Below, one piece after another: positions 1-64,000 of a stretch of DNA of 64,000 nt; position 1 is the first letter of the stretch; every line of letters begins with the position of its first letter. The notes below the pieces were generated by a model. It saw only the letters and a program-made list of their open reading frames with translations. It had not been told where the DNA came from and ran no database searches. The position numbers were made by a program, and so were the translations under genes. The stretch is from contig NZ_JAHOOZ010000001.1 of assembly GCF_019075875.1 (NCBI RefSeq), positions 2,480,001-2,544,000 of the forward strand, written 5' to 3'. Source of the DNA: Novosphingobium sp. G106. GTDB taxonomy: Bacteria > Pseudomonadota > Alphaproteobacteria > Sphingomonadales > Sphingomonadaceae.

Positions 1-20
1 GAATAAGGACATCGACGTTC

Positions 21-46
21 CGCCACGGCAAAGCATCGCCGTGGCG
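21..46 (-). terminator. candidate hairpin downstream of metZ
   Basis: Nine-base arms CGCCACGGC and GCCGTGGCG are separated by an 8-base loop just past the metZ stop codon. There is no clear U-run on the minus strand, so it may be a weak or Rho-assisted end. This is seen directly; the role is inferred. Confidence 0.35.
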
Positions 47-56
47 AACGAAGCGG

Positions 57-1265
57 TCAGAGACCCGCTTTCCTGAACGCCTGGTCGAGGTCCTCGATCA
101 GGTCGTCCGGATCCTCGAGCCCGACGTTCATCCGCAGCATGCCTTCGACCACCCCCATCGACTGGCGCGCTTCCTCGCCGATCGAGCTGTGCGTCGTCGA
201 GGCCGGGTGGCAGATCAGCGAGCGGGTGTCGCCAATGTTGTTCGAGATGTCGATCAGCTCGAGCGCGTCGAGCACGGCCCAGGCCTGCTCGCGCCCGCCG
301 TCGAGCAACATCGAGAAGATCGCGCCGCCCGCGGCCATCTGCTTCATCGCCAGGTCGTGCTGCGGGTGGCTCGGCAGCCCCGGATGGAGGATGCGCGGCA
401 CGCGCTCTTCGACGAACTTGCCGACCTTGACCGCATTCTCGCTCTGCTTGAACGCGCGCAGTTCGAGCGTCTCCAGACCCTTGAGCACGATCCAGGCGTT
501 GAACGGCGCCAGCGTCGGCCCGGTGTTGCGCTGGAAGGGCAGCAGCTTGCCGTCGATCCAGTCCTTCGATCCGCAGACCGCGCCGGCGAGCACACGGCCC
601 TGCCCGTCCATCAGCTTGGTCGCCGAATAGGCGACAACATCGGCGCCGAGTTCGAGCGGGCGCTGCAGCGCGCTGGTGCTGAAGGCGTTGTCGACCACAG
701 TGGTGATGCCGTGCGCCTTGCCCAGCGCGGCGACGAAGGCGATGTCGATGACGTCGAGCGTCGGGTTGGCCGGTGTCTCGAAGAAGAAGACCTTGGTCTC
801 CTTCCGGATCGCCGCTTCCCAGGCCGTGTTGTCGCGCCCGTCGACGAAAGTCGCGATGATGCCGAAACGCGGCAGCAGGTTGTCGATCACCCAGCGGCAG
901 GGGCCGAACATCGCGCGCGCGGCGACGAGGTGGTCGCCCACCGACAGCTGGCAGAGCAGCGCCGCGGTCATCGCCGCCATGCCCGATGCCTGGGCGCGGC
1001 AGGCCTCGGCGCCTTCCATCATCGCGATCCGCTCTTCGAGCATCTGCACGCTGGGGTTCTGCGTGCGCGAATAGGTCATGCCCGGCGCGGTGCCGGCGAA
1101 GCGCGCGGCGGCCTCGGCGGCATTGTCGTATGTATAGCCCGAGTTGACGAAGATCGCCTCGCTGGTCTCGCCCTGTTCAGAGCGCCAGGTTCCGGCGCGC
1201 ACGGCATGGGTGGCGGCGCGCCATTTCGAGGTGATCGAGCGGTCCTGTCCGGTAGTGCGTTTCAT
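57..1265 (-). CDS. metZ: O-succinylhomoserine sulfhydrylase
   Basis: PLP-dependent Cys/Met metabolism enzyme that turns O-succinylhomoserine plus sulfide into homocysteine in methionine synthesis, in the cytosol. The protein has the fold-type I signature: a tyrosine/glycine-rich start (NSGYTYDNAAEAAARF), the AARAMFGPC segment, and the PLP-lysine region AYSATKLMDGQGR. The chosen ATG at 1265 gives about 402 residues, the usual family length; an upstream in-frame start would add 19 low-complexity residues not expected for the family. It is divergent from the glycosyltransferase at 1385. I looked for a SAM-II type leader upstream and saw none. MetB/MetY-type enzymes are close relatives, so the exact substrate is inferred. 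Confidence 0.9.
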   Translation of the reverse strand: MKRTTGQDRSITSKWRAATHAVRAGTWRSEQGETSEAIFVNSGYTYDNAAEAAARFAGTAPGMTYSRTQNPSVQMLEERIAMMEGAEACRAQASGMAAMTAALLCQLSVGDHLVAARAMFGPCRWVIDNLLPRFGIIATFVDGRDNTAWEAAIRKETKVFFFETPANPTLDVIDIAFVAALGKAHGITTVVDNAFSTSALQRPLELGADVVAYSATKLMDGQGRVLAGAVCGSKDWIDGKLLPFQRNTGPTLAPFNAWIVLKGLETLELRAFKQSENAVKVGKFVEERVPRILHPGLPSHPQHDLAMKQMAAGGAIFSMLLDGGREQAWAVLDALELIDISNNIGDTRSLICHPASTTHSSIGEEARQSMGVVEGMLRMNVGLEDPDDLIEDLDQAFRKAGL

Positions 1266-1384
1266 GGCCCGGGCTTTAGGAGTCGGCGAGCGACGAGGCA
1301 AGCATGTCGTCCCCCGCGTCATCCACCGGGACGAGGCCCCTGTGACTTGCTCTCGCTATCACGGCCCATTATCCGCTGGCTCAG

Positions 1385-2669
1385 ATGGATGCCGCTCCGC
1401 CAAGAGAGAAAGACCCGCTCCTCTGGACCGCGCTGATCGCGCTGGGGTTCCTCGCGCTGGTCTGTCATCGGCTGGGCATCCCCTCGAAGATATATTTCGA
1501 TGAGGTCCACTACGTCCCCGCCGCGCGCAAGCTGCTGAACCTGATCTCGGCCAATCCCGAGCATCCGATGCTCGGCAAGGAGATCATCGCCGCGGCCATC
1601 TGGGCGCTCGGCGACAAGCCGCTCTACTGGCGCGTCCCTTCCGCGCTGTTCGGCGCTTTCGGCCTCTTCGCCTTCGGCCGGCTGATGTGGTGGGCCAGCC
1701 TGCGCCGCTTCGCCACGCTTTCGGGCATGTTCCTCGTAGCCACCAGCTTCGCCTGGTTCATCCAGAGCCGCATCGCCATGCTCGACATGTTCATGGCGAC
1801 ATTCGGCATGATCGCGCTCTGGCAGTTCGCCGCGGCCCTGCGGCTGCCGGCAAGAGCGGCACGCTGGCGGCTGGCGCTGACCGGTATGTGCTTCGGCCTA
1901 GCGCTCGGCGCCAAGTGGTCGATCGCACCCGCGGCAGCCCTGCCCGGCCTGACCTTCCTGGTACTGCGCCTGCGCGACCACGGCCGGCACGCCCTGGTCC
2001 GCAGCGACACGCGCCCGGTGCCCGACATCTCGCTGATCGAAGCAGCCTTCTGGCTCGGCTCCGTACCGCTGCTAGTCTACTGGCTGACCTATCTGCCGAC
2101 CTTCTTCTACCCTCAGAACCCGGTCGCCTGGTGGGACTTCGCCGGCCGCCACCGCTACATGCTCGAACTGCAGGACAGCGTGAAGAAGCTGCACCCCTAC
2201 CGCTCTGTCTGGTACGAATGGGTGATCAACTGGCGCGCGATCTGGTACCTTTACGAGAACGTCGACGGCGCCCAGCGCGGAGTGCTGCTGATCGGCAATC
2301 CCTTCTCGATGCTCGCGGGCCTGCCCGCGCTGTTCTGGTGCTTCTGGTCGGGCCTGCGCAGGGGCCGCACCGACATGCTGGCTTTCGCGCTGCTCTATGT
2401 CGCGACCTTGGGCATGTGGCTGGTCTCGGGCAAGCCGATCCAGTTCTACTACCACTACCTGCTGCCCGGCACTTTCCTGATGGGCTGCCTGGCGCTCGCC
2501 CTCGACGAGCTCCAGCGCAAGGGCGGCAGGTGGGAATGGATCCCCGCCCTGTCGCTGGCGACGGCGGGGGGGAATGTTCGTCTGGTTCTACCCGATTGTC
2601 TCGTCAGCCGTGCTGCACGAGGGCAAGCAAGCCTACGTCCACTGGATGTGGCTGCATAGCTGGCGGTGA
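1385..2669 (+). CDS. PMT-family dolichyl-phosphate-mannose-type glycosyltransferase, frameshifted near its C-terminus
   Basis: Integral membrane glycosyltransferase of the protein O-mannosyltransferase family, using a polyprenyl-phosphate sugar. It shows FDEVHYVPAARK with the acidic DE pair near residue 38, the HPMLGKE motif, and many hydrophobic segments. The reading frame runs into an unrelated tail after ATAGG. Dropping one G from the 7-G run at 2566-2572 restores MFVWFYPIVSSAV...WMWLHSWR and a stop at 2667-2669, a tail typical of this family; unshifted, the frame stops at 2659. Either the base call is wrong or the gene is phase-variable or mutated. The GT2-GtrA protein at 4530 is a plausible donor-synthesis partner. 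Confidence 0.82.
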
Positions 2670-2865
2670 GGCATTAGAGGCGCTGCCGCCGGCGTAATGT
2701 TACACATGTGTCACCCCGTTACCCACCGGATTTCCCTGGTCCCCATTCCGACAGTTGGGAAAAGGCAATTCGACTTGAATCGGATAAAAGTTAAAATGTG
2801 AACGCTCGACGAAGTCGATGCTTCCCGATCACACGAAGTATCTTGCTGCCGACGAGCCTCCTAGC

Positions 2866-2898
2866 AAACCCCCGCCCGAGCACCTCTGGCGGGGGTTT
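2866..2898. terminator. bidirectional hairpin terminator
   Basis: Perfect 11-base arms AAACCCCCGCC and GGCGGGGGTTT around an 11-base loop. The A- and T-tracts make it work on both strands. It sits between the convergent PMT gene and the DnaJ-domain gene. Confidence 0.75.
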
Positions 2899-2986
2899 CA
2901 GGTATAGGATCAATAGGTCGATCACATCTGAAGAGGTTCGGGCAATGGACAGCCCCCCTCGGGTTGGGCCGTGGTGAATGCCAGTC

Positions 2987-3568
2987 CTAAGGTTGTGTCT
3001 GATCCGGATTATCGTGGGATTGCGCGATCAGCAGCTTCTCCCTGATGTTCGTTCGCGACGTGGCGATGACGTGATCGACCCCTTCGACGGTGATTACCAG
3101 ACTTCCTTGCTCGGTCGTTTCGACGAAGCCTTTTGCCTTGAGATACCAGGTATGAAATTCGAAATGCTCGTCCGAACAGCCGATCAGCTCCTGGACGAAA
3201 TATCGGCCTACGCCCGGATCCTGAGCGTGCTCCCTGCGCCTCCTGTACAGAAACAGCAGTATCTTCGCATGGATATCGGCATCGGTAACCGCCGATTTCC
3301 GATACAGGTCTGATTCGTGGTTCGCAGGAAAAATGTATCCGGTGACTTCCGAATAGACCGCATCATATGCGGCACGATCGTCGGGGTTCTTCAAAGCCCG
3401 GTAAGCGTCGATCACTTCATTCAGTTTCGTGACGTCGGCCGTTTCTGCGTGATCGGGATGATACATCTTCGCCAGATGGCGGTAAGAATGCTCAAGGTCT
3501 TTCGCGTCGCAGCCCGGATCGAGCTGCAAAATTCGGTAGTGATCAACAAAAGGCTGGCTATCGGCCAT
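2987..3568 (-). CDS. J-domain (DnaJ-like) protein
   Basis: Small co-chaperone-like protein. An N-terminal J domain of about 65 residues carries the HPD motif (MYHPDHAE), needed to stimulate Hsp70 ATPase. It is followed by a C-terminal part with a winged-helix look (YLKAKGFVETTEQGSLVITVEG). The start MADSQ at 3568 was chosen because GGAG lies about 11 bases upstream; an ATG at 3592 is also possible. There are no G/F-rich or zinc-finger regions, so it is not DnaJ itself. The client and the partner DnaK cannot be told. It lies alone between two terminators. Confidence 0.85.
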   Translation of the reverse strand: MADSQPFVDHYRILQLDPGCDAKDLEHSYRHLAKMYHPDHAETADVTKLNEVIDAYRALKNPDDRAAYDAVYSEVTGYIFPANHESDLYRKSAVTDADIHAKILLFLYRRRREHAQDPGVGRYFVQELIGCSDEHFEFHTWYLKAKGFVETTEQGSLVITVEGVDHVIATSRTNIREKLLIAQSHDNPDQTQP

Positions 3569-3642
3569 CGTGCAGTTCGCTCCGTTCGGCATTTATGGGC
3601 AGCCCCTCATCGGGCCTGGCAACGAACCACGGTGTCGGCCAG

Positions 3643-3667
3643 AAAAAGGGAGCGCGTTTGCGCTCCC
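3643..3667 (-). terminator. intrinsic terminator of the PEP-CTERM gene
   Basis: On the minus strand GGGAGCGC-AAAC-GCGCTCCC is followed by TTTTTCT, a classic stem plus U-run. It lies 27 bases after the stop of the sorting-signal gene. Confidence 0.8.
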
Positions 3668-3693
3668 CCTTGCAACCCGAATAAAAGCGGCCG

Positions 3694-4269
3694 TCAAGCG
3701 AATGCGTAGCGGACCGCTTGACGCTGCCGGCGACGCATCGCGCCACCCGCAAGACCAATGCCCAGGATCATCAGACCCCAGGTGGCAGGCTCGGGGACCC
3801 CACCGCCGGTCTTATAGAGCGAAACGCCCGAAACCGAACCGTTGGTGAAGCTGAGGCTATCGAGGTTCGTGCCGGCGTCGAAGCGATAGAAAGCTGTGAC
3901 GCCGCCGGGATTTCCGGGGATCGGCCCCTGCCCGGCACCATAATGTATGCCGATATAGGTCAGACCGTTGAGCAACGTCGAGAAATTGCCCGAGTTATCG
4001 AGCTTCTCGATCACGTTGATGGTCCCGGTAAGGCCGATGAGGCCCAGCGCGGCGATCTCGTCGGCGCTCGCAGAGCCTCCCGCGCCCGATTGCAGCTGAT
4101 TCTTGTCGTAATAGCCGGAACAGGCCTGAGCGTTCGGGATGATATCATCCAAGCCCGACACGCTGCAGCTGGACACGAGGTCAAGCGCAGCGAATGCCGG
4201 CGCAGCCATTCCCATGGTACCTACCGTCGCCATGGCAGCGGCGAGCGCAATCCTGATCTTCCGTCCCAT
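3694..4269 (-). CDS. PEPxxWA-CTERM sorting domain protein
   Basis: Exported protein of 191 residues. It has a signal peptide (about residues 1-28, ending APAFAA), a soluble body, and a C-terminal sorting signal VPEPATWGLMILGIG followed by a hydrophobic segment and an arginine-rich tail (MRRRQRQ). This architecture marks exosortase substrates in sphingomonads; the signal is cut and the protein is delivered to the envelope or exopolysaccharide. The body matches no domain I know. GGAGG precedes the start by a few bases, and it has its own terminator. Two cysteine pairs in the N-terminal third may form disulfides. Confidence 0.85.
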   Translation of the reverse strand: MGRKIRIALAAAMATVGTMGMAAPAFAALDLVSSCSVSGLDDIIPNAQACSGYYDKNQLQSGAGGSASADEIAALGLIGLTGTINVIEKLDNSGNFSTLLNGLTYIGIHYGAGQGPIPGNPGGVTAFYRFDAGTNLDSLSFTNGSVSGVSLYKTGGGVPEPATWGLMILGIGLAGGAMRRRQRQAVRYAFA

Positions 4270-4473
4270 ATGACCTCCGAAACATCGAGAATTTTCCGTC
4301 GGAAGCCAGCGATTACTACCACCAAAGCCAGCTGCCGAATTGAGAACTCGGCTTCTATCCTAGGGTTGCGGGCGAGTCGGGTTGTGTTTACCCAACCTCT
4401 CTGAGGCCTGTCCCATATCTGGAATGAGGGCCGCGTGAGCCAGCCCGCGCCTTGGCCTGTCGACAGGAAGCGA

Positions 4474-4490
4474 CCGCCCGAAAAGGGCGG
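4474..4490. terminator. short hairpin after the GT2-GtrA gene
   Basis: CCGCCC and GGGCGG arms with an A-rich loop, about 40 bases past the stop of the minus-strand gene. The stem is short and the tail weak. Confidence 0.35.
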
Positions 4491-4529
4491 CTCACCGAAG
4501 CATTAGGTGAGTTCAGGCTGCCGCCGCCC

Positions 4530-5648
4530 TCAATACTTGCCCCAGACGAAGCGCGAGGAGAGGGCGAAGTTCCAGACCGATCCGACGATGATGCCGGTGA
4601 TCGCGGCGGGGTATTCGTGCACCCCGAAGCGCACGAGGATCGCGGCGACGCCGACATTGGCGGTGAGGCCCACCGAGCAGGTCAGCGCGAACTTGCACCA
4701 GCCCTTGAGCAGCGGCACGAAGCCCGTCAGCCGCTTGTCCGAATAGGTCAGCGCGTTGTTGAGCACGAAGTTGAAGGTCATCGCCACCATCGCCGCGACC
4801 GTCTGGCCGAGCTCGAAGGCGGTGACCAGCTGGCCCTTGACCGGCGGCCCGCCGAAGATCGACAGGAAAGTCGTCAGCACCGCCATGTGCACGATGACGC
4901 CCACCGCGCCGATCGTGCCGAACAGCGCGAAGCGCGTCGGGATGATCCGGCCCAGCCAGCGGTCGTAGAGCCCGACGAGGAATTCGAAGACCACCGTCCG
5001 GTCGAGCTTGGACTCGCCGCCCGCGCGCGCCGCGAAATGCATCGGGAATTCCTTGACCCGCAGGGTCGTGTCGACCGTCGCCATGATGTCGAGCAGGATC
5101 TTGAAGCCCACGCCCGAGAGGCGGTGCGCGTCGCCGCGCAAGGTCTCGGCGCGCAGCATGAAATAGCCGCTCATCGGATCGCTGAGTTCGACGCCGGTGA
5201 CCTTGCGCGCGATCGAATTGGCCAGGCCCGAGGCCTTGACCCGGTCGGGGCGGCCCCAGGCCTCGGTGCTCGCGCCCTCGGCAAAGCGCGAGGCGACGGC
5301 GACGTCGTAGTTCCCGCTCTCGACCGCCTCGAGCATGCCCGGCAGCAGCGCCGGATCGTGCTGGTGGTCGGCATCCATCACCGCGACGACCGGCGCCGCG
5401 GTCGCCAGCATGCCCTCGATCGCCGCCGAGGCCAGCCCGCGCCGGCCGATCCGCTGGATCACCCGCACCCGCGGATCGCCCTGGCTCAGCACCCGCGCCT
5501 CGTCCGAGGTCCCGTCGGGACTGTTGTCGTCGACGATGATCACTTCCCAGGCGATCCCCGACAGCGCCGCATCCAGCCGCGTCACCATCCCGGAAATGTT
5601 CGTGCGCTCGTTGTAGGTCGGCAGAACGACCGCTAGCTGGACGGTCAT
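4530..5648 (-). CDS. GT2 polyprenyl-phosphate mannosyltransferase fused to GtrA domain
   Basis: Residues 1 to about 230 are a DPM1-like GT2 domain: VVLPTYNERTNI start, VDDNSPDGT, and the metal-binding VMDADHQHDP. Residues about 240-372 are a GtrA-type domain with four hydrophobic helices. Such fusions move a sugar from a nucleotide donor to polyprenyl phosphate and help flip or anchor it in the inner membrane. The PMT-family protein at 1385 could use the product (inference). It follows leuB with a 6-base gap, so the two are probably co-transcribed. Confidence 0.88.
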   Translation of the reverse strand: MTVQLAVVLPTYNERTNISGMVTRLDAALSGIAWEVIIVDDNSPDGTSDEARVLSQGDPRVRVIQRIGRRGLASAAIEGMLATAAPVVAVMDADHQHDPALLPGMLEAVESGNYDVAVASRFAEGASTEAWGRPDRVKASGLANSIARKVTGVELSDPMSGYFMLRAETLRGDAHRLSGVGFKILLDIMATVDTTLRVKEFPMHFAARAGGESKLDRTVVFEFLVGLYDRWLGRIIPTRFALFGTIGAVGVIVHMAVLTTFLSIFGGPPVKGQLVTAFELGQTVAAMVAMTFNFVLNNALTYSDKRLTGFVPLLKGWCKFALTCSVGLTANVGVAAILVRFGVHEYPAAITGIIVGSVWNFALSSRFVWGKY

Positions 5649-5654
5649 GGGGCC

Positions 5655-6725
5655 TCAGAGCCTTGCGAGGACGGCGTCGCCGATCGCGGCCGTGCCATGG
5701 CTGCCGCCGAGATCGCCGCCCTTGATGCCGTCAGCGAGCGCCTTGGCCACCGCGGCCTCGATCCGCTTCGCCTCGGCCTCGCGGCCGAAGGAGTGGCGCA
5801 GCAGCATCGCCGCCGAGAGGATCGTCGCCATCGGATTGGCCAGACCCTTGCCCGCAATGTCGGGCGCCGAACCGTGGATCGGCTCGTAGAGGCCCAGGGT
5901 GCCTTCGGACAGCGAGGCCGAGGCAAGCAGGCCGATCGAGCCGACACACATCGAGGCCTGGTCCGACAGGATATCGCCGAACAGGTTGCCCGTGACGATG
6001 ACGTCGAAAGCGCCGGGGTTCTTGACCAGCTGCATCGCCGCGTTGTCGACGTACATGTGGCTGAGCTCGACGTCGGGATATTCCTTCGCGACCTCGATCA
6101 CCACGTCGCGCCAGAGCTGCGAGGTTTCAAGCACGTTGGCCTTGTCGACCGAGCACAACTTCTTCTTGCGGCCCTGCGCGGCGCGGAACCCGACATGGGC
6201 GATGCGGCGCACTTCGTCCTCGGCATAGGACATGATGTCGTAGCCCTGGCGGCGGCCGTCGGGCGTCGTGCGCATGCCCTTCTCGCCGAAATAGACGTCG
6301 CCGTTGAGCTCGCGGACGATGAGGAGGTCGATCGACCGCGCCACTTCGGGGCGCAGAGTGGTCAGGTCTTCGAGACCCTCGAACACCGTCGCGGGGCGCA
6401 GGTTGGCGAAGAGGCCCAGTTCCTTGCGCAGGCCGAGGATCGCCTGTTCGGGGCGCAGGTGGCGCTCCAGATTGTCGAGGCTGAAATCGCCGACCGCACC
6501 GAACAGGATCGCGCCGGAAGACTTGGCAATCTCGAGTGTTTCGGGCGGCAGCGGATGGCCGTGCTTGCGGTAGGCAGCGCCACCGACATCGCCCTCGACC
6601 AGTTCCAGCCCGGGCAAATCGAGCGCCTGGAGCACACGCACCGCTTCGCGCGTCACTTCCGGGCCGATGCCGTCACCGGCGAAAACCGCGATCTTGATCG
6701 AATTGGTCGTCACTTCATGCCCCAT
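5655..6725 (-). CDS. leuB: 3-isopropylmalate dehydrogenase
   Basis: Leucine synthesis enzyme: NAD-dependent oxidative decarboxylation of 3-isopropylmalate. Typical features are AGDGIGPEV at the N-terminus, the [13 protein letters not shown] substrate loop, [13 protein letters not shown], the metal aspartates region [13 protein letters not shown], and the NAD-binding [13 protein letters not shown]. Full length, 356 residues. An in-frame GTG four codons in is an alternative start. It lies between recO (8 bases) and the GT2-GtrA gene (6 bases), so a recO-leuB-GT unit is likely. Confidence 0.95.
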
Positions 6726-6733
6726 GTATGGCG

Positions 6734-7336
6734 CTAAACTATTTTGGCCAGCCGCTCGCGCAGCATGGCGCGCGCCGCCATAACATCGACGCGCCGATGG
6801 GCAAGCGGATAGCGCGCAAGATCACGTCCCAGCCGGTCGAATGCGGCGAGCAGTGCCGGCCAGTCAGCGGTTTCGGGCCTCTCGATGGGACCGCCGTAGC
6901 CGAGCTCGCGCATCAGCAGGACCTCATAAGACAGCAGCGGCATGGCCCAGTCGCGTGCCGAGGGGGCCAGGCAGATCGCATCGAGCAGCGCCGTCAGCGC
7001 CTCGTAGAGCGCCGAATAGGGCTGGCGTTCGGGCAGCGCGGCGGCAGTCAGCGCTGTGACCCAGGCGATCGCTGAACTCTGCAGCGGTTCGGTCAGCCAG
7101 GGGCCGCGGCTGGTCATCAGTTCGAGCCGGGCGAAGGGAAGCTGGCTGTCGGAACGCGCCTTGAGCTCGGCCTCGACGAGATTGCCGGGGATCAGCACGG
7201 GCCGCAGGTCGCGCCCGCGGCCGCCCGCGACATAGCCGGCAACGAGCCCGTGGTCGGCGGTCAGCAACCGGACGACGACCGCGGTCTCGCCATGCGGACG
7301 GCTGGCGCAGACGACGGCGGGCGCGCGGATGTGCAT
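6734..7336 (-). CDS. recO: DNA repair protein RecO
   Basis: RecF-pathway protein that anneals DNA and loads RecA. The N-terminal OB-fold segment ([21 protein letters not shown]) and the helical C-terminal region ([12 protein letters not shown]) match RecO. At 200 residues it is short for the family, and the cysteine zinc motif seen in many RecO proteins is absent, as in other sphingomonads (family knowledge, not checked). Confidence 0.88.
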
Positions 7337-7378
7337 CGAGGCTGTGTGGCCGTATTGACCACACAGTTCAACCGAGGG

Positions 7379-7639
7379 TTACTTGCCCGCCAGCGCCGCG
7401 AGCTTGACTTCCAGCGCGTCGATCCGCGCTTTCAGCGCTTCGCTGTCCTCGCGCGCTTTCGAGGCCATGGCCTTGACCGCATCGAATTCCTCGCGCGCGA
7501 CGAAGTCGAGCCCGCCGATGGCTTCCTTGGCGCGTTCGCGCGCGCTGTCACGCGCCTCGCGGGTCATGCCGGCAAGCGTGCCGGCGGCGCTGTTCATCAG
7601 CTTGACGAAATCGGCGATCAGGGGGTTTTCGCTCTGCAT
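7379..7639 (-). CDS. UbiK-type accessory factor (BMFP domain)
   Basis: Protein of 86 residues with an N-terminal amphipathic helix (IADFVKLMNSAAG) and a C-terminal heptad coiled coil (SEALKARIDALEVKLAAL). This is the shape of the YqiC/UbiK/BMFP family, trimeric membrane-binding factors linked to ubiquinone synthesis and membrane fusion. It lies 42 bases upstream of recO on the same strand. Confidence 0.8.
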   Translation of the reverse strand: MQSENPLIADFVKLMNSAAGTLAGMTREARDSARERAKEAIGGLDFVAREEFDAVKAMASKAREDSEALKARIDALEVKLAALAGK

Positions 7640-7681
7640 GGCGCCTAAATGGTGAGGCCGGCTTGAAGTGGCAAGCAGGAT

Positions 7682-8236
7682 TTAGAGCTGGATGCGCTGC
7701 ACGGCACCCGAAACCTCGCGGCCGTCGGCATCGGGATTGGCGACATGGAACTGCCAGTTGAGCAGCGTCGCGAAGAGAATCCAGGCGAGATAGGGCACCA
7801 GCAGCAGCGCCGCGAGCGGCCGGACCAAGCGGAACAGCGCGATCGTCGCGATCACCGCGATGTCGAGCACGACCAGCAGCGCCAGCGCAGCCATGATCTG
7901 GTGCCCGCCGAAGAACAGCGGCGACCAGGCGAGATTGAGCACGAGCTGAAGGGCAAAGGCCGCCAGCGCCGCCATCCGCCACTCGGCCCCGCGTGCCGAG
8001 GCGACCATGGCCAGCGACAGGCCCATGAGAATGTAGAGCACGATCCAGACCAGCGCGAAGGTTATCGGCGAAGGATAGAGCGGCGGTTTAACTAACGCGG
8101 CAAACCAGGGATTACCCTCGCTACTGCCCGCGACCTGGCCCGAAAGCATGCCCAGGAGCAGCACCGCAGGCACCAGCACCAGCGCCCAGCGCAACAGGCT
8201 TCCCCGCAACTGGCCCATGGACGCAAGCTCTGTCAT
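7682..8236 (-). CDS. tspO: TspO/MBR family protein
   Basis: Five-helix outer-membrane-type TspO protein; relatives bind porphyrins and act in oxygen/light or stress responses. The family core is visible: NPWFAALVKPPLYPS, WIVLYILMGLSLAMV, FALQLVLNLAWSPLFFG, and PYLAWILFATLLNW. The N-terminal hydrophobic segment (LLRWALVLVPAVLLLG) is the first helix or an extension. Full length. Confidence 0.9.
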   Translation of the reverse strand: MTELASMGQLRGSLLRWALVLVPAVLLLGMLSGQVAGSSEGNPWFAALVKPPLYPSPITFALVWIVLYILMGLSLAMVASARGAEWRMAALAAFALQLVLNLAWSPLFFGGHQIMAALALLVVLDIAVIATIALFRLVRPLAALLLVPYLAWILFATLLNWQFHVANPDADGREVSGAVQRIQL

Positions 8237-8394
8237 CGGCGGCTAAATCCTCGAATCGCTCGGTTAGATGCCGGGTTTGTGGCGAGCACGGGGACCAGTG
8301 GCAACGGTATTCGGTGTCTTCTTCGCGGTGAAAGTCGTCCCGTAACGGCATCAATGCCATTTCTTTGTCACTAAAGCGTCGCAACTAACGGCTG

Positions 8395-9183
8395 TTAACC
8401 ATCGCGACGCGCCGCGATCAGGAACTCGACATTGCCCTCGGGCCCGGTGATCGGGCTCTGGGCGATGCCCTGCACGGTCCAGCCATCGCCTTCGAGCCAG
8501 TCGCGTACTTCGCCGCAGACGCGTTCGTGCAGCGCCGGGTCGCGGACGACGCCGCCCTTGCCCACCTCGGCGCGGCCGACTTCGAACTGCGGCTTGATCA
8601 GCGCGACGAGCTGGCAGGCGGGCGCGGCCAGGCGGAGCGGAACCTCGAGGACCTTGGCGAGGCCGATGAAGCTGGCGTCGCAGACCACCCAGCTCACCGG
8701 CGCATCGATCAGCTCGGGCGTGAGCACGCGGGCGCTGGTCTGCTCGAGCACGGTGACGCGCGGATCCTGGCGCAGCTTCCAGGCAAGCTGGTTGGTGCCC
8801 GAATCCACCGCGAAGACCCGCGCGGCGCCGCGGCTCAGCAGTACGTCGGTGAAGCCGCCGGTCGAGCTGCCGATGTCCATCGCGGTGACGCCGGCCGGAT
8901 CGAGCGCGAAATGGTCGAGCGCATGGGCGAGCTTGATGCCACCGCGCGAGACCCAGGGATGATCGCGCCCGCGCAGGTCGAGCGGAGCATCGGCCGCGAC
9001 AGCCTGGCCGGGCTTGGCCAGCTTGGTCTCGCCCGAAAACACCAGCCCCGCGAGGACCAGCGCCTGCGCGCGGGCGCGGCTTTCGGCGAGCCCGCGTTCG
9101 ACGAGGAGTTGGTCGATGCGGACCTTGCCCGCTTTCTTCGCGGTCTTTTGGGCGACGGGAGGAGACTTGGGCGGGGTGTTCAT
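8395..9183 (-). CDS. tlyA: TlyA-family rRNA (cytidine-2'-O)-methyltransferase
   Basis: An S4 RNA-binding domain (RIDQLLVERGLAESRARAQA) precedes a Rossmann methyltransferase domain (AMDIGSSTGGFTDVLL, SAM motif). Members methylate 16S/23S rRNA cytidines; some were first described as haemolysins. The ATG at 9183 (MNTPPKSPP) was chosen over an upstream in-frame one because it gives the normal short basic N-terminus. Divergent from the lipoprotein gene. Confidence 0.88.
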   Translation of the reverse strand: MNTPPKSPPVAQKTAKKAGKVRIDQLLVERGLAESRARAQALVLAGLVFSGETKLAKPGQAVAADAPLDLRGRDHPWVSRGGIKLAHALDHFALDPAGVTAMDIGSSTGGFTDVLLSRGAARVFAVDSGTNQLAWKLRQDPRVTVLEQTSARVLTPELIDAPVSWVVCDASFIGLAKVLEVPLRLAAPACQLVALIKPQFEVGRAEVGKGGVVRDPALHERVCGEVRDWLEGDGWTVQGIAQSPITGPEGNVEFLIAARRDG

Positions 9184-9230
9184 GGCGCTGCGGGCTTGTG
9201 GTGCATGCGGACAGATTCCATAGGGGGACG

Positions 9231-9770
9231 ATGAAGGCAAATCGTCGTTCGGCTCCGCTTACCCTGCTCGCCCTGGCGACGCTCTCCGCGTTCACCGCGT
9301 CGTGCTCGAACACGCGCGTGATCCCGCCGCCGACACCGGTGCCGACACCCACGCCGCGCCCGGCTCCGCCGCCCCCGCCTCCATCACGCCCCGCGACGCA
9401 GGGCTGGCAGGATGTGCCGATCACGCCCGGCGACTGGACCTGGGGCATCGAAGGCGGGCAATCGGTCGCGCGCTTCGCTGGCGGCACCCTAGTGCTGCGC
9501 TGTGATCGCGCCGCCAGCACGATCACGCTGCAGCGCTCGGGCTCGGCAGCGGGCATCGAGCCGTTGACCGTGACCACCACCAGCGGCGTCCGAACGCTGT
9601 CGGCGACGCCGCAGGCCGGCGCGCTCGCGGTAGCTCTTCCCGCACGCGATCCGCTGCTCGATGCGATAGCCTTCAGCCGCGGCCGCTTCGCCGTCGAAAC
9701 GCCCGGCCTGGAGCCGCTCTACGTGCCGAGCTGGCCCGAAGTGAGTCGCGTTTCCGAAGACTGCCGGTAG
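9231..9770 (+). CDS. exported proline-rich putative lipoprotein
   Basis: A signal peptide ends at a cysteine (LSAFTASC, a weak lipobox). A run of Pro/Thr repeats (about residues 29-52) forms a periplasmic linker, then a compact beta-rich domain of about 120 residues holds DWTWGIEGGQSVARF and LRCDRAASTITL. GGGGGA sits directly before the ATG. The function is unknown; the C-terminal domain resembles small secreted domains found often in sphingomonads. Divergent from tlyA. Confidence 0.75.
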   Translation: MKANRRSAPLTLLALATLSAFTASCSNTRVIPPPTPVPTPTPRPAPPPPPPSRPATQGWQDVPITPGDWTWGIEGGQSVARFAGGTLVLRCDRAASTITLQRSGSAAGIEPLTVTTTSGVRTLSATPQAGALAVALPARDPLLDAIAFSRGRFAVETPGLEPLYVPSWPEVSRVSEDCR

Positions 9771-10004
9771 TCGTTTTCGCTACCCGGCCGCCCCCGTCGG
9801 ACCGATAGTCCAAAGGACATTCCGCGAAGCTGGGGATAATTGGCCGAAGGCTCAATTCTGACGCCAAAATAATTGATTGCAAGTCTTGTTGTGCAGTGCG
9901 GAAATTGCCAAATATTGGGGCAAGGCAGCAAGGACCGAGGTCCCCAGAACCCCAGCCGCAAAAAACGGCGATCTTGGCTTAACAGCGCGAAAGGAGGTGA
10001 TCCG

Positions 10005-10061
10005 ATGTCTCATGGTCCAGCAGAGAGGTCGGGAATTTCCGTCACGAGGCATTATCGCTAA
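10005..10061 (+). CDS. 18-codon micro-ORF behind a full-length Shine-Dalgarno
   Basis: An 18-codon ORF (start MSHGPAERSG) begins 7 bases after AAGGAGG. The 15 bases at 9989-10003, GAAAGGAGGTGATCC, are complementary to the known 3' end of 16S rRNA, far more than a normal ribosome site. The leader holds two small hairpins (GGACC/GGTCC about 9939-9950; GCCG/CGGC about 9956-9969), and a strong terminator follows at 10117. The unit may be a leader peptide, a small protein or a structured RNA. A second ATG at 10012 opens an overlapping 25-codon frame, so coding is unproven. Confidence 0.4.
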   Translation: MSHGPAERSGISVTRHYR

Positions 10062-10116
10062 TGGTGATACAGCGATAAAGGCTTCGTAGGCGGCATCTTT
10101 TCGCCGCTGACCATGC

Positions 10117-10150
10117 GAAGGGCCGTACCGGGACACCGGTGCGGCCCTTC
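10117..10150 (+). terminator. strong hairpin terminator after the micro-ORF
   Basis: 15-base arms GAAGGGCCGTACCGG and CCGGTGCGGCCCTTC with one G-U pair and a GACA loop, followed by TCATTTCC. It closes the short unit that starts near 9900. The stretch 10151-10386 after it holds no gene and should carry the promoter of the molybdenum hydroxylase operon. Confidence 0.75.
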
Positions 10151-10386
10151 TCATTTCCAGGCCTCACGATGGCGGCCTCCGCCACCCCTCGGTCATTCAC
10201 GATACGGAACAGCACCCGTTCACAACCTGTTGACCGGCACCCGAGATTTATGTCACGTTTACCTGAGTCGTGGGATGACGGCTTCAAACGGGCGAGTCGG
10301 GCCAAGGTAATTCTTGGCCTCGGGCTGCGACCTTCTGCAAATTCTTGGTTTCCATAACTCTCCCCCGAACAAAAGGGACAGTGGCG

Positions 10387-10857
10387 ATGGCGAATCAATT
10401 GGCAGTCAACGATCACAATTACAGCGTCGATGTCGACGATGACACTCCGCTACTATGGGTAATCCGCGACATAGTTGGCCTGACGGGAACCAAGTTCGGT
10501 TGCGGGGCAGCGCAATGCGGCGCCTGTACCGTCCATATCGACGGCGTCGCGCATCGATCCTGCGTCACGCCGGTATCGGCCGTCGGCGACGGAAAGGTCA
10601 CGACGATCGAGCATCTCGCCTCGACACCGCTGGGCCAGGCTCTGCAAAAGGCCTGGCTCGACGAGGAAGTGGTCCAGTGCGGCTATTGCCAGTCGGGCCA
10701 GCTGATGCAGGCCGCGGCCCTGCTGACCGTGCAGCCGGCGCCGAGCGACGCCGACATCGACCAGGCCATGTCGGGCAACATCTGCCGCTGCGGCACCTAT
10801 GGGCGGATCCGCACCGCCATCAACGTGGCGTCCCGCGCCCGTGCAGGAGGCGCCTGA
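10387..10857 (+). CDS. 2Fe-2S subunit of isoquinoline 1-oxidoreductase-type molybdenum hydroxylase
   Basis: Small subunit of the xanthine oxidase family. The N-terminal plant-type ferredoxin domain has CGAAQCGAC plus a fourth cysteine (HRSC). The C-terminal helical domain holds the second cluster (CGYCQSGQ and CRCGTYGRI). It passes electrons from the molybdenum site. The start MANQLAV at 10387 fits family length (156 residues). It is the first gene of a three-gene operon; the next ATG starts one base after its stop. An aldehyde oxidase (IorAB-like) role is an equally good guess. Confidence 0.9.
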
Positions 10858-10858
10858 C

Positions 10859-13000
10859 ATGGCTACCTCGGCACCGGTCGCCAGCCGCCGCTCGTTCCTC
10901 GCAGGATCCGCGCTGGTCGCAGGCGAACTCGTCATCGGCTTCGGCATCAGCCCAACGGCCGAGGCGGCCGCCGCGGACGAGCTGCGTCCCAACGCCTTCC
11001 TCCGCATCGATTCCGCGGGCGCGATCGTGCTGGCCGTGCCCTATGCAGAGATGGGCCAGGGCACGCTGACCGCCGCCGCACAGCTTGTCGCCGAAGAGCT
11101 CGAAGTGCCCTTGGATCGCGTGCGGGCGGAACTCGCGCCGGGCGACGACGTGCTTTACGCGAATCCACTGCTCGGCGGACAGATCACCGGCGGCTCGGCG
11201 TCGATCCGCGCGGGCTGGACGCAGATGCGGGGCGCCGCGGCAGCGGCGCGCACGGTCCTGATCGAGGCTGCCGCCAAACAATGGTCGGTATCGCCCGCGA
11301 CCTGCCATGCCGAAGCCGGCGAAGTGCTCCATCTGCCCAGCGGGCGACGGCTCGCCTATGGGGCTCTCGTCAACGCGGCGAGCAGGCAAGCCGTACCCAA
11401 GGAGCCAAAGCTCAAGACCGGTCCGTTCAGCGTGATCGGCAAGCCCGCGGCGCGGGTCGACACGCCGGCCAAAGTCAACGGCACGGCCAAGTTCGGCATC
11501 GACGTATCGCTTCCCGGCATGCGCCACGCCGCCGTCGCCAATTGCCCGATCATCGGCGGCCGGCTCGACGGCGTCGATGAGGCGCCGGCGCTCGCAGTCA
11601 AGGGCGTCAAGCAGGTGGTAAAACTCGGCAATGCCGTGGCCGTCGTCGCCGAGCACGGCGGCGCGGCGCGCAAGGGACTGGCTGTACTTTCTCCGCGCTG
11701 GTCGGGCTCCGATGCGCCATCCACCACCTCGATGGTCAAGGCCTACGATGCCGCGATGGCCCGTTCGGGCGTGGCCGCCGAGCGCAAGGGCGATACGGCC
11801 AAGGCCGAGGCTGCGGCCACCGCGACCTATGAGGAAACCTATCGCCTGCCGATGCTGGCCCATGCCGCGATCGAGCCGATCAACTGCACGGTTTCGGTCA
11901 AGAGCGACTCCTGCGAACTGTGGCTCGGCAGCCAGGTTCCCGGGCGCGCGCGCAAGGCCGCGGCGGCGGCTACGGGGCTCCCGGTCGAGAAGGTCAAGGT
12001 CAACAGCTACCTGATCGGCGGCGGCTTCGGGCGGAAGCTGGAAGTCGATTTCATCGCCCAGGCCGTCGCCATCGGCAAGGCCGCCGGCGTGCCGGTAAAG
12101 ATCGTCTGGGGCCGCGAGGAGGACATCCGCAACGATGCCTTCCGCTATCACCACCACAGCCGCATCCGCGTCGGGCTCGACGCGAAGGGCATGCCGACAA
12201 GCTGGCATCACAAGCTGGTGGCGCCCGGCGTCATGTTCCGCTTCCTGCCGATCTTCACCAAGGACAACGTCGACCTCGACGACGTGGACGACGCCGCAAG
12301 TCCCTATTCGATCCCCAACGTCTTCGTCGAATATGTCCGCGAGGACCCGCCCGAGGGCCTGCTCGCGGGCAACTGGCGCGGCGTCGGCGCGACACGCAAC
12401 ACAGTAGCCGTCGAATGCGTGATCGACGAGCTCGCGCGCCGCGCCAAGGTCGATCCAGTCGACTATCGGCGCAGGCTGCTGGATCCGAAATCGCGCATCG
12501 CGCGCGTGCTCGACCGCGTCGCCAGCGAATCCGGCTGGACGCAGCCGCTGCCCGAGCGGCACGGCCGCGGCGTCGCGATCGTCAGCGCCTTCGGCAGCCA
12601 TATCGGCATGGTGGCCGAAGTCGAGCTCGATGCGCAGGGCGCGGTTTCGGTGAAGAAGATCACTTCGGCGATCGACACCGGCCACATCGTCAACCCGACG
12701 ATCGTCCGCCAGCAGATCGAAGGCGGCATCGTCTTCGGCCTCAGCGCCGTGCTCTACGGCGAGATCACGGTCGAACGCGGCCGCGTAATGCAGACCAACT
12801 TCCACGACTACAAGGTGCTGCGCATGAACGAGATGCCCGAGGTTCGCGTCGCCCTGATCGACAGCACCGAGGAACCCGGCGGGGTCGGGGAACCGGGAAC
12901 CTCGATCGTTGCGCCCGCAGTGCTCAACGCCCTGCGCGCTGTCGGCGGCCCGAGGCTGACCAGCCTCCCGCTGCCACTGGCCATGGTGCACCGGGCATGA
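10859..13000 (+). CDS. molybdopterin-binding large subunit (IorB-like), Tat-exported
   Basis: Large catalytic subunit with a twin-arginine signal (ASRRSFLAGSALVAGEL). Molybdopterin-dinucleotide binding features include GGGFGRKLEVDF, and the catalytic glutamate lies in GGVGEPGTSIVAPAV near the C-terminus. Known relatives hydroxylate N-heterocycles or oxidise aldehydes in the periplasm. The domain order and about 714 residues fit a single-chain IorB. It overlaps the cytochrome gene by four bases (ATGA), so translation is coupled. Confidence 0.9.
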   Translation: MATSAPVASRRSFLAGSALVAGELVIGFGISPTAEAAAADELRPNAFLRIDSAGAIVLAVPYAEMGQGTLTAAAQLVAEELEVPLDRVRAELAPGDDVLYANPLLGGQITGGSASIRAGWTQMRGAAAAARTVLIEAAAKQWSVSPATCHAEAGEVLHLPSGRRLAYGALVNAASRQAVPKEPKLKTGPFSVIGKPAARVDTPAKVNGTAKFGIDVSLPGMRHAAVANCPIIGGRLDGVDEAPALAVKGVKQVVKLGNAVAVVAEHGGAARKGLAVLSPRWSGSDAPSTTSMVKAYDAAMARSGVAAERKGDTAKAEAAATATYEETYRLPMLAHAAIEPINCTVSVKSDSCELWLGSQVPGRARKAAAAATGLPVEKVKVNSYLIGGGFGRKLEVDFIAQAVAIGKAAGVPVKIVWGREEDIRNDAFRYHHHSRIRVGLDAKGMPTSWHHKLVAPGVMFRFLPIFTKDNVDLDDVDDAASPYSIPNVFVEYVREDPPEGLLAGNWRGVGATRNTVAVECVIDELARRAKVDPVDYRRRLLDPKSRIARVLDRVASESGWTQPLPERHGRGVAIVSAFGSHIGMVAEVELDAQGAVSVKKITSAIDTGHIVNPTIVRQQIEGGIVFGLSAVLYGEITVERGRVMQTNFHDYKVLRMNEMPEVRVALIDSTEEPGGVGEPGTSIVAPAVLNALRAVGGPRLTSLPLPLAMVHRA

Positions 13001-13644
13001 CCGCCGCGGCCACGGTCCGGCGCTTCGGCGTCGTCGCCTTCGGCTCCGCGGCGGCACTCGCGGTCGCGGTCTCGACCTATCCCGGCGAAGCCGCCGCGCC
13101 ACCGGCCACCGAACTGCGCGACGCCGCGAGCTTCGCTTCGATCCGCAGCGCCGACGCCCGGTCGCAGGCCTATTTCACCGAGGCCGCGAAAGTCATCATG
13201 CATCCGCGATGTATGAACTGCCATCCCGCGACGCGCAGGCCGACCCAGGGCGACAACATGCACCCGCACGAACCGCCGATGTTCGCGGGCGAAAGCAACA
13301 TCGGCCCCGCAGGCCTTGCCTGCTCGTCGTGCCACGGCGACGCCAACGTCACCACCTACACTGCGGGCATCCGCAGCATACCCGGCAATTCGCACTGGTC
13401 GCTCGCACCGGCCAGCATGGCCTGGCAGGGACTCAGCATGGGCGACATCTGCCGGCAGGTGCGCGATCCCAAGCGCAACGGCGACCGTGACCTCGAAGCC
13501 ATCTATCACCACATGGCCGAGGATCATCTGGTCGGTTGGGCCTGGCATCCGGGCGACGGCAGGGTCCCGGCACCCGGAACGCAAAAGGCGTTCGGTGCGC
13601 TGATCAGGGGGTGGATCGACACGGGCGCCAAATGCCCGGCCTGA
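12997..13644 (+). CDS. di-haem c-type cytochrome partner of the hydroxylase
   Basis: Exported protein of 215 residues with an N-terminal signal segment (VVAFGSAAALAVAVS) and two haem-binding motifs, CMNCH and CSSCH, about 40 residues apart. It probably takes electrons from the Fe-S subunit and passes them to the respiratory chain. The start is fixed by the ATGA overlap with the large-subunit gene. The body resembles the isoquinoline 1-oxidoreductase third subunit rather than the longer multi-haem alcohol dehydrogenase cytochromes. Confidence 0.82.
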   Translation: MTAAATVRRFGVVAFGSAAALAVAVSTYPGEAAAPPATELRDAASFASIRSADARSQAYFTEAAKVIMHPRCMNCHPATRRPTQGDNMHPHEPPMFAGESNIGPAGLACSSCHGDANVTTYTAGIRSIPGNSHWSLAPASMAWQGLSMGDICRQVRDPKRNGDRDLEAIYHHMAEDHLVGWAWHPGDGRVPAPGTQKAFGALIRGWIDTGAKCPA

Positions 13645-13874
13645 GGGCCAGACGCTACAACAACGAGATAGCGCTCTAGGCCAGATGCAATCTGGCTGAA
13701 GCGGCATGCCGGCTATCAGCCGAACCCATCTCTGCGGCTTCCCTCTTCCCTCGCCGCGCGATTCCCCCTATCCGAAGATGCAGAAACTGCACTTGCCATT
13801 TATGTCTTTTCAATTGCCGTTTGTGAAATATTTGTTCAAAGCGGCCCAATGAGAAACTGAGGGGATCCTTGCCC

Positions 13875-14972
13875 ATGGCGACGTCCGCCACCACCGAAAT
13901 CACGTTCGAGCACATGTCTCACCCCGCGCCGGTTCCTGCGGCAAAGCGCGAGGAAATCCTGGAAAACCCGGGTTTCGGCACGAATTTCACCGATCACATG
14001 GTCTCGATCGACTGGACCGAGGGCCGCGGCTGGCACGATGCCGTGATCGGTCCGCGCGCACCCATCGCGCTCGATCCGGCGACGGCCGTGCTGCACTATG
14101 CGCAGGAGATCTTCGAGGGACTCAAGGCCTACAAGCACGGCGACGGAAGCGTCGCGCTGTTCCGGCCTGAGGCCAATGCGGCGCGCTTCAATCAGTCGGC
14201 GCAGCGGCTCGCCATGCCCGAGATGCCCGAGGCGCTGTTCATCGAATCGATCCGCCAGATCGTCAAAGCCGACCGCGACTGGATTCCGGCGGGCGACGGC
14301 GCCTCGCTTTACCTGCGGCCCTTCATGTTCGCGTCCGAGGCCTTCCTCGGCGTGCGCCCGGCCAAGCAGTACAAGTATCTCGTCATCGCCAGCCCGGCGG
14401 GCAACTATTTCAAGTCGGGCGCGCCGGCGGTGTCGATCTGGGTGAGCGACTACACCCGCGCCGCGCCCGGCGGCACGGGCGCGGCCAAGTGCGGCGGCAA
14501 CTATGCCGCCAGCCTCGTCCCCCAGGCCGAGGCGATCGAGCGCGGCCACGACCAGGTCGTCTTCCTCGACGCCGCCGAGCACAAGTGGATCGAGGAACTG
14601 GGCGGCATGAACCTGTACTTCGTGTTCAGCGACGGCAGCCTCGTCACACCGTCGCTGACCGGCACGATCCTTCCCGGCATCACCCGCGATTCGATCCTGG
14701 CCCTCGCCCGCGACGAAGGCCTGACGGTGCGCGAGGAGCGCTATAGCCTCGACCAGTGGCGCGCCGATGCCCAGTCGGGCAAGCTGGTCGAGACCTTCGC
14801 CTGCGGCACCGCCGCGGTGGTCACGCCGGTCGGCAAGGTTGCGGGCCGCGAGGTCGATTTCACCATCGGCTCGGGCGGCCCGGGCCAGCTCACGCAGAAG
14901 CTCAAGAACCGCCTCGTCGCGATCCAACGCGGCGAAGCGCCCGACCCGCACGGCTGGGTGATGAAGGTCTGA
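13875..14972 (+). CDS. ilvE: branched-chain amino acid aminotransferase
   Basis: Fold-type IV PLP aminotransferase for the last step of Leu/Ile/Val synthesis. It shows LHYAQEIFEGLKAYKH, the PLP lysine region AAKCGGNYAASL, ELGGMNLYFVF, and TAAVVTPVG. About 365 residues, as usual for the class II group. The ATG at 13875 is preceded by GAGGGG; a TTG two codons earlier is unlikely. The 230-base gap before it should hold its promoter. Confidence 0.93.
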   Translation: MATSATTEITFEHMSHPAPVPAAKREEILENPGFGTNFTDHMVSIDWTEGRGWHDAVIGPRAPIALDPATAVLHYAQEIFEGLKAYKHGDGSVALFRPEANAARFNQSAQRLAMPEMPEALFIESIRQIVKADRDWIPAGDGASLYLRPFMFASEAFLGVRPAKQYKYLVIASPAGNYFKSGAPAVSIWVSDYTRAAPGGTGAAKCGGNYAASLVPQAEAIERGHDQVVFLDAAEHKWIEELGGMNLYFVFSDGSLVTPSLTGTILPGITRDSILALARDEGLTVREERYSLDQWRADAQSGKLVETFACGTAAVVTPVGKVAGREVDFTIGSGGPGQLTQKLKNRLVAIQRGEAPDPHGWVMKV

Positions 14973-14977
14973 TCGAT

Positions 14978-15006
14978 TTAATCCTCCCCGTGCCGGGGAG
15001 GATTAA
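14978..15006. terminator. bidirectional terminator overlapping a stop codon
   Basis: Perfect 12-base arms TTAATCCTCCCC and GGGGAGGATTAA with a GTGCC loop between convergent genes. The stop codon of the minus-strand hypothetical gene (15003-15005) lies inside the right arm. Confidence 0.75.
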
Positions 15007-15605
15007 TACTCGCCTTCGGCCAGGGTGTTGAACTGCGGGTGGACCCGCTGCCACTGGTACATCCAGTCCATGCCTTCCTTGGCGCGCTGGAGATCGTCCT
15101 CACGCGGGGCGAGCGCCTCGGCAGCGGCGCGAGCCACGCCGGGCAGGATCGAAGTGTCCCAGCCCTGCTCCTCCACCTCCTTGGCAAGCTTGTCGGCCTT
15201 GGCGCCGCGCAGCAGCGTCGGCAGTCGGTCGCGTAACGCGTTGACTGCCCAGGGGATCATCGGCCCGTTGGTGTCAGGATCGTAGCCCCACAGGATGTTG
15301 TGGTTCTTGTCGTTCAAAATGTAGTGATAGTGCAGCACCGAGCCGAACACGTCGAAGCGCAGGTACTCGTCGGTCCGGTTCGCAGCGAACACGTGGATGC
15401 TCGGCCCGCGCACCATGCGCTCGGCGCTGTCGCCCAGCGCCCGCGCCTCGACCGCGATCGAGATCGGACCGGCATCGAACCAGGTCGCATGCGCCTCGAT
15501 CATCGGGATCAGGGCGAACTGGTGGTACTGGCCGCGGATCGTGTCGGTCTGCCGATTGCTGTGCGGAGGCAGCGCCGGCGGCGGATTTTCCATCGAGGCA
15601 CCCAT
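15003..15605 (-). CDS. conserved hypothetical protein
   Basis: About 200 residues, no signal peptide, no domain I can name. It is rich in aromatic and acidic residues (VLHYHYILNDKNHNILWGYDPD). The ATG at 15605 (MGASMENPP) is favoured by GGGAGA 8-9 bases upstream; ATG codons at 15620 and 15611 are alternatives. Probably cytosolic. Divergent from the GST gene. Confidence 0.7.
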   Translation of the reverse strand: MGASMENPPPALPPHSNRQTDTIRGQYHQFALIPMIEAHATWFDAGPISIAVEARALGDSAERMVRGPSIHVFAANRTDEYLRFDVFGSVLHYHYILNDKNHNILWGYDPDTNGPMIPWAVNALRDRLPTLLRGAKADKLAKEVEEQGWDTSILPGVARAAAEALAPREDDLQRAKEGMDWMYQWQRVHPQFNTLAEGEY

Positions 15606-15742
15606 GACCATTTCTCCCATTGCGAAACTTCGTTCGATGGGCGCATTGCAACTTTCTTTGCGCGGCGTGTCAATTCTCCTTGCTTGATCGCGCGTCCAGT
15701 CGCCCCAATCTTCCCATCCACTTCCCCCTACGGAGATCACGC

Positions 15743-16591
15743 ATGGCAGAAGACTACGTACCGCCCGAAGTCTGGACCTGGAAGCGCGAGGGTCAGACCG
15801 GCTTTCGCGGCAACCGCCCGATCGCAGGGGCGACGCACGAGCACGAACTGCCGCGCGGCAAGCATCCGTTCCAGCTCTATTCGCTGGGCTCACCCAATGG
15901 CCAGAAGGTCTCGATCATGTTCGAGGAACTTCTCGCCGCGGGCTATAGCGAAGCCGAATACGACGCCTGGCTGATCAGCATCATGGACGGCGACCAGTTC
16001 GGCAGCGGCTTCGTCTCGGTCAATCCCAATTCCAAGATCCCCGCCCTGCTCGACCTGTCGGGGCCAGAGCCGGTCCGCGTCTTCGAATCCGCCGCGATCC
16101 TGCTGCACCTGGCCGAGAAGTTCGGCGCCTTCATTCCGACCGATGCCAAGGGCCGCGCAGAGTGCCTGTCCTGGCTGTTCTGGCAGATGTCGAACGCGCC
16201 CTCGATGGGCGGCGGTTTCGGGCACTTCTACAAGATGGCGCCGGTCAAGCTCGAATACGCGATCAACCGCTACGCCATGGAAGCCAAGCGCATCTTCGAC
16301 GTCGCCGACCGGCACCTGGCCGAGCATCGCTATTTCACCGGCGACGCCTATTCGATCGCCGACATCGCCGTGTTCACCTGGTTCCGCTATTTCCAGCGCG
16401 CCAATGCCTACGACGGCGGCAGCAAGTTCCTTGGCACACCGGACTACCTCAACGTCGCGCGCTGGATCGACGAGATCGACGCGCGCGAGCCGGTAAGGCG
16501 CGGTCTGATCGTCAACCTGACCGGCGATGACAAAGTCCGCGAACGCCATAGCGCCGCGGACATCGATGCGGTCCTGACCGCACAGGTCTGA
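15743..16591 (+). CDS. yghU: YghU-type glutathione S-transferase
   Basis: Nu-class GST family protein (about 282 residues). The N-terminal thioredoxin-like domain has LYSLGSPNGQKVSIMFEE, with the Thr/Asn-type glutathione site rather than a catalytic Cys, and FVSVNPNSKIPALLD. The C-terminal helical domain has YSIADIAVFTWFRYF. Relatives reduce disulfides and organic peroxides with glutathione. CGGAGA lies just upstream of the ATG. The symbol is by family resemblance. Confidence 0.87.
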   Translation: MAEDYVPPEVWTWKREGQTGFRGNRPIAGATHEHELPRGKHPFQLYSLGSPNGQKVSIMFEELLAAGYSEAEYDAWLISIMDGDQFGSGFVSVNPNSKIPALLDLSGPEPVRVFESAAILLHLAEKFGAFIPTDAKGRAECLSWLFWQMSNAPSMGGGFGHFYKMAPVKLEYAINRYAMEAKRIFDVADRHLAEHRYFTGDAYSIADIAVFTWFRYFQRANAYDGGSKFLGTPDYLNVARWIDEIDAREPVRRGLIVNLTGDDKVRERHSAADIDAVLTAQV

Positions 16592-16596
16592 TGGAA

Positions 16597-16624
16597 AGGC
16601 CCCTCCCCAGCAAGGGAGGGGCCT
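16597..16624. terminator. bidirectional terminator
   Basis: Perfect 11-base arms AGGCCCCTCCC and GGGAGGGGCCT with a CAGCAA loop between the convergent GST and TonB-receptor genes. Confidence 0.75.
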
Positions 16625-16648
16625 CCCAGGTCAATCGCCCCCCCAAGG

Positions 16649-19233
16649 TCAGTCGGCCATCGCGCCGAAACGGACCTTGGCCCGCAGGCCGAACATCCGC
16701 GGCATGCCGAGCGCACCGTATTCGATGCCGGTCGATTGCCAGCCGCCGCCGATGAAGTTGTAGTACTTCTCGTTGGTCAGGTTGGTGACGAAAGCCGCAA
16801 GATCGACCGGCGAACCGCCGACCGACTTCCAGGCCAGGTTGAGGTTCAGCAGGTCGAAAGCCGGCACCGTGCCGAACGGCGTCACCAGCGGCGACGCCGT
16901 CACCTGGCTCGATGTGTGAACGTAAGTTGCACTGAGCGTGATCTCGCCGAGGTTTTCGCTGACCGGCAGCTTCACCGAAGGCGTGACGCTCACCTTGTGC
17001 TTTGGCGAAAGCGGCAGCGGACCGCCGACGACCGAGTTCGGCGTCGCCGGCAGATAGCCGGGGAAGTTCACCGGGGTGAAGCTCTTGAGCTCGGTGTCGA
17101 GATAGGTGTAGCCGACCGCCAGGCTGAAGGCCGAGTAGTTGGCTAGCGCGTCGACCTCGATGCCCTGGATCTTCGACTTGCCGGCGTTCACGATCGCCTG
17201 CGCCGGCGAAGCGGTGGAGCCCGCCGCCGGGATCAGCGACGTGGCGAGTTGCTGGTCGCTGAAGTCGTTGTAGAAACCGGCGATGTTGAAATAGCCGCTG
17301 AACTCGCCGCGGAACGACAGCTTCGCGCCAATTTCATAGCTCTCGACCTTTTCGGGGCCCCAGCCCTGCGGAATCGTGTTCGACGCGTTGATGTTACCCT
17401 GGCGGTAGCCGCGCGCGTATTTGGCATAGAGCAGGATGTCGTCGGTAGGCTTGTAGTCGAGGTCGATCAGCCAGGTCGGCTTCTTGGTCGTCTGTTCCGC
17501 ATGGGTGATGCAGGATTCACCGCTCGGCGCCGGGATCGCGTTGTTCGCCGCGCAGACCGCGTTGTACTGGTTGGGCGCGAAGAAGAAGAGCTGGCGCGTC
17601 CCGCCTTCGGCGGTCGTCTTGTCGATCGTGTAGCGAATACCGCCGGTGATCGAGAGCTGATCGGTGAACCGGTAGGTCGCCTGGCCGAAGAAGCCGATGT
17701 TCTCGTACCAGTACCGCGTCAGCGAATTCTGCAGCAGGCTGGGGATCAGCGGTGAACCGAAGGTATTGATCGGCGTGCACTTCAGCGTGCTGATGTCGGC
17801 GCACGACAGCGTCGCGAGGAACGGCAGCAGGGTACCCGCCGGCAGGCCGGCCCCGCCGGCGCGGGCGAATAGTTGACATAGCTGATCTGCGAATAGGTGC
17901 CCTGGAAGGGGCTGAGCGGGTTGGCCTTTTCGTAGTAGCCACCCAGCACGTAATCGAGCTTGCCGTCGCCGCTCTTGCCCTGGATCTGGAATTCCTCGGT
18001 CATCGTCTCCTGCTCGACGTTGGCGAGGCCCTGCGAGGGATAGATGCCGACCCAGGTGAACGGCAGGCCGGTCCAGGCCGGGTTGGGATTGGCGGGGAAC
18101 ACGAAATTGTCATTGCCGATAAACAGGCTCTGCGACTGGCGGAACTGCTGATAGCTGGCGATGTTTTTCAGCGTGACCGTGTCGCTGATGCCCCAGGTCG
18201 TCGTGTTCGTGATGCCCCACTGCTTGATCCGCAGGAACGGCTTGGGGCTGCCCGCATCGACATCCCAGAAGCCGTCGCCGCGCGCTTTCTGGCGCGCGAA
18301 GCTTCCCGAACAGGCAAGCGGTGCCAGGAACGACGCCGTGCTGGCTAGGGTTTGTCCCGGCAGGTTGAAGACCGGCGAGCCCGGCAGCGGATACTTCGAC
18401 CGGTCCACGCCGGCATCGCAGCCCGTCGCGTTGATCCCGACGATCTTGTTGAATGTACCGTTGGTCTTGGACTCGCTGTAACGGACGATCAGATAGTTCT
18501 CGAGGTCGGGCGTTAGATCGGCGACCACCGCGCCGCGGAACGCCCAGTAGTCGACATCGTCGTAATCCTCGGGACCGATGCCGGAATTGTTATGGACATA
18601 GCCGTTGCGCTTCTGCCGCTCGAAGCCCAGGCGGACCCTGACGGTGTCGGCCAGCGGCGCGTTCAGCACGCCCTGCAGGCGGTACATGTCGAAGTTACCG
18701 ACCGAGACCTCGAAATAGCCGCCGAACTCGTCGGTCGGCTTCTGCGGCACGATCAGCACGGCGCCGCCCGTGGTGTTGCGGCCGAACAGCGTGCCCTGCG
18801 GCCCCTTCAGCACCTGGACGTTCTGCAGGTCGAAGAACTGCCCCACGCCGGCGCCGTTGCCGCCGGCCGTGCCGCCGTTGGCGCGCGGGCCGATGACATC
18901 GGCGAAATAGGTCGCCACCGAGGGCGAAGTGAAGTTCTCCTGCGTGAAACCGCGGATGGCGAAGGCGGCGGTCTCGGCACCGAAGCGCGAGTTGGCCGAC
19001 AGCGACGGCGTATAGGTGGCAAGGTCCGAGCCGGAGACGATGTTGCGGCTGGCGACCTGGTCCTGGTTGAACACGGTCATCGAGATCGGCACGTCCTGCA
19101 GACGTTCTTCGACGCGGCGGGCGGTAACGACGATGTCGCCTGCCCGCTCGTTTGCGGCATCCTGCGCAAGTGCAGGCGTGATCCAACCCAGAGCAGTACT
19201 CGACGCCAGGGCAAACACGATCGATGCTTTCAT
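16649..19233 (-). CDS. TonB-dependent outer membrane receptor, frameshifted
   Basis: Signal peptide ending TPALAQ, TonB box/plug start GDIVVTARRVEERLQDVP, plug domain, and a 22-strand barrel ending FGLRAKVRFGAMAD. The frame breaks after NYSPAPAGPA: one base must be added around 17840-17860, near a 4-C run, to continue with LPAGTLLPFLATLSCADIS and on to the stop at 16649. The span of 2585 bases is one short of a multiple of three. Restored, it is about 861 residues, normal for this family of sphingomonad receptors. The ligand is unknown; no substrate genes sit beside it. Confidence 0.82.
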
Positions 19234-19382
19234 GACATTCTCTCCCCAAGAACCTCAGTCGTCCGTTTCCCAAACCTTTTTCGGTGTTGCGGAAACGGCG
19301 TTCTCGCAGAGTGTCCTATTCTGCCTCCCATCGCAAGCACCCTTCACACACCGGCAATCACCCGCTAACGGGCGCGTTCCGT

Positions 19383-19457
19383 TGGGGCGTCGCCAAGTGG
19401 TAAGGCACCGGTTTTTGGTACCGGCATTCGGAGGTTCGAATCCTCCCGCCCCAGCCA
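19383..19457 (+). tRNA. tRNA-Gln (anticodon TTG)
   Basis: Acceptor arms TGGGGCG and CGCCCCA plus discriminator G and encoded CCA. D-arm GCCAAGTGGTAAGGC; anticodon stem CCGGT/ACCGG around loop TTTTGGT, giving TTG; T-arm GGAGGTTCGAATCCTCC. The accessory DNA begins directly after it, so it may be an old island attachment site. No second copy of the 3' end was seen in the window. Confidence 0.95.
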
Positions 19458-20142
19458 GAAAATGCAATTTTATCAGTGCCTTATAGCGCGCCTCAAGGTA
19501 ATTCACCGGGGATGATGCAATATCCCGCAAGGCACTGATATTATTAGATTCCATTTTTCACAAAATCGAAAATGTGCCACGATTTGTGCGCTGAAATCGC
19601 CAAGAATGGCATAAATTTCAAGCTAAGATTCTGATTTATAACAGTTTTATTAAGGATTTGGGTTTGAAAGGTAACGGTTTTCATGACCGTTCCCAAAGTG
19701 CCGTCAGAATCGGGGCGCTCAAAAATCGATTTGACGCAAATACTTGCGGCAAAAACGCCCGATCTGCGATGCTGGGCTCCAGCCTGAGTTCAAAATAACG
19801 TCAACGGAGCGATGCTACCCGTAGATGGACGTTCAGCCGCACCCCTGCCCGCCAAAGGACCAGTTCGGTGGGAGCGGGCGCATCAACGGCAAGCCTGAAC
19901 GTCCGGGATGTTCGACCTTGGCGACTGTACGGACTCGGGATTGAAAAGCCAGGAACCGGACCTTCGTTCAGCTGACCGCGCTGGAGCGTTTGAACGACAG
20001 ATCAGTTCGACTTGTACGAACCCGCTGTCGCGGGAATGGCGCTAATCGGCGAGGTGTAGAGCAGCTGCTGCCACGGCCCTTCGATTGAGCGGCGGCTGCC
20101 AGAGGCAGACCTTTGCGACTCCTTCAACCGAGGAGTCGACCC
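19458..20142. other. AT-rich gene-free spacer after tRNA-Gln
   Basis: No convincing gene. Base composition drops clearly between about 19500 and 19700 (runs such as TTTATAACAGTTTTATTAAGG), unlike the GC-rich flanks. It includes the inverted repeat 19471-19540 and, at its right end, the likely left end of the IS91-type element. This looks like a junction between core chromosome and acquired DNA. Confidence 0.6.
19471..19540. repeat. 12-bp inverted repeat next to tRNA-Gln
   Basis: Arms TATCAGTGCCTT (19471-19482) and AAGGCACTGATA (19529-19540) are perfect and 46 bases apart. They could bound a structured RNA, be recombinase-binding arms, or be a remnant of a lost element. Confidence 0.55.
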
Positions 20143-21051
20143 ATGACCAACGCCATCACGGAAGTTTCCACGAAGACCCTTCGCGAGCGAATGCTCGAAG
20201 ATATGGATCTGCGTCGCTTTGCCCGAGCGACGCAGCGCAACTACGTAAGGGACGTTGCCCGGTTTGCGGCCTTTCTGGGCCGACCTCCGGACACCGCAAC
20301 GGGCGAAGATTTACGCCGCTTCCAGATTGCCCAGCGCGAGGCGGGCATGAGCGTGACGACCATGAACACCGTCGTCTCGGCCTTGCGGTTCTTCTATATC
20401 CGCACACTCGACCGACCGGATCTGGCCCGCAAGCTTCATCACGTTAAGCACCCTCGCGGCCTGCCCACGGTACTGAGCCGCGAGGAGGTCGCACGCCTGC
20501 TTCAGGCCACGACCAGCCTGAAGCACCAGGCGATGCTGTCAGTCGCCTACGGTGCGGGTCTGCGCGCTGCGGAGGTCACGCGCCTGAGGGTCCGGGATAT
20601 CGACAGCGAGCGCATGCTGCTCAAGGTCGAGTGCGGCAAGGGCGGGCGAGATCGCAATGCCATGCTGGCCCATGATCTGCTGTTGCTGCTGCGCGAATGG
20701 TGGAGAGTGGGCAAGCGTCAGGGGGTGATGCACCCCGATGGCTGGCTGTTCCCGGGGCAGCACTATCTCAAGCCGGTCAGCACCAGACAATTACACCGCA
20801 TCGTCGTCGAGGCAGCGATGGCGGCGGGCATCGCCAAGCGGGTCGGCCCCCATACCCTTCGCCACAGCTTCGCCACCCATCTCCTCGAAGACGGTGTCGA
20901 TGTTCGGATCATCCAGGCATTGCTCGGGCATTCCAAACTGGAAACGACCGCACTTTACACGAGGGTCGCCATTAAGACGGTCAAGGCGGTGGTGAGCCCC
21001 CTGGACAAGCTGGCGATGCTTCCCGGTGCACAGGGGGCGCCGGACAGTTGA
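20143..21051 (+). CDS. tyrosine recombinase/integrase of IS91-type element
   Basis: About 302 residues. The N-terminal SAM-like core-binding domain (TQRNYVRDVARFAAFLG) is followed by the catalytic domain with the Arg in YGAGLRAAEVTRLRV, HTLRHSFATHLLE (H-x-x-R), GH in LLGHSKLETT, and the catalytic Tyr in TALYTRV. The full catalytic set is present, so it should be active. GAGGAG precedes the ATG at 20143. Its job in IS91 mobility is not established. Confidence 0.88.
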   Translation: MTNAITEVSTKTLRERMLEDMDLRRFARATQRNYVRDVARFAAFLGRPPDTATGEDLRRFQIAQREAGMSVTTMNTVVSALRFFYIRTLDRPDLARKLHHVKHPRGLPTVLSREEVARLLQATTSLKHQAMLSVAYGAGLRAAEVTRLRVRDIDSERMLLKVECGKGGRDRNAMLAHDLLLLLREWWRVGKRQGVMHPDGWLFPGQHYLKPVSTRQLHRIVVEAAMAAGIAKRVGPHTLRHSFATHLLEDGVDVRIIQALLGHSKLETTALYTRVAIKTVKAVVSPLDKLAMLPGAQGAPDS

Positions 21052-21055
21052 GCCG

Positions 21056-22249
21056 GTGCGATCTTCGCTCGAGGTCGCAGATATCTTCTGTGCTGCCGGG
21101 CCAGCCTATCGTGTAGCCCATGCGGGGCACCTGAGCCTGTATCAGCTCAAGGTCATGACCGCGGTCGAAAACTGCCGCACCGCTGCGCTTGGCGGGCACG
21201 TGGAGGCCTGCGAGGACTGTGGCCACTGGCGGATCGCCTACAACTCATGCCGCAACCGGCATTGCCCAAAATGCCAGGGCGCGGCGGCACGCACCTGGCT
21301 GGCAGAACGCGAGGCCGATCTGCTGCCGGTGGGTTACTTCCACGTGGTCTTCACGCTGCCCGCCGAGATCGCAGCCATCGCCTGGCAGAACAAGGCCGTC
21401 GTCTACGATCTGTTGTTCAAGGCGGCGTCGGAGACGATGCTGACGATTGCGGCGGATCCGAAGCATCTGGGGGCGCGCATCGGCATCACGGCGGTGCTTC
21501 ACACATGGGGGTCGGCGATGACCCACCATCCCCATGTACACATGATCGTCCCGGGCGGAGGCATCGCGCTCGACGGGATGCGCTGGATATCCTCACGCCC
21601 CGCCTTCCTGCTGCCGGTGCGCGTGTTGGGCGCATTGTTCCGCCGCCTCTTCGTCACCCGGCTGATTGCGCTTCACGATGCTGGCCGCCTGTTCTTCGGC
21701 AGCGAGAACAGCGAGCTCGCTGGCCGCCAGGCGTTCCTGCGCCTCATCGCGCCAGTCAGGAAAAAGCGCTGGGTCGTCTACGCCAAGGCCCCGTTCGCAG
21801 GCCCCCAGGCCGTGCTCGCCTACCTGTCGCGCTACACTCACCGCGTCGCGATCTCAAACCGGCGCCTCATCGCCTTCGACGAGCGCGGCGTCACCATGCG
21901 GTACAAAGACTATCGCCGCGATGGCCTCGACCGACAACGTGTCATGACCCTTGCCGCAGACGAGTTCATCCGCCGCTTCCTGCTCCACGTCCTGCCGCGC
22001 GGCTTCCATCGTATCCGGCACTATGGCCTGCTCGCAGGTTCGGCGCGCAAGGATGCGATCGCCCGAGCCCGCGCCTTGCTCCACGTAGCGCCGGCCCCGC
22101 CACCGCCCGACGACGAGGAGCCGCCTGACTATCGCCCGCCATGCCCATGCTGCGGTGGCCATATGGTAGTGATCGAGACCTTCGTGCGTTGGCAGCAGCC
22201 ACGCGCACCGCCCCGGCCTCTCAAGCTCGTCCGGGAGATTGCGCCATGA
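21056..22249 (+). CDS. IS91 family transposase (HUH, Y2)
   Basis: Rolling-circle transposase. The N-terminal zinc-binding cysteines are CEDCGHW...CRNRHCPKC, the HUH metal motif is HPHVHMIVPGGG, and the paired tyrosines are in LSRYTHRVAISN and nearby. The GTG at 21056 (VRSSLEVAD) is chosen because it lies just after the recombinase stop; a GTG at 21026 overlapping that gene is possible. The C-terminus has a second CPCCGGHM zinc knuckle. Intact. Confidence 0.9.
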   Translation: MRSSLEVADIFCAAGPAYRVAHAGHLSLYQLKVMTAVENCRTAALGGHVEACEDCGHWRIAYNSCRNRHCPKCQGAAARTWLAEREADLLPVGYFHVVFTLPAEIAAIAWQNKAVVYDLLFKAASETMLTIAADPKHLGARIGITAVLHTWGSAMTHHPHVHMIVPGGGIALDGMRWISSRPAFLLPVRVLGALFRRLFVTRLIALHDAGRLFFGSENSELAGRQAFLRLIAPVRKKRWVVYAKAPFAGPQAVLAYLSRYTHRVAISNRRLIAFDERGVTMRYKDYRRDGLDRQRVMTLAADEFIRRFLLHVLPRGFHRIRHYGLLAGSARKDAIARARALLHVAPAPPPPDDEEPPDYRPPCPCCGGHMVVIETFVRWQQPRAPPRPLKLVREIAP

Positions 22250-22476
22250 TCCGGCATGGCCTGGAAACACCCGTTCCTCCGGTCATCATGCCGCCGGAAG
22301 CGGTAGCGTTCGTACCCAGAGCCATCATCGCCCAAAAACTCGGCGATGAAGCACGCAGACAGCGACCGGCCCCAGGCTACCGCACCCGGCAATGGGGGTG
22401 GCCGATGCGATCTGTATCGCTCCCAGGCAGCTCTTGGCTGACACCACAGACCCGGCCGAAATTGAAATCCCCATAG
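22246..22476 (+). CDS. small ORF overlapping the transposase stop
   Basis: An ATG at 22246 overlaps the transposase TGA (ATGA) and opens 76 codons (MIRHGLETPVPPVIM...). There is no recognised domain. The coupling suggests it may be translated as an element passenger, but composition alone does not prove coding. Confidence 0.35.
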   Translation: MIRHGLETPVPPVIMPPEAVAFVPRAIIAQKLGDEARRQRPAPGYRTRQWGWPMRSVSLPGSSWLTPQTRPKLKSP

Positions 22477-22904
22477 CTCACGCCCAGACCCACCGCGGGT
22501 CGTACTCGTCCGGGTTTAGTACGCCTGCCGGCGCCCGAAACCCTTCGACGTTCCGGAAAGTCCGCTTCGGGTGCGCGGGTCGGCGTAAGCCGCCTTCCGT
22601 TCAGATCCGGCTACGTCCGTCTGCAAGGTTCGACGAAGAAGACGAAGACGGCCGGAGCATCGCTGATACGCTGGTCGAACCCATGCGGTGAGGCCATTCG
22701 AGGAAATCCTTGAGCGGCATTTCGTGAACGACGATTGGTCGCCGACCGCGGTCACGCAAGAGGCGCTCGAACGACCAAATTCGAGCGCCTCATGATGCGT
22801 CACGGGGCTTAACCGGGACAATGCGGACATTGCCCTTGGAAAGTTAAGGTTGCGTTATGCCCTTCCGAGACGGACTAACGCATTCATGTCCGATTCCCGT
22901 TTAC
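22477..22904. other. gene-free spacer with a 12-bp perfect hairpin
   Basis: No supported gene. At 22760-22791, arms GAGGCGCTCGAA and TTCGAGCGCCTC (8-base loop) form a strong stem. It may be the right-end structure of the IS91 element or a terminator. Confidence 0.5.
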
Positions 22905-23100
22905 CTTACCCTGCTTGACCAGCCAATCCATTCCATCGTCGAGATCGTCCTGCATCTCGCGACCCCATTGGCCCTCGCCCCGGTCGGCGAAGAGCTTTCC
23001 GTAAGAGCCGGAACCACGGTATTCGGGCTGAAGCACCACATAGCCGCGATTTGCCAGGAACTGCACGTCGGCATCGAAGTCGCCATGGTCTCTGACGCCG
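22905..23100 (-). pseudogene. fragment of S9-family peptidase
   Basis: A frame different from the transporter's encodes about 62 residues of a prolyl-oligopeptidase-type enzyme: FDADVQFLANRGYVVLQPEY, RGSGSYGKL, then GQWGREMQDDLDDGMDWLVKQGKV. This is the segment between the oxyanion region and the nucleophile in S9 enzymes. Both ends are cut: one joins the MFS gene near 23100, the other ends near 22905. It is a remnant left by recombination. Confidence 0.75.
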
Positions 23101-24318
23101 TGGCGCCACAGCGCTGTCGCTTGCAAGCGATGCAAAAATTGCCGCCGCCGCCAGAATTCCTGCTGCGACCACAAAGCTCATGCCAGGCAGAGCCTCGCTC
23201 GAAACGGCATAGAGCCATCCGAAGAATGTCGGTCCAGTGACCCCCGCCACGCTTGCAAGGCTCTGCATCGAGCCCTGAAGTTGGCCTTGTTCGTCCTCGG
23301 GTACGCGACGCGACAACATCGATTTGAGAGTCGGCTCGGCAAGGCCCATCAACGAGGCCGGAACCATTGCAGCAACGAACAAGGTGGCGCTGGGAGCGAG
23401 GCCCATCGCCAGGAAACTCAGCATGCCGCCGGCCAGACCAACGATCGTCGTGCGGCGGTCGCCGAAGCGCGCCGTGGTGGGACCCACTACGACGCCTTGG
23501 ACAATCAGGTCCAGCACGCTCGAGAAGGCCAATAGTGAGCCGATTTGCAATGTCGAAAGCCCGTGCTCGTGGCCCGCGAAAAGCACGAACACGGTCATGA
23601 ACAGCCGGTGGGAGAACGTCAGCAGAAACACGCTGCCCGACAGCGCGGCAAGCTGTCTACGTCCCAGGAGCATCTGCACTGCTGCGACCGGATTAGCTGT
23701 ACGCCAAGCAAAGGGTTTGCGGCGTTCAGGCGGCAGGGACTCACTTAGCACCGCGAGCCCATAGAGGAATGCTGCACCGGAGAACGCGGCAGCGACCCAG
23801 AATGGCAAACGTGGGGAGATGTCACCCAGCACGCCGCCGAGCGCGGGGCCAAGCACGAAGCCAGCCGAGATTGCGGCCCCGATCAGGCCGAAGCTGCGGG
23901 CGCGGCTTTCAGGCGCGGTGACATCGGCCATGTATGCGAACAGTGCAGTTGCGCTCGCCGACGTGATGCCGCCTATGATCCGGCCGACGACAAGCCACCA
24001 CAGGTTCGGAGCCAGTGCCATCAGTACCCAGTCGAGCGCGAGTCCGGCAGTCGAGATCAGGATAATCGGACGGCGGCCGAAGCGGTCCGACAGGCTGCCG
24101 ATAATCGGCGCGCAGACGAACTGCATCAGCGCCCACAAGCTGCCAATCAGCCCAGTCCAGATGCCCGCAGCGGCAAGCGATCCGGTCAGGTCCTCGATCA
24201 GTCCGGGCAGAACCGGCATGACGATGCCCATTGCCATCATGTCAAGGAACGCGGCGATCAAGATCATCCAAATCGCCGGCGGTTTCACGGCGCGCGCCAA
24301 CCGATCCTCCCTTTGCAT
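22906..24318 (-). CDS. MFS efflux transporter (TetA-like) with replaced C-terminus
   Basis: Twelve-helix drug:H+ antiporter family. Motif A is in GSLSDRFGRRPIIL and its repeat in ARFGDRRTTIVG; motif C lies near GFVLGPALGGVLGD. The native end should come soon after AAAIFASLASD; instead the frame runs about 60 residues into the peptidase fragment in the wrong frame (arginine-rich tail). The core helices are complete, so it may still work. The start ATG at 24318 is uncertain; a GTG at 24384 is in frame. Confidence 0.75.
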   Translation of the reverse strand: MQREDRLARAVKPPAIWMILIAAFLDMMAMGIVMPVLPGLIEDLTGSLAAAGIWTGLIGSLWALMQFVCAPIIGSLSDRFGRRPIILISTAGLALDWVLMALAPNLWWLVVGRIIGGITSASATALFAYMADVTAPESRARSFGLIGAAISAGFVLGPALGGVLGDISPRLPFWVAAAFSGAAFLYGLAVLSESLPPERRKPFAWRTANPVAAVQMLLGRRQLAALSGSVFLLTFSHRLFMTVFVLFAGHEHGLSTLQIGSLLAFSSVLDLIVQGVVVGPTTARFGDRRTTIVGLAGGMLSFLAMGLAPSATLFVAAMVPASLMGLAEPTLKSMLSRRVPEDEQGQLQGSMQSLASVAGVTGPTFFGWLYAVSSEALPGMSFVVAAGILAAAAIFASLASDSAVAPRRQRPWRLRCRRAVPGKSRLCGASARIPWFRLLRKALRRPGRGPMGSRDAGRSRRWNGLAGQAG

Positions 24319-24376
24319 TTTCCAGCGGAGGAAACGGGCTCTTTTTTCCTTTGTCAATTCAGACAGGGACGCTCCT

Positions 24377-24435
24377 GAACGCACGGCAGGTTTTGGGCTA
24401 GTCGGATCGAACTCCGAATGCCCGCAATGTCGGCG
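24377..24435 (+). repeat. 59-bp intergenic repeat, copy 1
   Basis: Begins GAACGCACGGCAGG and ends CGCAATGTCGGCG. It shares the fixed 39-base spacing between its GAAC start and the GAAYG box with five other copies in the window. It lies upstream of the MFS gene. Confidence 0.55.
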
Positions 24436-24492
24436 TGGCCTGCCTCGCCTGCGTTCGAATCTGCAGCGGCTTTCTTGGCATCTTCACCTAAA

Positions 24493-25140
24493 TTACACCG
24501 CGGCATCTCGTGTCAGCATTCGGGTGAAAAGAACGAGTGCAGAGGCGAACCCGAATGCGATCCACACAGTGGCGTCCGGAAACGTTGAATAGCTGGCAGC
24601 TCCCAGAATGCCTCCGCATACCAATGCCAACCAGAGCAACAGATAAGGCGCCCAAGCGGTCCGACTTCCTCCTAGAGCCGCATCGGCCAGTCTATGACCA
24701 AGCTTCACCAGCGTTCCGGTCATATAGGTCACGCCGATGCTGACCTCGCCATCGCGGCGAAAGATTGAGTTTGCCGCCCCCATCGCCAAACAGAGCATCC
24801 CGATGGTTGGAATGTCCCAGCCCGCGCTTTGGCAAATCGCGGCGCCGAGGAGGGACGCGGCGACACCCGCCATGACGGTCACCTTGCGATGTGCGATCGT
24901 GACGCGAGCTGCCATGAGCGAACTCAAGAAAACGCCGAGAACAAACAGGCTGATCAATGTCGCCGCCGAGAGACTTGCCCGCGAAACTTCCACCAGCCCT
25001 ATCGCCAGCCGTGTTGAGTTGCCGCTCATAGAGGAAACGAACAGCCCACCTGACTTGATGAATCCGATCGCATCCACAAAGCCAGCGAGGCAAGCGAGGC
25101 CCAACGCCAGTCGCTGAAACTTACTGTCATAACGGATCAT
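24493..25140 (-). CDS. YoaK/DUF1275 family membrane protein
   Basis: 215 residues, six predicted helices. Family hallmarks are GFVDAIGFIKSGGLFVSSMSGN near the N-terminus and AMGAANSIFRRDGEVSIGVT with the YMTGTLVKLG segment. The function of the family is not known; it is widespread in proteobacteria as an inner-membrane protein. Separate from the MFS gene by about 170 bases. Confidence 0.87.
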   Translation of the reverse strand: MIRYDSKFQRLALGLACLAGFVDAIGFIKSGGLFVSSMSGNSTRLAIGLVEVSRASLSAATLISLFVLGVFLSSLMAARVTIAHRKVTVMAGVAASLLGAAICQSAGWDIPTIGMLCLAMGAANSIFRRDGEVSIGVTYMTGTLVKLGHRLADAALGGSRTAWAPYLLLWLALVCGGILGAASYSTFPDATVWIAFGFASALVLFTRMLTRDAAV

Positions 25141-25607
25141 GCTCCGTTCAATAGCAGCGCGGCACTGATCGTGTCAGCCATCCGGTCGATGGGTTTGCAA
25201 ACTGACATTTCGTCCTTCGAACGACTCCAGACTGGCCGAGGTAGCGATCGTTTGCTCCTGCGAACGGTTTAATGAACCGACGGTCGCTTTCGGGTTGCCG
25301 TCCAGGCAGCACAAATGGCTGCTTCTCTATCGCGGCCGAGGTCAAGGGCGAACTTTTGAGACCATAAGCATCATCCCAATGATGGGCCCCTGGCTGGATG
25401 ATGCTGTCTCACGAGGCTCGCGCTTCTCTTCGAGGTCGGCACTAAGCCGCCTCATGATGGGGTAAGAAGGACGGCCTGGCTCTATCTTTGTCGCGTCCTT
25501 GCCGCCGAAGCGGCAGGATCCGCAGCCATTACGAGCTCAGGCCACCCGTCGTCCCCGTGAGGACATCTTCCTGCCGAGGCAGAACCTTTCGTTCGTATTG
25601 CGGTGAG
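25141..25607. other. gene-free region flanking IS110 element (3' side)
   Basis: No supported gene. It contains the likely downstream non-coding end of the IS110 element, including a hairpin-forming run near 25500-25570 (GCCGCCGAAGCGGC). In some IS110-group elements a structured guide (bridge) RNA is encoded in such flanks. Confidence 0.45.
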
Positions 25608-26651
25608 TCAGGCTGCCGGTGCGACCGCGGTGTCGTTGCTCCAGCGGAAGTCGGTTCCATCAACCCACATGCGATGAAGGATAACGGCAATCCTCCTGGC
25701 GAGTGCCACAGTGGCGCGGCGCATGCCCCGGCGCTGGGCGACCCGCACAGCCCATGCCTTGAGCCAGGACCATTTTTGGCTGTGGCAGAGCATCGACTGC
25801 GCGGCTTCGTAAAGCACCGCCCGCAGCATGGTGTCGCCGCATTTCGATACGCCGCCGTTGTAGTCGATCTCGCCCGACTGGTGCCGGCGCGGCGTCAGTC
25901 CAACATGCGCGCCAACCTCTCTCGAATGAACGAAGCGATGGGGCTGATCGACCGATGCCCGGTAGGTAAGCGCCACGAGGGGGCCGACGCCGGGTACGGT
26001 CATGAGACGCCTGCAAACCGGGTCATGGCGAACCGTGTCGAGCACCATCTTGTGGAGGACGGCGAGCTGCTCGCGCATTACGCGCCGAACGCTCAGCAAC
26101 GGCTCGACGATCGCGGCAAGCGCAGGGAATTTTTCGACGAGATCCCGGATGCGCGCATCGTAGGCAGTCGGGCTGACCGGGCCGACCTTCAAGCCGAAGT
26201 TACGCAGCGTGCCCCGCAGGTCGCATTCGATGTCCATCAACTTGCGCTGGATGAGCTTGCGGCTTGTCAGCAGCATCCTTTGCTCCTGAGCCGCCAGCGT
26301 CTTGACGTGCACCGGCTTGAACAGCCCTACGCGCATCATCTGCGCGATGCCGCGAGCATCATTGGGATCCGACTTGTTGATCTGCTGGGCCTTCAGCAGC
26401 GCCTTCATGTGCCGCGTCTCGACACACACCACGGGTAAGCCCGCCTCGATCAGAGCGCCCACCAGCCATTGCGACAGAGGGCCGGCCTCGATCCCTACTC
26501 GAGCATAATCGCCGCCGATTGATCCTAGCAGGGTGGCGATGTCGTCAGGCTCGGTCTCTACCTTCAGCTCGCAAAGAACCGTGCCGGCATCGTCCACCAC
26601 GCACACCGACGTCTCTTTCACCGAAACGTCCAGACCTGCAAACTGCGCCAT
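25608..26651 (-). CDS. IS110 family transposase, intact
   Basis: The N-terminal RuvC-like DEDD domain starts AGLDVSVKETSVCVVDD and has IEAGPLSQWLVGAL and KSDPNDARGIAQ. The C-terminal Tnp domain with the catalytic serine region has MTVPGVGPLVALTY, VGLTPRRHQSGEIDY and VSKCGDTMLRAVLYEAA. 347 residues, full length. Start ATG at 26651 with GGAG upstream. IS110 enzymes recombine DNA guided by an RNA made from the element's own non-coding end. Element ends were not mapped. Confidence 0.92.
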   Translation of the reverse strand: MAQFAGLDVSVKETSVCVVDDAGTVLCELKVETEPDDIATLLGSIGGDYARVGIEAGPLSQWLVGALIEAGLPVVCVETRHMKALLKAQQINKSDPNDARGIAQMMRVGLFKPVHVKTLAAQEQRMLLTSRKLIQRKLMDIECDLRGTLRNFGLKVGPVSPTAYDARIRDLVEKFPALAAIVEPLLSVRRVMREQLAVLHKMVLDTVRHDPVCRRLMTVPGVGPLVALTYRASVDQPHRFVHSREVGAHVGLTPRRHQSGEIDYNGGVSKCGDTMLRAVLYEAAQSMLCHSQKWSWLKAWAVRVAQRRGMRRATVALARRIAVILHRMWVDGTDFRWSNDTAVAPAA

Positions 26652-26946
26652 CGCCGTCACTCCTACCCTCGATGCACGAGGTCAGGCTCGACCCCGACCG
26701 GGGCATCTTACGTGAAGGGGCTGCAACCGCATCTGCGCTAAATCGCAGCCGCCGCGATACACCATCTTGGTCGGCGGTTTGCGATGCTTCAATGGCGCTC
26801 CGAGTTCATCCGCATTGGCTTTCTTGCGTGGATCGAGATCGATCTGTTTCGCGTCTGAGACGCGGCATATGGCGCAGACTTCGGGCAGGGCCAGTCGGAT
26901 GGTCTGCCGCATATTTCGGCGGGACAGGCGGCGTATGAAGCCGTGG
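26652..26946. other. non-coding 5' flank of IS110 element
   Basis: About 295 bases without a supported gene between the IS110 start and the carbonic anhydrase stop. It contains several short complementary stretches (for example CCGACCGGGGC, CGCAGCCGCCGCG) and is the place where an IS621-like bridge RNA would be encoded upstream of the recombinase. No RNA fold could be computed here. Confidence 0.4.
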
Positions 26947-27591
26947 CTAATCGAGCCAGCGAACCTCCCCCGTGGCCAAGCTGTAAACTGCACCAACCAC
27001 TTTGAGCGCGCCAGTGCGCTGAGGCTCCATCAGCATCGGTTCGGAAAACGTCTGCAGCCGCTCGACCATGCGCCGCACGTTCTCCTCCACGGCCCGGTCA
27101 ACGAGATCCGATTTCCCACCCGCGCGTTCGGCGGCAAGGACGGCTGGAACGATTGGCTCGATCATTCTACCGATGCTGCCGGGGAAGCGTTTGTCCTGCG
27201 TAACGATCTCACTCGCGGCGGCGACTGCACCGCACTGCTCATGACCCAGCACAACGATTAGGGGAACTTGGAGAGCCATGACCGAATACTCGATCGATCC
27301 CATGCCGGCGGTGTCGACGTTGTTGCCGGCGGTGCGCACGATGAACAGCTCGCCAAGCCCGGCTCCAAACAACTGCTCGGGGCCGACGCGAGAGTCCGAA
27401 CAGCCGACCAGGGTCGCGAAGGGCTGTTGGCCACGGGCGAGGGCCAGGCGGCGATCGCGTGAAACGTCAGCCTGCATCGGACGGTCAGCCACAAAGGCTG
27501 CGTTCCCGGCCTTGAGACGCGCGAGAGCCTCATCGGGGGTCGGCTGAGCGGGAAATGGTTTCGGATCAGTACTGGCATTCGCTGTCGTCAT
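26947..27591 (-). CDS. beta-class carbonic anhydrase
   Basis: Zinc enzyme for CO2 hydration. Metal ligands are in CSDSRVGPE (Cys, Asp-Arg dyad) and GHEQCGAVAAA (His, Cys). About 214 residues. Start MTTANAST at 27591 chosen for GAGG six bases upstream; ATG codons at 27597 and 27618 are in frame. No signal peptide is predicted with this start. It follows rpoH by 103 bases on the same strand and may serve CO2/pH stress in this island. Confidence 0.88.
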   Translation of the reverse strand: MTTANASTDPKPFPAQPTPDEALARLKAGNAAFVADRPMQADVSRDRRLALARGQQPFATLVGCSDSRVGPEQLFGAGLGELFIVRTAGNNVDTAGMGSIEYSVMALQVPLIVVLGHEQCGAVAAASEIVTQDKRFPGSIGRMIEPIVPAVLAAERAGGKSDLVDRAVEENVRRMVERLQTFSEPMLMEPQRTGALKVVGAVYSLATGEVRWLD

Positions 27592-27694
27592 ATTCATCCT
27601 CAGAAGCTGATTTGCCATTGCCTTGAGCGCGCGTCTCATCGCACCGGCTGCCACAACGTCAAGTCGGATAACTTTGCGCTTCGATCCGCGAGCG

Positions 27695-28636
27695 CTAGCT
27701 GGTGACCCGGCGATCCTCGGCCAGGCGACGAATCGCCTTTTCGAGCTTTTCGAACGCACGGACCTCGATCTGGCGAATGCGCTCGCGACTGACGTGGTAA
27801 ACTTCGCTCAACTCCTCAAGCGTCTTGGGTTCGTCGACCAAGCGACGTTCAAGGAGAATGTGGCGCTCCCGCTCGTTGAGCGCATTGAGTGCCTCGCTCA
27901 GAAGCTGGCGACGAAGACGATCTTCCTCATTCTGCGCGAGAAGATCATCTTGCAGGGGCGCGTTGTCGGGGAGCACGTCCTGCCACTGAGCGTTGCCCTC
28001 CTCGCCAAGCGGCACGTTGAGCGAGGCGTCGCCGCCCAACAGCATCCGCCGGTTCATCGCTACGACCTCGGTCTCCGCGACCCCCAGATCTTTGGCGATC
28101 TTCGCGACATCACCTGGCTTCAGGTCATTATCTTCGTAAGCGGCGAGATTTTTTTTCATACGCCGCAAATTGAAGAATAGCTTCTTCTGTGCTCTGGTGG
28201 TGCCAAGCTTCACAAGGCTCCAGCTGCGCAGGATAAACTCTTGCATGGAGGCCTTGATCCACCAGATCGCGTAAGTAGCAAGGCGGAAGCCCTTGTCCGG
28301 GTCGAACTTCTTGACGCCATGCATCAGGCCGATGTTGCCCTCGGCGATGAGGTCGGCGACCGGCAAGCCGTAGCCCCGATACCGCATGGCGATCTTAGCA
28401 ACCAAGCGCAGGTGGCTTGTGACCAGTTGGGCTGCGGCGTCAGTATCGCCGTGCTCACGGAATCGCTTGGCGAGCATATATTCTTGCTCGGGTGAAAGGA
28501 TCGGGAAGTTTTTGATCTCAGCAAGATAGCGATTGAGACCTTGGTCAGTGTCGAGCACAGGAAGGGGCGCGAGTTTGGGGGTTTCTCTCGGCACTGCTTC
28601 ACCGCTTACCGTTCTTGTTCGCCTTTGGATTTCCAA
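27695..28636 (-). CDS. rpoH: RpoH-type heat shock sigma factor (sigma-32 family)
   Basis: Region 1.2/2: LNRYLAEIKNFPILSPEQEYMLAKR and LRLVAKIAMRYRGYGLPVADLIAEGNIGLM; region 2.4 with YAIWWIKASMQEFILRSWSLVKLGTT; the RpoH box QKKLFFNLRRMKK; region 4 with LEELSEVYHVSRERIRQIEVRAFEKL. Complete. There is no in-frame ATG at the front: the frame opens with TTG (28636), and GTG at 28594 is the other option, so the start is uncertain. Alphaproteobacteria often carry several RpoH paralogs; this one sits with chaperone genes. Downstream: carbonic anhydrase. Confidence 0.92.
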   Translation of the reverse strand: MEIQRRTRTVSGEAVPRETPKLAPLPVLDTDQGLNRYLAEIKNFPILSPEQEYMLAKRFREHGDTDAAAQLVTSHLRLVAKIAMRYRGYGLPVADLIAEGNIGLMHGVKKFDPDKGFRLATYAIWWIKASMQEFILRSWSLVKLGTTRAQKKLFFNLRRMKKNLAAYEDNDLKPGDVAKIAKDLGVAETEVVAMNRRMLLGGDASLNVPLGEEGNAQWQDVLPDNAPLQDDLLAQNEEDRLRRQLLSEALNALNERERHILLERRLVDEPKTLEELSEVYHVSRERIRQIEVRAFEKLEKAIRRLAEDRRVTS

Positions 28637-28641
28637 ATTCC

Positions 28642-28658
28642 ATACCCGGACCGGGTAT
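28642..28658. promoter_or_regulatory. 17-bp palindrome upstream of rpoH
   Basis: ATACCCGG-A-CCGGGTAT, perfect 8-base arms, ending 6 bases before the first possible rpoH start codon. Position and symmetry fit an operator or a small hairpin that limits translation start. The rest of the gap (28659-28908) holds only the 9-base inverted repeat GCACCGTCG/CGACGGTGC around 28825-28893. Confidence 0.5.
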
Positions 28659-28908
28659 TCTAAGTGACGCCTGGAAAATTGCCTTCACCAGTGCGATTTG
28701 TAAATGCGGTCCGCATTGGTTCAACCCCGATCAGCGACGACCTTTTCTGCGTGGCGGAAGCTTCACGGGCGATGTGATCATTCTCGCGGGCTTACTGGAT
28801 CGAAGCCGCATCCTACCCGGGTGAGCACCGTCGGCATTTCCGGCCAAGCTTCCAGCTTGCTCGAAATAGGTTCCAGGAAGCGACGGTGCCCACTCCAGGG
28901 CAACGGGC

Positions 28909-29094
28909 TCAGGCGGCCTTGCGATCCGCTTCGGTCGCTGACCAGGCTGCCATTTGATCCTTCACGGCCAATTTGAGCTTCTTGAGCCGGCCGATGAGAA
29001 ATTGGCGCGGAAAGGGACGCAGTTCCTCTTCGCGAATCTCAGCATCGAGGCGAGCGTGTTCGCGCTCTAGATAGCGAAGATAATGGTCGTTCAT
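28909..29094 (-). CDS. YdcH/DUF465 small helical protein
   Basis: 61 residues, charged alpha-helical hairpin: YLEREHARLDAEIREEELR then RLKKLKLAVKDQM. Matches the DUF465 family in size and the LKKLKLxxKD signature; function unknown. AUGAGGAAC 8 bases before the ATG at 29094 acts as ribosome site. A related gene lies at 61421. It is located just after the groESL terminator. Confidence 0.8.
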   Translation of the reverse strand: MNDHYLRYLEREHARLDAEIREEELRPFPRQFLIGRLKKLKLAVKDQMAAWSATEADRKAA

Positions 29095-29126
29095 CGTCGA
29101 GTTCCTCATGTTCGATCCGATGGTAG

Positions 29127-29159
29127 GCCTTGGCGGCGCGGCTGGCGTGCCGCCAAGGC
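29127..29159 (-). terminator. terminator of groESL operon
   Basis: Perfect 11-base arms GCCTTGGCGGC and GCCGCCAAGGC with an 11-base loop, 50 bases past the groEL stop. Confidence 0.7.
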
Positions 29160-29209
29160 GGGGTTGCGAGACGGTCATCAACGGTCGGCAACGCCGGCCA
29201 CTTGGTAGA

Positions 29210-31206
<1,997 letters not shown>

Positions 31207-31277
31207 GCATAACCTCCAGATGCAAATCGTGGATTGAACAGGCCTGTCGTTCATCCGAACGCCAGGTTCCGCGCAAC

Positions 31278-31303
31278 TAGGAAGCCCCATTTTTTCATTC
31301 AAG
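31278..31303 (-). promoter_or_regulatory. sigma32-like promoter of groESL
   Basis: Minus-strand CTTGAA (31303-31298), 13 bases, then CTTCCTA (31284-31278). The -35 matches the RpoH consensus; the -10 is partial. It lies between CIRCE and groES, giving a leader of about 60-70 bases. The transcription start is inferred. Confidence 0.5.
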
Positions 31304-31320
31304 AGGGGAACCGAAAAAAA

Positions 31321-31347
31321 TTGGCACTCTAGGATTGCGAGTGCCAA
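31321..31347. promoter_or_regulatory. CIRCE operator (HrcA site)
   Basis: TTGGCACTC, nine bases, GAGTGCCAA: the exact 9-9-9 CIRCE layout, with one symmetric change from the usual TTAGCACTC. HrcA binds it and represses groESL at normal temperature. It lies between groES and the divergent gene at 31478, so it could also affect that operon. Confidence 0.92.
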
Positions 31348-31477
31348 TACCCTCCTTATCAGCAGCTTAGGAGGCAAAATCCCTCTTGACGCGGCGCAAC
31401 GTCGCACCAAAATCTGAACGGCGCGCGGCGCTGCCCACGCGCCAAAGAGGAGCGACACAAAGAAAGGAGGCACGGCC

Positions 31478-31714
31478 ATGTCGCAGCCATTTTCCCGTTT
31501 TCTTCATCCCTTTGAAGTTTCGCGCCATCCGCGCCTGGAGCCGGAAGTGAAGCGCGCGATTCTCGCATCCTGGGCATCGGATCGATGCGCGGTGCGCAAC
31601 CAGCCAGCCCTGAGAAAGCCGCCCGGTGCCAGGCGTGCGGTCTCGATCGACGACATCCTTGCCGCGATGCACGACCTGGACGAGGGGCCGGATCAGACGC
31701 GGTCGCTGCAATGA
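31478..31714 (+). CDS. small hypothetical protein, first gene of Usg operon
   Basis: 78 residues, basic N-terminal half ([22 protein letters not shown]), acidic end ([17 protein letters not shown]). No known domain. Strong AAAGGAGG before the ATG. Its stop overlaps the next start (ATGA), so it is translated with usg. It could be an adaptor-like small protein, but nothing proves it. Confidence 0.75.
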
Positions 31715-31980
31715 CGGAGCGAGGCTTCATCGTGCAGTTGAAGGGCTACGGGCTGACAACGGCTGAAATCCATTTCTACAGGTCCGATGCTCCCTCACTC
31801 CTCCAGCTGTTTGTCTGGCAGGAATACGATCTCGCGCCCGATTTTCCGGTATTGTTCGAGTTTCTCGACCACTGGCGGCGCGAGATCGAGGCCGCGCTCC
31901 ACTCGGTCCGGATTGCCCACGATCGGCTGATCTGTCCGACAGAGTGGCGGGCGGTCGATGGCGTGATCGCGATCCAGTGA
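31711..31980 (+). CDS. usg: Usg-family protein
   Basis: 89 residues matching the alphaproteobacterial Usg family: LTTAEIHFYRSDAPSLLQLF, VWQEYDLAPDFPVLFEFLDHW, LHSVRIAHDRLICPTEWRAV. Its molecular function is unknown; it was named for a position upstream of a tryptophan gene elsewhere. Here it is in a stress island with overlapping neighbours on both sides (ATGA before, GTGA after). Confidence 0.82.
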   Translation: MTERGFIVQLKGYGLTTAEIHFYRSDAPSLLQLFVWQEYDLAPDFPVLFEFLDHWRREIEAALHSVRIAHDRLICPTEWRAVDGVIAIQ

Positions 31981-32366
31981 ACGGCGTCCCGCCCAGGCGA
32001 TCGCGTTCGCGCAAGGCCGACTTGCGTTTGCGGCTGGCCTTTGACGACATCATGGAATTTGCGATCGCGCTCCTGTCGATCAGCCCGCGCGAACTCGAAG
32101 CGCTCGGCTGGAGCTTCGACGATCGCAAGCGGTTCCTGGATCACTTTCTAGCCTCGGGCCGCGTCGCGCAGGGCGTAAAGCCCGAGGATCTTAGCAAGAC
32201 GTCGATCGAGATCGGCGTTCCAAAGGGAGATATCGTCAAGCTACAGAAGTTCGCGGTTCGGGAACTGCCAAAGGCAGCGAGCAACGCCGGCGTGATCGAT
32301 CGCGTGCTAACAGCTCTCGACGAAGCCACGCCTGAGAAGGAACGCCAAAAAGCGCCGCGCAGCTAG
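31977..32366 (+). CDS. hypothetical protein, third gene of Usg operon
   Basis: 129 residues, helical; basic start (RRSRSRKADLRLRLAFDD), then ISPRELEALGWSFDDRKRFLDHFLASGR. Not recognised. The GTG at 31977 overlaps the usg stop (GTGA), which decides the start. It ends at the strong terminator at 32365. Confidence 0.7.
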   Translation: MNGVPPRRSRSRKADLRLRLAFDDIMEFAIALLSISPRELEALGWSFDDRKRFLDHFLASGRVAQGVKPEDLSKTSIEIGVPKGDIVKLQKFAVRELPKAASNAGVIDRVLTALDEATPEKERQKAPRS

Positions 32367-32393
32367 CCGGAGCGGCATTGAGCCGCTCCGGCT
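32365..32393. terminator. bidirectional terminator
   Basis: Perfect 12-base arms AGCCGGAGCGGC and GCCGCTCCGGCT with ATTGA loop between convergent genes; the left arm begins at the stop of the upstream gene. Confidence 0.78.
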
Positions 32394-32406
32394 GGAAGAC
32401 CCTTCC

Positions 32407-32949
32407 TTACGTGCTATGGGCAGGCGCCGCGGGCTTCTCTGCGGCTGTGGGGTCAGCGGAAACCCCGCAATCGCCGGACGTCGAGGAGATCACCTTGGGC
32501 TTCCCATTAGGCTCATCGGATGTGATTTCGACGCTGCGCGCGCAAAAGCCCTTGCCGTTCGAGGTCGCGACATAGCTGTAGCGCGCCGTGCCGGCAGGGA
32601 GAGGCCGCACGGATACCCAGTTGGTCAAGGCCGCTTCATCGGCCGGGAACGCCTCAAGCGTGCGAACCTGACGGAACATCGCCTCAAACTGGCGATCCAT
32701 GTCGGCCGAAATACGCTCCAGGTTGGTAAACGGCGCCCAGGCAGGATGCGCCATGAGGGCCGCGAGGTCTGGAATGCGCCGCTCGACGGTCACCTTCGGC
32801 GCGACGTCGCCTTGATATTCAACGCGCGCGACGAGGCCGTCGGGCAAGTTGACCGTCATCGTCTTGTGAAGATTGCCTGCCAGCGCCGTCCCCGCGACCG
32901 CAAGGGCAGCGATGCCGGCGAATATGGCCGTACGAAGAAGCAGTTTCAT
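32407..32949 (-). CDS. exported hypothetical protein
   Basis: 180 residues. Signal peptide MKLLLRTAIFAGIAALAVAGTALA, then a periplasmic body with MTVNLPDGLVARVEYQGDVAPKV and a WAPF aromatic patch; two cysteines (GFCARS, GDCGVS) may pair. GGAGGA lies about 9 bases before the ATG. No domain recognised. The beta-rich VEYQGD segment recalls small stress-induced envelope proteins, but this is only a guess. Confidence 0.75.
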   Translation of the reverse strand: MKLLLRTAIFAGIAALAVAGTALAGNLHKTMTVNLPDGLVARVEYQGDVAPKVTVERRIPDLAALMAHPAWAPFTNLERISADMDRQFEAMFRQVRTLEAFPADEAALTNWVSVRPLPAGTARYSYVATSNGKGFCARSVEITSDEPNGKPKVISSTSGDCGVSADPTAAEKPAAPAHST

Positions 32950-33001
32950 CAATCATCCTCCATAAGTTTGAGGCTTTGAGCCCCGATTGACCTGATCTGG
33001 G

Positions 33002-33445
33002 CTAGCTCGCGAGCCGGAACTTTCCGCAACACAGCTGATGCGGTCCCGTTGGCCAGCAACACAGAGCGGGCGGTGCATCAGGGAGCTTGAGCGGCGCGGG
33101 CACCTTTCGGCCTGGCGTCTCTGCAGCGCAGGTGTACGCCAAGCCCTGCCGCTGGCAGTAGCCCTCGGCCGATGGTCGGTCGGCAAACCGGAGCTCAATC
33201 GTATCGAGCGGGTCGCCGCCACCGATCCAGCCCGTCAGGGTATCTGCCGATGGCCCCCATCTGGGCCGAAAGCGTACGCGCCACTGGCCTCGCCGCGCGC
33301 GGCGACCTTGAACCGTAGCGAGCGGCACAGGTTCGACGATCGCGCGCGTGTCGGGCGGAAACCCGGAGCTTAGCGCAAACTCGTTATCGTTGGCGGAAGG
33401 CCCGGGACAAAAGTCCCGGGCCGAACGATCATGCCGCCTTTCCAT
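33002..33445 (-). CDS. NDUFS4-like (ETC complex I subunit) domain protein
   Basis: The segment WRVRFRPRWGPSADTLTGW, then GGDPLDTIELRFADRPSAEGY and CQRQGLAYTC, fits the complex I accessory-subunit domain (NDUFS4/PF04800). The C-terminal tail is cysteine-rich (ALCCWPTGPHQLCCGKF). The start is uncertain: the ATG at 33445 lies inside the end of the hsp20 gene, with no clear ribosome site. It is not with nuo genes, so a role in complex I is inference from fold only. Confidence 0.6.
   Translation of the reverse strand: MERRHDRSARDFCPGPSANDNEFALSSGFPPDTRAIVEPVPLATVQGRRARRGQWRVRFRPRWGPSADTLTGWIGGGDPLDTIELRFADRPSAEGYCQRQGLAYTCAAETPGRKVPAPLKLPDAPPALCCWPTGPHQLCCGKFRLAS
33399..33422 (-). terminator. hairpin just after the Hsp20 gene
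   Basis: Perfect 10-base arms GGCCCGGGAC and GTCCCGGGCC with AAAA loop, 7 bases past the Hsp20 stop, but inside the reading frame of the downstream NDUFS4-like gene. No U-run on the minus strand, so it may only attenuate. Confidence 0.45.
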
Positions 33446-33950
33446 TGACAGGAATCCGGCGAACATTTTCGTTCGCCGCCTCCGTGCGCGGCAGCGTTAC
33501 AGTGAGCACGCCGTTCCGAAAGGTCGCGGTTACCTGGTCACGGTCGACGCCGCGCGGCAGACCTATCCGCCGCTCGAAGCGACCGTAGCTCCGCTCGGAG
33601 CACCCGCGGTACCTGTCCTCCACCTCAGCGCGCTTTTCGCCGCGCAATGTCAGCACGCCTTCCTCGACGGTGAGTTCGACGTCTTTTTCATCGAGGCCGG
33701 GAAGTTCGGCGGTGATGCGGATCTCCTTGTCGGTCTCGCCGAGTTTGACATGCGGCCAGGACAGGTGGCGCTCGAAACCGTCGAAAGCCGGCATGCCGAA
33801 ACTGCGCAGGACGTCATCGAACAGCCGGTTCACGTCGCGGTGAAGCGATAGCAGCGGGTGATCCTCAAGTTCGCTCGCGCGTTCGGCGCTCACCGGAACG
33901 GGCAGCCGGTTTTCCTGCCGGCTCCAGGGAATGAGATCACGAAAGGCCAT
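33429..33950 (-). CDS. Hsp20/alpha-crystallin small heat shock protein
   Basis: 173 residues. N-terminal arm, then the alpha-crystallin domain: VKLGETDKEIRITAELPGLDEKDVEL... with ITAELPGL and the end signature FRNGVLTVTLPRTE, followed by a short tail with RRIPV (I-x-V-like). ATP-independent holdase. Start at 33950 with AGAGGAG about 9 bases upstream. It follows the other Hsp20 gene by 99 bases and may share its promoter. Confidence 0.93.
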   Translation of the reverse strand: MAFRDLIPWSRQENRLPVPVSAERASELEDHPLLSLHRDVNRLFDDVLRSFGMPAFDGFERHLSWPHVKLGETDKEIRITAELPGLDEKDVELTVEEGVLTLRGEKRAEVEDRYRGCSERSYGRFERRIGLPRGVDRDQVTATFRNGVLTVTLPRTEAANENVRRIPVNGKAA

Positions 33951-34049
33951 GATTTTCATCTCCTCTTCTGGCTGGATTGGCTGAGACTGCCGGACGCCGC
34001 TCGCTGGGGTACGGGCAAGTCGCGGCTCCGGCAGGCCGGTGGGCGGAGT

Positions 34050-34520
34050 TTAGGCAGGCTCGGTGTCTTTCTCCTTCGTCTCGCCCAATCGTTTGGTGCT
34101 GGCGCTGCCGCCGATCTCGATCCGGCGCGGTTTCATGGCCTCGGGCACAACGCGCTTCATCTCGATAGACAGAAGTCCGTGCTCGAAAGTCGCGGCTCCA
34201 ACTTCGATGAAATCGGCGAGCTGAAAACGCCGTTCGAATGCGCGGGCCGCGATACCTCGGTGAATATATTCACCCTTGTCGGCGTCGTCGGCACGCTTGC
34301 CCGTAACGGTCAGCAGGTTCTGATGGGCGACTATCTCAATGTCTTCCGGCCGGAAACCAGCAACGGCGACGGTAATGCGGAAATTATCGCCGTCGATTTT
34401 CTGGATGTCGAAAGGCGGATAGCCATCTTCCTCCCGGGCGCCCGCTTCGAGCAGGTTGAACAAGCGGTCGAATCCGACCGTGGAACGGCGATAGGGGGTA
34501 AAGTCAAAGGCTGTTCTCAT
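34050..34520 (-). CDS. Hsp20 small heat shock protein (IbpA-type)
   Basis: 156 residues: MRTAFDFTPYRRSTVGFDRLF start typical of IbpA-like proteins, then PFDIQKIDGDNFRITVAVAGF, LLTVTGKRAD, IAARAFERRFQLADF, and GLLSIEMKRVVPE. A holdase that keeps heat-damaged proteins soluble. The ribosome site GGAGGA lies within a hairpin that fits a ROSE thermometer (34522-34618). Confidence 0.94.
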   Translation of the reverse strand: MRTAFDFTPYRRSTVGFDRLFNLLEAGAREEDGYPPFDIQKIDGDNFRITVAVAGFRPEDIEIVAHQNLLTVTGKRADDADKGEYIHRGIAARAFERRFQLADFIEVGAATFEHGLLSIEMKRVVPEAMKPRRIEIGGSASTKRLGETKEKDTEPA

Positions 34521-34521
34521 T

Positions 34522-34618
34522 TCCAAATCCTCCAATGAGCAATTTGACCCTGAGATGCGCCGGTAACGAAGAGCCGACGCTCTCGATGTCCAACCGGACC
34601 CGGTTTGGCGTCCGGTAC
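34522..34618 (-). promoter_or_regulatory. ROSE-like RNA thermometer in hsp20 leader
   Basis: The hairpin next to the start codon (minus strand of 34522-34547) pairs UUGCUC with GAGGAU across an AUUG loop, putting the Shine-Dalgarno in the stem with a G-G opposition and U-U mismatch, as in known ROSE elements (U-U/C-G-C-U against AGGA). An upstream stem ACCGGAC/GTCCGGT (10-base loop) also fits the multi-hairpin layout. Melting with heat would free the ribosome site. No fold was computed. Confidence 0.6.
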
Positions 34619-34627
34619 TCAGAGAGC

Positions 34628-34652
34628 TAATTTTGGGCGCGCGGCTTTCAAG
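34628..34652 (-). promoter_or_regulatory. sigma32-like promoter of hsp20
   Basis: Minus-strand CTTGAAA (34652-34646) is a perfect RpoH -35; the AT-rich CAAAATTA (34635-34628) follows and may be the -10. The leader from here to the ATG is about 100 bases, the right size for a ROSE element. Confidence 0.5.
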
Positions 34653-34777
34653 ATGGTTCTGCCAAAATTTTTTGGGGCCGCGGCTGACCGGTTGCGAGCT
34701 TGCAGAGCCTGGCTGGGAACCCGATATCGCCTCAAAATTTGATGGGCATTTCGACCCCAAAGAGGAGAACGGCTACG

Positions 34778-34927
34778 ATGGTATACCGGTTACTGCGGGC
34801 AGACGCTGACGGATCAATAGTGGCACATAGCGACGAACTTGACGGCGAATTGGCCGCGATGACCTGGGCGCGGGATTGGCTGGAAAAGCATGCCGATCAC
34901 GTCGCCGCGGAAGCGAGCGGCACCTAG
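34778..34927 (+). CDS. small hypothetical protein
   Basis: 49 residues (MVYRLLRADADGSIVAHSDE...), acidic, with an AMTWARDWLEKH helix. AGAGGAG 9 bases before the ATG. Divergent from the hsp20 genes. No known family; similar tiny proteins are common in sphingomonads. Confidence 0.6.
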   Translation: MVYRLLRADADGSIVAHSDELDGELAAMTWARDWLEKHADHVAAEASGT

Positions 34928-35450
34928 AAGGCCCGCGTTCGGCTGTGTTCGCTAGGTTCGGGGCGCTCCCCGACCGGCGGCGCGGGGGATGTCACTGCCG
35001 GTATTGCATTCGGTCCGGTCGTGCTCGGCGCACCCCGCTCGACGCCGTGCATTGGGCGGTTGGGTTTATTGGCGAGGCTGGGCGACGCAGCACCATTGGG
35101 GTAGGCCCCCTCGGCTTCCTGGCGCGTGAGCGTAGCAGGCATGTGCCCAGACTGATGGAGGCAATCTAGACGCGGCGCCAAAACACAAATACGCGCTGGC
35201 CCCAGCCTCGTCCTCGGCGTTCGAAACAGTCGAACGCGGTAGGATGCTCCCGGCAAAGAGTAGGACTACCGTTCGTGACCGAGCGTTGGGTGAGCGGACG
35301 GCATGAGCCAGGAGGCGCAAGAACGGCTTCGAACGGCAGAAAAGTCGACGTTAGCGGCGAGGACGGCTTCCAGGCGCGGCTCGAAAGCGCTCGGCCGTCC
35401 TTGGGGAACGGGTAAGCATTCCTATAGCAATTATCGGCAAGGTCGCGAGC
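34928..35450. other. gene-free spacer
   Basis: Only frames of unlikely composition (proline/arginine-rich shadows). No RNA or repeat identified. Confidence 0.5.
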
Positions 35451-35972
35451 ATGCAAACTTTTGCGCTTCCGCCGGCAATCGCTCAACTGGTTCTAGCGCG
35501 TAATGCGGTCCGCGATCACTATCGTCGGATTCTCACACGAGAAGGGTCGGACGTAGACTTGGCATTCACGCTCGATGGCAATCTCATCGGCGATATCGGC
35601 GAGGCGATTGCGGTTGAGCTGTTTGGCGTGAAGCTCGTGGCTGCGCGCTCGAACGAGGGAGTCGACGGCCATGCACCCAACGGACGCTCTGTCCAGGTGA
35701 AGGTGACTGGAACTAGGCGTGGTCCCGCTTTTCGGTGCATTGAGACAAAGGCGGATCATCTACTGTTTTTGGATCTCAACGTGGAAACGGCGACAGGCAC
35801 AGTCATGTTCAATGGGCCCGAACATCTGGTCACAAGATACCTCCCCGAAATTTTCGCCAATCAGCGGATGGTCTCCAGGCGACAGATCATTGATGCCGAT
35901 CGTCTCGTCTCGCCCGCTGATCGGCTGCCAATCCTTTTCGGGTCAGTTGCCCGAAAATCGAGCGACCTTTAA
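35451..35972 (+). CDS. putative PD-(D/E)XK nuclease-fold protein
   Basis: 173 residues. The core LIGDIGEAIAVELFGVKLV...GVDGHAPNGRSVQVKVT matches the order Glu, then Asp, then Gln-x-Lys of PD-(D/E)XK nucleases (positions about 46, 66 and 77-79). The rest is unrecognised. It stands alone without a methylase or helicase, so a restriction role is not supported; it may be a DNA repair or mobile-element enzyme. GC is lower than in the core genes. Confidence 0.6.
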   Translation: MQTFALPPAIAQLVLARNAVRDHYRRILTREGSDVDLAFTLDGNLIGDIGEAIAVELFGVKLVAARSNEGVDGHAPNGRSVQVKVTGTRRGPAFRCIETKADHLLFLDLNVETATGTVMFNGPEHLVTRYLPEIFANQRMVSRRQIIDADRLVSPADRLPILFGSVARKSSDL

Positions 35973-36543
35973 GTTACGTGCATGATACTAGCTACCAGCC
36001 CGACAAGATTGGGACTTAAAAATACCATATCGCGCGGAGGGTTTGCCTCATCAGAGTGTCTGATCGGCTCTCCGGTCAGTCAATGATCCCCGCCACCGTG
36101 CGCAAGCTTGTTCAGCACAGATTGCCAATAGCTGTCCTCACATGCTTGATTGTCATTTTGAGCGCCATGGAGCGGCCGGCGTGAATGAACCCGAAGACAG
36201 CGCGAAAGTGCCCTCGATATACCTTCGCGCCCAGATGTTAACATGATGCGCCCCGACCCTTGTGCAAGGGGCCAGACTAGCCTGTCATGCGCAGTTGTCC
36301 AACGCCGAAAGGGGCGAGTCCCTCGCAGGCACGGTCGGCTTGGAAATCGTTAAGGCCCTCGCCAGGGAAATCGCCTTGGGGCGAAGACTTCTGTGCTGCG
36401 GCTCAACCTGAACGGACGGCTGGTTTCAAGGGGTTCGCTCGTCCTCTCGAATGACCGGTATGTCGGTGGCAACGGCAGGTTTTCCTCCCGAGACCGGCCG
36501 GGCGGCCATCAGCACGATCCGAGCCGGTATGGCGGCGGTCACC
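35973..36543. other. gene-free spacer
   Basis: No supported gene. A short hairpin CCCTTG-TG-CAAGGG lies near 36257-36270. The region may contain decayed genes, as stop codons are frequent in all frames. Confidence 0.5.
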
Positions 36544-36996
36544 TCAATCGCAATGCGCCTGATAGTCAAAATGCATTGGAACCCCGTTTTGTTCTAAATA
36601 TAAATACTGCTTCTCGAATGGCCGCATTGCTATGAAATAAACGTTTGGCTCGCTATCGCTGTTGAGCGTTGGCACCCCCCGATCGGACAGGGCAATTTTA
36701 CCATTGAGTTTTATGAGATATCCTTTCGATTTATACTGTTTATGAACTACCTTCAGGCCATCCGAATTACTATCGCCAGCGACTCTTACAATTCTATCGG
36801 TTATCATAATCCGAGACGATCCATGGACGTAACAGCCGTCTATACTGGCCTCGGGCCAAATATCGCCCATGTAATTACTGGCGCTACGAACATAAACACC
36901 AAAAATACTCGCATTGTTCGCGCTTGCGTCAACGTCATCTCGTTTCACCCCGCTAAAGATGCCCGTCGTCGTTTGACGAAATTGCGGCGCGCCCAT
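36544..36996 (-). CDS. AT-rich hypothetical protein, likely acquired
   Basis: 150 residues with a balanced, polar composition (many Asn, Ser, Tyr, Asp), unlike the Arg/Ala-rich shadow frames nearby. GC of this stretch is clearly below its neighbours. There is no ribosome site before the ATG at 36996, so it may be 5'-truncated or not expressed. No domain recognised (segments DRIVRVAGDSNSDGLKVV, YLYLEQNGVPMHF). Confidence 0.5.
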   Translation of the reverse strand: MGAPQFRQTTTGIFSGVKRDDVDASANNASIFGVYVRSASNYMGDIWPEASIDGCYVHGSSRIMITDRIVRVAGDSNSDGLKVVHKQYKSKGYLIKLNGKIALSDRGVPTLNSDSEPNVYFIAMRPFEKQYLYLEQNGVPMHFDYQAHCD

Positions 36997-37370
36997 TGGC
37001 GGAGGCTGTAAGCTTTTTCTTATGTCCGCAAGGCCGGCGGGGACAGCCTAAACTGACTCTCTGAACGAACAGCCGCTCACATGACGAGGAAGTCGGTCAA
37101 GGTTTAACTTGGTGACCGCATTGGTCGTCTCCTTGGCGATCGGATCCAGGCTTTGCCCGTTGCATGACGCGGATCGACGGATCGACCCATATCCAGCTCA
37201 CATGCGGTCGCCGTCCGGAACGGCTGCACCATTATCCCGCTTGCGGCGGGCACGGGCTCAGGAGGGCGAGACCAGTCTTTCAGGCGGCATTTGAAGCCAA
37301 CAGCCGTTTCGGTTCGCCTCCTGGATCCACGAAGCTGATCGGGCTCCGGGGATGGGTGGAAGGTGCCGGG
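36997..37370. other. gene-free flank of the broken IS110 element
   Basis: No supported gene. It probably includes the downstream non-coding end of the IS110 copy that begins at 37371. Contains GGCCGGCGGGG and GCCGTCCGG-type short inverted stretches. Confidence 0.4.
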
Positions 37371-38528
37371 TCAAGCGGCCTTCATAATGGCTCCTTCGAT
37401 GACCACGCCAGCGGTCGCATACTTCCACAGGGCGATCAGGAGCTTGCGAGCAAGCGCGACGATTGCCGGCTTTTTGTGTCGACCACCGTTGTGTTGCACG
37501 CGCTCCTGGAACCAGCGCGCCAGTGCGGAGTCCGGCTGATAGCGGACCCAGAGCCATGACAGCTCCACCATGGTCGTTCGAAGCCTGGCGTTGCCAGCCT
37601 TGGAGACGCCCTGCTCGTGTCTGATCGAACCGCTTTGCCAGGGCGTGGGTGCCAGTCCAGCATAGGCTGCCAGCTGACGCCGATTATCAAAATGGCGAAA
37701 CAGCCCCTCAGAATAAAGGATTGTCGCGAACTCGGGTCCGATACCTTTAAGGTTGAGGAGCATCGCCGCGGGCGTATTGTCCGCCTGTGCAGCGATGAGC
37801 AAAGCGCGTTCGTCCTCGACGGCTTTGATCTGTTCGATGATCAGCTCGAGACGATCGAGTTATCGATCAATCTGCGACCTGACATGAGCCGCGAGAATGC
37901 GTCCATCGCCTGTTCTGAGGTCTGAGAGGCGACCTCTGCGATCCCGACGGAGCGGCTCATATCCGGTGATGCCTTGGGTGAAGAGCAAACCTTTGATCCG
38001 GTTGATATGCTGGGTGCGCTCGATGATCAGCACCTGGCGCTCGCGGCAGATGCGACGCCGATCTTCCTCCTCGACGCTGGGTGGCCTGACCATCGCGCAG
38101 ACGCGTGGTTCGCCTCGCTTGTAGGCGAGCAAGGCACGGACCAACGCTTCGCCATCGATCTTGTCCGTCTTCGCGCGTCGGCGTCGGCGGGATGTCGCGA
38201 TCGACGCCGGGTCAACGACATGGCTCTCGATACCTTCGCTCTCCAGGACCCGGTGGATCCAGAAACCATCGAGACCGGCCTCCTGGATGACAATGAAGCC
38301 GAACTCCTGTCCGGTTCGCGACCGCGCCTTCGCACGAAGCTGGGCGAAGCGCTCCATCAACCCGGCAACATCGCCAGCCCGGACCACATGCTTCGACATC
38401 CGCTCGCCGGCGCCTGGCGACAAAGACGTGATCAGCCACGTTGATTTAGACAGTTCCATCGAAACGAAGATCGCGCCAAGATCTATACGGATAGCGGCGG
38501 GCACATGGGGTCGATCAGCTGCAAGCAT
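37371..38528 (-). pseudogene. IS110 family transposase with in-frame stop
   Basis: The N-terminal part (AIFVSMELSKSTWLITSLSP, DGFWIHRVLESEGIESHVVDP, AKTDKIDGEALVRALL) and the C-terminal part (LNLKGIGPEFATILYSEGL, AYAGLAPTPWQSG, QGVSKAGNARLRTTMVELSW) are in the same frame, split only by a TAA at 37860-37862 after SQIDR. A single C-to-T change (CAA to TAA, Gln) explains it. The start ATG at 38528 has GGAGG upstream. It is of a different subtype from the IS110 at 25608. Confidence 0.85.
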
Positions 38529-38795
38529 GGTTGCCTCCACGGAGTTAGGGGTCAGCAACCGAACTCTGCCAGAGTGTCAGCCGCTATCCACCCTCGCCAT
38601 GGGATCTTTCAGGGAAGCCAGCCGGCGGTTCGAACGACAGTTGTCGGCGACCATCGCCTGTGCGCCCAAGGCGAGCCCGCTGCCGGCATTGGTCATCCTT
38701 GTTCCGACTTGCGCTGCTGCGGACAGTCGCAGCGAAAAATTGAATTGCATGCATCGAGAAAATGAGTAGCCCAGCTTTGACTATTGGGGATTTCT

Positions 38796-39239
38796 ATGCG
38801 TAAGCTCGCAGGTCTTTCAATCGCTCTGGCGTCGCTAGTCGCAGCGGTCTCACCCGCTCAGGCTCAACAGGCCCATTTGCCGATAGCGCCTGGAATCTGG
38901 GTCAAAACCGATACGCAGTGCAGCGCGACCGTCATGGCATATGTTTATGACCGCGGCAGATTTGGTTCAGTGTATTTCTACGGGCCCGGCCATTCGATGG
39001 GGCCCGCCAACGAGACCGAACCGCTTTCGCGCGTCTCAGCGGGTATGAACGGATTTAACGTCATCAACGATGGCCCGATCGAAGTTGCTGCCCGGGAGAA
39101 TGGACAAGCTGTTGTTCGAGCGGTTTCGCTGAGCGAGGGCGTCCAATGGAGCGAGACTGTGAGGCCGTGCCCCTTGGTCTCGCTCTCAGCTAGATTTCAG
39201 GCTGGGCTCACCCGGCTAGGTCTGACAGGCCGACCATAG
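38796..39239 (+). CDS. exported hypothetical protein
   Basis: 147 residues, signal peptide MRKLAGLSIALASLVAAVSPAQA, then a small body with a cysteine pair (TQCSATV, RPCPLVS). GGGGA 6 bases before the ATG at 38796. No known domain; likely periplasmic. Confidence 0.7.
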   Translation: MRKLAGLSIALASLVAAVSPAQAQQAHLPIAPGIWVKTDTQCSATVMAYVYDRGRFGSVYFYGPGHSMGPANETEPLSRVSAGMNGFNVINDGPIEVAARENGQAVVRAVSLSEGVQWSETVRPCPLVSLSARFQAGLTRLGLTGRP

Positions 39240-39323
39240 CGCAATCGGGTTGACCATCCGGACGATCGCCAATTTGCTTGCAGCGCCTACGGCTCCCTAT
39301 CACTCGTCTAGCCAATCCGCCAA

Positions 39324-39719
39324 TCAGTTGTCGGCAATGTTGGCGGCGGGTTTGTTTAGCAAAGAGGTTATCGCAGCAACGAGCTGGGCGTCGGCAAAGG
39401 GCTTTTGGAGAATTAGGCTGTTGGGTACCCCGCGGGCCGGCCAGTCCGCCGCGCTGTCGCCCGTGATATACACGACGGGCAACAGAGGATTTATCTCCCG
39501 TGCCCGCCGCGCCACCTCCCAACCATCTGGACCAGAGCCAAGCCGTATGTCCGTGATGAGACCGGCGAGCGGCGGGTCCTGATTGCCGAGCGCGCCAATC
39601 GCCTGAGCACCGTCACAAGCAAAGGCGACGGCGAACCCTCCCTCCTCAAGCGTATCGCCCGAAGCAAGGCGGAGAAGGGGCTCGTCTTCGACGAGAAGCA
39701 GCAACACCTGGTCGGTCAT
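39324..39719 (-). CDS. single-domain response regulator
   Basis: Receiver domain only, 131 residues: VEDEPLLRL acidic pair, phospho-acceptor Asp in ITDIRLGSGPDG, Thr in YITGDSA, Lys in LQKPFAD. No output domain, so it probably signals through protein contact. The histidine kinase at 39873 on the same strand, 153 bases upstream, is its likely partner. Confidence 0.9.
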   Translation of the reverse strand: MTDQVLLLLVEDEPLLRLASGDTLEEGGFAVAFACDGAQAIGALGNQDPPLAGLITDIRLGSGPDGWEVARRAREINPLLPVVYITGDSAADWPARGVPNSLILQKPFADAQLVAAITSLLNKPAANIADN

Positions 39720-39872
39720 TTGGGCCCCTTACGGCGTTTCGCAGGTTCGACCGCTGCTACCACTCCGCGTAATGCCACGAGCGCGCGAGTGGTTCAGTTC
39801 AAAAGTGTTCAAACCGCTTTAAGTTCCAAGCATTTGGGTTGGCATTTCCCAATCTCGGCCGCGGCACTCTGG

Positions 39873-40817
39873 TTATGCGCGGCCGAGCTTGTTCGACGGC
39901 GTGATTGTGCAGATAACGCCGCTTGGCGGATAGTCGATCGCCACATCATAGGCGGGTTGGCCTGCAAAGAGCTGGGCCCCTAAGCCCTTTCGTTGGGACG
40001 ACGCGACCGTAGGGCCCCCTTCCTCCCGCCACTCCAGGCGGAAGGGTTCGGGCTCGGGCGTCCATTTTACGCAGACTCTTCCTTCCGGCGCGGACAAAGC
40101 GCCATGCTTCAATGCATTTGTGCAAAGCTCGTGAAGGATGAGAAGCAAATGATGGGCCATTTCTGCCGGCAACTTTCGTGAGGGACCATCGACGGCGAAA
40201 CCCCCGTCCCGCATGAAAGCAGTGGCAGCCTGGGATATCAATTCTCGCACCTCCGCGCCTTCCCGAGCTTGGTTCTGGAGTACCCGGTTGGCCTTCGACA
40301 GGGCAAAAATGCGGCCGAGCAAGTCGCGCTTCAGATCTTCGATGTTATTGCCCTTCGACGTTCTGACCAGAGCAATTACCACGGCCAAAGTATTTTGAAT
40401 CCGGTGATACATCTCTCGGTTGAGGAGCTCGCGTTCTTCGGCTGTTTGCTCCGCTTTCCGCACCGCGCGCCTCAAAGTGTCGCCAGTGGCGATGAGTATC
40501 GCGCAGGACACACAGAAGAACACGAAAATGGCGAGGTCAGGTGGACCGGGATCTTCCATCCATGGCCGCGCCAGGAAAACCCGGCTAACGACGACAGCGG
40601 AGATGACCGTAGCAAAGGTAGCCCATCTCCATCCGAGAAAGACCGCGCAGAGCATGACGGCCGGATAATAGGTGACGAATGGAACCGGGTTTGCGCTCGC
40701 CCCCAGAGCGAAGCGCAGACCAGTGGGCACGATAACGACTAGGAATGTGAGCAAAGCTTTTGCGGGAAATCGGGGTTCAGCGATTATGGCTGCCCTCACA
40801 AAATCCAGTCTTGTCAC
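39873..40817 (-). CDS. HWE-family sensor histidine kinase
   Basis: Four N-terminal hydrophobic helices (about residues 20-110) with short loops, then HisKA_2 with EMYHRIQNTLAVVIALVR (phospho-His) and an HWE-type ATPase with HELCTNALKHGAL and LEWREEGGP (W-x-E). The GTG start at 40817 has GGGAGGGG upstream; a TTG eight codons earlier is weaker. Membrane-bound light/redox/stress kinases of alphaproteobacteria look like this; the input is unknown. It pairs with the receiver at 39324. Confidence 0.88.
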   Translation of the reverse strand: MTRLDFVRAAIIAEPRFPAKALLTFLVVIVPTGLRFALGASANPVPFVTYYPAVMLCAVFLGWRWATFATVISAVVVSRVFLARPWMEDPGPPDLAIFVFFCVSCAILIATGDTLRRAVRKAEQTAEERELLNREMYHRIQNTLAVVIALVRTSKGNNIEDLKRDLLGRIFALSKANRVLQNQAREGAEVRELISQAATAFMRDGGFAVDGPSRKLPAEMAHHLLLILHELCTNALKHGALSAPEGRVCVKWTPEPEPFRLEWREEGGPTVASSQRKGLGAQLFAGQPAYDVAIDYPPSGVICTITPSNKLGRA

Positions 40818-41135
40818 GCCCCCCTCCCGCTTCAGCTCCAACGTGAACGGAGCGGGCTTGTCGCGCTACGTCAACCAGGTTTTTATTCGCCCGCTCGCGC
40901 GGCGGCGAGCATGGTGGGCGCACCGCAGAGGGCGAAAACTTGATCGCCGCCACTTCCGGCAAATTAAATCAAATTTCGGTTAGCGCTGATGAACCGCAGG
41001 TTCGGAGGGGAAGTCTAATCGGACGGTGTTCATCGCCGCTGGGAGGAATACCATGAACAGGCGGCCGGTTTTGGAAGCCGATCCTATCGTCGGGAACGTC
41101 GGCTGTGTCGGCGGTCGCCGGCGAGCGTTCAGGCC
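40818..41135. other. gene-free spacer containing repeat copy 2
   Basis: An apparent 54-codon frame with a good ribosome site (GGGAGGA before ATG 41053) coincides with the 59-bp repeat at 41055, so I do not call it a gene. Confidence 0.5.
41055..41113 (+). repeat. 59-bp intergenic repeat, copy 2
   Basis: GAACAGGCGGCCGGTTTTGG at the start and GGCTGTGTCGGCG at the end; spacing of 39 to the GAACG box as in the other copies. Confidence 0.55.
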
Positions 41136-41693
41136 TCACCAACGGTCACCACTATCGGGCGAGAGCGGGCGCTCGTATGACGGGTCGGTCCGGTCCCGGT
41201 TTCCTCTGAGATAGCCAGAGCCGGGCAGGAAGGCACCAGTCGGCAGCGTTGCCTTGCCCCCAAGTGCTATTTCCACCGTCGAGCGCCGGAGCACGATCCG
41301 CCATTCGCCATCGCGCTTCTCGAGGCGGTCGATGTAACGGCCAGCCAGCACGCGCCCGGTCTCCCCGCCCTTGTCGAGGAACATGCCCAGACTGTAGCTT
41401 TCGGCATGAGCGACATCGCCGTCGATTTCACACATGTGCATCGTCACATTGTGCAGGTTGGCGTCGAAGAGCTTGCCGTGGGCCGCGTTGGCATGCGTGC
41501 CATAGCCCGGGCCCGGTACCCGGTTCTGGCCAACCTCGTGCAGGCCGTCATTGTGGTAGCTGCCTGCGGTCAGTTCGGCATCGAACCGGTCGTTGCCGCG
41601 CGAATTGCGCTTGATGCAGTCGAATATCGCCTGACGGTCGGTCATCTCCTGCATTTTGGCTTCAAGTGCCGCGAGGCGTTCCTCAGTGGTCAT
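41136..41693 (-). CDS. SnoaL-like (NTF2-fold) protein
   Basis: About 185 residues. ERLAALEAKMQEMTDRQAIFDCIKRNSRG then a cone-shaped NTF2 fold with HNVTMHMCEIDGDVAHAESY and GRYIDRLEKRDGEWRIVLRR. This group includes dehydratases, isomerases and unknown catabolic enzymes. The start is the second ATG (41693), with GAGAGG 7 bases upstream. Last gene of the TauD operon. Confidence 0.85.
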   Translation of the reverse strand: MTTEERLAALEAKMQEMTDRQAIFDCIKRNSRGNDRFDAELTAGSYHNDGLHEVGQNRVPGPGYGTHANAAHGKLFDANLHNVTMHMCEIDGDVAHAESYSLGMFLDKGGETGRVLAGRYIDRLEKRDGEWRIVLRRSTVEIALGGKATLPTGAFLPGSGYLRGNRDRTDPSYERPLSPDSGDRW

Positions 41694-41719
41694 CAGCATT
41701 CCTCTCGGATGATGCGGGG

Positions 41720-42592
41720 TCAGCCCGCGTAACGGTGTTCGGGGCGGCCTTTGACGCCGAGCCCATCGATGACGAAAAGCGCGCCGGCCCCTTCCTCGGT
41801 GGGCTCTCCTTGGGTGCCGTGCGCGATCGTCGTTACGAACAGGCGATCGAGATCGGGGCCGCCGAAAGCGACGCTTGAGACGAGCTTGACGGGCATATCG
41901 ATGGCCCGCTCGAGCGAGCCGTTGGGGCGATAAACGCCGATCTGGCCGCCCTGGTACACCGCCACCCAAAAGAGCCCGTCGGCATCGACGGTGGCGCCGT
42001 CCGGCAAGCCTCCGAGGGCGCGCGTGTTCACGAAAGGGCGCCGGTTCGATACCGCGCCAGTTTCGATGTCGTAGTCGTAGGCGAAGGTCGTATCGACCCA
42101 GCTGTCCGAGAAGTAGAAGGTCTTCTCGTCGGGCGACCAGCACGGGCTGTTCGAGAAATGGATTCCGGAATCGAGCTGCGTCACCCTTCCGTCGGGATCG
42201 AGGCGGAACAGCCCGCCATCAGGTGCAGGCGCTGCGAAATTGGCCGTGCTGCCGCCGATCAGAAAGCGTCCCTGGCTGTCGATCTTGCCGTCGTTGTAGA
42301 CGTAGGGCGGCGGATCGCGGAGCGGATCAATCAGTTCGAGCACGCCGCTGTCGAGATCGAGAAAGTGGATGCCGCTGCGCAATGTCACCACCGCGCCGCC
42401 GCCGCGCCTCAGGACCAGGGTTGTGATCACGGTCGGCATGTCGAGCGTACGCGTGGTGCCGGTCTCGGGATTGTAGGAGTGGACCTTCCAGCCAGCGTTG
42501 TCGATGTAGTGGAGCTCGCCGCGCTCAGCGTCCCACATCGGGTTTTCGCCGCCTTTGCATTCCGGTGCAGCCAGTCTCGTTATCTTTATCAC
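41720..42592 (-). CDS. SMP-30/gluconolactonase family hydrolase
   Basis: 290 residues, six-bladed propeller: CKGGENPMWDAERGELHYID (metal-site Glu), NDGKIDSQGRFLIGG, SNSPCWSPDEKTFYFSDS, GLPDGATVDADGLFWVAVYQGG. Calcium/zinc-dependent lactonases. GTG start with GGAG upstream. It probably opens a lactone made by an upstream oxygenase in this operon (inference). Confidence 0.9.
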   Translation of the reverse strand: MIKITRLAAPECKGGENPMWDAERGELHYIDNAGWKVHSYNPETGTTRTLDMPTVITTLVLRRGGGAVVTLRSGIHFLDLDSGVLELIDPLRDPPPYVYNDGKIDSQGRFLIGGSTANFAAPAPDGGLFRLDPDGRVTQLDSGIHFSNSPCWSPDEKTFYFSDSWVDTTFAYDYDIETGAVSNRRPFVNTRALGGLPDGATVDADGLFWVAVYQGGQIGVYRPNGSLERAIDMPVKLVSSVAFGGPDLDRLFVTTIAHGTQGEPTEEGAGALFVIDGLGVKGRPEHRYAG

Positions 42593-42617
42593 TTTTTCTA
42601 CTCCATCGGCCTGCCGC

Positions 42618-42923
42618 TCAGGCAGGCCGAACGCTTTTCACCGGATGGAAATGGACCGTGGTCTTGGCGGCTGCGACGAAGGGCAGCACGAGCTCGCGGA
42701 ACTTGGCATGCGCCGGCTCGGGCCGAGATTCCTGATGCGCCTCGATCGACTGCCATTCGGCGAGGAACATGACGTTGTCGGCGTCCTCCTCGCCGCGCAG
42801 CGCGGTGAACGAGATGATGCCGGTGAAGGTCTGGGTGAGCGGGATCGCCTGTTCGGTGAGGACGGTGAGGAACTCGTCCATCATGCCAGGCTTGATGGTT
42901 ATTTCGGCGCGTTCGAGGACCAT
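42618..42923 (-). CDS. antibiotic biosynthesis monooxygenase (ABM) domain protein
   Basis: 101 residues, dimeric ferredoxin-like fold: AEITIKPGMMDEFLTVLTE, IISFTALRGEEDADNVMFL, EWQSIEAHQESR. Cofactor-free quinol oxidation is a common activity of the family. 25 bases upstream of the SMP-30 gene and 6 after TauD, on the same strand. Confidence 0.85.
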   Translation of the reverse strand: MVLERAEITIKPGMMDEFLTVLTEQAIPLTQTFTGIISFTALRGEEDADNVMFLAEWQSIEAHQESRPEPAHAKFRELVLPFVAAAKTTVHFHPVKSVRPA

Positions 42924-42929
42924 GGCAGG

Positions 42930-43799
42930 TCAATACATCGCGTCGGAGAGCTGGCCCGTTTGGGCCGTAGTGGCCTCGCGCCCCTTCAGCGTCGTGCGGT
43001 GCATCACGCGGCCAGCGGCATCGTCGTACGGATAGGAGCGGTGCAGCAGCCCCGGATTGTTGAAGATCACGAGGTCGCCGTCGTGCCACTTGTGACGATA
43101 GGTGAAGCGATTCTGGATGCACCATGCGAGCAGTTCGTCGAGTAGCGCGCGGCTTTCTCCCCCGGCCATGCCGGCGATGTCGTTCGCGGTCGAGCCGATC
43201 AGCAGTGCCGACTTCCCGCTCTCCTGCGTCCAGACGAGCGGATGCTCGAGACGCGGGAAGATCGCGTCCCAGCGAGCGAAATCTTCTACCGACGGATGCT
43301 CGTAGAGGCGGCGAAGGGAGGACGAAAGGCAATGACCGACCGTGAGCCCGGCGAGGCGCTGCTTCTTCTCATCGGGCAGCGCAGCATAGGCGGCGTGCAG
43401 GTTGGCAAAGCCGGTATCCCCGCCCACCTTAGGCGCGCTCTCGCACTTGAGCAGCGTCGCCTTCACCGGGACCGAGTAGGACATCCCGTCCATGTGCCAG
43501 AAGTCGTTGCCGAGGATGAACTCGCGCTGGGTCTTGTCGTCCTTGTCGAGCGCGATGCGGAAGATGCCCTTGTTGCTCGCAGCCGAGCCGTCGTCGGTCA
43601 CCTTGTTCTCGTGCATGTCGCCCAGCGCTGCCGTCAGCGCGAGGAAGATGTCATCGCTCATGTGGACTTGGGGGAAGACCAACACGTTGTAGTAGTTGAG
43701 CGCGCCGAGCAGCAGCTCGGCCGCTCCATCGGCCAGCACCGCCTCGGGCTCGACTTCAACGGTAGCGCCGGTCTCCGACGTGATTGGCTTGATGATCAT
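42930..43799 (-). CDS. TauD/TfdA family Fe(II)/2-oxoglutarate dioxygenase
   Basis: 289 residues. Iron-binding His-x-Asp in DFWHMDGMSY and the distal His in GLLHRSYPYDDAAGRVMHR with the 2-oxoglutarate Arg. TfdA-like members cleave ethers or hydroxylate; the substrate is unknown. First gene of a four-gene operon (TauD, ABM, SMP-30, SnoaL) read away from a TetR gene with a palindromic operator between. Confidence 0.9.
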   Translation of the reverse strand: MIIKPITSETGATVEVEPEAVLADGAAELLLGALNYYNVLVFPQVHMSDDIFLALTAALGDMHENKVTDDGSAASNKGIFRIALDKDDKTQREFILGNDFWHMDGMSYSVPVKATLLKCESAPKVGGDTGFANLHAAYAALPDEKKQRLAGLTVGHCLSSSLRRLYEHPSVEDFARWDAIFPRLEHPLVWTQESGKSALLIGSTANDIAGMAGGESRALLDELLAWCIQNRFTYRHKWHDGDLVIFNNPGLLHRSYPYDDAAGRVMHRTTLKGREATTAQTGQLSDAMY

Positions 43800-43826
43800 C
43801 CTCTCACTTTCCCGTGGGCCTCGAAT

Positions 43827-43848
43827 CTACTAAACACATGTTTAGTAG
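43827..43848. promoter_or_regulatory. TetR operator between TauD operon and tetR1
   Basis: Perfect 10-base arms CTACTAAACA and TGTTTAGTAG with a 2-base centre, placed between divergent genes. The TetR encoded at 43927 is the likely ligand-controlled repressor of both sides. Confidence 0.75.
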
Positions 43849-43926
43849 TGTGTGCCATTGTCGTCAACGGCAGCGTCCTGCATGGCGTGCCATGGCGCCG
43901 CATCGCGCGCGGGAGGAAACGGGTCA

Positions 43927-44508
43927 GTGAACAAGCCCAAGCGGATCCGGCGCGATCCCGAGACGACACGAACGCTCATCCTCGACGCGACCGAACGGCT
44001 GATGGTGGACGAAGGCTATGCCGCCGTCACCTCGCGCCGCGTCGCGCAGGAAGTCGGCATCAACGGAGCGACAGTCCACTATTACTATCCCGCCACAGAT
44101 GATCTCTTCATCGCCCTTCACAAGCGGATGACCGAGCGGCAGTTGGCGGAGTTCGAGCAGGTCATGACAGCGGAAGATCCGCTTGCCGCGCTCTGGACCT
44201 TTCAGTCGGGGTGGACCCAGTCAGCTCTTGGAGTTGAGTTCCTCGCTCTGGCTAACCACCGCAAGAGCATCCGTGACGTCCTTGCCGGCACGACCGACGA
44301 AGCTCGCGATGCCCAGACTCAAGCCCTCGCCCGCGTCTCAAGCCAATCGGTGATCGATCCCGAAATCCTTCCGCCAATTGCTCTGACCACGATCCTCGTG
44401 GCGATCGCCAGGACACTGGCGAATGAGGAGCGCGTCGGGATTACGCGCGGTCACGAGGAAGTTCGAACCTTCGTCAAATGGGCTTTGGCCAACCTTCGGC
44501 GACCTTAA
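43927..44508 (+). CDS. TetR family regulator (tetR1)
   Basis: 193 residues. N-terminal HTH: TLILDATERLMVDEGYAAVTSRRVAQEVGINGATVHYYY, then a helical ligand domain. The GTG at 43927 with GGGAGGAA 9 bases upstream was preferred to an ATG-type start further up. Divergent from the TauD operon. Confidence 0.88.
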   Translation: MNKPKRIRRDPETTRTLILDATERLMVDEGYAAVTSRRVAQEVGINGATVHYYYPATDDLFIALHKRMTERQLAEFEQVMTAEDPLAALWTFQSGWTQSALGVEFLALANHRKSIRDVLAGTTDEARDAQTQALARVSSQSVIDPEILPPIALTTILVAIARTLANEERVGITRGHEEVRTFVKWALANLRRP

Positions 44509-44564
44509 CGAACGGAAGGTTTCGGGAAGTTCAATCGAGGCCGCGAATGGCGGTTATGTCGGCG
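44506..44564 (+). repeat. 59-bp intergenic repeat, copy 3
   Basis: Starts in the tetR1 stop codon (TAACGAACGGAAGGTTTC) and ends GGTTATGTCGGCG; 17 bases are identical to copy 5. Confidence 0.6.
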
Positions 44565-44609
44565 TCAGTCGCCGCAGGGAAAGGAGCAGAATATCCTGCG
44601 TCTCCAAAC

Positions 44610-44855
44610 TTACGGTGGCGGTTCAATCGCGCTGGCGCTTTGCTGATCAATTTCTGCTATGCGATCTCGCAGGCCCGCGACAGTCTCTTCGGTCGTCAGA
44701 TCGAAGTAAGGAATATCATACTGGGGCTGCATCGCCTCGATGCCCCTGATAAGCTCCAAAAGCTGTGCCTTTTGCTTCGCAAAAACTCCTGATCGATCGA
44801 AGATATGATCGCAGTTGCGCGGGGCCGGCTCTGCGGGAAGCAAGGTCTTATCCAT
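44610..44855 (-). CDS. possible small hypothetical protein
   Basis: 81 residues with ordinary composition (DRSGVFAKQKAQLLELIRGI, TTEETVAGLRDRIAEI). No ribosome site is clear and no family is known. It could be a gene remnant; other frames across it are poorer. Confidence 0.35.
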   Translation of the reverse strand: MDKTLLPAEPAPRNCDHIFDRSGVFAKQKAQLLELIRGIEAMQPQYDIPYFDLTTEETVAGLRDRIAEIDQQSASAIEPPP

Positions 44856-45202
44856 TCGCGTGACATATCACGCCTGCGCTGTGGCGTCGAATTTGGGATC
44901 TGAACGAAAGGCGGGTCTCGGGAGGCGGGTCCAAACGCTCGAACGGCCGCTACGTCGGCGAATGCGGCAGGTCCCGAGCAACGTGAGCCGTTGACCCGCA
45001 TCAGAACGGCCGCTCTTGCCGGATCCCGTCGTTCCTATTTCTTTGAACTAAATGGGCAGCAGAGAGCCTTGAGGCGGCCGTTTATGATTGAGACCCCTTC
45101 CAAGTAGAAGCAATCGCCCCGTGCACAGCACGCAATCGCTTAACGGCTTTATCATTTGTGGATCTACGCGGCCGGGAAGCAACGGACGCAGCCTTAGCTT
45201 AA
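44856..45202. other. gene-free spacer with repeat copy 4
   Basis: Between the possible small ORF and tetR2. Contains repeat copy 4; no gene supported. Confidence 0.5.
44902..44960 (+). repeat. 59-bp intergenic repeat, copy 4
   Basis: GAACGAAAGGCGGGTCTCGGGA start, GGCCGCTACGTCGGCG end. Confidence 0.55.
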
Positions 45203-45784
45203 TTAGCCCGCTGAGATTTTGCCAGTCACTTGGAGACTGTCAAGCATCTGCTCGACGACGGCGCGTGTTTCCGCATGCCCCTGATCGCGACCCAAGCCCG
45301 TCTCAGCAGCGAGTCCGTGTGCGATCCCCTGGATGATGATTGCGATGACCTCGGCTGGGAGGACCAAAGTCACGCCTCTCTCCCGGAAGTGGCGCTCTAT
45401 CGCCTTGACCTGCATCTCTCGAAAGGCATCCATATATTTTCGTACTTCAGCCGCGATGGTCGGTTCATGGCCTGCCAAGACCGTGAAGGCAGTCGCCGTG
45501 GCGCTTGCGTCCGGCTCCTCCTCCCAAAGGACGCGCAGTGGATCGCCTATCGCAAACGCGGCCTCAAGCCGAGCGAGGCCGGTATCGCCATAGTGCCGTA
45601 CCACGGCGAGTAGCAGTTCTTGTGTCGTGCGAAAATAATAAGGCACGATCTGACGGCTCATCCCGACAAGGTCGGCAACACGACGCGCCGTGACGGCCGC
45701 GTAGCCTTCGGTTCGGATGACCTTCACGGCCGCCTCGATCAGCAGCGTTCTGCTTTCTTCAGCCAGGCGACGCGATTTCACCAT
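45203..45784 (-). CDS. TetR family regulator (tetR2)
   Basis: 193 residues; HTH in LLIEAAVKVIRTEGYAAVTARRVADLVGMSRQIVPYYF. Start ATG at 45784 with GTAGGA just upstream. Divergent from the P450 gene at 45899, with palindromic sites between them. Confidence 0.88.
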   Translation of the reverse strand: MVKSRRLAEESRTLLIEAAVKVIRTEGYAAVTARRVADLVGMSRQIVPYYFRTTQELLLAVVRHYGDTGLARLEAAFAIGDPLRVLWEEEPDASATATAFTVLAGHEPTIAAEVRKYMDAFREMQVKAIERHFRERGVTLVLPAEVIAIIIQGIAHGLAAETGLGRDQGHAETRAVVEQMLDSLQVTGKISAG

Positions 45785-45822
45785 TCCTACAATCCTGCCT
45801 CTCGCAACGGCCGAACAACTAA

Positions 45823-45867
45823 CTAGCACAGTTGACAGCCCATCCAGTTAGCTAGCACATGTGCTAG
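45823..45867. promoter_or_regulatory. TetR operator region between tetR2 and P450
   Basis: A perfect 16-base palindrome CTAGCACATGTGCTAG (45852-45867) and a half-site CTAGCAC (45823-45829) 30 bases away. The centre CACATG resembles the tetR1 operator, suggesting related regulators. Overlaps the expected promoters of both genes. Confidence 0.7.
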
Positions 45868-45898
45868 TCGTGACGAAAGAGCCGCCGGGAGAGCTGAA

Positions 45899-47131
45899 AT
45901 GAAAGAAGTAAGCCCGCCTCTGACCCTGCTGTCGCCAGAAGCGATGGCTTGTCCCTTCGATACATATGACGCCATGCGGGCCGAGAGCGCAGCTTACAAA
46001 GACGCGTTCACCGGCTTCTACGTCGTCACACGGTATGACGATCTGCGCGCAGTGATGACCAACCCCGAGACCTTCTCCAGCAAGGTTGACGGCTTGGCAG
46101 CGCGGTCGAGCATACAGGAGGAACTGGACCGCATGTATGCGGACGCCGGGCTTGCGCTTGCAGAAGTCATCGTGGGTGTCGATCCCCCAGTCCACCGCCG
46201 TCATCGCTCGCTCGTCGACAAGGTTTTCAGCCCCCGCCGGGTACGTGAGGCTGAGCCTGGAATTGCGGCCCTGATCGACAGTCTCGTCGCCCGGTTCCCG
46301 TCCGGCCCTTTTGACTTCCACGATCAGTTCGCTCTGCCGTTGCCGATGTGGATTATCGCTGATCAACTTGGCCTGCCCCAAGACCGCAAGGAAGACTTCA
46401 AGCGTTGGTCGGATGCAAGCGTCAACCTCGTCAACCAGGGCCGCAGCAACGAGCAGGAGATTGCCGATGCCAGGGCGGTGATCGAGATGCGCCGCTACTT
46501 CATCGAGCAGGTGGCAAGGGTAAGGTCGTCACCCAATGCATCGCTTCTGAGCGCGCTAGCCAACACTGAGAACGACGGTGGCGAACTGATGACGCCCAAC
46601 GAGCTAAGCCTTCTTTTCCAAGTGCTGCTCGCGGCGGGAAATGAGACGACCACGCACGCCACCGGTTCGGCGATGTATCGCCTGACGCAGGACAGCGACC
46701 TTCAGGATCACCTTCGCGCAGAACCAGCGCTGATACCGGCGTTCATTGAGGAAGTCCTTCGGCTCGATGCACCCCTGCAGGGTCTTTTCCGCATCGCCCG
46801 CAAGGCTGCGAAGATTGGCGATGTTGAAATACCCGAAGGTGCGATCATCAATGTCCGCTTCGGCGCGGGCAATCGCGACGCCGCTCAGTTCGCCTGTCCG
46901 TCAGAGGTTGACCTCGATCGCGGCAGGCCAAGCCATATGACCTTTGGCTACGGCATCCATCATTGCATCGGCAGTCAGCTCGCCCGGGCAGAGTTACGTC
47001 TCGCCTTCGAGCGTCTGCTCGGCGGATCGAAGGCGATCACGCTCGCCGATGTGCCCGATGCCTACGTGGTGCCGCCGCACTTCGTGGCCCGAGGCCCTCG
47101 TCGCCTAATGGTGGAGTTTCAACCAGCATGA
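45899..47131 (+). CDS. cytochrome P450 (P450-1)
   Basis: 410 residues. I-helix LLAAGNETTTHA, K-helix EEVLRLDAP (ExxR), haem loop FGYGIHHCIGSQLAR. Class I soluble bacterial P450; needs a ferredoxin and reductase, which are not in this window. The next gene's ATG overlaps its stop (ATGA). Confidence 0.94.
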   Translation: MKEVSPPLTLLSPEAMACPFDTYDAMRAESAAYKDAFTGFYVVTRYDDLRAVMTNPETFSSKVDGLAARSSIQEELDRMYADAGLALAEVIVGVDPPVHRRHRSLVDKVFSPRRVREAEPGIAALIDSLVARFPSGPFDFHDQFALPLPMWIIADQLGLPQDRKEDFKRWSDASVNLVNQGRSNEQEIADARAVIEMRRYFIEQVARVRSSPNASLLSALANTENDGGELMTPNELSLLFQVLLAAGNETTTHATGSAMYRLTQDSDLQDHLRAEPALIPAFIEEVLRLDAPLQGLFRIARKAAKIGDVEIPEGAIINVRFGAGNRDAAQFACPSEVDLDRGRPSHMTFGYGIHHCIGSQLARAELRLAFERLLGGSKAITLADVPDAYVVPPHFVARGPRRLMVEFQPA

Positions 47132-47541
47132 CGCAGATAGAGATTGTCGAACGATTTCTGGACGCCTTTCTCGCTCGCGATGCGGACACCGCTGCCGGGT
47201 TCGTGACCGAAGATTTCAGGCTGGAGGCAGTTCCAACCTCTCCTCAGGTTCTCGTCGGTCGCGACGCGCTATGCCAGGTCCTGCGTGAGGCAAACCTCGG
47301 GTTTCCACGGCCGCTTGACGGGGCCAGTCACGAAACTGGCCGCTGCGTTTCTGAGGGAGCGCTCGTCATGCAAGAACGGGTGGATCGCTTTCGCTTCGAG
47401 GGTCACCGTCTGGAGCTACGGATCGCGTCGATCTTTCAGTTTCGGGATGGGGTGATATGCAGCGAGACCGACTATTTCGATATGAATAGCTATGTCCGCA
47501 TGATGGCCTCAGTGGGGGTTGAGCTCAGGGCCGTAGGCTAG
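47128..47541 (+). CDS. SnoaL-like/limonene-epoxide-hydrolase-fold protein
   Basis: 137 residues: IEIVERFLDAFLARDADTAAGFVTEDF, then RFEGHRLELRIASIFQFRDGVICSETDYFD. The Arg/Asp pattern fits the limonene-1,2-epoxide hydrolase branch, so it may open an epoxide made by the P450 (inference). Translation is coupled to the P450 gene. Confidence 0.82.
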   Translation: MTQIEIVERFLDAFLARDADTAAGFVTEDFRLEAVPTSPQVLVGRDALCQVLREANLGFPRPLDGASHETGRCVSEGALVMQERVDRFRFEGHRLELRIASIFQFRDGVICSETDYFDMNSYVRMMASVGVELRAVG

Positions 47542-47689
47542 GAGCGTGGATCCATTCCTGACCAAATTGCATTGGCAGATGCGACATGCTGGACGCCGGC
47601 TTCTCGCATTACCTGACATTCGACATGCAAGTCTAAGACGGCTGGAATGGTCCCAGAGCCAGTCGCCGATGCCAACGGACCGACGTGAT

Positions 47690-47748
47690 GAACGAACGGA
47701 AGGTTTCAGGGAGCAGATCAAGATGGCTGAATGTCGGCAATGTCGGCG
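47690..47748 (+). repeat. 59-bp intergenic repeat, copy 5
   Basis: GAACGAACGGAAGGTTTCAGG start, GGCAATGTCGGCG end. It abuts the end of the SDR gene at 47752. Confidence 0.6.
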
Positions 47749-47751
47749 ACC

Positions 47752-48490
47752 TCAGGTGTTTGATGCTCCGTTCGCAAGAATGGTTCCGGCTGTCACCCAG
47801 CTGCCCTCCTCGGACGCGAGAAAGGACACAATTGACGCGATTTCACTTGCCTTGCCGATCCGTTTGAATGGCGAGGCGGCTTCCATAGCCGGGAGGTACT
47901 GCGGGTTGGCATCCATCATGCCCGGGCTGACCGCGCCAGGCACGATCGCGTTCACGGTGATGTTGCGCGGTGCCAAAGCGCGCGCCCAGCTCTCGGTGAA
48001 GCTCTCGATCGCCTTTTTCGCGGCAGAATAGAGGCCTGCACCCGCCAGGGGGTACTTCGCGACGCTGGAGCTGAAATTGATGATGCGGCCCCCCGTCGCG
48101 CATTCGCCTGATCGCCTCGTCGACGATGTAGAGCGGCCCGAACACGTTGACCCCGAAGATGGATTGGACGGTCTCCTCGCTGAGGGTGCCGAAGCTCTCG
48201 ACCGTCATAATCCCGCTGTTGTTGACGACGATGTCGAGCACGCCCGGGTCCTTGTCAATCTCCTCGAACATGCGGACGATATCATCGCGCCTGGCGATGT
48301 CGGCCTGATAGGCGACGGCAGAGCCCCCATTTGCCGTGATTTCGGCAACAACGGCCTCCGCACCTTCCCTGCTGCCCGAATAGTGCGCGATGATCGACGC
48401 GCCGTCCTGCGCCAGCCGCAGCGCGATCTCACGGCCGATGCCGCGACCGCTGCCTGTCACCAGCGCAACCTTGCCTTCCAATGTCTTCAT
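47752..48490 (-). CDS. SDR family oxidoreductase (SDR1), frameshifted
   Basis: Short-chain dehydrogenase: NAD-binding VTGSGRGIGREIAL, NNSG in VVNNSGIMTVESF; the C-terminal half reads APRNITVNAIVPGAVSPGM in another frame. Removing one base from the 6-C run at 48089-48094 restores INFSSS...YSAAKKAI with the catalytic Tyr-Lys and a protein of about 245 residues. Length of 739 bases fits one extra base. Sequencing error or recent mutation. Confidence 0.82.
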
Positions 48491-48524
48491 TGTCTCGCCT
48501 TTCCCGTCAGAGCCCGGTCCGAAA

Positions 48525-49931
48525 TCATTCGCCCCCGGACACGAAGTCGAGGAATTCGTTGTAGGCCTGCTGCGTGCCGGCGCAGGAAATCTTGTCGTCA
48601 CCGCCTTCCATCTCGGCGAAGCGCGTGATTTCGGGAAGGACGCGGGGGCCCTTCCAGCCGCAGGTGCAGTCCTCTTCCCAATCGATGGTCAGTTGGTCGC
48701 CGGAAATGAAGCCGCCCCAGTAGGTCTGCGGCAGTAGGTCGTAGAACGCATAGCGGCCGGTCTGCGTGCCCTCGCGCGGAAGCAGCTTCATGTCGCGGTC
48801 GAACAGGAGGGAGATCGTGTGCGGCATGATGTGATAGTGGCCCGCCGAGCAGCGCGGCGACATGCTCATCACTTCGGACATTCCGTAGAACATACCGATC
48901 GTGTCGATCCCGAAGTAGTCGCGGACGTAGCCTTCCCAATCGTCGGGCGCGTCCTTGAGGCCTTTCATGCCCCCACCGGTCATGATGAACGAACCCGCGC
49001 CGAACTCGGGCTTGAGACCCTTCTCGATGCCGCTGCGCGCGGTCTTGACCAGGTCGCCGAAACTGCCGCCTAGCTTCACACGCTTGCCGCGGTTTTTCTC
49101 GAACAGTTCGAAAAACCAGGTCTCGATGTCCTGCCCGCGCCGCTTGCCCTGCGCGATCAGCTCCTGGCGGGCGGTGAGCAGGGCCGGGTCTAGCCCGAGC
49201 TTGTCGAGTTCGCCGCGATCTTCGGCCACCTGCATCCGCGCCGCCAGCGAAAGCAGGTCGGACGAGATGTGGTGCGGATAGAGCGTGTGGTAGTGCTCGG
49301 GCCCGCCGGCGGCGGGCACGTTGAAGAGTTCGAGCATCTTCATCATCATCTGATGACCGCCGCGGTAGCCGGGGAAGAAAGTCTCGACGGGATCGGTATA
49401 GGCATCGACGCCGGTCGTCGCGCGCTGCGCCTCATAGTAGGTCCGCTGCCACGACGGGAACTCGACCTGTGAGCGCGGCACGAAGCTGAGCTTGCCGGTC
49501 GTGCCCGACGAGTGCCCAACCAGCATGCCAAATTCATCGAGCCGGTCGAGCCAGCCATCGACCGTGTCGACGCCCGCAAGATTGACCTTCGTTAGGTCAT
49601 GCGTGGTGAGGCGGTCGAGCCAGGCGTTGAGCCGGCCCACATCGCGCTTCTCGATCAACGACAGCGGGTAGTTCTTGAGCACCCGGTGGTCAAACAGCAG
49701 CGGCAGGCCTTCCTCGATGCTGTCGATGCTCGTGATGCCCTCGCGCCCGGCCAACTTGTCGAGCGCGGCAACGCGGCCGCTCACCTTGGCGAAGTGGAGC
49801 TTGAGCGCGGCAAGCTGCGTGTCGGCATAGTCCCGCCAGCTCAGCTCGTAGATTTGCTCGTAGCCCTGATCGAGCCAGGTGTCCGGGGATTCGGGCGACA
49901 GAGTCAGCTTGTCGAGGGCGACAGAGGCCAT
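48525..49931 (-). CDS. adenylate-forming enzyme (LuxE/GH3/phenylacetate-CoA-ligase-like)
   Basis: 468 residues. P-loop GHSSGTTGKLSFVPRS, FIMTGGGMKGLKDAPDDW, and YGMSEVMSMSPRCSAGHYH matching the adenylate-binding YG-x-SE block. It lacks the full AMP-ligase C-terminal domain, nearer to LuxE/GH3-type enzymes that activate carboxylates to acyl-AMP. AGGAG 8 bases before the ATG. In an operon with TauD-2 upstream and SDR1 downstream. The acid is unknown. Confidence 0.8.
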   Translation of the reverse strand: MASVALDKLTLSPESPDTWLDQGYEQIYELSWRDYADTQLAALKLHFAKVSGRVAALDKLAGREGITSIDSIEEGLPLLFDHRVLKNYPLSLIEKRDVGRLNAWLDRLTTHDLTKVNLAGVDTVDGWLDRLDEFGMLVGHSSGTTGKLSFVPRSQVEFPSWQRTYYEAQRATTGVDAYTDPVETFFPGYRGGHQMMMKMLELFNVPAAGGPEHYHTLYPHHISSDLLSLAARMQVAEDRGELDKLGLDPALLTARQELIAQGKRRGQDIETWFFELFEKNRGKRVKLGGSFGDLVKTARSGIEKGLKPEFGAGSFIMTGGGMKGLKDAPDDWEGYVRDYFGIDTIGMFYGMSEVMSMSPRCSAGHYHIMPHTISLLFDRDMKLLPREGTQTGRYAFYDLLPQTYWGGFISGDQLTIDWEEDCTCGWKGPRVLPEITRFAEMEGGDDKISCAGTQQAYNEFLDFVSGGE

Positions 49932-49983
49932 GGTCTTGCTCCTTCGGAAAATAGGATTGGCGCGTCGGGGGGAGGCCGCCGGC

Positions 49984-50838
49984 TTACGCCGCTGGTGCAA
50001 AAAGCGTGGCGTTGTGCAGATCCTCACCCACGCTGTCGGCAGGATACTGCTCTTTGTATGTGAAGCGCGTGCAGGTGACGCGCTGCAATGTACGGGCACC
50101 GACGCCGGCCTGACCTCGGGCATGCTGGACGGACAGGTTGTCCCATACGACCAGGTCTCCGGGCCGCCAGGCGTGATCGTAAATCGCATCTTCTGCATAG
50201 AGATAGGCGAACAGCTCTTCGAGCAGCGCGTCGCTGTCGGCCGCGGACAGGCCGATGATGCAGGCGGTCATATTTTCGTTGACGAACAGATAGGGGCGGC
50301 CGGTCCCTTCCTGCGCGCGCACCACAGGATGCACGGTGCAAAGATCGCCAGCTTCAAGATCGCCGAGCCGATTGGCTCGTTCAGAGACGCGTTGGCGGAC
50401 TTGGAGCGCCTTCATACCTTCCACGCGCGCCTTCAGCCGATCGGGCAAGCTCTCGTAAGCTCGGTAGCCGCTGACAAAACGCGTCGACGCTGCATCGGGA
50501 TCGACATCGAGGGCATGCAGCGCTGCGACCAGATAGGGCGATGGCAGGTATGGCACGTCGTTGTGCCATTGCAGTTCCTTGGTGCCGAGAAAGCCGTCCG
50601 CCCGCGTATTGGAGACGTACAAGTTCTCATAAGGGCTGTCAGGCACGGGACCGAACGCACCGCACATCGCGCGCTGCTCTTCCATCGTGAGGTTCAAGCC
50701 GCGTGCGACGAGCAGGCCATCGCGCATGTACAATCGCGCGATCTGGGTTTGATCCGCGTCGCTTGGCGATGCCCGAAATGCTAGCTCAGCCTCCACGCCG
50801 AAGGGCTCGATCGGACGTGTGCTCAACACCTGGGTCAT
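49984..50838 (-). CDS. TauD/TfdA family dioxygenase (TauD-2)
   Basis: 284 residues. His-x-Asp in ELQWHNDVPY, distal His in SVQHARGQAG, and the 2-oxoglutarate Arg in LQRVTCTRF. Start ATG at 50838 after GGAGAGAG. First gene of the operon; divergent from tetR3. Confidence 0.9.
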   Translation of the reverse strand: MTQVLSTRPIEPFGVEAELAFRASPSDADQTQIARLYMRDGLLVARGLNLTMEEQRAMCGAFGPVPDSPYENLYVSNTRADGFLGTKELQWHNDVPYLPSPYLVAALHALDVDPDAASTRFVSGYRAYESLPDRLKARVEGMKALQVRQRVSERANRLGDLEAGDLCTVHPVVRAQEGTGRPYLFVNENMTACIIGLSAADSDALLEELFAYLYAEDAIYDHAWRPGDLVVWDNLSVQHARGQAGVGARTLQRVTCTRFTYKEQYPADSVGEDLHNATLFAPAA

Positions 50839-50966
50839 CAATCTCTCTCCGACTTCGGCGTTTGCCGCCGCCTGTTCCTCAACTTGATAGCAAACGGCGT
50901 GCGCTTGTCAAAGTGCGTTCTTTGCCGGCAAGAAGCGGAGCTCGAATTCGCTGAGAAAGGATCAGA

Positions 50967-51539
50967 ATGACCGGCAGGCGCATGGGGCCGCCCGACGCCT
51001 CGATACGGTTCAAACTGCTCGATGCGAGCGAGCGGGTAATTGCGCGCGACGGCTATCCGGCGGTGACCTCGCGCAGCGTAGGCGCCGAGGCCGGCGTCGA
51101 CCAGAAGCTCGTCTACTATTACTTCCGTAACATGGAGGAACTCGTCGTCGCGACCTTCCAACGCCGCAGCGAGACGTTCCTGGCTAGGCTCGCAGAGTTG
51201 GCGGTGGCGCAATCCCCGGTGAAAACCTTCTGGGAACTGAGCAGTCACCGCAGCGGTAGGCTGATGATCGAATTCATGGCCATGGCCACGCATACGCCGA
51301 CACTTCGCGAGGAGGTCGCGCGCTACAGCGAGGAAGCGACCGGGATAGTGGAAACGATGCTGGCCAACCATCTTTCGAATGCCCGGCCGGAGAGCGCTAC
51401 GTTCTCACCGGCATTTACGAGCTTCCTTGTCGCCTCGCTCGCGCGAAATTTCATACTCGAATCTGAGCTTAAGCTTTTGCGGAATCCGCATGAGATCGAG
51501 CAATCGATTGAAGCACTTTTGGATGTTCTTTGTCGCTGA
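50967..51539 (+). CDS. TetR family regulator (tetR3)
   Basis: 190 residues; HTH in FKLLDASERVIARDGYPAVTSRSVGAEAGVDQKLVYYYF. AAAGGA before the ATG. The 128-base divergent gap with TauD-2 contains CAAAGTGCGTTCTTTG, a weak inverted repeat that could be its site; it is less convincing than the other operators. Confidence 0.88.
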   Translation: MTGRRMGPPDASIRFKLLDASERVIARDGYPAVTSRSVGAEAGVDQKLVYYYFRNMEELVVATFQRRSETFLARLAELAVAQSPVKTFWELSSHRSGRLMIEFMAMATHTPTLREEVARYSEEATGIVETMLANHLSNARPESATFSPAFTSFLVASLARNFILESELKLLRNPHEIEQSIEALLDVLCR

Positions 51540-51602
51540 GTCGGGCCGGCCAAGATCGACTTTCAGGTGTGCAATTCGACAAAGCCACTGCCTCGGCTGC
51601 CG

Positions 51603-52415
51603 TCAGGCCGCGATGCCCCCATCCACCGGAAGCGTGCTGCCGGTCATGAACATGGCCATGTCCGAGGCGCAGAACAGGATCACGCGGGCGACGTCGTCCG
51701 CCGTCCCGACGCGGCCGAGACGGCTCGTGTCGATCCCCGGGATGCCGATCGCCTTGAGCTGCTCGGCCGGCATATCGGCAAGGAAGGCGGTCTTTTCGGT
51801 CAGGCAGACCCCGGGCGCGATGCCCATCACGCGGATGTCGTGCTTGCCCAGCTCGATCGCCATCTGCTTGGTCAGACCGACAACGCCATGCTTGGCGGCG
51901 ACATAGGCCGCCTGGCCGGCCGAGATGCCGAGCAGACCGGCGAGCGAAGCGACGTTGACGATCGTACCGCCCCGCCCCGCTTCGACCATACGCCGTGCCG
52001 CCTCGCGCGCGCCGACAAAGGTGCCCTTGAGCGTGATGGCGACTACCTTGTCGAACTCTTCTTCGGACAGGTCGAAAAGGGGGACCGAAGAAGGCAGGCC
52101 CGCGTTGTTCACCCAGATATCGATCGAGCCGAGCTCGCGCACGGCGGTGTCCACGAGACCGATTATCGAGGCGCTGTCGCCAGCATCGGAATGAGCGGAA
52201 ATTACGCGCGCGCCGGTCTTCTCGGCGATCTCGGCGGCTGTTGCGGCAGCTTTTTCGGTATCGATGTCACCGATCAGGACAGAGGCGCCGGCTTCTGCCA
52301 GCCGGAAGGCAGTCGCCCTCCCCAGTCCCCAGGCCGCACCGGTAATGACGGCGTTGCGCCCCTTGAGCGAGATCAGATCCGACAGCGCTTGCGCCGAGAC
52401 GTCACGAACAGCCAT
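51603..52415 (-). CDS. SDR family NAD(P)-dependent oxidoreductase (SDR2)
   Basis: 270 residues: VITGAAWGLGRATAF, WVNNAGLPSS, VNVASLAGLLG, catalytic YVAAKHGVVG. Acts on an alcohol or ketone made by the P450 just upstream (inference). Two-base gap to P450-2 on the same strand means one operon. Confidence 0.92.
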   Translation of the reverse strand: MAVRDVSAQALSDLISLKGRNAVITGAAWGLGRATAFRLAEAGASVLIGDIDTEKAAATAAEIAEKTGARVISAHSDAGDSASIIGLVDTAVRELGSIDIWVNNAGLPSSVPLFDLSEEEFDKVVAITLKGTFVGAREAARRMVEAGRGGTIVNVASLAGLLGISAGQAAYVAAKHGVVGLTKQMAIELGKHDIRVMGIAPGVCLTEKTAFLADMPAEQLKAIGIPGIDTSRLGRVGTADDVARVILFCASDMAMFMTGSTLPVDGGIAA

Positions 52416-52417
52416 CT

Positions 52418-53956
52418 TTATGCCTCCAGATTAGCGAGGTCGGCGTCGACGGCGTCGAGCGCTTCGCTGGTGAACTGGTCGGGCGCAAAGGCCTGGACCG
52501 CGCGCAGGGTCATACCTTTCGCCATGCCGATCTGCGGATTCTCGCTCATGCCGGGGAAGTGCTTCTCGAGTACGGCCTTGGCGGCATCATCGGCGAGCAG
52601 GTCGCCGATACGGCTGGATGCGGTAGACCAGGCCTTGGCAGCGGCCGGGGCGGCTTCCTGCTTTACGGGGGCAACGAAGCCTTCGGCCGGGGTCAGCTTG
52701 ATGTGCATCCTGTCGAGCCCGCGAATGATGAAACTCGGCTCGTAGTTGAGATCGGAAATTCCGCCCGGATGCTTATCGAGGTCGAGTTCGATCTTCGAGG
52801 TCATCTCCAGGAACTTCTCCATGATGACACGCACTTCGACACGCGCGAGCGGCGCACCGGCACAGACGTGCTTGCCGCGGCCGAAACCGACGTGCTCCGC
52901 TACCTTCTTGCGACCGATGACGAGTTCGTTGGGATCGTCCCACCGCTTGGGATCGCGATTGGCTGCGGACAGCGCGACGAGGATCTTGGTGCCGGCGGGA
53001 ATCTCCACATCACCGATCTTCGTGTCCTTGCGGGCGAGGCGTGCGGTCTGCTTGGTCGAGCCTTCGATGCGCAGCACTTCCTCGAGGAAGGCCGAAATCA
53101 GCTTGGGCTCGGCGCGGAGGCGGCTCTGCAGTTCCTGGTCCTCGACCAGGTATTTCATGGAGTTGCCGAGCAGCTTGGCCGAGGTGTCCTGGCCGGCGCC
53201 GAACATGAACATGCCGAGCTGAACCAGGTCGTAGAGCTCGGGCGTGGAGCCATCATTGTACTTGGCGTGGGCGAACTCGGTCAGGATGTCCTGCTGCGGG
53301 TTCGCACGGCGGTCGGCGAGATAGCCGTAGAAGTAGGTCCCCATCACCGCGAACGGATGTTCCGCGCCACCCGACATCGGATCGGTGCCGTCGAGTGCGC
53401 CCGGAACCGGCCCCTTGGCGATGGCGTCCATGAAAATCTGGCGGTCCGCCATCGGCACGCCGAGCAGATCGGCAACCACCATCGTGACGAAGGGCGTGGC
53501 GATCTTGCCGATGAGCTCGACGCCGCCATCAGCGACGGCACTGCCGACCATCTCGTCGCAGTAGACCTCGATGAACTCTTCGCTGGCCTTGAGGCGCGAG
53601 GGTAAGAACAGCGTATTGATGAAGGCGCGCAGCTTGGTATGCGGCTCGTCATCCAGGTTGACGACCTGGTCGCCGCCGGCGAATTCGGTGCGGTGCGCCT
53701 CGATCTGGGCGGTGATGTCCGATCCGTGCGGCGTGAACGGCAGCGGTGCCGAGGCGCCTTGCAGGCCGATGATCGCCGAGAAGGCATCGTGGTCGCGCAG
53801 CACCTCCAGCGCCTCCTGGAAGCCCGTGACGATGTAATAGTCCTTGCCCGGCGGCCGGTAGATCGGCCCCTGCTCGCGGATCGCGTTGAAGAACGCGTAA
53901 GGGTCCTTCAGCACCTCATGGTCCGAGAAATAGTCGCGCTCGATCAGTGCCTGCAT
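52418..53956 (-). CDS. cytochrome P450 (P450-2) with extra C-terminal domain
   Basis: About 512 residues. P450 core: I-helix MFGAGQDTSAKLL, EEVLRIEGS, haem loop FGRGKHVCAGAPLAR. After about residue 430 a linker rich in Ala leads into about 70 extra residues (SSRIGDLLADDAAKAVLEKHF, then PGMSENPQIGMAKGMTLRAV and FAPDQFTSEALDAVDADL). This tail resembles helical C-terminal domains on other sphingomonad hydrolases and is not part of the P450 fold. The ATG at 53956 is chosen; the longer frame to 54085 crosses the operator and is rejected. Confidence 0.92.
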   Translation of the reverse strand: MQALIERDYFSDHEVLKDPYAFFNAIREQGPIYRPPGKDYYIVTGFQEALEVLRDHDAFSAIIGLQGASAPLPFTPHGSDITAQIEAHRTEFAGGDQVVNLDDEPHTKLRAFINTLFLPSRLKASEEFIEVYCDEMVGSAVADGGVELIGKIATPFVTMVVADLLGVPMADRQIFMDAIAKGPVPGALDGTDPMSGGAEHPFAVMGTYFYGYLADRRANPQQDILTEFAHAKYNDGSTPELYDLVQLGMFMFGAGQDTSAKLLGNSMKYLVEDQELQSRLRAEPKLISAFLEEVLRIEGSTKQTARLARKDTKIGDVEIPAGTKILVALSAANRDPKRWDDPNELVIGRKKVAEHVGFGRGKHVCAGAPLARVEVRVIMEKFLEMTSKIELDLDKHPGGISDLNYEPSFIIRGLDRMHIKLTPAEGFVAPVKQEAAPAAAKAWSTASSRIGDLLADDAAKAVLEKHFPGMSENPQIGMAKGMTLRAVQAFAPDQFTSEALDAVDADLANLEA

Positions 53957-54027
53957 GGCGGTCTCCAGTACGGGGTATCCCGCTCGATCTGCCCTGTCGG
54001 AACCCGCGGGCGACAGAGGAGCGCAAT

Positions 54028-54060
54028 CCCATTTATGCGATACAATGTCGCATAAATGGG
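54028..54060. promoter_or_regulatory. 13-bp inverted-repeat operator upstream of P450-2
   Basis: Perfect arms CCCATTTATGCGA and TCGCATAAATGGG with a 7-base centre (TACAATG), 72 bases before the P450-2 start. It overlaps plausible promoter hexamers. Its regulator is unknown; no other copy was seen in the window. Confidence 0.65.
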
Positions 54061-54087
54061 AGAGGCGTGCGACGTCAAGAGTCAAAG

Positions 54088-54102
54088 ACTACGTTTCGTA
54101 GT
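54088..54102. promoter_or_regulatory. shared TetR4-type operator, site 1
   Basis: ACTACG-TTT-CGTAGT, upstream of the P450-2/SDR2 operon. Same core (CTACG-N3-CGTAG) as sites at 57542 and 58275. The sugar-isomerase gene ends 200 bases away on the other side. Confidence 0.75.
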
Positions 54103-54307
54103 TTTATTATCCAAACGAGATGCGAGGACCGATCCAATCGGCGCCAGGTGCCAGGCCGCGGTAGAGGTGCATGGGTGCCAGCCGACATTAGCTCGCGTCG
54201 TTCCGTTCTGAGCTTCCGATATGTCGGCATCCAGCACCGCGACTGGTGCGGACACGGAGAGACGATTTGACGATCGGCGTTACCTAGAGCAACCGGGCCT
54301 TTCGCGC

Positions 54308-55270
54308 TCAACCTGCAATTTGCGAGAGATACGTGTAGGACCTGGCGACGGCATCGATCGGCTCGACAGCGGTTTGTGGCTCCTGCTCCACCAGAAAGTG
54401 CCTCGCGCCTGCATGGTAAGCAGCTGGCAAAATTCGCGTCCAGTCGAGCTTGCCGGAGCCGACAGCCGGCGAGCCCATAGCGATCCGGTAACCGCGCGGC
54501 TGACTATCGGCGATGTCCCTGACGTGAAGCAACTTGATCCGGCCGCTTGCGCCTTCGAGGAAGTGAACGGGATCCAGACCGGCGAGTTGAACCCAGCCGA
54601 TGTCGACTTCAAAGCCCACGAAATCCGGCTCCGTCTCGCGCCAGAGGATTTCCCAACCGGTCGTCTTTCCAATCGGAGCAAAGTCCAGGTTGTGGTTATG
54701 ATAGGCAACACCGATCCCGGACTGGCGAAGAGCATCCCCTTTTCGGTTCAGGGCCTCGGCGGTTTGTTTCCATATATCCTCGCCAGCGGCGGCGATGGTG
54801 CGAGCGATTGCCGCCTCGAGACTTTCGCCGCTCTGCGGCCGGAAATTGGAAGGGATCAGCAGAATTGGAGCAACTGCCCATTTTGCGCCCAAGGCTCCCA
54901 TCGCATCGACGATCCGCGAAGTATCGCTTGTCATTGAAAGCGCCGAGGGTCCGCCAATGGCCATGAGAGGAAGATGCAGGCTGCTGACAGAAAGACCTGC
55001 GCGAACAGCAGCTGCACCGATTTGGGCAGGCTGTAATCCGAAGAGATTGGTCAGCTCGATCTCCCGGTACCCGATTTCCGCGACCTTCCCCAAGATCGCG
55101 TCAATATCGCGGCTCGAGATAGTCCCAAGCGAACCGAGTTGCAGGCCCATCGGCTGAGCATGCCGCGCGAAAAACGCGCGCCGGGAACCTGCAAAGACGG
55201 GGTGCTCGAATAGTGCCAGCGCGCCAACCGTGCCAAGCCCCGCCATGAACGAACGTCGCTGCAGTCTCAT
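54308..55270 (-). CDS. sugar phosphate isomerase/epimerase-fold protein, exported
   Basis: 320 residues. Twin-arginine-like signal (QRRSFMAGLGTVGALALF), then a xylose-isomerase-type TIM barrel: GYREIELTNLFGL, VAYHNHNLDF, FEVDIGWVQLAG, KLLHVRD. Metal residues His/Glu/Asp are in place. Family members act on sugars or as lyases; here a glycoside-derived substrate is possible. Last gene of the operon from 57480. Confidence 0.85.
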   Translation of the reverse strand: MRLQRRSFMAGLGTVGALALFEHPVFAGSRRAFFARHAQPMGLQLGSLGTISSRDIDAILGKVAEIGYREIELTNLFGLQPAQIGAAAVRAGLSVSSLHLPLMAIGGPSALSMTSDTSRIVDAMGALGAKWAVAPILLIPSNFRPQSGESLEAAIARTIAAAGEDIWKQTAEALNRKGDALRQSGIGVAYHNHNLDFAPIGKTTGWEILWRETEPDFVGFEVDIGWVQLAGLDPVHFLEGASGRIKLLHVRDIADSQPRGYRIAMGSPAVGSGKLDWTRILPAAYHAGARHFLVEQEPQTAVEPIDAVARSYTYLSQIAG

Positions 55271-55391
55271 AGTGTTGCCTTTGATGGAATCGGATGTGTC
55301 TTATCGGCTGGGTTCAGGAGCGATCTGCGAGACGATCACGGCTCCGAAGTGACGCATCGACCGCAAGTGCCGACAGCCGGCGAGTTCGACG

Positions 55392-56363
55392 TCATGGTGC
55401 GATCCCTATGCCGTCGCCACCTTTGCCAACCGCCAGGCGCCTCAGGACCTGACCTGAGGCCAGATCAACCTCCGCAATGGTGCCGCGCCCGGTCTCGGCG
55501 ACGAGAACATGCCGCCCATCCCGCGTGAATGTGGCCGTCACCTGGACTGCGTCTCGCGCTCCGCTGACCGTGAACGTGCGCAGGAGTTTGCGGCTCGCGA
55601 CATCGAACACGCTCAAGGTCCCTGCGCCGATATTGGAGGTCACCGCTGTCCTGCCATCAGGACTGATCGCCACGCGGATGGCGACGGGCTCGGTGGCCAG
55701 CGTCTCGATCGTGCGGTCGCTGGCGAGATCGACGATGCGGACCCTCGGCGCCGAATTGTCGCCCACCCACAGCTCGCGGCCGTCGGGTGTGACGGCCAGC
55801 CCTTCAGGATTGCCGCCGACCGTAATGTCCCTGATCTTTTCCGCGCGCCGCAGGTCAATCACGCTGATCGTCCCCGCGCCGACATTCGCCACGTATCCAA
55901 AGCGTTGGTCCGGCGAAGCCGCGATCATGTGCGTTCCGGCTTGTTCGGTGGCGATGCTTTGCAGGGTGCCGCGCCGCGGATCGACGAGCACGATGCTCCG
56001 GCTCTTCTCCGCAGCAAGCGCGATTCGGCCGTCGCGCAGCCATACGATCCCGTGGGGCGCAGCGTTCGGCGACAGGTCGATGCGCCTCGTCAACCTGGCG
56101 GTCGAAACATCGAAGATATCGAGCGTCGTGCCACCATAAGCGGCAACGGCCGCCTGCTTTCCATTCGGCGAGACAGCGATTTCGTGCGGCGCCTTCCCCG
56201 TCGCTACGCGCGCCCGTTCATTCCCGCTTGCTAGATCGATGAAGCTGACAGTGTCTTCGCCCTTGTTCCCGACCAGCAACGTATCCGCCAAAGCGACCGG
56301 CGCTGCTGCCAGGAGACCAGCCAAAGCGTAAATGTACGCGAATGCTCGCCCGATGTTCTTCAT
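55392..56363 (-). CDS. YVTN-type beta-propeller protein, periplasmic
   Basis: 323 residues. Signal peptide ending AAAPVALA, then seven repeats of about 42 residues with motifs like TLLVGNKGEDTVSFIDLASG, NVGAGTISVIDLRRAEKI, and PDGRELWVGDN. No catalytic site is known for this family; it often accompanies quinoprotein or catabolic genes as a binding scaffold. The ATG at 56363 follows a 22-base gap from the hydrolase. Confidence 0.85.
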   Translation of the reverse strand: MKNIGRAFAYIYALAGLLAAAPVALADTLLVGNKGEDTVSFIDLASGNERARVATGKAPHEIAVSPNGKQAAVAAYGGTTLDIFDVSTARLTRRIDLSPNAAPHGIVWLRDGRIALAAEKSRSIVLVDPRRGTLQSIATEQAGTHMIAASPDQRFGYVANVGAGTISVIDLRRAEKIRDITVGGNPEGLAVTPDGRELWVGDNSAPRVRIVDLASDRTIETLATEPVAIRVAISPDGRTAVTSNIGAGTLSVFDVASRKLLRTFTVSGARDAVQVTATFTRDGRHVLVAETGRGTIAEVDLASGQVLRRLAVGKGGDGIGIAP

Positions 56364-56385
56364 CGGTACAGTCCCAGCCCAGCCG

Positions 56386-57480
56386 CTACTTGCCGAGCCG
56401 GTGGTCAAACCAGCTGGCGATATAACGCATGGCGTCCTGCGACTCTGGCGTTTCGGGCGCGGTGCTGTAGCTCTGATGCCAGCCACCTTCGATCATATAG
56501 AGTTCGGACCTTACCCCGCGCTTCAGGAGACTAGCATGGCCAACGACCACACCGCTCATTTCCGGCGCGCGCGTACCCGATAGCCAAAGCGTGGGCGGAT
56601 AGTCGGCCAAAATCTCCGGGGTAATTTCGGGAACGACATCCCTCCGGTCGTAGTCGTCGCCGAAGTAGCCGCCCCTGGCGACCAATGTAGTGCCGGGCCA
56701 GGCAAAGCCGCCGCTGAAATTCCAGATCGCCGAATCCCCAGTCGCGGTTTGAAAAGCGCAGGACAAGGGGGCGATGGCACCGGGCAGCGGAACGCCGTGC
56801 TTCTTGAACCAGGGGATCGATTGCAGCGTGATGACGCCGCCCGCCGATCCGCCGAATATCCCGACGTCACGCGCTGCGTGGGTCTTGAGTATCTCGCGGT
56901 AAACCGCAGTAAGGTCCTCAAGCGCAGCAGGATGCGTCGCCTCCGGATAGAGCCGGTAGTTGATGCTGATCACCTCGATCCCGCTGAGCGACGCGACGGG
57001 TATTGCATCGAGCATCGCGACGGATGGCCATCCGACCATGAACGAGCCGCCATGGACTTCGATCAGGATGCGTCTGCGGTTCTTGCTTGAGACACCGCCC
57101 CGAGGCCGAACACGGATGACTTCTACACCGGCAATAGTCTCTTGCGACATCTCGACGGGATAGCGCTCCCGGACGAAAGGAAGCGATCGTTCGAACATCG
57201 CGTTGACCACCGAACGCATCTTGGCAACGAGCCGCGGATCCTTGGGCGGCGTTATCGTGCCATTTCCCGGGCCGGCGAGCGATTGCGCGTAGGCGCGCTT
57301 CAAAGCGTCGCTGGCGAGCACGGAGGCTGGATAGGAGTAAGCCGGGATCTCAATCGCACCGAGGCTTGGCTTCGGCTTGACGGCGGGCGCCGGCTCTTCC
57401 CCCGCGACGGAGGAACTCGCCATCACTGCAAGGACTGCCAGGCCTGAGAGCGCCATCGACCGGATGCACGGTTTCACCAT
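56386..57480 (-). CDS. alpha/beta hydrolase (HSL-type), exported
   Basis: 364 residues. Signal segment MALSGLAVLAVMASSSVAG. Oxyanion HGGSFMVGW, nucleophile GGSAGG, His in EGGWHQSY. At the usual acid position the sequence reads SGTRAPEMSG, where relatives have GTRD, so the catalytic Asp looks replaced; another acid may serve. ATG at 57480 with GGGAGA upstream. First gene of an operon controlled by the operator at 57542. Confidence 0.87.
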   Translation of the reverse strand: MVKPCIRSMALSGLAVLAVMASSSVAGEEPAPAVKPKPSLGAIEIPAYSYPASVLASDALKRAYAQSLAGPGNGTITPPKDPRLVAKMRSVVNAMFERSLPFVRERYPVEMSQETIAGVEVIRVRPRGGVSSKNRRRILIEVHGGSFMVGWPSVAMLDAIPVASLSGIEVISINYRLYPEATHPAALEDLTAVYREILKTHAARDVGIFGGSAGGVITLQSIPWFKKHGVPLPGAIAPLSCAFQTATGDSAIWNFSGGFAWPGTTLVARGGYFGDDYDRRDVVPEITPEILADYPPTLWLSGTRAPEMSGVVVGHASLLKRGVRSELYMIEGGWHQSYSTAPETPESQDAMRYIASWFDHRLGK

Positions 57481-57541
57481 CGCCGTCTCCCACACGGCTT
57501 GGCTCGTCCCATGCGTTGCCAACTCGGCCGTGAGGAGTTTT

Positions 57542-57558
57542 AGCTACGCTCCGTAGCT
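57542..57558. promoter_or_regulatory. shared TetR4-type operator, site 2
   Basis: AGCTACG-CTC-CGTAGCT, perfect 7-base arms, 60 bases upstream of the hydrolase start and next to the end of tetR4. Confidence 0.78.
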
Positions 57559-57571
57559 TTTAGAGTCAATA

Positions 57572-58228
57572 TCACCAAGCCGCGGAACCCCGCATCAGCA
57601 AGTCGACGCAGCTTTCAGCGAACTCTTGAGCATCGATTTCTGGCGCTTTCGATGTCGGCGCGACGAATTCGATCCAACCACCCAGCATGGCCATGAGAGC
57701 GGTCGCAACCTTCTTTGGATCCCGCGCCTCGATCCCGCTCTCCGGTCCGAGCTCGCGAATATCGCTCTCCAGTTGGGTCATGATTTTCTCGTACCCGATC
57801 GCCTCGTGCCGCCCGCCAATTTCCTCCGAGCTGCTCCAAGCGGCTGACGCGAGCGCCCAGAATGCCTGGACTTCCGGTGTCGTCGCACGATGCAGGATCT
57901 TGGCAGCGATGCGCTTCAAGTGCTGTTCGAGACTCTCACCCGAAGTGATGGGCTGATCGACTTCGCCCCAGGCGGAAATACGATCGCCCAGGACAGCCCG
58001 GAGCAGGGAACGCTTGTCGGGATAGCGCTTGTAGAGCGTCGTCTTGGGCACGCCTGCCTGGGCTGCAACAGCTTCCATCGATGTGCGCTCGTAACCGGCC
58101 GACAGAAAAGACTGGGCCGCCGCGTCTCTGATCGCGCGCTCGATCGCCGCCGACTGAGTTGCACTAGGCCTTCCCCGCTTCGGCTCGAATGGCGCATCGA
58201 CTGCGATAGACTGCTTCAGATCTGGCAT
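57572..58228 (-). CDS. TetR family regulator (tetR4)
   Basis: 218 residues; HTH in AIRDAAAQSFLSAGYERTSM, EAVAAQAGVPKTTLYKRYPDKRS. It is flanked by two copies of the same palindrome, and a third lies at the P450-2 promoter, so it is the best candidate for their binding protein. Divergent from the CoA-transferase gene. Confidence 0.9.
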   Translation of the reverse strand: MPDLKQSIAVDAPFEPKRGRPSATQSAAIERAIRDAAAQSFLSAGYERTSMEAVAAQAGVPKTTLYKRYPDKRSLLRAVLGDRISAWGEVDQPITSGESLEQHLKRIAAKILHRATTPEVQAFWALASAAWSSSEEIGGRHEAIGYEKIMTQLESDIRELGPESGIEARDPKKVATALMAMLGGWIEFVAPTSKAPEIDAQEFAESCVDLLMRGSAAW

Positions 58229-58274
58229 TTGGTGAATACGGCCTTCAGCTTGACATCGCTTACTCGAAACTAAA

Positions 58275-58291
58275 AACTACGATGCGTTGTT
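58275..58291. promoter_or_regulatory. shared TetR4-type operator, site 3
   Basis: AACTACG-ATG-CGTTGTT, one mismatch in the arms, between tetR4 and the divergent CoA-transferase gene; would allow autoregulation. Confidence 0.7.
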
Positions 58292-58325
58292 TAAAATTGA
58301 CCCGGCACGATAATCAAGGGAGTTG

Positions 58326-59810
58326 ATGCGGGTGTCCACCCTCACCGAAAAGCTCGAATGGGCTCACCGCAACCCGCACTCTTCAGCGCAGTTCGATCTC
58401 ATGGCAGCGCTCGACGAGGTGCTGGCGCCGCTCGGCCTCTCGCAAGGCGATGCTGGCGGATCGATAGAATACTGGGGCGCCGATCCCGTCGTGAAGAGCC
58501 CGCTGCGTTTGGGAGCAGCGGCTTCGATCGGCCTCCTGGCCAAATCCATCGCGGCAGCGGCCATGCATCGCTGGCGTGGCGGCGCCGGGCAGGACATCTC
58601 GGTGGACCTGCGCAGGGCACCGCACCGGCTGAGCCCTTTCTATGATTTCCAGTGGGAACGTCTTGGCGGCTATCCGGTCCGATCGTCGCTCGAAGCCGGC
58701 AATATGATGAGTGCCATCTTCTATCGAACGGCCGATGGCCGCTTCGTCATGCCGCAGGCGCTCTATCCGAACCTGCGCCAGCGGGCGCAGGACCTGCTCG
58801 GCATTCCGCTGACCTGGCCTGCGATTACCGCGGCAATCGGCAAGTGGAATGGGCTCGAGTTGGAGGCAGCAGGCGAAGCCGCCGGGATCGTGATGCCCAT
58901 GGTTCGCACCCTTCCCGAGTTCCTGAAGGAGAAGCAGTATCGGAGCGCGCTTGCCGAGGCGCCGCTCATCGAGATCATAAAGATCGAGGATTCTGCTCGC
59001 GAGCCGCTGCAAGTGCCTGGCGATCAGCCGTTCTCGGGCTACCGCGCGCTCGGGATGGGCCATGTCATTGCGGGCGCCGGGCTTGGCCGATCGCTCGCGC
59101 TACATGGCGCGGATGTTCTGAACCTCTGGCGGCCAGGCGAAGCCGAGCAGGAGACCATTTATGCCTCATCCAACGTCGGGCTCCGCTCGGCATGGCTTGA
59201 CCCCCGCAACGATCGCGCTCGGCTCGGCGAATTGCTCGCGGGTGCCGACATCTTCTTCCACAATCGTCGACCCGCCTTCCTTCGCGAGATCGACCTTACG
59301 CCCGAAGCCGCGGCACGCGAGCGGCCCGGAATCATCTACGTATCGGTTTCGCTCCACGGCTTGACCGGCCCCTGGGCAAAGCGCCCCGGCTTCGATCAAT
59401 CCGCCGCCTGCGTAACCGGGATCATGGCCATGGAGGGTACCGCCGATCAGCCTCAGCTTCCGCCGATCGTGGTGATCAACGACTATCTCGCTTCCTGGCT
59501 AGCGCAGGCCGGCATCGTCGCCGCACTTCGCCGGCGTGCCGAAGAAGGCGGCTCCTATCATGTGCACGTATCGCTTTCGCGGATCGCCCTGTGGATCCTG
59601 TCGCTGGGTTTATTCGATCAGGACTGGGCGTACCGCACGGCAGGGAGTAGCGAGACGCACAGCTATCTCGACCCGGAAATCTTTCACGCGGAAACGCCCA
59701 TGGGAGACTATCAGGGCGTAAGCGAACAGGTGTCGATGTCTCTCACGCCCGGGCGCTACGATCCCGTCCTGGTCGCTCGCGGCTCGGGCAGAGCCGAATG
59801 GCTGAGCTAG
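58326..59810 (+). CDS. CaiB/BaiF family (class III) CoA-transferase
   Basis: 494 residues, longer than the usual 400. The N-terminal 220 residues (SIEYWGADPVVKSPLRLGAA, VDLRRAPHRLSPF) look like a partial second CaiB-type domain; the rest has YRALGMGHVIAGAGLGR, HGADVLNLWRPGE, FFHNRRPAFLREID, RPGIIYVSVSLHG and GFDQSAACVTGIM. Transfers CoA between acids to start beta-oxidation-like steps. ATG at 58326 with GGGAG upstream. The hydrolase at 59870 follows on the same strand. Confidence 0.87.
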   Translation: MRVSTLTEKLEWAHRNPHSSAQFDLMAALDEVLAPLGLSQGDAGGSIEYWGADPVVKSPLRLGAAASIGLLAKSIAAAAMHRWRGGAGQDISVDLRRAPHRLSPFYDFQWERLGGYPVRSSLEAGNMMSAIFYRTADGRFVMPQALYPNLRQRAQDLLGIPLTWPAITAAIGKWNGLELEAAGEAAGIVMPMVRTLPEFLKEKQYRSALAEAPLIEIIKIEDSAREPLQVPGDQPFSGYRALGMGHVIAGAGLGRSLALHGADVLNLWRPGEAEQETIYASSNVGLRSAWLDPRNDRARLGELLAGADIFFHNRRPAFLREIDLTPEAAARERPGIIYVSVSLHGLTGPWAKRPGFDQSAACVTGIMAMEGTADQPQLPPIVVINDYLASWLAQAGIVAALRRRAEEGGSYHVHVSLSRIALWILSLGLFDQDWAYRTAGSSETHSYLDPEIFHAETPMGDYQGVSEQVSMSLTPGRYDPVLVARGSGRAEWLS

Positions 59811-59869
59811 CTCGAGCAATTGCAGCCTCGCCCACACTCATCTTGACCGATTGAACCAGGACCCAGGCG

Positions 59870-60835
59870 ATGCCGATCCTTCCTGCACTTCAACCGCTGT
59901 TCCGGACCATAGCGCAGCAAGGCGATGCCCCCTCTCGCAACCTACCTGTCCGCGAGGCTCGGGAACGCGCGCATGCCGCGATGGAACAATACATAACTGG
60001 ATACTACGCTTCTGTAGATCCACTTCCCATCGAGCGGGATCTCTGTGTTCCGGTCGATGGGGGCTTCATTACAGTGCGCCTGTACGCGCCAAGCGCCCGA
60101 CAGGGACCGCTGCCATGCCATGTCTATTATCATGGCGGCGGCTTTTGGCTGGGCAGGCTCAAGCACTTCGATCCCCTCTGCCGCGCGAGCGCTAGCGACG
60201 CGCAATGCGCCGTGGCCTCTGTAGACTATCGGCTGGCGCCCGAGTTCAAGTTTCCGACAGCTGCCGAAGACGCATACGCAGCCCTGCTCTGGCTTCATGA
60301 AAATGCCGGTGCGCTGAACCTCGATCCAACTCTTATGTCGGTAGGCGGCGTGAGCGCGGGCGGCAATTTGGCTGCGGTGGTTTGTTTGATGGCGCGTGAG
60401 CGGCTCGGACCACCTATTTTACTTCAAGTATTGGAAGTCCCGGTTCTCGACCTTTCAACTCAAAAGGACCTCCGAATACCCGAAGAAGCTATCACCCTAC
60501 CTTCCGGCAAAGATCTATATTGCGCTTACTACCTCGAGGACCCCGTAAAGGCCTTGCATCCCCATGTCTCACCCCTGCATGCGGCTAACCTGACGGCACT
60601 GCCACGGGCACTAATCATGATAGCCGAATACGATCCCCTTGCGGCAGAAGGCCGTGCTTACACCAAGCTTTTATCTGAGGCCGGAGTACCAACTGAACTT
60701 ATCGAATGGAAAGGCCAGTTCCACGGTGCGCAATCGATGGCTCGGTTGATACCGGATGAAGCATTTTCCTATCACACCAGAATTGTCGAATTTCTAAGAG
60801 AGAACCACGGGATCGCAAACGTTCGATTCGAATGA
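59870..60835 (+). CDS. alpha/beta hydrolase (HSL-type esterase)
   Basis: 321 residues, cytosolic. YYHGGGFWLGR oxyanion, GVSAGGNLA nucleophile, AEYDPLAAEG acid, GQFHGAQSM histidine: the full catalytic set. Carboxylesterase of the hormone-sensitive-lipase group. Likely co-transcribed with the CoA-transferase; may release the acid that is activated. Confidence 0.92.
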   Translation: MPILPALQPLFRTIAQQGDAPSRNLPVREARERAHAAMEQYITGYYASVDPLPIERDLCVPVDGGFITVRLYAPSARQGPLPCHVYYHGGGFWLGRLKHFDPLCRASASDAQCAVASVDYRLAPEFKFPTAAEDAYAALLWLHENAGALNLDPTLMSVGGVSAGGNLAAVVCLMARERLGPPILLQVLEVPVLDLSTQKDLRIPEEAITLPSGKDLYCAYYLEDPVKALHPHVSPLHAANLTALPRALIMIAEYDPLAAEGRAYTKLLSEAGVPTELIEWKGQFHGAQSMARLIPDEAFSYHTRIVEFLRENHGIANVRFE

Positions 60836-60836
60836 T

Positions 60837-60895
60837 GAACCTACGGCAGCTATCAGGGACCCTGAAATTCATGCTGTAGGTCCGCTTTGTCGGCG
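60837..60895 (+). repeat. 59-bp intergenic repeat, copy 6
   Basis: GAACCTACGGCAGC start, CCGCTTTGTCGGCG end; the most diverged copy but with the same 39-base spacing. Confidence 0.5.
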
Positions 60896-61026
60896 TCAGT
60901 AGCCTGAAGGACGACGCGACCCACCTAAATGCACAGACGAGAAAAGACCTGCTGCCCCAGCTCTGCCACCGCGCATAATCGGTCTGCTGAGTTTGGAATA
61001 TCTCAGATTATACATACGCCTGGGCG

Positions 61027-61054
61027 AATGCCGCCGACACAGGCCGGCGGCATT
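61027..61054 (-). terminator. terminator after zinc-ribbon gene
   Basis: Perfect 10-base arms AATGCCGCCG and CGGCGGCATT with an 8-base loop, directly after the stop of the minus-strand gene. Confidence 0.65.
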
Positions 61055-61059
61055 GCTCC

Positions 61060-61350
61060 TTAGTCGAACAGCTCCTCGAGGAACGATTTCTTGCGCTTTT
61101 GAGGGCGATACCCGCGCGGTTCGTCGACCCTCGGCTGGCCCTGCCAACTTACGGAAGCGGGCTGGCCGGGGTTGGGCTGGGAAAGTTGTGCAGGCACTGC
61201 CCGTTCGATGATCTTGTCGAGTTCACCGCGGTCAAGCCAGACGCCTCGACAAGACGGACAATAATCAATCTCGATCGCTTGCCGCTCCGACATCACAAGG
61301 GCGGTGTGACAGACCGGACATTCCATTCCGGGCTTTCCTGGGTGGTTCAT
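61060..61350 (-). CDS. zinc-ribbon (TFIIB-type) protein
   Basis: 96 residues. Two Cys pairs ECPVCHTAL and DYCPSCRGVWLDRGELDKI form a zinc ribbon with the WLDRGEL signature, then a Gln/Pro linker and a basic/acidic tail PQKRKKSFLEELFD. Function unknown; probably nucleic-acid or protein binding. Start at 61350 is the ATG next to MNHPGKPG. Confidence 0.85.
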   Translation of the reverse strand: MNHPGKPGMECPVCHTALVMSERQAIEIDYCPSCRGVWLDRGELDKIIERAVPAQLSQPNPGQPASVSWQGQPRVDEPRGYRPQKRKKSFLEELFD

Positions 61351-61420
61351 AAGATGCCCTTTCGACGAAAAGGATCTGGCGCTCGAATTGGCAAACACAC
61401 CGCCAATAAGCTGGGATGGA

Positions 61421-61600
61421 TCATGCTCTCGCACTCCGCGATCCAACCATGTGACCGGACAGCCGATCTTTCACGAGAAGCTTCAGCTTCTTGAGGCGGA
61501 GCAATCTGAAATCACTCGGGAAACGGTGCTTCAACTCGCGCCTGATTTCATCATCCAGCTTGCGGTGGATCAGCGTGAGTTTGTGTACGATATGGTTCAT
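61421..61600 (-). CDS. YdcH/DUF465 small helical protein, second copy
   Basis: 59 residues: HKLTLIHRKLDDEIRREL then RLKKLKLLVKDRLSGH, the same RLKKLKLxxKD block as the protein at 28909. ATG at 61600 with GGAGAG upstream. Function unknown. Confidence 0.82.
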   Translation of the reverse strand: MNHIVHKLTLIHRKLDDEIRRELKHRFPSDFRLLRLKKLKLLVKDRLSGHMVGSRSARA

Positions 61601-61855
61601 AGCCACTCTCCAATCGATGGTTCATCGTTCGGGTCAACGATGGTGGAGAATGGGATTGTGCCACCTGACCAGCATCGAGATAACCCGATGCGGTCCGACA
61701 TCACGTTCGCCTTGAAAGGCGACCGCCAGAGGGGCCCGGCCCGCAGCTATGAGGTATTGGCGGAGCCGCCGACTTACAAGGGGCACCACGCCGGAATGGT
61801 TGCCACCAACGGTAGCACACGGCTTTCGAAACTCAGGCTATTACCGTGCCTGCCG

Positions 61856-62155
61856 TCAAAACCTGCGCTGACGCTCATAGAGGTCACGGTAGCGCTGCAT
61901 ATGGGTGGTCCTGAGACCCTGCATGCCCGACCGCTCAACAGCGCGCTGCCAGTAAGCAAATTCTTCGATTGTCAGCGAGTACCGATCGCATACTTCCTCG
62001 ATCGTCAGGAGGCGGCCATGGACGGCGGCGACGACCTCAGCCTTGCGGCGGACGGTCCAACGAGGCGTGGCCGGCTTTGGCAGCGAGTCCAGCGTAAGCA
62101 GCTCGCCGAGCGGCCCTATGACCGTCGCGGGACGGATCGGTTGATTGTTGAGCAC
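61856..62155 (-). CDS. sciP: SciP-like CtrA inhibitor (DUF1153)
   Basis: 99 residues. Family core: VIGPLGELLTLDSLP, RWTVRRKAEVVAAVHGRLL, EVCDRYSLTIEEFAYWQRAV, GMQGLRTTHMQRYRDLYE. In Caulobacter SciP binds CtrA and limits its transcription activity in the cell cycle. GTG start at 62155 with GGGAGAG upstream. It usually sits in core DNA; here it marks the return from the accessory zone. Confidence 0.88.
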   Translation of the reverse strand: MLNNQPIRPATVIGPLGELLTLDSLPKPATPRWTVRRKAEVVAAVHGRLLTIEEVCDRYSLTIEEFAYWQRAVERSGMQGLRTTHMQRYRDLYERQRRF

Positions 62156-62277
62156 ATCTCTCTCCCGCGACTGCCCACGTCTCTGCCGGAAGCGCGAGCG
62201 GTTTGGCGCCAATAGAGCAAGGTGATTAAAGCGAGGTAAGCCCCAAACCGGTTGTGCGGTCCGAACTAGGAGAACGG

Positions 62278-63588
62278 TCATCCGAGGTCGCGGCGGATAA
62301 GGCCCGGCAACAGATAGACCTGCCCCACGGAGCGAATGACGAAGAGCAAGCAGAACGCTAGCCACAGCCCGTCGTTGCCGAGGGGCGCGGCGAGATGAAG
62401 GGCGGCTACATAGACAGCCATCGCACCCGCCATCGTGAGAACCATGGCGCGGGTCCAGCCGGCGCCCACGAAGACGCCATCGAAGACCGACACGAAAACA
62501 CCCAATACAGCGAGTAGCGCCGTCCACCCGATGTACGAAGCAGCCGCCTGGGTCACCGCGGAATTGATGCTGAACGTCGCCGCGAGCGCTTCTCCGGCGA
62601 CCAGATAGACGATCCCGATCACAAGACCTGTAAGGAAGGCCCAGGCCAACGAGCTGCGCAGCACCATGACGAAGCGGCGCCGGTCACGGCTGCCCTTGGC
62701 CTCGCCGCACAGAACCTGCGCAGCGCTCTCGAATCCATCGACGATCAGCGACGAAAGCATGAATATCTGGAACAGTATGCCGTTCGCGGCGAGCACGACC
62801 GGCCCTTGCTGGGCGCCGCTGCGCGCGAGAAGAAGCATGGCCGCTGTGAGCAACAGGGTGCGCAAGAACAGGTCGCGGTTGAGGCTGAACAAGTGGCGCA
62901 GCGCCTTGCCGTTCCACGTCGCGCGTTGTCGGGCAGCAGCCAGCGCATGACCAGCGGCAGGTACGCGCGCCACGGCTACGGTCAGCAGTACCAATTTGAG
63001 CAGTTCCGACCCCGCGGTCGCGACCGCCACGCCCGCGATCCCCCAACCGACCCAGAGTACAAGTGCGAGATCGAGCGCGATATGAACGGCGTTGGCGACG
63101 ACTTCGGTGATAAGGATGATCCGCACCCGCCGCTGCCCGATCAGCCAGCCGCTGAGCACGCAGTTGAGCAGCCAGGCGGTCCCGACCCAGTAGCGGATCT
63201 CTATGTAGACCCTGGCGTTGACCGCGATTTCGCCTTTCGCTTCGAGCAAGGCGAGCCCTGCCCCCACAGCCCAGGGCCGGACGAGCAGCAGCAGCAAGCC
63301 GATTGCCAGCGCTGCGGCCAGGCTTCGGGTCAGGATCGCAGCCTGTTCCTCTCGATTGCCGCTGCCCGCTGCCTGCGCGGTGAGCGCTACCGTTCCAGTG
63401 CGCAGAAAGGCAAAGACGATCAGCAGCGCCATCATGAATTTCGCGCCAAGCTCGACCGCGCCTTGCGCCGCTGCGTCGCCGAGCCGGCCGATCACCCACA
63501 TGTCGGCGAGGCCGAACAGCGCTGTCGCAACATTGGTCAGCATCGCCGGCAAGGCGATGCTCCAGACGAGGCGCGAGGGTGACTGCAT
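62278..63588 (-). CDS. MATE family efflux transporter
   Basis: Twelve hydrophobic helices: LVWSIALPAMLTNVATALFGLADMWVIG is the first repeat, with the second near NGILFQIFMLSSLIVDGFESA. DinF-type Na+/H+-coupled drug efflux group. The ATG at 63588 is used; a TTG at 63624 in frame could add 12 residues. Separate from SciP by 120 bases. Confidence 0.88.
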   Translation of the reverse strand: MQSPSRLVWSIALPAMLTNVATALFGLADMWVIGRLGDAAAQGAVELGAKFMMALLIVFAFLRTGTVALTAQAAGSGNREEQAAILTRSLAAALAIGLLLLLVRPWAVGAGLALLEAKGEIAVNARVYIEIRYWVGTAWLLNCVLSGWLIGQRRVRIILITEVVANAVHIALDLALVLWVGWGIAGVAVATAGSELLKLVLLTVAVARVPAAGHALAAARQRATWNGKALRHLFSLNRDLFLRTLLLTAAMLLLARSGAQQGPVVLAANGILFQIFMLSSLIVDGFESAAQVLCGEAKGSRDRRRFVMVLRSSLAWAFLTGLVIGIVYLVAGEALAATFSINSAVTQAAASYIGWTALLAVLGVFVSVFDGVFVGAGWTRAMVLTMAGAMAVYVAALHLAAPLGNDGLWLAFCLLFVIRSVGQVYLLPGLIRRDLG

Positions 63589-63689
63589 CGCCAAGCCGGT
63601 TGCAGGCCCGGCGGCGTCCGTCAATCGGCGCCGAACTCATGGGGACGCGTCGGTTCGCCGGTTCTCGCGAGCCGGCTGGACGATGTTTC

Positions 63690-64000
63690 TCAGGAGAGAG
63701 TCCGGCCGATCCGGGCCTTGAGCTCGCTCTCGGTCACGATCTCGATAGTCTGCCCGGCCTGTTGCAGTTCGCTTGCACGCCGGTGGGCCGGGCTGGCATG
63801 GTAGAATCTGCCAAACGGCTGATCCGCGCTGATAACCAGCATGGTCGAAGTCGTACCGACCGAGGCCACAACCCGGGCTCCTGCTGCCGCGAGCCAATGG
63901 CCCAAGGCGCTGTCGCGAGTTGCACCCAGGATCGCGGCTTTCTGTCCTTTGAGGGGCCTTCGGCGGCCGCCTTCGGGGATTTGCCGCCTCGCGGATTCGC
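63690..64000 (-). CDS. C-terminal part of BRCT-domain protein (cut by window edge)
   Basis: Frame open to the window edge. KGQKAAILGATRDSALGHWL, then AAGARVVASVGTTSTMLVIS and TIEIVTESELKARIG, matching a BRCT domain. Such domains end DNA polymerase III epsilon-like exonucleases, ligases and similar repair proteins. The rest lies outside, so the enzyme cannot be named. Confidence 0.7.
   Translation of the reverse strand, partial: ESARRQIPEGGRRRPLKGQKAAILGATRDSALGHWLAAAGARVVASVGTTSTMLVISADQPFGRFYHASPAHRRASELQQAGQTIEIVTESELKARIGRTLS

Follow-up and report, generated by a model that had tools for sequence, protein, structure and literature searches.

Genes and presumed promoters of the cluster

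The window, i.e., the whole 64,000-nucleotide stretch of Novosphingobium sp. G106 DNA analysed here, harbors a cluster of genes around tetR4, a regulator gene. The genes considered are as follows:

50967–51539, plus strand: TetR3, a TetR gene
51603–52415, minus strand: SDR2, a short-chain dehydrogenase, directly 3′ of P450-2
52418–53956, minus strand: P450-2, whose nearest solved relative by sequence is CYP150A6
52421–52633, minus strand: C-terminal module of P450-2, about 70 residues
54308–55270, minus strand: xylose-isomerase-like TIM-barrel protein (AP_endonuc_2)
55392–56363, minus strand: YncE-like beta-propeller protein
56386–57480, minus strand: alpha/beta hydrolase (esterase); nearest NCBIfam family, the GCSAG hormone-sensitive-lipase subfamily, below cut-off
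57572–58228, minus strand: tetR4, a TetR/AcrR-family regulator of 218 residues with a TetR_N match and a predicted TetR fold
58326–59810, plus strand: family III CoA-transferase
59870–60835, plus strand: second alpha/beta hydrolase (Abhydrolase_3), starting 59 bp 3′ of the CoA-transferase gene

P450-2 matches CYP150A6 with an E value of 3.6e-104, the next best solved structure reaching 1.3e-43; the likeness rests on the closest solved structure and not on formal CYP naming. The N-terminus of the esterase looks signal-peptide-like by eye, and the isomerase-like gene is separated from the beta-propeller gene by a 121-bp gap. TetR3 is convergent with SDR2 and divergent from a TauD-family dioxygenase gene (49984–50841, minus strand). 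Because the convergent TetR3 closes the P450-2/SDR2 operon, the dioxygenase gene beyond it probably forms a unit of its own. Two presumed promoters can be read from the sequence:

54073–54078, minus strand: putative −35 box of P450-2, TTGACG; the candidate −10 box, TTATGC (54050–54055), lies inside palindrome B (see below)
57541–57569, minus strand: putative esterase operon promoter, made up of TTGACT (57564–57569), a 17-bp spacer, and TAGCTA (57541–57546)

A consensus promoter scan of the cluster picked up none of the proposed promoters. By eye, TTGAC is similarly placed before palindrome B in most of the P450 ortholog sequences.

The C-terminal module of P450-2 has no Pfam or NCBIfam match. 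It also makes up small proteins whose starts look like signal peptides and whose genes directly follow TetR4-clade genes; such a gene lies downstream on the same strand in 9 of 30 TetR4-homolog loci (E ≤ 1e-22; L018, L019, L063, L066, L067, L069, L080, L081, and L082) and the module also occurs at the plasmid loci L074 and L076. A distant TetR4 homolog (26%) in the G106 genome itself directly precedes a small module protein gene (L139, G000:C1:662844-663812). Altogether, 59 of 195 genus genomes encode the module (E ≤ 1e-6). Neither P450-2 nor the three small proteins scanned gave a Pfam match for it, and no PDB sequence match was convincing; its modeled fold bears a weak resemblance to the C-terminal part of GH3 beta-glucosidases.

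Two other regulators in the window have likely operators of their own. A palindrome with 10-bp arms, CTACTAAACACATGTTTAGTAG (43827–43848), lies between TetR1 (43852–44508, plus strand) and a TauD-family gene and is a likely TetR1 operator, while the perfect palindrome CTAGCACATGTGCTAG (45852–45867), between TetR2 (45203–45829, minus strand) and the divergent P450-1 (45899–47131, plus strand), is a likely TetR2 operator.

Distribution of the CTACG-N3-CGTAG motif

Three related palindromes (no strand assigned), all intergenic, lie in promoter regions of the cluster within 4.2 kb:

54089–54101: site 1, exact (CTACGTTTCGTAG), 10 bp 5′ of the −35 box presumed for P450-2/SDR2
57544–57556: site 2, exact (CTACGCTCCGTAG), lying between the presumed −35 and −10 boxes of the esterase operon promoter and covering part of the −10 box
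58277–58289: site 3, one mismatch (CTACGATGCGTTG), between the divergent tetR4 and CoA-transferase genes

On the minus strand, site 1 is followed by P450-2 and SDR2, and site 2 by the esterase, beta-propeller, and isomerase-like genes. The sequence-only reading had proposed one operator repeated at three promoters (54088, 57542, and 58275) and seen nowhere else. Its positions were off by 1–2 bases, and the repetition stands for two exact copies; the third departs from CTACG-N3-CGTAG by a single mismatch in the right arm and is not literally identical. Shuffled windows would be expected to contain 0.01 exact copies, compared with the two found. The rarity was borne out across the entire genome (7.23 Mb), in which the exact motif occurs at two places, sites 1 and 2, and has no unrelated copies, while a reversed control pattern occurs at 44.

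Allowing one mismatch, the core becomes common, with 121 places in the genome (reversed control, 842), so site 3 counts only through its flanks and position. All three sites share A/T-rich flanking arms, and the core plus these flanks was combined into an extended pattern, AAARCTACGNNNCGTAGYTTT. At up to two mismatches, it is found in the whole genome at exactly sites 1–3 (reversed control, 0), a uniqueness that is partly circular because the pattern was drawn from the same three sites; at up to three mismatches, one more place is added, for a total of four (reversed control, 11). The 194 other genus genomes hold eight places at up to two mismatches, in seven genomes and with a maximum of two per genome, and the reversed control gives 0–3 per genome across all 195. 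One candidate operator is thus present at all three promoters and absent elsewhere in the genome, with an imperfect third copy. That these palindromes are chance or structural repeats with no regulatory role is very improbable: the abundance of one-mismatch cores and the mismatch in site 3 would fit such an origin, but three intergenic sites within 4.2 kb stand against the eight extended-pattern places in 194 other genomes.

TetR4 as the candidate binder

TetR4 scores 51 bits against TetR_N (Pfam cut-off, 24). Its predicted fold (10 helices, mean pLDDT 87) is all-helical and two-domain, like those of solved TetR regulators, and the model matches 235 PDB chains at E ≤ 0.001, with the 50 listed being TetR-family or bacterial transcriptional regulators by title. 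The imperfect palindrome that precedes tetR4, site 3, has its center 55 bp upstream of the tetR4 start and 43 bp upstream of that of the CoA-transferase gene. This position between tetR4 and its divergent neighbor is the usual autoregulatory place, in keeping with the earlier assignment of a motif copy to tetR4 itself. The best single parallel comes from a 38% identical TetR protein (L066), which has AGCTACGCCAAGTAGCT just after its tetR gene, matching the place of site 2.

Within the recognition helix, an alignment of 53 sequences shows T64, Y66, and R68 to be invariant and K62, L65, and K67 to be at least 90% conserved. The relation of helix to operator was scored at 42 TetR4-related loci out of 69 matches, with duplicates and distant ones excluded; footprinting of operators used homologs at most 45% identical to TetR4 and left out relatives at 52–97%, most of which come from metagenome contigs. 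Using patterns picked by eye after viewing the same, mutually related loci, (i) ATCGNACG-N4-CGTNCGAT (up to two mismatches) accompanies SKGTLY helices at 11 of 19 loci and none of the 23 others (Fisher p 0.00002), (ii) TATACC-N3-GGTATA accompanies TKATLYQR helices at two of three loci and none of the 39 others (p 0.003), and (iii) the TetR4 motif accompanies P[KR]TT-YKR helices, the TetR4 type, at four of nine loci and one of the 33 others (p 0.005, window included). The last association weakens to p 0.019 once the near-identical L057 and L058 are merged and, with the window removed as well, to p 0.074 (2/7 vs 1/33); at five of the nine P[KR]TT loci, the best match to the TetR4 motif has three mismatches or more. 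Operator class therefore appears to follow the recognition helix clearly for the SKGTLY and TKATLYQR helices, while for the TetR4 class, given the p of 0.074 without the window, this line of evidence is suggestive only. The TATACC-N3-GGTATA sites make up a third operator class, which precedes the TetR4-clade genes whose helices read TKATLYQR (L059, L061, and L071); it has the 5-3-5 layout of the TetR4 motif and is clear in L059 and L071 but degenerate in L061.

TetR4 is the likely binder of sites 1–3. The sites could instead be bound by another regulator, be it TetR1, TetR2, or TetR3 of the window or one encoded elsewhere, with TetR4 having a different target. The annotated part of the window has four TetR genes, and the helix-motif link of the TetR4 class is weak without the window, both of which leave room for such a binder. 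Yet TetR1 and TetR2 each lie beside a palindrome of their own (43827–43848 and 45852–45867), site 3 lies right next to tetR4, and a comparable palindrome occupies the position of site 2 at the locus of a TetR4 homolog, making this alternative improbable.

A second palindrome at the P450-2 promoter

The P450-2 promoter carries a further palindrome that the sequence-only reading had missed:

54027–54061, no strand assigned: palindrome B, with 14-bp perfect arms and a 7-bp loop, overlapping the presumed P450-2 −10 box

Its sequence, TCCCATTTATGCGA-TACAATG-TCGCATAAATGGGA, makes it the longest-armed palindrome of the cluster. The core, TTATGCGA-N7-TCGCATAA, is exact at 54033–54055, and in its extended form this is the sole place in the genome at up to two mismatches, with one other at three. 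Palindrome B is a second candidate operator, and a stronger one than CTACG-N3-CGTAG.

Comparison with 15 promoters of related P450 genes (57–91% identical) from 14 genomes (L133 and L168 share one) places palindrome B at 14 of them with up to three mismatches and at 13 with up to two; L143 is devoid of it at the P450 promoter at the looser threshold. When each of the 14 promoters was shuffled 200 times with its composition kept, no shuffle matched at three mismatches or fewer. The TetR4 motif, at up to one mismatch, is found at none of the 15. In seven (L126, L127, L128, L130, L131, L137, and L143), a ferredoxin-like frame, recognized by eye, lies between the position of B and the P450 gene.

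Palindrome B is probably the site of TetR-B, the product of a TetR gene of another type than TetR4, with TetR_N above cut-off. Of the 14 loci bearing palindrome B, 12 encode it within the stretch retrieved. No TetR-B gene was matched in the window, and the G106 genome has an ortholog (68%) 2.76 Mb away (C1:5293521-5294168), where it adjoins a 77% paralog of P450-2, with a weaker B-like site (three mismatches) nearby. Counting against TetR-B, only 6 of the 17 aligned TetR-B starts checked have palindrome B (up to three mismatches) no farther than 300 bases off or just inside them. At L124, L126, and L151, the palindrome is spanned by the aligned TetR-B frame, making the true start uncertain.

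The membership of the P450-2/SDR2 operon in the TetR4 regulon, as originally proposed, stands in part: the operon has an exact site 1 upstream, but sole control by TetR4 is not evident, because its presumed −10 box lies under a different and far more conserved palindrome and related P450 promoters carry B and not the TetR4 motif. The operon probably answers to two regulators, and its TetR4 site looks newer than palindrome B. A narrower alternative limits the TetR4 regulon to sites 2 and 3, leaves P450-2/SDR2 to TetR-B acting through palindrome B, and assigns little effect to site 1. This would agree with the conservation of B at 14 of 15 P450 promoters, with the lack of the TetR4 motif at all 15, and with a site 1 that does not overlap the presumed core promoter. 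Site 1 is, however, exact, has matching flanks, and has only one other exact counterpart in the genome; we regard the narrower regulon as a serious but unlikely alternative.

Gene company in relatives and a possible change of control

CoA-transferase relatives are rare, occurring in 3 of the 194 other genus genomes (E ≤ 1e-60). In G427, P450-2 (59%) is divergent from an esterase–CoA-transferase pair (64% and 69%), and in G303, P450-2 (65%) is divergent from the CoA-transferase gene alone (69%). G308 has P450-2 (67%), the isomerase (57%), the propeller (65%), and the esterase (68%) on one contig. This co-location in different combinations in three genomes is independent of the motif and argues for P450-2, the esterase, the CoA-transferase, the isomerase, and the propeller belonging to one pathway, thereby strengthening the corresponding proposal of the sequence-only reading.

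Palindrome B is present in the shared or upstream regions of these relatives, with one mismatch in G427, two in G303, and two at the G308 esterase gene. Within the window, by contrast, palindrome B is missing from the promoters of the esterase and CoA-transferase genes (best match, seven mismatches), which have the TetR4 motif, while the P450-2 promoter has both. With B at the relatives' esterase and CoA-transferase genes and the TetR4 motif here, the most economical explanation is that control passed from B to the TetR4 motif in a swap still unfinished at P450-2. Its direction is suggested by the distribution of the two motifs, and its esterase/CoA-transferase part draws on the three other genomes. 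Tentatively, at somewhat less than even odds, the gene set has moved from palindrome B to TetR4 operators and is caught mid-change of master regulator, with the old and new operators at the P450-2/SDR2 promoter forming a two-input gate that responds to two ligands.

Proposed regulatory scheme

The favored reading, to which we assign a probability of roughly 0.7, is that TetR4 is a local repressor of the three operons through sites 1–3, with TetR-B as a second input at P450-2/SDR2 and a swap of control between the two. A TetR4 dimer would bind the 13-bp palindrome CTACG-N3-CGTAG with its A/T-rich flanks. At site 2, it would cover the spacer and part of the −10 box and block RNA polymerase at the esterase-propeller-isomerase promoter; binding to site 3 would silence tetR4 itself together with the CoA-transferase-hydrolase operon. 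Site 1 would place it just upstream of the P450-2/SDR2 −35 box, a position less sure to give repression. GATAAT immediately precedes site 1, which would matter most if transcription began just 3′ of it. Release of TetR4 by a metabolite of the pathway would induce all three operons, and P450-2/SDR2 would need both repressors lifted, the second being TetR-B, encoded elsewhere in the genome and acting on palindrome B.

If this scheme is true, it would provide (i) a defined repressor and its operator from a sphingomonad, with three promoters ready for use as reporters, (ii) an uncharacterized P450/esterase/CoA-transferase pathway grouped as one functional unit, and (iii) a natural test case for the passing of promoters between repressors. 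The helix-to-operator classes of the TetR4 clade would, in turn, aid operator prediction for uncharacterized Novosphingobium and Sphingobium regulators.

Comparison with known systems

Bioinformatic prediction of regulator-operator pairs is already established (Snowprint, PMC10858194), and the kind of repressor-operator pair described here is itself known; of interest to the specialist are the two-operator promoter and the apparent swap.

Four regulators of the same clade (L018, L019, L066, and L074; 36–38% identity) resemble TetR4 in having a palindrome directly after tetR. All but L066 differ in operator class and recognition helix, and the neighbor of all four is a gene for a small protein with a signal-peptide-like start, unlike the catabolic operon next to tetR4. 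The TetR-B/palindrome B systems at CYP150-like P450 genes (S. yanoikuyae pKN1, L089; G320, L124; G346, L132) share with the window a related P450 with the C-terminal module and palindrome B; L124, L132, and L137 also keep the same SDR2 after the P450. The L089, L124, and L132 systems differ from the window in having TetR-B beside the P450 and no TetR4 motif.

The closest described case found for TetR4 is EdcR of Caenibius tardaugens, a TetR repressor of the estrogen edc cluster acting at several promoters; its proposed operator, TnnCnnTACnAnTnGTAnnGnnA, overlaps −10 boxes, weaker autoregulation is proposed, and an edcR deletion mutant has been constructed and studied (PMC8700777). EdcR and TetR4 are alike, at the family level, in being sphingomonad TetR-type regulators of a catabolic cluster whose proposed operators share the TAC-N5-GTA core and spacing, and unlike in their operator flanks.
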